Origin: Candidatus Poseidoniaceae archaeon
Lineage (GTDB): Archaea; Thermoplasmatota; Poseidoniia; Poseidoniales; Poseidoniaceae
Direction of reading: 5' to 3'
DNA length: 20,232 nt
NCBI GenBank assembly: GCA_013329295.1
Contig: DUKP01000205.1
Coordinates: 1-20,232 of the forward strand
The stretch's first letter is position 1. Each line of letters starts with the position of its first letter. A program made the translations under genes and the position numbers. This document shows, one piece after another, positions 1-20,232 of this stretch. A model generated the notes under the pieces. The model was not told where the DNA came from, did no database searches, and worked only from the letters and a program-made list of their open reading frames with translations.

Positions 1-602
1 GATTTGGTGTTTCCAGAGCCATTAGATGGCAATATGTGTAGTTCATCGTGAACTTTTAGAGTGCCACATTGCACATATCCGATAGCAACTAAGCCAATTC
101 CTTTCACATTGAAATGTTGATCGATACTCACCACAAGTGGCGATGATGCGGAATCAGCTAATTCATCTTCAATTTCACTCATTAAATGGTATAATTGATT
201 ACGTATTTCTAATCCATCAGGAGACATGAATTTCCAATGTGTTAGTCCGGCTTGAGCAAACATCTTTTCAGCCATATCTTGATCAACCCAATCTCCCTCT
301 TTTGGCTTGATAATTGCAATACCAAGTCTAATATTAGAACTGGCAAATGCTACCAAAACTTCACCAAGTGTTGCATCGATTGCATTGATTTCTATGATAC
401 CAACTCTGCCGGCAGAGATTGCATTTAGTAACGGTCTCAAACGTTCCGGATATCTTGCTGGTCTAATGATTGAAATTATTTTGGCAACACCATCTTGTAT
501 TTCTTTGTGGACATAGGTGTGAACATCACGTTGATCGGTTGCTTTAGCGATTTCTTTGGCGAGTTCATCACTGCCAAACATTGCTACATTCAAGACGGTC
601 AT
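1..602 (-). CDS. EF-Tu/EF1A domain-II protein with degenerate GTPase domain (partial, 3' end cut)
   Basis: The minus-strand frame starts at ATG 602-600 and runs off the left edge after about 200 codons. The start is supported by a GGTGG ribosome-binding site at 610-614, seven bases upstream. The first 150 residues (MTVLNVAMFGSDELAKEIAK onward) occupy the place of a translational GTPase domain but show no P-loop (GHVDHGKT), no DxxG and no NKxD. Residues about 155-198 look like EF-Tu domain II: VSIDQHFNVKGIGLVAIGYV, then CGTLKVHDELHILP, matching the usual 'D-x-F-x-(I/V)-K-G-x-G-x-V-x-x-G-x-V-x-x-G' pattern. Such GTPase-dead, SelB/EF1A-related proteins are known in archaea, with unclear function, presumably tied to translation (established family, inferred role). 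It probably shares a transcript with the thioesterase upstream (41-bp gap). Confidence 0.75.
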   Translation of the reverse strand, partial: MTVLNVAMFGSDELAKEIAKATDQRDVHTYVHKEIQDGVAKIISIIRPARYPERLRPLLNAISAGRVGIIEINAIDATLGEVLVAFASSNIRLGIAIIKPKEGDWVDQDMAEKMFAQAGLTHWKFMSPDGLEIRNQLYHLMSEIEDELADSASSPLVVSIDQHFNVKGIGLVAIGYVQCGTLKVHDELHILPSNGSGNTK

Positions 603-643
603 GGTATGTCCACCGAGGGCTCTCAAATCAATTTACGGGCAAA

Positions 644-1105
644 CTAATCGGATTTTTGAGCAATCATATTATTCCTAATTTGCTTTGCTTTGTCCCATTC
701 GATTTGTTCTTCCTCATTCTCAACAACAAATTGCGGTATAGGGATAGGACGCATCATTGAATCAATCGCAACAAAGAAAAAATACCCCTCACAAATCTTT
801 TTCTTATCCCATGTTGCTTTGTCTACTGCCATTGCGGTAACTTTGGAACACGCGGTATGAGTACTTGTGTAGACTACCTTGCCAGTTACTTCAAGAAGGT
901 CACCTTGCCGCGCTGGAGCGATGAATTTTAGAGTGTCAATTGAGATAGTTACAAATTCCCGGTGAGCAAATTTGGAACAAGAAATACCTCCGGCTTTATC
1001 CATTATCGATAGTAATTTTCCACCAAACAATGTATCATGGTCATTGGTGTCACCAGGAAAAACATGTTCGATTAATGTCACAGGCTCTTTAGAGTATGGC
1101 TCCAT
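644..1105 (-). CDS. Hot-dog fold acyl-CoA thioesterase (YciA/BACH type)
   Basis: The protein has 153 residues, a normal length for a single hot-dog thioesterase, which hydrolyses acyl-CoA to free acid and CoA in the cytoplasm. The family signature lies at residues 14-39: HVFPGDTNDHDTLFGG with Asn21 and the Gly28-Gly29 pair, then Asp36 in LLSIMDKAGG. Asn and Asp at these positions form the catalytic pair in BACH-type enzymes. Further conserved stretches are FVTISIDTLKFIAPARQGD (the core strand pair) and a C-terminal EGYFFFVAID. The start is ATG 1105-1103; a longer reading hits a stop soon upstream. No Shine-Dalgarno is visible, so a short or absent leader is likely. It is transcribed divergently from the ThiI-like gene. 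It could release acyl chains made by the synthase at the right end of the window, but the distance (over 10 kb) makes that speculative. Confidence 0.88.
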   Translation of the reverse strand: MEPYSKEPVTLIEHVFPGDTNDHDTLFGGKLLSIMDKAGGISCSKFAHREFVTISIDTLKFIAPARQGDLLEVTGKVVYTSTHTACSKVTAMAVDKATWDKKKICEGYFFFVAIDSMMRPIPIPQFVVENEEEQIEWDKAKQIRNNMIAQKSD

Positions 1106-1125
1106 GATGTTCGCAAACGCTTCTA

Positions 1126-1175
1126 CTTCAAGAAGTCATGCCGAGAATCTTCTATAATGGCATGGTTTCTTGTAG
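1126..1175. promoter_or_regulatory. Inverted repeat centred in the divergent promoter region
   Basis: The left arm, 1126-1142, reads GGCATGACTTCTTGAAG on the minus strand. The right arm, 1159-1175, reads GGCATGGTTTCTTGTAG on the plus strand, a match at 14 of 17 positions. The 16-bp spacer holds a TATA-like core (ttctataa, 1150-1157) readable on both strands. The centre (about 1150) is midway between the two divergent starts (1105 and 1195). This fits a symmetric divergent archaeal promoter or an operator for a dimeric regulator; the function is inferred. Confidence 0.5.
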
Positions 1176-1194
1176 CATATCATAATGGACAAAC

Positions 1195-1875
1195 ATGAGC
1201 GGTGAAAAGAAGTGCATCGCTCTTATCTCAGGTGGTATTGATTCACCTGTTGCAATAGCCAGAATGCTGAAAGATGGTTGGAAAATGCAATGTGTACATT
1301 TCAGTTTGGCAGAGTTGACAGGTAAAGCCCCAGAAGAGAAATCTGTTGCCGCTTTAAATCACCTTATGTCTTTGGATAGTGAACTTGGTGAAATGGCTAA
1401 ACAATACATAGAACCTAATTTAATCATCGTTCCTGTTGCTGAGCAAGCGTCTAAATTCACTGAAAAATGGGCGCATACAGAATATTTTATTCATATGAAA
1501 AGAATGTTTCATAAATTAGGTGACATAATTGGTAAAGAGTACGGGGCAACCCATATATTAACTGGAGAAAATCTTGGCCAAGTTTCTTCACAAACCTTAG
1601 GGAATATGGGTGCAATTGAGAGTATGTCTGACTTGATACCACTTAGGCCCCTTCTTTGCTTCGACAAGCGACATATCATTGATATGGCAAGGGCGTTGGG
1701 GACTTATGAGTTGTCTCTTGCAGTAGAAGTTTGTGACGCATTAGGGCCAAAAAAGCCAACTACTGTGGCAAATAAAGAGTGGCTCGAATTAAGCGAACAG
1801 AGAGCGGGCGGGATAGAAATTTTAGTAAATCAGGCGTTGGCAAAAAAATACTTGGTCAATTTGTCACCAAATTGA
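1195..1875 (+). CDS. ThiI-type PP-loop sulfurtransferase domain protein, no THUMP domain
   Basis: This 226-residue protein matches the C-terminal adenylating domain of ThiI, which activates tRNA U8 for 4-thiouridine formation and in some organisms takes part in thiamine thiazole synthesis. Visible motifs are the PP-loop SGGIDSP at residues 12-18, the hallmark TGENLGQVSSQTLGNM in mid-protein, and Cys180 in VCDALGPKKPTT, which aligns with the catalytic cysteine region (C-x5-P-x-x-P-x-T) of ThiI. Full-length ThiI begins with a ferredoxin-like and a THUMP RNA-binding domain; both are missing. Here the protein starts directly at the PP-loop strand, so tRNA binding would need a partner, or the substrate differs. 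Start ATG 1195 has no strong Shine-Dalgarno. The gene diverges from the thioesterase gene and ends before a T-run. Confidence 0.82.
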   Translation: MSGEKKCIALISGGIDSPVAIARMLKDGWKMQCVHFSLAELTGKAPEEKSVAALNHLMSLDSELGEMAKQYIEPNLIIVPVAEQASKFTEKWAHTEYFIHMKRMFHKLGDIIGKEYGATHILTGENLGQVSSQTLGNMGAIESMSDLIPLRPLLCFDKRHIIDMARALGTYELSLAVEVCDALGPKKPTTVANKEWLELSEQRAGGIEILVNQALAKKYLVNLSPN

Positions 1876-1887
1876 ATCATAAGAGCC

Positions 1888-1894
1888 TTTTTTT
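1888..1894 (+). terminator. T-run behind the ThiI-like gene
   Basis: Seven consecutive T residues begin 12 bases after the stop codon of the ThiI-like gene, in a gap of only 75 bases before the next gene. Archaeal terminators are often plain T-runs without a stem, so this is a plausible one. No convincing hairpin precedes it. Confidence 0.4.
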
Positions 1895-1950
1895 CACGAA
1901 AAAGCGATGCATTTTAGGTGTAGAAGTCTTGGATTGTTATCGGCGATAGC

Positions 1951-4900
1951 ATGGCGATTGTAAATAACCGAACAAAAACATCATTATTTTTGACTCTTCT
2001 AATGATACTAACTCCTTTTGCTGCAGCATCTACAGTGACTACTTTTTCTGATGGTTCATCAGAGGTAGTAATTGAATTCAAAGATGGAGTAAATTTTGAA
2101 AATACCACGGATGGGGGCTTTTATGTTCCAAGTGATGAAACAATCACTTCAGCCTCAGTTGATATTGTGTCAAGCCCGATGATGTATAAATCAAGTAGTG
2201 GTTCATCAGCACTTACATCGTTTTCATGGGATCCAAATCAAAATAATGGAGCTACTACATTTGTAGATCCAAGTAAATTTTCTTTCGAATCAACTATTGA
2301 TTACGACAAAGTTGAACTAAGGTCTGAAGTATATTCTACTGACTTTGAATTTGATGAATCTGGTATTTCTAACGATACGATTTATTTTAATTCCAATGGC
2401 GATAATATCTCTTGGGATTATGATAATGTTAAATTTAAACAATTAGACGAAGGTCCTGATTTCTGTTCATCCGGTGACATGTGTTGGGGAACAAACTTCT
2501 ATGACTCTGATTATACTGATGACGTAGATGTTCAAGGCTTTGGTTCGGAATTTGAATTCCGTATGAAAACTCCTTCGGTTTATTTAGACAATTCAATTAA
2601 TGATACTTACCTACGTTTCTCGAGTTGGCATCAATTAGAAACGAAATATAATAGTCAAGGAGATTTGTATTACGACGATTGTGCTTATATTGAGATAGAA
2701 TATTCAGTTACCGGACAATTTCAAGGAGAAGAAAGTCTTGACATTCTTCCTATTAACTTCCCTTTTTCGAATGGAATCGCACCTAGTCAAGGAGCATTTA
2801 TCCGTTCTGATGCATTACAACAAGGTAATACCATTTCAGCGTATTGTTCCGATGTCCCTTACAACCAGTTTGCCCTTGCTGGGACTTCCATAGGCCCTAC
2901 TAATCCATCAGGTTGGGCTACAATTGCAAGTAATCTAGCACCTTATTTAGGAAAACATGTTAAAATTAATTTCGTATTATACCACTCTGATCAAGGTGGC
3001 AACTTGTTTTCACAACCTACTCCAGGGTGGTTTATTGATGACATAAGTATTGGAGAAAGATACAGTCAAGATGGATTGATGGTCATTAACAATATCCAAC
3101 CGCCAACATCATATGAGGATAAAAGTCCTAATGGATTTGGTTTAATTTACACTGATACATTTGAGCCGGCAGATTCAAAGTTAACTTATACATTCAGAAA
3201 TTCGATTAATGGCGTAATTATTACCGGAACAGATGGTAGGGTTATGGAGAATTTAGCAGGTCCTGTGATTGAGCTATGGAATATTGATACTGATCAACAT
3301 CAATTCATTGACATGGAAGTCCAATTCGATTCAGGTTCACAACAAATTTCAAGTCCAATTTTCTATGGTTTTATGATTGGAACTGAGGTGGGAGTTACCT
3401 TTAATGATTTAGACATAGTAAGGGATTTTGAAGTTGACAACTCAATTTTGAATTTCGAAAATAATTCTGAGACGAGAAATTTATTGTTATACTACAATTC
3501 TTCAGATTTCATGAATAATAACAATCCTTATGATTTCCAAAAACCAATTTATGGCATTGAAATTTCTGAAATTCCGACGGTTTGTAGTGCTGATGTTTCA
3601 ATCAAGCATTATGGTTTAGCCGATTTTGAGCCAATTTCGATCGATGTGGTAAATTACATGACCATTCCAATATTTGATTTTGATCTTAAAATAAAACTTA
3701 ACACGGATTGTGATGTAAGAAATATTTGGTTTTCATTCACTATCGGGGAACACATTGAAGATTTAACACTCGACTTTGGTAATGACGGAGTTGACGAATG
3801 GAAATTTGATGAACCTGCATTTGGGAAGTTTGGATTTCAAGACACTTTTTATCGGACTGAATCAAACGGAATTAGCCAGAGTGAAGAATTGGCCAAATTA
3901 ACCTTAGATCCGATTTCTGGTGAAGTTACAGGAGGCTTTTTCTTATTGCCTAAAGGTGCTGAAGTACAATATTTTGATTTTGAAATCGCCTCCAATTCAA
4001 TATTCAACGTAAATGATACTGCAGAGGCATTTACAATTGGTCTTCAGATTGGGTTAGAGTTTAATTCATTGGGTAATATAGCCAATAGTGGCGATTTGTT
4101 TTTCAGAGATGTAAGGTCAGACATGGATAGAGTGACTGAAAAATTATCTGTTCTAATCGGTTCACCAAACACTCCAGTATTTAAGACAGATTCTTACGGT
4201 ATTGAATGGGTTAGAGTTGGGTTTACAATTCAACAGTATGACTCTAACAACGGTGGCGCCGCCACTTTGAAAAACCTAAGGTCAGTTTATCAGTACAACG
4301 CTACTCTAGACGATGATTCTGGATTTGGTGAATATTTACGCGAAACTGTAGCGATAATTAATCAAAATCAACAAACTGGAACTACCCAAACGTTAGTACC
4401 TTTGAAATCATCTTCTCCAATAGGTGGACAGATTAATCTGGCAAATTTATCAATTGAAACCGAGCAAGGTTATGACTCAACATTGGACTTTATTTCAGGT
4501 TCTGATGGATTGTACAACACTGGAGAGATATATCATATTAAGACAACGCATGAAGTTCAAGCCTCAACCGGAGCAAACTTAGAGAAATGCCGTATTCAAT
4601 TCAAAGGAACAGATTCCTCATTCTATCTTGGTTATGATATGGCTTTAGGATTCTATGAGTTAGATGATATTGATGATTATGTAACATTACATCCCTCCTC
4701 ATCAGTATCTTCAATAGGTTCAAGTGGCGCTAAACAAATTGACTGGAAGTTTACTGTTAGTAGTTCCTGGGATGATGAACAAAAAGTGATTATTTTATCT
4801 GAAACATTGGCTGATAATGGAGTAATCGGCATGCTTTCAGGAATATCATTACAGCCAGATATTGGGAATGCCGTTGAGAATGATATTTTGTTGAATAATT

Positions 4901-7893
4901 TGACTTTATTTAATTCAGCAGGAGTTGAGCAATCGTTTTCACAAGCTAATACAAATCAACAATTGAAAATTATGGGCAATGTGTCTTTTGAAGATCTAGA
5001 AATTTCTCCGAACCCAAGTTCATACAATCTTGTAGTCGAGGAAAGAGGCATTGAAATCGATGGAGAATTTACCAATATTACATGGACTGAAATTGCCAAT
5101 ACAAGTGGTTTTATTGATGGAGATATCGACTGGATTGTTGATTTGGGAATGTTTGCATCAGGTTCTGAAACATATAGATTTAGGATGACTAATTATGAAG
5201 GAGGAGACATTTTATGTCCTCCAGCGGAATATAACCCAGACTCTGATTGTGGTATACAATTTAATTTGTCAATTGACATTCTTAATCCTAATCTTTTGTC
5301 ATTCGAGCTATACAAGAGAGCCGCAGGAGAAGGTGACATCAATTCTGATGACAATTGGAGGGTTGTGTACGACGATTCTTGGGCAACTCCTAAGTTACAA
5401 CAAGATTTCCGTTTTGCTGTTAGTGATGTACCAATACCACCAGAATCGGCTGTTTTGCATGTTTGGGTAGAATATGATCATGACTTAAACTCAAACGGAT
5501 TGCCTGAACCATCAGAGTATATCCAAATACCAACTACAAATACTGGTGCTTCAGAAAACGCATCATTCTTGGGAATGTACAATGATATGGCAAATTCGGG
5601 ACTCAAAGGAGTTGTCAGTGTTTGGGTTGAGTGTTATGACTTGGCTGGAAACTCGGTTGATGGTGGAGGTCCAGGATTTGATAACGATTATGTTACATAT
5701 GTCAGTATGGAATTAGAATATCCTACAATTAGTTCTCTAAATATTGAAAATTCATTTGGAGAGAGAATGATTTCTACAATTCCAACCAATGCACCAGATG
5801 GTGTAGGGATATGGAATCAAACTATGTTTGCAGGAAATGAGTATAATATAATCATCGATGCTGAAGATGGTAACGGCTGGAAAGATGTAGAATATGTTGA
5901 AATTACCCTTGCTCCACAGGAATTGAACTATGACTCAATGATAATTTACTATCCAAGAAATCAAACTGTATGGACTGAAAGTGACATGTTTGATATCTCA
6001 GTTGATTCTGTTGGTGAAACAGAAGCAACAATTAGGACTAGTGATGGCAATGTGCTGATTAGTCCCTTTGAAGAAAATTTCATAATAAATATCCCAATTT
6101 CTATGAAATGGGGGCTTCCGCTTTCTGGAGAATATACTCCATCGTTTAAGATTAAAGATTTGGATAACAGCCCTGTATTTTCAGAGAGTTCATATCGTCA
6201 ATCATGGACTTACCAAAATGATATGCGTCTCGACTTTAGATCTAACTTAGATGAAAAACAAATGATTTCCCCTACTTTGACTGACCAAGATATTCCAATT
6301 TCAGATAATTTGTATCATGAAATCGGTCAAGAGAAATTTATCGGTTCGGTAACCGGTGGCGATGTTGTAATGTTCTCTGGCCAGTATTCTTTCACATCAG
6401 GAATTTTGGAAAATGTGTTTATCAATCCAGAGGCTGAATTAACCATGGAAATTACTAGAAAAGAGGTATTTAGAGACTCTGAGAGAGATTATGACCCAGT
6501 TGAAGAAGAAGTAACGACTCATACTTTCACAGGAGGGAAGTTCGACATACCAATCAAGATGCCGTCATATCAAAATGAATTTGAATATGAATTTAAATTG
6601 ATTAATTTACCAGTTGGAGCAGATGATTTGACAACTGCATATTGTTTTGGTTCAGTGATTAATGGTTGCGGCAAATTCGTGATTAAAGTTGATGATGAGG
6701 CTCCAAAACTTGTCTTTGGTTCTTGGTCAGCATCTAGGGGTGAAACCACTACTAACGGTCTAGAGCCTGAGTTATATGATAAAATGCCAACATCATCATA
6801 CCACTGTGTTGATGTTTCAAGTCAAATAGAAGAACGAGGTAGTCTAGCAGAAGATGCAACAACATTAAACTGGATTTATTTTAACGGAAACCCTGAAGAT
6901 GGTAATGTATGGAATGTTTATCAGAATAATTATGGTACAACCCCATTATCTACTCCTCTAAATTTGTCTGCAGGAAGTTTAGGTTACATTAGAGCCTCAG
7001 CTGATTGTGTTGATCTTTGGCCAGTAAGTTTTGGTCAATTTGATGTGACTGAATCTAATTTGAACTCACCTAATTTAGAAGTGAACTTGGTCATGTGGAT
7101 AGAAACTGTCGACGGAGCAGGTTCGCCAATAATTGGTGCTGGGCGCTATTTCGATGATGGTTCTGCTGTCGGTATCGAGGGTAATGACAATGATGGACAA
7201 GACAGTTCAACATATATCTTAGAGTTTGAAGGAAGTAAGTTTGAAGTTAGAAATACGAGAACAATTCCAGATTCTCCAGAGGTGGGTGATAAGATTACTC
7301 TCGAAGTAGAGTTAGTCAATTCTGGTATTCCTGGAATTGCTGACTTAGAAATCAAATCTGTGACGAATAATCAACCTCCAGTTTTCGAAGGCTACATTAC
7401 TAGTGAAATCATTGGTAAAGATCAAGCACAATGGGTTTCTATTGAATTAGAAGAATTTACTGATGCAACGACTGGGATGTATTACATAGTCTATGATAAT
7501 GAAACCAAGAATGAATTGTTTAATGGTAAAAACCAAGGAAAAACCTTCAACGTTAAGGTCTCAAGCGAATCTGATGATGGATTTTCAACTGGTTTGATTG
7601 TTATAATTCTAGTTGGTGTAATTGCAATTCTTGCTGTAGTTGTTATTGTTATCTCTCGACGAGAGCGTGGTGATGATTTGGATGATGAGTTTGAATACGA
7701 ATATGAAGATGATAAGTCATATGCTTCCATACCACAACAAACTCAAACCTATCCTACTCCGGCTGCTGCTGTAAGTCCTGAAATGGCTGAGGCACTGGAG
7801 AAGTTTAATTTCTGGACTCAGGAAGAGATTCAAGGTTACTTCGATCAAGGATGGAGTATTCAGCAATTAGAAGAATGGTTAGAAAACCAATGA
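1951..7893 (+). CDS. Giant secreted, C-terminally membrane-anchored protein (1980 aa)
   Basis: I do not recognise a specific family. Residues about 10-27 are a signal peptide (hydrophobic SLFLTLLMILTPFAAAS). Almost 1850 residues of acidic, Asn/Ser/Thr-rich, beta-type sequence follow, as in extracellular Ig-like or jelly-roll repeats. Around residues 335-370 a segment ending in PGWFIDDISIGERY resembles the end of MAM / choice-of-anchor-J jelly rolls. Residues about 1764-1870 (EVGDKITLEVELVNSGIPGI) look like a CARDB-type domain. The single membrane helix is at 1880-1901 (TGLIVIILVGVIAILAVVVI...). A basic SRRERG stop-transfer follows, then an acidic tail, and a final 30-residue helical module with Trp and acidic residues (WTQEEIQGYFDQGW, then LEEWLENQ). 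A role in cell-surface structure or adhesion is inferred from architecture only. The next gene starts 10 bases after its stop, suggesting an operon. Confidence 0.85.
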   Translation: MAIVNNRTKTSLFLTLLMILTPFAAASTVTTFSDGSSEVVIEFKDGVNFENTTDGGFYVPSDETITSASVDIVSSPMMYKSSSGSSALTSFSWDPNQNNGATTFVDPSKFSFESTIDYDKVELRSEVYSTDFEFDESGISNDTIYFNSNGDNISWDYDNVKFKQLDEGPDFCSSGDMCWGTNFYDSDYTDDVDVQGFGSEFEFRMKTPSVYLDNSINDTYLRFSSWHQLETKYNSQGDLYYDDCAYIEIEYSVTGQFQGEESLDILPINFPFSNGIAPSQGAFIRSDALQQGNTISAYCSDVPYNQFALAGTSIGPTNPSGWATIASNLAPYLGKHVKINFVLYHSDQGGNLFSQPTPGWFIDDISIGERYSQDGLMVINNIQPPTSYEDKSPNGFGLIYTDTFEPADSKLTYTFRNSINGVIITGTDGRVMENLAGPVIELWNIDTDQHQFIDMEVQFDSGSQQISSPIFYGFMIGTEVGVTFNDLDIVRDFEVDNSILNFENNSETRNLLLYYNSSDFMNNNNPYDFQKPIYGIEISEIPTVCSADVSIKHYGLADFEPISIDVVNYMTIPIFDFDLKIKLNTDCDVRNIWFSFTIGEHIEDLTLDFGNDGVDEWKFDEPAFGKFGFQDTFYRTESNGISQSEELAKLTLDPISGEVTGGFFLLPKGAEVQYFDFEIASNSIFNVNDTAEAFTIGLQIGLEFNSLGNIANSGDLFFRDVRSDMDRVTEKLSVLIGSPNTPVFKTDSYGIEWVRVGFTIQQYDSNNGGAATLKNLRSVYQYNATLDDDSGFGEYLRETVAIINQNQQTGTTQTLVPLKSSSPIGGQINLANLSIETEQGYDSTLDFISGSDGLYNTGEIYHIKTTHEVQASTGANLEKCRIQFKGTDSSFYLGYDMALGFYELDDIDDYVTLHPSSSVSSIGSSGAKQIDWKFTVSSSWDDEQKVIILSETLADNGVIGMLSGISLQPDIGNAVENDILLNNLTLFNSAGVEQSFSQANTNQQLKIMGNVSFEDLEISPNPSSYNLVVEERGIEIDGEFTNITWTEIANTSGFIDGDIDWIVDLGMFASGSETYRFRMTNYEGGDILCPPAEYNPDSDCGIQFNLSIDILNPNLLSFELYKRAAGEGDINSDDNWRVVYDDSWATPKLQQDFRFAVSDVPIPPESAVLHVWVEYDHDLNSNGLPEPSEYIQIPTTNTGASENASFLGMYNDMANSGLKGVVSVWVECYDLAGNSVDGGGPGFDNDYVTYVSMELEYPTISSLNIENSFGERMISTIPTNAPDGVGIWNQTMFAGNEYNIIIDAEDGNGWKDVEYVEITLAPQELNYDSMIIYYPRNQTVWTESDMFDISVDSVGETEATIRTSDGNVLISPFEENFIINIPISMKWGLPLSGEYTPSFKIKDLDNSPVFSESSYRQSWTYQNDMRLDFRSNLDEKQMISPTLTDQDIPISDNLYHEIGQEKFIGSVTGGDVVMFSGQYSFTSGILENVFINPEAELTMEITRKEVFRDSERDYDPVEEEVTTHTFTGGKFDIPIKMPSYQNEFEYEFKLINLPVGADDLTTAYCFGSVINGCGKFVIKVDDEAPKLVFGSWSASRGETTTNGLEPELYDKMPTSSYHCVDVSSQIEERGSLAEDATTLNWIYFNGNPEDGNVWNVYQNNYGTTPLSTPLNLSAGSLGYIRASADCVDLWPVSFGQFDVTESNLNSPNLEVNLVMWIETVDGAGSPIIGAGRYFDDGSAVGIEGNDNDGQDSSTYILEFEGSKFEVRNTRTIPDSPEVGDKITLEVELVNSGIPGIADLEIKSVTNNQPPVFEGYITSEIIGKDQAQWVSIELEEFTDATTGMYYIVYDNETKNELFNGKNQGKTFNVKVSSESDDGFSTGLIVIILVGVIAILAVVVIVISRRERGDDLDDEFEYEYEDDKSYASIPQQTQTYPTPAAAVSPEMAEALEKFNFWTQEEIQGYFDQGWSIQQLEEWLENQ

Positions 7894-7903
7894 GTGAGTC
7901 GTA

Positions 7904-8710
7904 ATGTCCTCGAGGATTGGCTGGGAAGATATTGTTTGGGAAGACCCCGATGGAGGAAAAATTGTCCTCCATGGTACTATTCCAACAGTGGTTTATCCCC
8001 GTAAACTACGCCCTTCAATTGAGTGGCATGGGTTAGCATTGCTTGAGTCTGATGAAGTGGTTGAATTATGGGAGCAGGAAGAAAAAGATGAAGCAGAATC
8101 AAGCGGAGTCAATCTTGCTCATGGTTTAGTATCAGGAGGGACAATGGGTATTTTTCTTGAAGAAGTTACACAAATTGATGAGGTTACTTCAGGTCGATTT
8201 CCTGACCCCGAGCCAAGAAGAGTTCATCGGCTTGCTGTAAGGCACAATCGTCCGATATTCTTCATCGAGCCAGAATTAGATGATGAAGATTGGGAGGCAC
8301 ATATGATTGCAGAAGCAAAAGAAGTGTCTCGCTGGAAAAAGCTACTTGGTTTGGTAACCGTTGGCAAAAAATGGCGTAAAAAAGTAAAACAAAATATTTT
8401 CCAAGCAGAAAAACCACCAAAAGGAGTTACCGCCAATCTTTCTTCTGCCGCAGTATTATGTGCAACATGGTGGGATCTAAATGAGTGGTTAATTGGAGAA
8501 ACTATTGCAGAAGCGCGTAATCTTCGCTTTGCATCTAGATTACGAGGGGCATTGAAGCAATTGAGAATAGACCATGGTAATAATGCAGTTTTATTAGTTC
8601 CATTATTCATGCCATGGCGTACAACTATCTTCAATGAACTCAATAATCTACCAGATGTAGAGGAGAATTCATCAAACAAGACCTCTAGGCTAGGCATGGA
8701 GGAAGAGTAA
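7904..8710 (+). CDS. Conserved-looking hypothetical protein, 268 aa, faint TraB-like pattern
   Basis: I do not recognise this gene with confidence. It has no signal peptide. The middle (about 145-165, SRWKKLLGLVTVGKKWRKKV) is very basic, and the C-terminal tail is acidic and probably disordered. The order of features loosely recalls TraB/GumN proteins: an early 'HGTIP' strand, a mid-protein hydrophobic RPIFFIEPELDDEDW in the place of their 'ALGAPVVLIDR' strand, then IAEARNLRFASRLRGALKQL followed by a hydrophobic strand, like their 'ERN..MA..L' helix and strand. The usual GTxH and GxxH motifs are absent, so this is only a hint. It starts at ATG 7904 behind GAGTGAG and its stop overlaps the next start by one base (TAATG), so translation of the two is probably coupled. 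Confidence 0.6.
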   Translation: MSSRIGWEDIVWEDPDGGKIVLHGTIPTVVYPRKLRPSIEWHGLALLESDEVVELWEQEEKDEAESSGVNLAHGLVSGGTMGIFLEEVTQIDEVTSGRFPDPEPRRVHRLAVRHNRPIFFIEPELDDEDWEAHMIAEAKEVSRWKKLLGLVTVGKKWRKKVKQNIFQAEKPPKGVTANLSSAAVLCATWWDLNEWLIGETIAEARNLRFASRLRGALKQLRIDHGNNAVLLVPLFMPWRTTIFNELNNLPDVEENSSNKTSRLGMEEE

Positions 8711-9243
8711 TGGCTGCGGGTGGAGTTGATGTTAGAGTTGAAAATCAACTAGTTAGATTTGTACCTAAATCTCCAGTCAGTCATGATGCAGTAGTCTCTC
8801 AATTAGCTGGGCAAAAGAATGGCAATATTGTTGTCAAAGCACTGGAAAAACCACGTGCTACGATTGTAATCGATGAAGAAGGCAGAATTGTAGTTCATGG
8901 CACTAATAGAGTTGAGATTGCACGTGCAGCAGCCAAAGAATTACTCCTTAGGCTGGGTCTTGACGAATCGGGGCTTCAAACAGAATTAGGTCCTGTAATT
9001 GCATCATTTAATTTTGAACAAGCAGTAGATGTTGAGGCAATGAACAAAGAATTTACCGGCGGGACCTCTACTTTTGATCAAAGGCTTGGGTGTGCAATTA
9101 TTCAAGATTCTCGCCATAATTTGAAATTATATGTTTGGCCCAATGGCAAGTGTGTCGCAAGTGATGCTCGTCATCCAAATATGGTGGCAATGTCAGCAGT
9201 ATTTTGGAAAACTCAGTTACAAGAAAACAAAATATTTGTGTGA
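8710..9243 (+). CDS. Divergent TATA-binding-protein-like protein (two-repeat TBP fold)
   Basis: The protein has 177 residues, the length of an archaeal TBP. It divides into two similar halves (about 6-88 and 93-175), each with the TBP repeat pattern. In repeat 1, KPRATIVIDEEGRIVVHGTN then EIARAAAKELLLRLGL corresponds to 'PK-x-x-ALIF-x-SGK-x-V-x-TGAK' and the long saddle-top helix. In repeat 2, GPVIASFNFEQAVDVEAM opens the repeat, and LKLYVWPNGKCVASDA then MVAMSAVFWKTQL closes it. The four phenylalanines that canonical TBP inserts into the TATA minor groove appear to be replaced (by-eye alignment: Gly38, Asp55, Leu126, Trp143). It may be a paralogue that no longer bends DNA, or has other partners, beside a canonical TBP encoded elsewhere. 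It overlaps the upstream gene by one base and abuts the TatD-type gene. Confidence 0.65.
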   Translation: MAAGGVDVRVENQLVRFVPKSPVSHDAVVSQLAGQKNGNIVVKALEKPRATIVIDEEGRIVVHGTNRVEIARAAAKELLLRLGLDESGLQTELGPVIASFNFEQAVDVEAMNKEFTGGTSTFDQRLGCAIIQDSRHNLKLYVWPNGKCVASDARHPNMVAMSAVFWKTQLQENKIFV

Positions 9244-9252
9244 GTGGATATC

Positions 9253-10137
9253 ATGACCAATCAAGGACTTGCCTGGAAAGGGCCAATTCTTGATAATCAC
9301 TTTCATTTGAATCGTAATGGCAGGTTTTTAGACGCTGCCAAGGACTTCAAAAACGCAGGGGGCACAAGCGTAATTTTGGTTCATTGTCCAGATTTCTCTG
9401 CACCACCTACGACAAAACAGGGTCATAGAGACTCTTATCAAGATACAATCAACATGGCTGAATCGGTTAGAAAGGAATTAGGTCTTGGAGTCCGAGTTGT
9501 GCTAGGTCCTCATCCTGCTGCATTCGCTCATCAATTCATTAAGTGGGTTGAAGAAGATGGAAAAGCAGGCAAAGAGAAAGCGATGGAAAATTATCGCGAT
9601 AGTATCGATGAAGCTGTAAAATTCTATCATGAAGGTCAAGCACACGCAATTGGAGAAGTAGGTAGGCCACATTGGGAAGTATCTGATGAAATTTGGGATT
9701 TATCCAATGAATTGCTGCTTGATACCATGAAACTTGCTGCAAATGAAGGGTTTGCTTTACAATTACATGTTGAAGGCGAATTAGAATCCACTTACTTGGA
9801 TATGGCAAAAATGGCAAGTAAGGCAGGGCTTTCTAAAGATCGATTAGTAAGGCATTATTCGCCACCCAATGTAGACTCGACAATTACCCAAGGCCTAACT
9901 CCTAGTGTATTAATTGGTAAAGGAGCATTGGAAACCTTGCTTGAAACGGCAGACAATTGTAGTCATGGTTTTCTATTAGAAACAGATTACATGGATGATT
10001 TACGAAGGCCAGGCGCAGTACTTGGCCCGAAAACAGTTCCCAAGAGGACTCAACAATTGGTTGCTGCAGGAATTGATGAGGATTTGATGTGGCGAGCACA
10101 TGTTGATCTGCCAAACAAATTATACGGCCAAGAGTGA
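9253..10137 (+). CDS. TatD-type metal-dependent hydrolase
   Basis: A TIM-barrel amidohydrolase-superfamily protein of 294 residues. The metal ligands of TatD proteins are in order: DNHFHL with His16 and His18, Glu135 in GEVGRPHW, His172 in LQLHVEG, His201 in RHYSPP and Asp245 in LLETDYMDD. TatD proteins are cytoplasmic, divalent-metal nucleases or related hydrolases. The archaeal members are poorly characterised, so the substrate is unknown. ATG 9253 is preferred; GTG 9244, directly behind the stop of the previous gene, would add only three residues (MDI). It is the last gene of the compact group that begins with the giant secreted protein. A five-T run follows at 10152-10156, after which a new promoter region seems to start. 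Confidence 0.8.
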   Translation: MTNQGLAWKGPILDNHFHLNRNGRFLDAAKDFKNAGGTSVILVHCPDFSAPPTTKQGHRDSYQDTINMAESVRKELGLGVRVVLGPHPAAFAHQFIKWVEEDGKAGKEKAMENYRDSIDEAVKFYHEGQAHAIGEVGRPHWEVSDEIWDLSNELLLDTMKLAANEGFALQLHVEGELESTYLDMAKMASKAGLSKDRLVRHYSPPNVDSTITQGLTPSVLIGKGALETLLETADNCSHGFLLETDYMDDLRRPGAVLGPKTVPKRTQQLVAAGIDEDLMWRAHVDLPNKLYGQE

Positions 10138-10161
10138 CCAAAAAGCGGACATTTTTCCATC

Positions 10162-10175
10162 ACATTCATGAATGT
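10162..10175. promoter_or_regulatory. Perfect 14-bp palindrome upstream of the secreted-protein gene
   Basis: The sequence acattcatgaatgt is identical to its reverse complement. It lies in the 64-bp gap between the TatD-type gene and the next ATG (10202), ending 26 bases before that start, where promoter or operator elements of a short-leader archaeal gene would sit. It is a candidate binding site for a dimeric regulator. A perfect 14-mer palindrome can also arise by chance in AT-rich spacers. Confidence 0.35.
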
Positions 10176-10201
10176 AGTTCCTTACCGGTGACTGGTTGAC
10201 A

Positions 10202-11287
10202 ATGAGTCGTAAAGGGTTCGTAGTTCTGATAATAGCAGTTTTTCTACTGCCATTAATTCCAGTAGCGAATGCGCAAAATCCAATTTTTGGAGTGACTTTA
10301 ACTTGTGATGCACCTGCAGAAATGGATGTAAGTCCATCGGGTTATGAGCCAGTAGAAATGATTTGTACCATAGAAAATACAGCTACTGTTGGTGCAACTA
10401 AAATAGAAATTACCAATGAATGGAGCGGTGGAGCAACAGCCGATATGCTTGGCGCAACAGGTGAATATAGTGTTGAAGCTGGTGAGTCTGAAGAGTTTAC
10501 TGTGACTTTTAGTGGTACTACAAAACAACCATCAAGCAATAGTTATGATTTCGAGATTTTTGCTACAGTAACTGAATGGAATTCAATTCCATTGAATGAA
10601 CCATTCCCAAGGGAAAATGATTCATTCGCTGATTCTTTGGAAATTGCAACTTATGGGGCAGTAGAATTGAGAATTAACGATGTTTCAACAAGAAAAGTCG
10701 AAGCAGGTAGTGAATTCACAATTAACATGCAGTTTACTAACAAAGGTAATGATGTCGATAAGGTGAGAGTTGACCTTGCTAATCTAAATGATTTGAAGCA
10801 GCAAGGTTTCAGTTTTATCGGCTCTGAATTTGTTGCAGAAGACTTGGCAATGGGGGCTACCGAATCTAGAGAAATCAAAATGTTAGCACCTAGCGATATC
10901 GATTCAAACTTGAATGTAGATTTATTGTTTCAAGCCAGTAGTACTAATGATGCCAATGCAGATTTAAGTGAAATCTCTATACCGGTGTCAGTTGAATCAA
11001 GTGAGTCATCAGTTTCATTAACAGATGGAATAAGTGAAGTTGGCGAAGATGATCTCATTCTTTATGGCGCAATCGGTGGCGGAGTAATTCTGTTGTTTTT
11101 GCTAATGGGCGTAGTTTCTCGTTCCATCAAAAAGAAAAATGCCAAGAAAAATGCGGACCAGCCAGCAATTGAATTAGATGATTCAGAACAGGTTGTTGAA
11201 AAAGATGAATTCGACGATTTGTTTGATGATTTAGATGATTTTGAAATAGAATCTGATGAGTTTGATGATTTACTCGACGAATTCTGA
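10202..11287 (+). CDS. Secreted, C-terminally anchored protein with acidic cytoplasmic tail (361 aa)
   Basis: The protein has a signal peptide (residues 1-25, GFVVLIIAVFLLPLIPVANA, likely cleaved after ANA), then extracellular beta-rich sequence. It carries two segments typical of CARDB/Ig-like modules: VEMICTIENTATVGATKIEI near residue 55 and INMQFTNKGNDVDKVRVDL near 180. A membrane helix lies at about 286-308 (LYGAIGGGVILLFLLMGVVS), followed by a lysine-rich stop-transfer segment and a strongly acidic Asp/Phe/Glu tail (FDDLFDDLDDFEIESDEFDD). The start is ATG 10202 because GGTGA at 10187-10191 lies ten bases upstream; TTG 10196 is in frame but less well placed. Architecture matches the 1980-residue protein upstream, so both may work at the cell surface. 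No enzymatic motif is visible. Confidence 0.8.
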   Translation: MSRKGFVVLIIAVFLLPLIPVANAQNPIFGVTLTCDAPAEMDVSPSGYEPVEMICTIENTATVGATKIEITNEWSGGATADMLGATGEYSVEAGESEEFTVTFSGTTKQPSSNSYDFEIFATVTEWNSIPLNEPFPRENDSFADSLEIATYGAVELRINDVSTRKVEAGSEFTINMQFTNKGNDVDKVRVDLANLNDLKQQGFSFIGSEFVAEDLAMGATESREIKMLAPSDIDSNLNVDLLFQASSTNDANADLSEISIPVSVESSESSVSLTDGISEVGEDDLILYGAIGGGVILLFLLMGVVSRSIKKKNAKKNADQPAIELDDSEQVVEKDEFDDLFDDLDDFEIESDEFDDLLDEF

Positions 11288-11295
11288 TTTAGTAT

Positions 11296-11306
11296 AGCGT
11301 TTCGCT
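11296..11306 (+). terminator. Small hairpin behind the secreted-protein gene
   Basis: A perfect 4-bp stem (agcg / cgct) with a TTT loop lies 8 bases after the stop codon and is followed by AT-rich sequence. It may help end transcription before the FabI gene. The stem is short, so confidence is low. Confidence 0.2.
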
Positions 11307-11332
11307 GTAAATTTTCACCCTTGATTTTGTGT

Positions 11333-11387
11333 CTATTTAGTCAATTTTGATGGTAACAGTCAAAGAGCGAGTGTGGTCTGCTACACT
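11333..11387 (+). promoter_or_regulatory. Promoter and leader of the FabI-synthase operon
   Basis: A TATA-like stretch (ctatttag, 11333-11340) predicts transcription from about 11365. The predicted leader would open with an inverted repeat, agtgt 11370-11374 and acact 11383-11387 (5-bp arms, 8-base loop), ending just before the ribosome-binding site ggtgg at 11396-11400. All of this is read by eye from an archaeal promoter model; the repeat is too short to name a function. Confidence 0.3.
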
Positions 11388-11406
11388 TAGTATAGGTGGC
11401 CATGCT

Positions 11407-12201
11407 ATGTTGAACCTCAGTGGAAAGACTGCATTTGTCTTTGGTGTTGCTAGCGAAGATTCGATAGCTTGGGCCATTTGTAAGAGACTTGCTGAAAGCG
11501 GGGTTAGTCTTTATCTTGGATATCAAAAGAGATTTAGAAGTCGAATTTTTCAATTGAAAGATAAGTTGCCTCAAATCGCAGGATTTTATCCTCTAGATGT
11601 TGCAACAGATGAAGATACTAAGGAATTCTTTGATGCTTTTAGTAAAGAAAACCCTGGTAAAAAAGCCGATATCATGATTCATGCCATCGGATTTGCGCCA
11701 AGAACGTGTTTTGACAGGCCAATTTTATTTGTCGAAGACCAAGACATTAATACTGCGATGACAATTTCAGCAAATTCATTGCAAAGATGTCTCAAGTTCG
11801 CATTACCATATCTCAATCCAAATTCATCAACAATAACGCTAACTTATGCTGCATCCAATAGATTTGTTCCATCATACGGTATAATGTCGATGGCGAAGGC
11901 AGCTCTTGAATGCTGGACAAGAGAACTTGCTTGCCATCTTGGTCCAGAAGGACATAGAGTCAATGCCATTTCATCCGGGCCGATTAGAACAATTGCCGCA
12001 TCAGGTATTCCTGGGTTTGATAATATATTGGACCATGTTGAAAAGAATGCACCTTTGAGAAGGAATGTGAATCAAGATGATGTTGCTGGTGCGACGTTAT
12101 GGTTGGCTAGTCCGTTGTCAAGTGGTGTTACAGGACAATGTATCTATGTTGATGCGGGGTATTCAATTACCATGGTGCCAGAGACAATAATGGATAATTA
12201 A
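11407..12201 (+). CDS. fabI: Enoyl-[acyl-carrier-protein] reductase, FabI type
   Basis: FabI reduces the trans-2-enoyl group on an acyl carrier protein with NAD(P)H, the last step of each fatty-acid elongation cycle. The chosen start (ATG 11407, six bases after ggtgg 11396-11400) gives 264 residues, the usual FabI length, and a normal N-terminus MLNLSGKTAFVFGVASEDSI with the FabI-type glycine loop. A longer frame from 11347 would add 20 residues of non-family sequence. The catalytic residues are all present and keep E. coli spacing: Tyr147, Tyr157 and Lys164 in PSYGIMSMAKAALE. GPEGHRVNAISSGPIRT and ASGIPGF are near-diagnostic FabI motifs. The giant synthase gene starts 9 bases after its stop with a ribosome-binding site overlapping that stop, so FabI probably serves as its trans-acting enoyl reductase. 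Known PUFA synthases use PfaD instead. FabI is a bacterial-type gene and suggests horizontal acquisition. Confidence 0.93.
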   Translation: MLNLSGKTAFVFGVASEDSIAWAICKRLAESGVSLYLGYQKRFRSRIFQLKDKLPQIAGFYPLDVATDEDTKEFFDAFSKENPGKKADIMIHAIGFAPRTCFDRPILFVEDQDINTAMTISANSLQRCLKFALPYLNPNSSTITLTYAASNRFVPSYGIMSMAKAALECWTRELACHLGPEGHRVNAISSGPIRTIAASGIPGFDNILDHVEKNAPLRRNVNQDDVAGATLWLASPLSSGVTGQCIYVDAGYSITMVPETIMDN

Positions 12202-12210
12202 GGTGATTAT

Positions 12211-15200
12211 TTGAAAATTACAACAGCAGATGGAAAGGTTGCTGAAGGCCTAGAACAAGGCCGTTTTGAGCCAATTGCAGTAATTGGACTTGGAGCAATA
12301 ATGCCTGATGCTAAAGATGTCAATCAATTTTGGCAGAATATCAAAGCCGGCAAAGTAAGCATAAAAGATGTAAAATCAGAACGTTGGCCAGGAAAAATAG
12401 AAGATTTTTGGAAAAACGGTGGACCGGGAGATATTGAAGAAGGATTTACTTATTCGAAAATAGGTGCATTTGTTGAAGATTTTGAATTCAATTGGCGTCG
12501 TTGGCGACAACCTCCAGGGACATTGAAACAAATTGACCCCTGTCAACTTTGGGCTGTAGAAGTCTCAGCAGCAGCTCTTGAGCAATCCGGTTATGACGGA
12601 GAGTCGAAAGATTTCGATCGTTCAAGATGTGGAGTTATTTTTGCTAATGCACTGGGCGGCGAAAACCGTAACTTGTCAAATATACGAGTATGGTCTAATC
12701 ATACGAAAAATGTTGCATTAAAACACGGTCTGCCACATGAAAATGCTGAAGGTTTTCAAGCAGAAATCGTTGAACATAGTCCAAGAATTGATGAAGATAC
12801 TATGCCGGGAGAACTTGCAAACGTAGTCTCTGGTAGAGTAGCAAATTTACTGGATTTACAAGGTCCTAATTATGCAACAGATGCAGCATGTGCATCATCC
12901 ATGGCAGCAATTTTGGATTCATGCAGGCAACTTCAAAATCGCCAAGTCGATTTAATGTTAGCAGGTGCATCAGACCGAACTATGGATCCTGCAACCTTTG
13001 CTAAATTTAGTGCAATAGGTGCTCTTTCTCCAAGCCATTCAACTCCATTTGATGCTAAAGCAAATGGTTTCGTTATGGGAGAGGGTGCTGGAGCATTAGT
13101 ACTGAAAAGGCTCTCTGATGCGATGAATGATGGAGATACAATCCATGCGGTGATTAGAGGAGTAGGTGGCTCATCAGATGGTAGAGGAAAAGGAATTACT
13201 GCACCAAGTCAAAGAGGACAGATACAAGCGATAGCAAGAGCATATCAACAAGCGGGCTATGAACCATCAACAGTTGAATTAGTCGAAGCCCATGGGACTT
13301 CTACAAAAGTTGGTGACGCCACTGAATTATCATCTCTATCAACACTGTGGGAAGGATTCTCCGGTGGAGATCATGTAGCAGTTGGCTCAATCAAGTCTCA
13401 AATTGGCCATCTGAAAGCAGCAGCAGGAATGGCAGGAGTAATGAAAGCAATATTGGCACTGCATAACAATACGATTCCACCATCTGCTGGTTTTGAGACG
13501 CCAAATCCTACTGTTGATTGGAATAATATTCCTTTCTTTGTTCCAACACAAGCTTCCGACTGGACAAAACCAAATCAACATCCACGTAGAGCAGGAATCT
13601 CTTCATTCGGATTTGGAGGAACTAATTTCCATATTGCACTCGAGGCATTTGAGGCAGAATATCATCAAAACTTAGTCGAGCAATGGAGTTCTAAGTCAGT
13701 GTCAAGCGAGGCAACGGCTAATAGTGTAGCATCAATTTTCGATGCTACTGCTAAACCAAGTATGACTCATGAAGAGTTAAAATCGATTGAGGGCGGACTG
13801 TTATTAATTTCAGCAGACAGTGTTGGTGGTTTGACAACAAAGTTGCAAAATTTATCATTTGAGGGGCCATCATTTGATGATGATCCATGTGGTCGAAGAT
13901 TGTCGAGTGAGTTATTTAGCGCTTCACAATTCAACAAAACCGAATCACACAGAATGGCAATCGTTGCTTCAACTTGGCAAGAATTCGACAAAAGAGTCGC
14001 ATTGGCCATAAAAGCAATTGATGATAAAGCCAAATGGGGCTTTTTACAATCTCAAGGTGTGATGATTACTGATGAACCTATATTGCCAGATGGTGCCAAG
14101 ATTGCTCACATGTATCCAGGCCAAGGCAGTCAATACGTAGGTATGACTTTTGATTTGTTCAAACGATATACTGCAGTTCAGAAGGTTTGGGAAAAATCAG
14201 ATGAGACCATGGTCGATGTATTGGATGGTGAAACTTTATCCAGTTTTGTTTTGCGTAATAATTTGAGCAAAGAGGAATTGATTGAATCCGAGCATAAACT
14301 GAAGCAAACAGAATATACTCAACCAGCAATGCTTACTGCTGATTTAGCAATCGAGAGACTCCTAAATGCGCATGGACAAAAACCTGACATGGTGGCAGGC
14401 CACTCTCTTGGAGAGTATGCTGCATTAATGTCCTCAGGGATACTGAACATGGATGGTGCTTTGCGTGCATCTGCGGCTAGAGGAACCGAAATGGGTTCGG
14501 TCCAAATTGACGATAAAGGTTTGATGGCCAGTGTGACTGCACCATATTCTGAAGTAGCCAAGGTTTTGGAAGAAACTGAAGGATATGTGATAGCCGCAAA
14601 CAAGAATTCCCCAAAGATGACAGTGATAGCCGGAGAAAGTGAACCAGTTAAGGCTGCAATGAGTGCTTTTGAGGCAAATGGATTCTCAACCACCCAGTTA
14701 GCTACTTCTCATGCATTCCATTCACGCATAGTTGCCCCAGCCAATGAACCACTACGCAGATTCCTTGAAACACTTGAGATAAACTGGCCACAAATCCCAA
14801 TCACTGCAAATTTCGACGGTGAATTCTATTCAATGGAAGGCGATGATTCAAAGTCTGCGGTATTAGAAAAGTTAGCACCACAAATGGCATCATCAGTTGA
14901 ATGGACTTCACAGATGGAAAAGATGTATGATTCTGGTGCAAGGATTTTCATTGAGGTTGGTCCGAAGCGTGCTTTGACAATGTTCGCAACTCAAATTTTA
15001 GAAGGAAGGCCACACTTGCCAATAATGACAAATCATCCAAAACAAGGTGGCATAGCATCTTTCCTAACTGCTTTGGCAGGAATTTATCTTGCGGGCAGGG
15101 ACTTGCAATGGCCAGAACCAACCTCTGAAGAACTATCTGAGGCATTTAAGGCAGGGCCGATTGAAGCGCACACCAAGTCGAAACATGATGTAAAAACAGT

Positions 15201-18200
15201 CGAAAAAAGTCCAACTTTGGACAAGTTAGCAACAAATTCATCACAGGTAGTCAAGGCAAATAACGATGTATCAAGAGTCGTAACTGAAGTCTCAGTATCA
15301 ATTGAAGAAGCAATTTCCGCCTATGTAGGAGATTGCCTTGGGCCAATTACTGGTTATCCTGCTAAATTTTGTAGCGGTATGGTAAACTTGCGTACGCTAT
15401 TAGGGTTATCAGATCAACAAATCAATCAAGTAATTACTAAGATAGGTAAAGAGTGTCAAACCGATTCAGAATATGATGTAACTAAAGTAGAGGTAGTTGG
15501 AGATTTAGCGCGCTGGATTAGGCAACCACCAAAAAATTACTTGACAAAACAAACCACTACTTTGGCAGCAACAGTATCACAATCCAATATAGTGGCGAGC
15601 AATCGTACAACAGATCCAATAGTGATAAGTGGAATTTCACTTGGTTTGCCAGGTGGAGAAAAAGTCTTTTCAGAAGATGTCTTTGAGCGATTAGTCCGTG
15701 GCGAAACCTGTATTTCCGAAGTTTCAGATGAATATAAGCAGCGTTTGTTAGACAAGAACATTGTTCGACTAATCAAAGGTAGAGATGGTTCTGTAAATAT
15801 GGAAAGTGCAACTGAGTTTGGTGATATTCCACAACTTGCAGGCGTGAAAGGAGCGTTTGATTTAGCACAGGAATTCGGTATTGATGCTAAAGTCGTAATG
15901 GCTTGGGATATCACTACTCAATTAGCTATGGCAGCCGGTCTACTCGCCCTTAGAGATGCAGGGATTCCACTTACTCCAGTTGAACAGGTCGGTAAAGGTG
16001 GTTTGAGATTAATTACTAATTGGCAAGTCCCTCAAATTCAAAGAGATAGAACGGGTGTAGTATTCGCCTCCTGTTTCCCAGGTCTTCAGATGGCGATGAA
16101 ACATGCAAAGAATAACGGCGATGATGGTGAAGGCCGCTTTGATAGAAGATTTTTGTTCCAAACACTAAATATGGGCCATTCTCAATTTGCTCAATACACT
16201 GGAATTAGGGGGCCAAATAGTACAATCAACTTGGCATGCGCCTCGGCTACTGCAGCATTTGGTGTGGCTGAAGATTGGATAGAAATGGGTCGAGCTGACC
16301 GCGTGATTATCATCTCAGCAGACGATGTCACTGGTGATGATTTATGGGAATGGATCGGTGGTGGTTTTGCAGCATCAGGCGCAGCATCTACGCATAATGT
16401 CGTTGAGGAAACAGCATTGCCGTTTGATCGTAGAAGAAACGGTCTGATACTTGGAATGGGTGCAGCTGCATTTGTTGTCGAGAGAAATTCTCAAGCCAGC
16501 GAGCGAGGAGTACAACCTATTGCTGAATTACTTGGCACCACTATTGCAAATTCTGCTTATCACGGTACCAGACTCGATGTTGAGCATGTTGCTCATACAG
16601 TTGATGATTTCATGACAAGAATGGAGGAAAAGTGGAATTTAGACCGGCATAAGATTGCACCAAATACCGCTTTCTTTTCTCATGAGACCTATACTCCAGC
16701 ACGAGGAGGTTCTGCTCAATCAGAGGTCAAAGCATTACGGAGTACTTTTGGAGATAGTGCTGATAATTTGGTTATCGCCAATACCAAAGGATTCACCGGC
16801 CATCCAATGGGAGTTGGAATCGAGGATGCTAGTATGCTTTACGGTATGTTAACTGGCAGAATACCTCCAATTGCCAACCATAAAGAGATCGACCCAGAAC
16901 TTGGTAATCTAAACTTATCAAAAGGTGGTGATTATCCTAATCTCGAGTATGGTCTGAGATTTGGCGCAGGCTTTGGTTCGCAAATCGCCTTATCTTTTGT
17001 CCGTAAATGGGACGTCCAAGGCGATAGAATTGATGGTAAGAAATTCATGACATGGGTTCGCAGTCTTGCTAATTCTAATGATGTTGTATTACGCTTACTC
17101 GACGGTAAATTAGTCTCTTATGTTGACGGAAAAACCAATCTTCATGGGGGCGTTCAAGGTACAGAATGGCCGATTACACAAAATTTTGAAGGCGAAGTTT
17201 CCGAAATTGAAACGGCCACTCCGCAAATAGTTATTGATGAATCAAAAGAAAATCAAGAAACTGAAATTGAGCAAGTTAAGGAAAGTAAAGAATCCACGGT
17301 AGCAGAGATTCAAAATACGGCTCCTAATGATGTTGTAAATACAGTGATTGAAGTAGTTGTCAAGCATACTGGTTATCCGGCAGACTTTGTTGAATTGGAT
17401 CAAGATTTGGAAGGCGAATTAGGCATTGACACAGTCAAGCAAGCAGAGATAATGGCAGAGATACGCAATATATTCAATTTACCAGTTGACGAAGATTTCG
17501 TTTTAGCAGAATACCCAACACTCAATCATATGATTGGCTACATAGACAAAATGTCTGGCGGTACTGGAGTTGCATTGCAAGCAGTTGCAACCCCGGTAGT
17601 AGTCGCTAAAGAAGCAATCGAAGAGATTGTTACAACACCTCTGCCAACAACACCAGTAGAGTCAACGCCTCCGGCTATTGTTGATGATTCGAATTTGGTG
17701 CAAATAGTGGTTGATGTAGTCGTTGAGCATACGGGTTATCCAGCAGATTTCATTGAATTAGATCAAGATTTAGAAGGAGAACTAGGCATTGATACTGTCA
17801 AACAAGCTGAAATAATGGCAGATATCAGAACCAAATTTAGTTTACCTGTTGACGAAGATTTCGTACTATCAGATTATCCTACATTGAATCACATGATAGC
17901 CTACATACAAAGAATGACAGGAGGAGAAGTTTCTCAAACACCATCAAGTGAAACGACAATTACTCCATCGCCACCAGTTGCAGAACCTAAAGAATCTCCA
18001 CAACCTGCAAAATCAGTTGTTGCAGCAGGAGGTAATGAAGAAATAGAGTCCGAATTAATCGAGGTTGTTGTCAAGCACACCGGTTATCCAGCAGACTTTA
18101 TTGAAATGGACCAAGATTTAGAAGGTGAATTGGGTATTGATACTGTCAAACAAGCCGAGATTATGGCAGAGGTAAGGGATATTTTCTCATTACCAGTTGA

Positions 18201-20232
18201 CGAAGATTTTGTTTTGAGCGACCATCCAACACTCAATCACTTCACAGCTTATATCGTAAAAATGAGTGGAGGAGCAACTGAAATTGAACCAACCGTTTCA
18301 GTAGTTGAACAATCAAGTGAAGAGGAGATAGTTGCCGAGCAATTATCCATGCCTTCTACCGATTCGCAAACACATACTGAGTCCAAAAATACAGTATCTG
18401 GTTGCCGTAGATGGCAGGTTGAAATTGAAGAGTGTCTAGGCGTTGATGAAAGAATCGAATTATCAGGTACTGTTGTAGTTACTGATGATGGCTGGGGTAT
18501 TGCTGAAGAGATATGTTTGAAACTTGAAGGTGCAGGATTAGAGGCGATTAGAGTAGGCTTTGAATCAGAAATTCGCGATATGTCAATGCAGAAGGAAGGC
18601 TCAAGAACGGTTCTTCGTGCAGATCCTGCAAACATAGAGCATATGGAGCAGGTCAGCAATGAATTAAACAAATCAAATATTTGTGGAGTGATTCATTTAG
18701 CAGCTCTAAAATTAGCCGGAGTAGAATGGGATGAAGATACCTATCCTTCATCCCAAATTGCTTTAGCCGCTCATGGGTGGTTTTCATTACTAAAGGGATT
18801 GGATGAAAAATTAGGTAACCTGGACAAAGGAATTGTAGCTTCAGTTACCACCCTTGATGGCAGACATGGAAATATCGGAGATTTATTCAACTCAATCCAG
18901 TGTTCGGCTAGCGGAGTTACCAAATCATATTCCTTCGAACAAACACACCTTCGTGCTAGAGCATTGGATTTGCATCCGGAAATTGTGCTAGATGCGACTC
19001 ATGCCGCAGATTTAATTGTCAACGATATCCTCAATATTGGTGGTGAAGTTGAGATTGGTATAGACCGAGATGGCAGAAGATGGACATTGGTTGCTTTTGA
19101 TGAAAAATTAGAAGCGGACCGACAACCACTAGCCAACAATGATACTTGGTTAGTGTCGGGTGGCGGCTCAGGTGTTACTGCGGCGTCAATAATTGGAGTT
19201 GCACAAGCGAGTACTGATGCCAATGCACATTTTATCTTGTTAGGTCGCTCTCAACTTATCGAAGAAACTCAAACTTGGATAGATTGGAGTGAAGAAAAGC
19301 TAGCAGATAAGAAAATGGCATTACGTGAATCCATGATTGAAGAAAGCGAAGATGGTAAAGTTACCATGGTGGATTGGAATCGTAAATGGCAGAAGTTCAC
19401 CCGTAGTAGAGATGTTTTCATAACCTTGGATAGAATAGAAAAAACAGGTAACAAAGCAAAATATCACTCGATAGATGTGATGGATAAATCTGCTATGATC
19501 GAACTTGGCAAAACGCTTAATCGTAAAATTACAGGTGTAATTCACGGCGCTGGTTTGGAAGATTCAAAATTAGTCGCAGATAAAAGCCATGAAATTTTTG
19601 ACCGCGTTGTTAGAGTCAAATTAGATGGTTGGAAATCACTAATGGCTGCAGTTGAAAACTCAGGAACAAAATCATTGAAGTTTGCAGCTTGTTTCACCAG
19701 TGTAGCAGGTAGGTTCGGAAATGGTGGTCAAACCGACTATGCTGCGGCTAACAGCGTTTTAGATGCAGAAATGGCACGATTGAGTGCAAGTGGCAAGTGT
19801 CGAGCAGTTGCTATAGGCTGGACTGGCTGGAAAGATGTTGGAATGGCAACTCGAGGCTCGATAGAAGCGGTCTTTGCTGCTGCAGGAATTGAAACACTGG
19901 ATGTTGAAACCGGAGTTGAAATCTTTGTTGACGAGGCTCTTGCTGGCGGTAAACGACGAGTTCTAGGTTGTGGTTCACTCGGCCTAATGGACAGGTTCGA
20001 TAGTTTTAGAGAACCACCACTTCGCTTACCGTCTGAAATGGCTGCAATAATAGCCGACCCAGCAAGGTTTCCATTACTTGATAAAGTGATTTCACTCGAG
20101 GAGAATAAATCAATCATTACTGAAACCACACTTTCTACCGAACTTCATCCATTCCTTGTCGATCATGCCATTGATGGCGTACCATATCATCCAGGAGTGA
20201 TGGCACTTGAGATGTTTGCAGAGAACTCCTTG
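12211..20232 (+). CDS. Giant type I polyketide / PUFA-synthase-like protein (partial, open at window end)
   Basis: One uninterrupted frame of 2674 codons runs to the window edge. The start is TTG 12211, behind aggtgat (12201-12207); the first in-frame ATG (12301) would cut into the first ketosynthase. Domains by motif: KS1 about 18-480 (Cys227 in DAACASS, His361 in EAHGTST, His400 in KSQIGH). AT about 630-935 (Ser732 in GHSLGEY, Arg757, HAFH at 834-837 suggesting malonyl-CoA). Degenerate carrier 1031-1108. KS2 about 1135-1600 (Cys1343 in NLACASAT, His1491 in SHETYTPARGG, His1531 in TGHPMG). Three carriers at 1714-1784, 1835-1905 and 1951-2021. KR about 2065-2590 (GGGSGVT at 2317-2323, Lys2470, Ser2497, Tyr2510, Asn2514). 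DH from about 2620 (HxxxGxxxxP with His2652). Order recalls PfaA of PUFA synthases with a second KS inserted and a DH added. The product is presumably a polyunsaturated or partly reduced acyl chain; FabI upstream can supply enoyl reduction. All three carriers have Thr instead of Ser. Confidence 0.92.
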   Translation, partial: MKITTADGKVAEGLEQGRFEPIAVIGLGAIMPDAKDVNQFWQNIKAGKVSIKDVKSERWPGKIEDFWKNGGPGDIEEGFTYSKIGAFVEDFEFNWRRWRQPPGTLKQIDPCQLWAVEVSAAALEQSGYDGESKDFDRSRCGVIFANALGGENRNLSNIRVWSNHTKNVALKHGLPHENAEGFQAEIVEHSPRIDEDTMPGELANVVSGRVANLLDLQGPNYATDAACASSMAAILDSCRQLQNRQVDLMLAGASDRTMDPATFAKFSAIGALSPSHSTPFDAKANGFVMGEGAGALVLKRLSDAMNDGDTIHAVIRGVGGSSDGRGKGITAPSQRGQIQAIARAYQQAGYEPSTVELVEAHGTSTKVGDATELSSLSTLWEGFSGGDHVAVGSIKSQIGHLKAAAGMAGVMKAILALHNNTIPPSAGFETPNPTVDWNNIPFFVPTQASDWTKPNQHPRRAGISSFGFGGTNFHIALEAFEAEYHQNLVEQWSSKSVSSEATANSVASIFDATAKPSMTHEELKSIEGGLLLISADSVGGLTTKLQNLSFEGPSFDDDPCGRRLSSELFSASQFNKTESHRMAIVASTWQEFDKRVALAIKAIDDKAKWGFLQSQGVMITDEPILPDGAKIAHMYPGQGSQYVGMTFDLFKRYTAVQKVWEKSDETMVDVLDGETLSSFVLRNNLSKEELIESEHKLKQTEYTQPAMLTADLAIERLLNAHGQKPDMVAGHSLGEYAALMSSGILNMDGALRASAARGTEMGSVQIDDKGLMASVTAPYSEVAKVLEETEGYVIAANKNSPKMTVIAGESEPVKAAMSAFEANGFSTTQLATSHAFHSRIVAPANEPLRRFLETLEINWPQIPITANFDGEFYSMEGDDSKSAVLEKLAPQMASSVEWTSQMEKMYDSGARIFIEVGPKRALTMFATQILEGRPHLPIMTNHPKQGGIASFLTALAGIYLAGRDLQWPEPTSEELSEAFKAGPIEAHTKSKHDVKTVEKSPTLDKLATNSSQVVKANNDVSRVVTEVSVSIEEAISAYVGDCLGPITGYPAKFCSGMVNLRTLLGLSDQQINQVITKIGKECQTDSEYDVTKVEVVGDLARWIRQPPKNYLTKQTTTLAATVSQSNIVASNRTTDPIVISGISLGLPGGEKVFSEDVFERLVRGETCISEVSDEYKQRLLDKNIVRLIKGRDGSVNMESATEFGDIPQLAGVKGAFDLAQEFGIDAKVVMAWDITTQLAMAAGLLALRDAGIPLTPVEQVGKGGLRLITNWQVPQIQRDRTGVVFASCFPGLQMAMKHAKNNGDDGEGRFDRRFLFQTLNMGHSQFAQYTGIRGPNSTINLACASATAAFGVAEDWIEMGRADRVIIISADDVTGDDLWEWIGGGFAASGAASTHNVVEETALPFDRRRNGLILGMGAAAFVVERNSQASERGVQPIAELLGTTIANSAYHGTRLDVEHVAHTVDDFMTRMEEKWNLDRHKIAPNTAFFSHETYTPARGGSAQSEVKALRSTFGDSADNLVIANTKGFTGHPMGVGIEDASMLYGMLTGRIPPIANHKEIDPELGNLNLSKGGDYPNLEYGLRFGAGFGSQIALSFVRKWDVQGDRIDGKKFMTWVRSLANSNDVVLRLLDGKLVSYVDGKTNLHGGVQGTEWPITQNFEGEVSEIETATPQIVIDESKENQETEIEQVKESKESTVAEIQNTAPNDVVNTVIEVVVKHTGYPADFVELDQDLEGELGIDTVKQAEIMAEIRNIFNLPVDEDFVLAEYPTLNHMIGYIDKMSGGTGVALQAVATPVVVAKEAIEEIVTTPLPTTPVESTPPAIVDDSNLVQIVVDVVVEHTGYPADFIELDQDLEGELGIDTVKQAEIMADIRTKFSLPVDEDFVLSDYPTLNHMIAYIQRMTGGEVSQTPSSETTITPSPPVAEPKESPQPAKSVVAAGGNEEIESELIEVVVKHTGYPADFIEMDQDLEGELGIDTVKQAEIMAEVRDIFSLPVDEDFVLSDHPTLNHFTAYIVKMSGGATEIEPTVSVVEQSSEEEIVAEQLSMPSTDSQTHTESKNTVSGCRRWQVEIEECLGVDERIELSGTVVVTDDGWGIAEEICLKLEGAGLEAIRVGFESEIRDMSMQKEGSRTVLRADPANIEHMEQVSNELNKSNICGVIHLAALKLAGVEWDEDTYPSSQIALAAHGWFSLLKGLDEKLGNLDKGIVASVTTLDGRHGNIGDLFNSIQCSASGVTKSYSFEQTHLRARALDLHPEIVLDATHAADLIVNDILNIGGEVEIGIDRDGRRWTLVAFDEKLEADRQPLANNDTWLVSGGGSGVTAASIIGVAQASTDANAHFILLGRSQLIEETQTWIDWSEEKLADKKMALRESMIEESEDGKVTMVDWNRKWQKFTRSRDVFITLDRIEKTGNKAKYHSIDVMDKSAMIELGKTLNRKITGVIHGAGLEDSKLVADKSHEIFDRVVRVKLDGWKSLMAAVENSGTKSLKFAACFTSVAGRFGNGGQTDYAAANSVLDAEMARLSASGKCRAVAIGWTGWKDVGMATRGSIEAVFAAAGIETLDVETGVEIFVDEALAGGKRRVLGCGSLGLMDRFDSFREPPLRLPSEMAAIIADPARFPLLDKVISLEENKSIITETTLSTELHPFLVDHAIDGVPYHPGVMALEMFAENSL
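17350..18273 (+). repeat. Three tandem carrier-protein repeats inside the synthase gene
   Basis: Three 71-residue copies (17350-17562, 17713-17925, 18061-18273) share the core HTGYPADF, DQDLEGELGIDTVKQAEIMA and LPVDEDFVL without gaps. Copies 1 and 2 agree at 58 of 71 residues. They are separated by Pro/Thr/Glu-rich linkers of about 50 residues. The codons differ between copies, so the similarity is kept at protein level and is not a very recent duplication. Tandem carriers of this kind are typical of PUFA synthases, where extra copies raise yield. The phosphopantetheine site reads Asp-Thr (Thr1741, Thr1862, Thr1978), not Asp-Ser. Confidence 0.9.

Follow-up and report, generated by a model that had tools for sequence, protein, structure and literature searches.

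A conserved three-gene set of marine Poseidoniales archaea that may form an iterative type I fatty-acid synthase

To our knowledge, archaea are usually thought not to make fatty-acid chains, and a locus in which a FabI-type enoyl reductase gene precedes a giant multidomain synthase gene in a genome of Poseidoniales (Marine Group II, MGII) raises the question of what such a gene set builds and to whom it belongs. The stretch of DNA analysed here (the window, 20,232 nt) is the whole of contig C164 from a genome that is 77.5% complete, and the contig ends at position 20232. An initial annotation had described a FabI and a giant open frame at 11407..20232, and reading frames, Pfam matches and residues confirm this observation. 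The catalytic residues of FabI are intact, nine bases (12202-12210) separate it from a frame of at least 2674 codons that is open to the edge, and all of the reported domain motifs were found, the DH with its first part only in the window. The features are:

11407..12201, + strand: FabI, enoyl-ACP reductase, 264 aa (PF13561, 2.2e-68), the proposed trans-acting enoyl reductase of the synthase
12211..20232, + strand: megasynthase, 5′ part, 2674 codons without a stop before the contig end
12268..13494, + strand: KS1, ketosynthase (PF00109/PF02801), with Cys227, His361, Lys395 and His400
14110..15003, + strand: AT, acyltransferase (PF00698), with GHSLGE (Ser732) and HAFH (His837)
15613..17011, borders approximate, + strand: KS2, from two PF00109 stretches and the alignment of relatives, with Cys1343, His1491, Lys1526 and His1531
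17341..17544, + strand: carrier 1 (PF00550), GIDTVKQ, with Thr1741 at the phosphopantetheine position
17704..17907, + strand: carrier 2 (PF00550), Thr1862
18052..18255, + strand: carrier 3 (PF00550), Thr1978
19411..19836, + strand: KR, ketoreductase (PF08659, 1.4e-25), with Ser2497 and Tyr2510
20071..20232, + strand: start of DH, dehydratase (PF21089), with His2652; the remainder lies off the contig

The FabI start was placed at the ATG at 11407, within a longer frame (11347-12201) that opens at a TTG. Tyr-x6-Lys is the usual FabI catalytic set; Tyr147, Tyr157 and Lys164 are present in the window, and the Tyr-x6-Lys pair is kept in all 49 upstream FabI proteins of the MGII loci. The best match among solved FabI structures is 1ulu (2.6e-58). 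On the NCBI curated equivalog models the highest score is 220.0 bits, under the cut-off of 391, and the window's FabI is a divergent branch. A promoter scan near FabI, using a bacterial pattern on an archaeal host, gave no more matches than shuffled sequences, and no Rfam match or tRNA was found in the 20,232-nt window.

The AT motifs GHSLGE and HAFH are of a kind that we take to be malonyl-type. Catalytic residues were compared in an alignment of 135 of 170 proteins, which leaves out duplicate and cut loci as well as the synthase of genome G002, split over two stretches; cut proteins lower the numbers for KR and DH. The sites of both KS1 and KS2 are complete in 134 of the 135 (one gap). The KR tyrosine is present in 113 of 114 proteins (one gap), with Ser in place of the KR Asn in 5 of 113, and the DH histidine and glutamate are found in 109/109 and 107/109 (two gaps), respectively.

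Beyond the right edge, the rest of the DH and a phosphopantetheinyl transferase (PPTase) had been predicted, and both exist in relatives and in the genome itself: contig C189 opens with a DH end followed by a PPTase gene, and a comparison by eye with locus L037 leaves ~40 codons uncovered between C164 and C189. A further AT or a release domain had also been expected there; neither a thioesterase nor an extra AT was seen after the DH in the relatives' proteins or on C189. Full-length relatives mostly measure 2,700-3,100 aa (one frame reaches 3,211 from an upstream start), and a gene of ~200-290 aa directly follows the synthase. We scanned six such post-synthase proteins, each from a different genome, and every one exceeded the cut-off of the PPTase family. 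Gene content was compared in 32 chosen genomes, of which 20 carry the synthase and 12 do not; these 12 are at least 86% complete and come from four genera of one family. The genomes are related, so the counts are not independent. A PPTase was detected in 18 of the 20 (17 over cut-off) and in 0 of the 12. Both misses belong to g12, in which the post-synthase gene is short and matches no Pfam family; it aligns with PPTases and has retained GxDxE as well as the last Lys, a usual Lys being Ile in some. Taken by position, as the next small frame within 150 bases, a PPTase follows in 85 of 170 loci; at L113 this frame encodes a different protein, and the PPTase motif is absent from 3 of 29 such frames outside MGII. 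Taken by similarity, a separate match was obtained within the available sequence for 30 of 80 named loci, and one inside the synthase frame for 5 of 80 (best 80 of 541).

The host is archaeal, as had been inferred at the outset. Three further features of the window lie upstream of the operon:

644-1105, − strand: 4HBT-type thioesterase, ~10 kb upstream of the operon
1951-7893: very long protein of 1980 aa that looks secreted or membrane-anchored
8710-9243: TBP-type protein, a partial profile match (30.8 bits; cut-off 22.9)

The thioesterase also occurs upstream in G002 (L035:16931-17392) and is a possible, unlinked release enzyme. A frame of similar length to 1951-7893 stands at the same place in G002. 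The TBP-type match covers part of the TBP profile, and the protein may be a TBP paralog.

Since the three genes recur in the same order in other genomes of Poseidoniales, the operon is not a chance arrangement. The family occurs in many bacteria, which would fit a bacterial or chimeric contig, the objection that the initial annotation itself had raised. However, a TBP-type gene lies on the same contig, and the upstream genes recur with similar opening residues and in the same order in other Poseidoniales, one of them a single-contig genome of 2.06 Mb. The organism names among the 120 nearest proteins listed are Poseidonia sp., Candidatus Poseidoniales or Poseidoniaceae archaeon, and Euryarchaeota archaeon. 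We regard a foreign or chimeric contig as excluded for practical purposes. The GC fraction in 1-kb windows is 0.39-0.44 in the operon and 0.34-0.42 in the remaining contig, close enough that base composition gives no sign of a recent import.

The synthase was found in 179 of 292 sampled genomes of the class, in 25 of 38 high-quality ones and in 16 of 25 genera; nine genera are without it, so the order can live without the synthase. FabI lies directly 5′ of the synthase in 49 of 54 MGII loci, the other five being cut 1-660 bases upstream, and among the chosen genomes a FabI homolog (1e-40) is present in 20/20 with and 0/12 without the synthase. Carrier domains (PF00550) follow the same division (19/20 against 0/12), the one miss being G024, where the gene is split between contigs. 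FabI, synthase and PPTase are thus inherited together. A secondary acyl or polyketide product had been proposed initially; the spread across the order and the fixed set with FabI and PPTase speak for a long-established resident role and not for an occasional secondary product. Of 46 carrier matches in the 32 genomes, 44 lie inside megasynthase frames, and no stand-alone carrier was found in these genomes save for two matches on contig C24 of G080. These (L068) are long carrier-matching frames with odd flanks that look eukaryotic, and they are probably a contaminant.

A carboxyltransferase and PlsC-type acyltransferases occur in all 32 genomes, and the archaeal lipid enzyme family PF01884 in 17 of the 20 synthase-bearing and 7 of the 12 synthase-lacking ones. 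The PlsC family was rejected as a marker of the synthase for its generality; one paralog only tracks the synthase. This unlinked protein of ~540 aa (L203:2811-4412; other examples at L206, L208, L210, L217 and L220) forms its own clade and is found in 154 of 292 genomes; its 13 genera are a subset of the 16 that have the synthase. Synthase and paralog occur together in 144 genomes, the synthase alone in 35, the paralog alone in 10 and neither in 103; the ten paralog-only genomes all belong to synthase-bearing genera. It is missing from the synthase genera g5, g8 (a single genome) and g12. The paralog is a candidate user of the synthase chains. Two examples have no Pfam family beyond the acyltransferase domain, and several matches in other genomes read through one stop codon.

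The system had been likened to polyunsaturated fatty-acid (PUFA) synthases (PfaA-D), but by the PfaA cut-off and by domain order its closest kind appears to be another. The full-length relatives L037 and L046 score highest with the PfaA profile, at 868.8 and 857.9 bits, under the curated cut-off of 1010.1, and PfaD was found over cut-off in none of the 32 genomes (seven weak partial matches), so that a strict PUFA synthase was rejected. The Type R synthases of Shulse and Allen 2011 (PMC3098273) are described, in the portion of that paper available to us, as one PfaA homolog with the order KS-MAT-CLF-ACP(3-6)-KR followed by a PPTase, from Acidobacteria, Elusimicrobia and Chloroflexi; that portion gives no product and groups Type R with secondary lipid synthases, and the word archaea is absent from the main text of the paper. 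The MGII protein likewise is a single PfaA-like chain of KS, AT, a second KS, tandem carriers and KR, with a PPTase directly downstream in relatives and, on C189, in its own genome. The window holds three carriers and MGII proteins two to four, against three to six in Type R. A KS tree with outside sequences puts MGII on the same side as Elusimicrobium, Acidobacteria and Chloroflexi, apart from other polyketide synthases (Type P, enediyne and others), with a branch support of 67 and with L118 on the other side. MGII differs from Type R in its archaeal hosts, in the FabI directly upstream, in a recognisable DH and in the full catalytic residues of its second KS. Acyl-CoA carboxylase genes adjoin several bacterial copies, some with acyl-CoA-dehydrogenase-type genes nearby, whereas inspection of the MGII neighbour lists by eye revealed no carboxylase gene.

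With PfaA-D/E the MGII system shares the order KS-AT-ACPs-KR and a dedicated PPTase; it differs in having FabI and not a flavin reductase, and neither PfaB nor PfaC was recognised by eye among the neighbours. FabI is also its likeness to the bacterial type II fatty-acid synthase, from which it departs in carrying its carriers inside one giant protein. The system fits best with the Type R secondary lipid synthases of bacteria, as an archaeal variant, and not with the PUFA synthases. In the open-access literature searched, where absence is not proof, we found no prior description of this operon in archaea; an octocoral paper names Poseidoniales in its references only, in the text available. New here are the hosts, which are archaea; a FabI in place of the fused flavin-type domain found in Asgard and other relatives; a second KS with complete catalytic residues at the CLF position; and threonine at the phosphopantetheine site of the carriers.

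The family extends well beyond MGII. In a sample of the phylum, 104 of 389 genomes match the synthase at 1e-60, 17 of them outside MGII, and the best 80 of 541 confirmed places in named genomes mostly show the same core order, in Elusimicrobiota, Anaerolineae, Acidobacteria, Myxococcota, Mycobacterium, Spirochaetes, Asgard archaea, Thermoplasmatota and others. For the family tree we used 105 of 113 loci (three of short span were skipped and five lacked one of three domain hits). The MGII proteins form one clade (support 100), with the Thermoplasmatota sequence L114 as nearest row (99), both on long branches; the tree with outside rows joins MGII and L114 again (98). A gain from bacteria, as initially inferred, is possible; members of the family also occur in Asgard archaea and elsewhere in Thermoplasmatota, which allow for another direction or date of transfer. 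The synthase of g9 (L050), a genus grouped with family f1, falls in the f2 clade; in the second tree its place at the MGII base is not settled, and transfer within the order is possible.

PfaD is related to the nitronate-monooxygenase family. An N-terminal domain of this type is found above cut-off in L124 and L186 (Asgard), L118 (Thermoplasmatota f23), L180 (a Spirochaete) and L183 (a deltaproteobacterium); tblastn adds L125, L121, L164 and L197, and weak signals come from L119 and L112 (sub-threshold Pfam) and from L115 and L155 (weak tblastn). The synthases of the Asgard archaea (L124, L125, L186), f23 (L118, L121), Spirochaetes (L164, L180), Desulfoluna (L197) and L183 share with MGII the KS-AT-KS2 core and tandem, mostly threonine carriers, but they carry the PfaD-like domain fused at the N-terminus, where MGII has a separate FabI; no flavin-type domain was detected in the two full-length MGII synthases scanned. 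The comparison supports the initial proposal that FabI replaces a PfaD-type flavin enzyme. Two f15 Thermoplasmatota loci, L113 and L117, also have FabI, and in one of them a short piece of the flavin domain survives. In a list of the 120 proteins closest to the f15 FabI, organism names are given for seven, six Thermoplasmatota and one Methanobacteriota. Among the best 80 of 541 named loci, FabI was detected (tblastn 1e-8) at one, L189, and many bacterial members have neither FabI nor a flavin-type domain adjoining, many flanks being short or cut. L113 (G329) is the same sequence as L189, which is titled 'Proteobacteria bacterium' (Centralia_MAG_189), a title that looks wrong or outdated. A gene of ~545-560 aa lies directly upstream of the bacterial Type R-like synthases L129, L135, L138 and L163; the one scanned, at L129, belongs to the acyl-CoA dehydrogenase family and is a candidate for the missing enoyl reductase.

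Two features bear on how the synthase could work, the second KS and the threonine carriers. KS2 might be a chain-length factor, leaving one condensing ketosynthase only. Its position after the AT agrees with the CLF label in the order KS-MAT-CLF-ACP-KR of the available text of PMC3098273 (2011), and it is distant from typical KSs (best solved structure 5e-26). Chain-length factors, however, usually lack the Cys that is present here. Retention of the KS-site Cys, His, Lys and His in nearly every aligned protein leads us to read KS2 as a probable working ketosynthase, and we consider the chain-length-factor assignment rather unlikely. As for the carriers, serine is the usual phosphopantetheine acceptor and threonine is not; the four solved carriers with printed alignments have serine at this position, and we found nothing on threonine as acceptor in the literature searched. 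Residues could be read in 103 of the 105 tree rows, and counting all recognised carriers of each protein, 95 have threonine, six serine and two a mixture. The carriers might accordingly never be armed at this residue, the synthase being a relic or working otherwise. Against this, the catalytic sites are conserved, a PPTase adjoins the synthase, and the tree requires a minimum of four changes between serine and threonine, two of them within MGII (serine occurs in g9, g12 and g19), with two synthases mixing both. Interchange together with kept catalytic sites suggests that threonine is functional, and unarmed carriers seem to us quite improbable. That the threonines are an artefact of the threonine pattern used in the search was rejected: all 53 named loci with NTKG[FYI]TGH (best 80 of 541) have threonine carriers (a mixture in one case), and the search that recovered the MGII and Thermoplasmatota genomes used the whole protein. 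The activation of threonine carriers is a separate, general question that could be answered in isolates with a relative, for example Longilinea arvoryzae KOME-1 (L172) or Nonomuraea gerenzanensis (L223).

On balance, we consider it probable that FabI, megasynthase and PPTase work as one unit in Poseidoniales, namely as an iterative type I fatty-acid synthase that feeds membrane lipids. The PPTase would arm the tandem carriers, the AT would load malonyl units from an acyl-CoA carboxylase, KS1 and KS2 would both condense, the KR would reduce and the DH dehydrate, and FabI, as a separate protein, would reduce the enoyl group. Gene order, domains, catalytic residues and joint inheritance are observed; activity on the threonine carriers and the length, saturation and lipid destination of the chain are what we infer. 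Given enoyl reduction by FabI, the chain is proposed to be largely saturated; as no release domain was seen, it most likely leaves by direct transfer to a PlsC-kind acyltransferase or to CoA, and the chains would end in membrane glycerolipids beside isoprenoid ether lipids. PlsC-type enzymes are also present in the 12 synthase-lacking genomes and are thus no proof of this destination. The gene set could alternatively be a secondary lipid or polyketide synthase in which FabI acts in some cycles only, its polyunsaturated, hydroxylated or glycolipid-bound chain serving a special role (light, storage, surface) and not bulk membrane lipid. The PfaA profile as best match of L037 and L046, the class in which PMC3098273 places Type R in the text available, and the nine genera that live without the synthase would all agree with such a product. 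The lack of PfaD over cut-off in the 32 genomes, the lack of a FabA-type dehydratase among the Pfam matches of the two full-length synthases, and the wide conservation with a FabI and PPTase of its own speak against it, and we hold a secondary product to be the less plausible outcome, at perhaps a quarter of our belief.

Published accounts of MGII lipids, each available to us in part, bear on the membrane-feeding fatty-acid synthase from both sides. PMC6962369, citing Villanueva et al., describes MGII as lacking G1P dehydrogenase, with PlsC homologs and a putative route to fatty acids; it adds that known archaeal membrane lipids could not be assigned to MGII where they dominate, and these points favour the synthase reading. 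Its lipid survey likewise found no unusual lipids in high abundance assignable to MGII, which counts against this reading. PMC6461757 describes the backbone enzyme as absent in 270 genomes, with G3P dehydrogenase in all genera except Q1; the archaeal lipid set is said to be complete, and every genus to degrade fatty acids. If MGII degrade fatty acids, acyl chains could be taken up, which also argues against synthesis for the membrane. The mixed-membrane idea is repeated in PMC7852524. In its full form the proposal holds that Poseidoniales produce the fatty acids of their membranes themselves, with a complete archaeal type I synthase in which both ketosynthases are active, FabI acts in trans and phosphopantetheine is bound to threonine, and that natural mixed ether/acyl membranes result; we advance it tentatively, as possible and short of probable.

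Archaea that abound at the ocean surface thus have a compact set of three genes whose products seem capable of assembling fatty-acid chains. With a conserved set of named enzymes, the question of archaeal fatty acids becomes a three-gene test, and the puzzle of the MGII membrane becomes directly testable. The finding bears on the lipid divide and on ocean lipid biomarkers and, if the full proposal is true, mixed ether/acyl membranes would exist in an archaeal group that ranks among the most abundant in the surface ocean.
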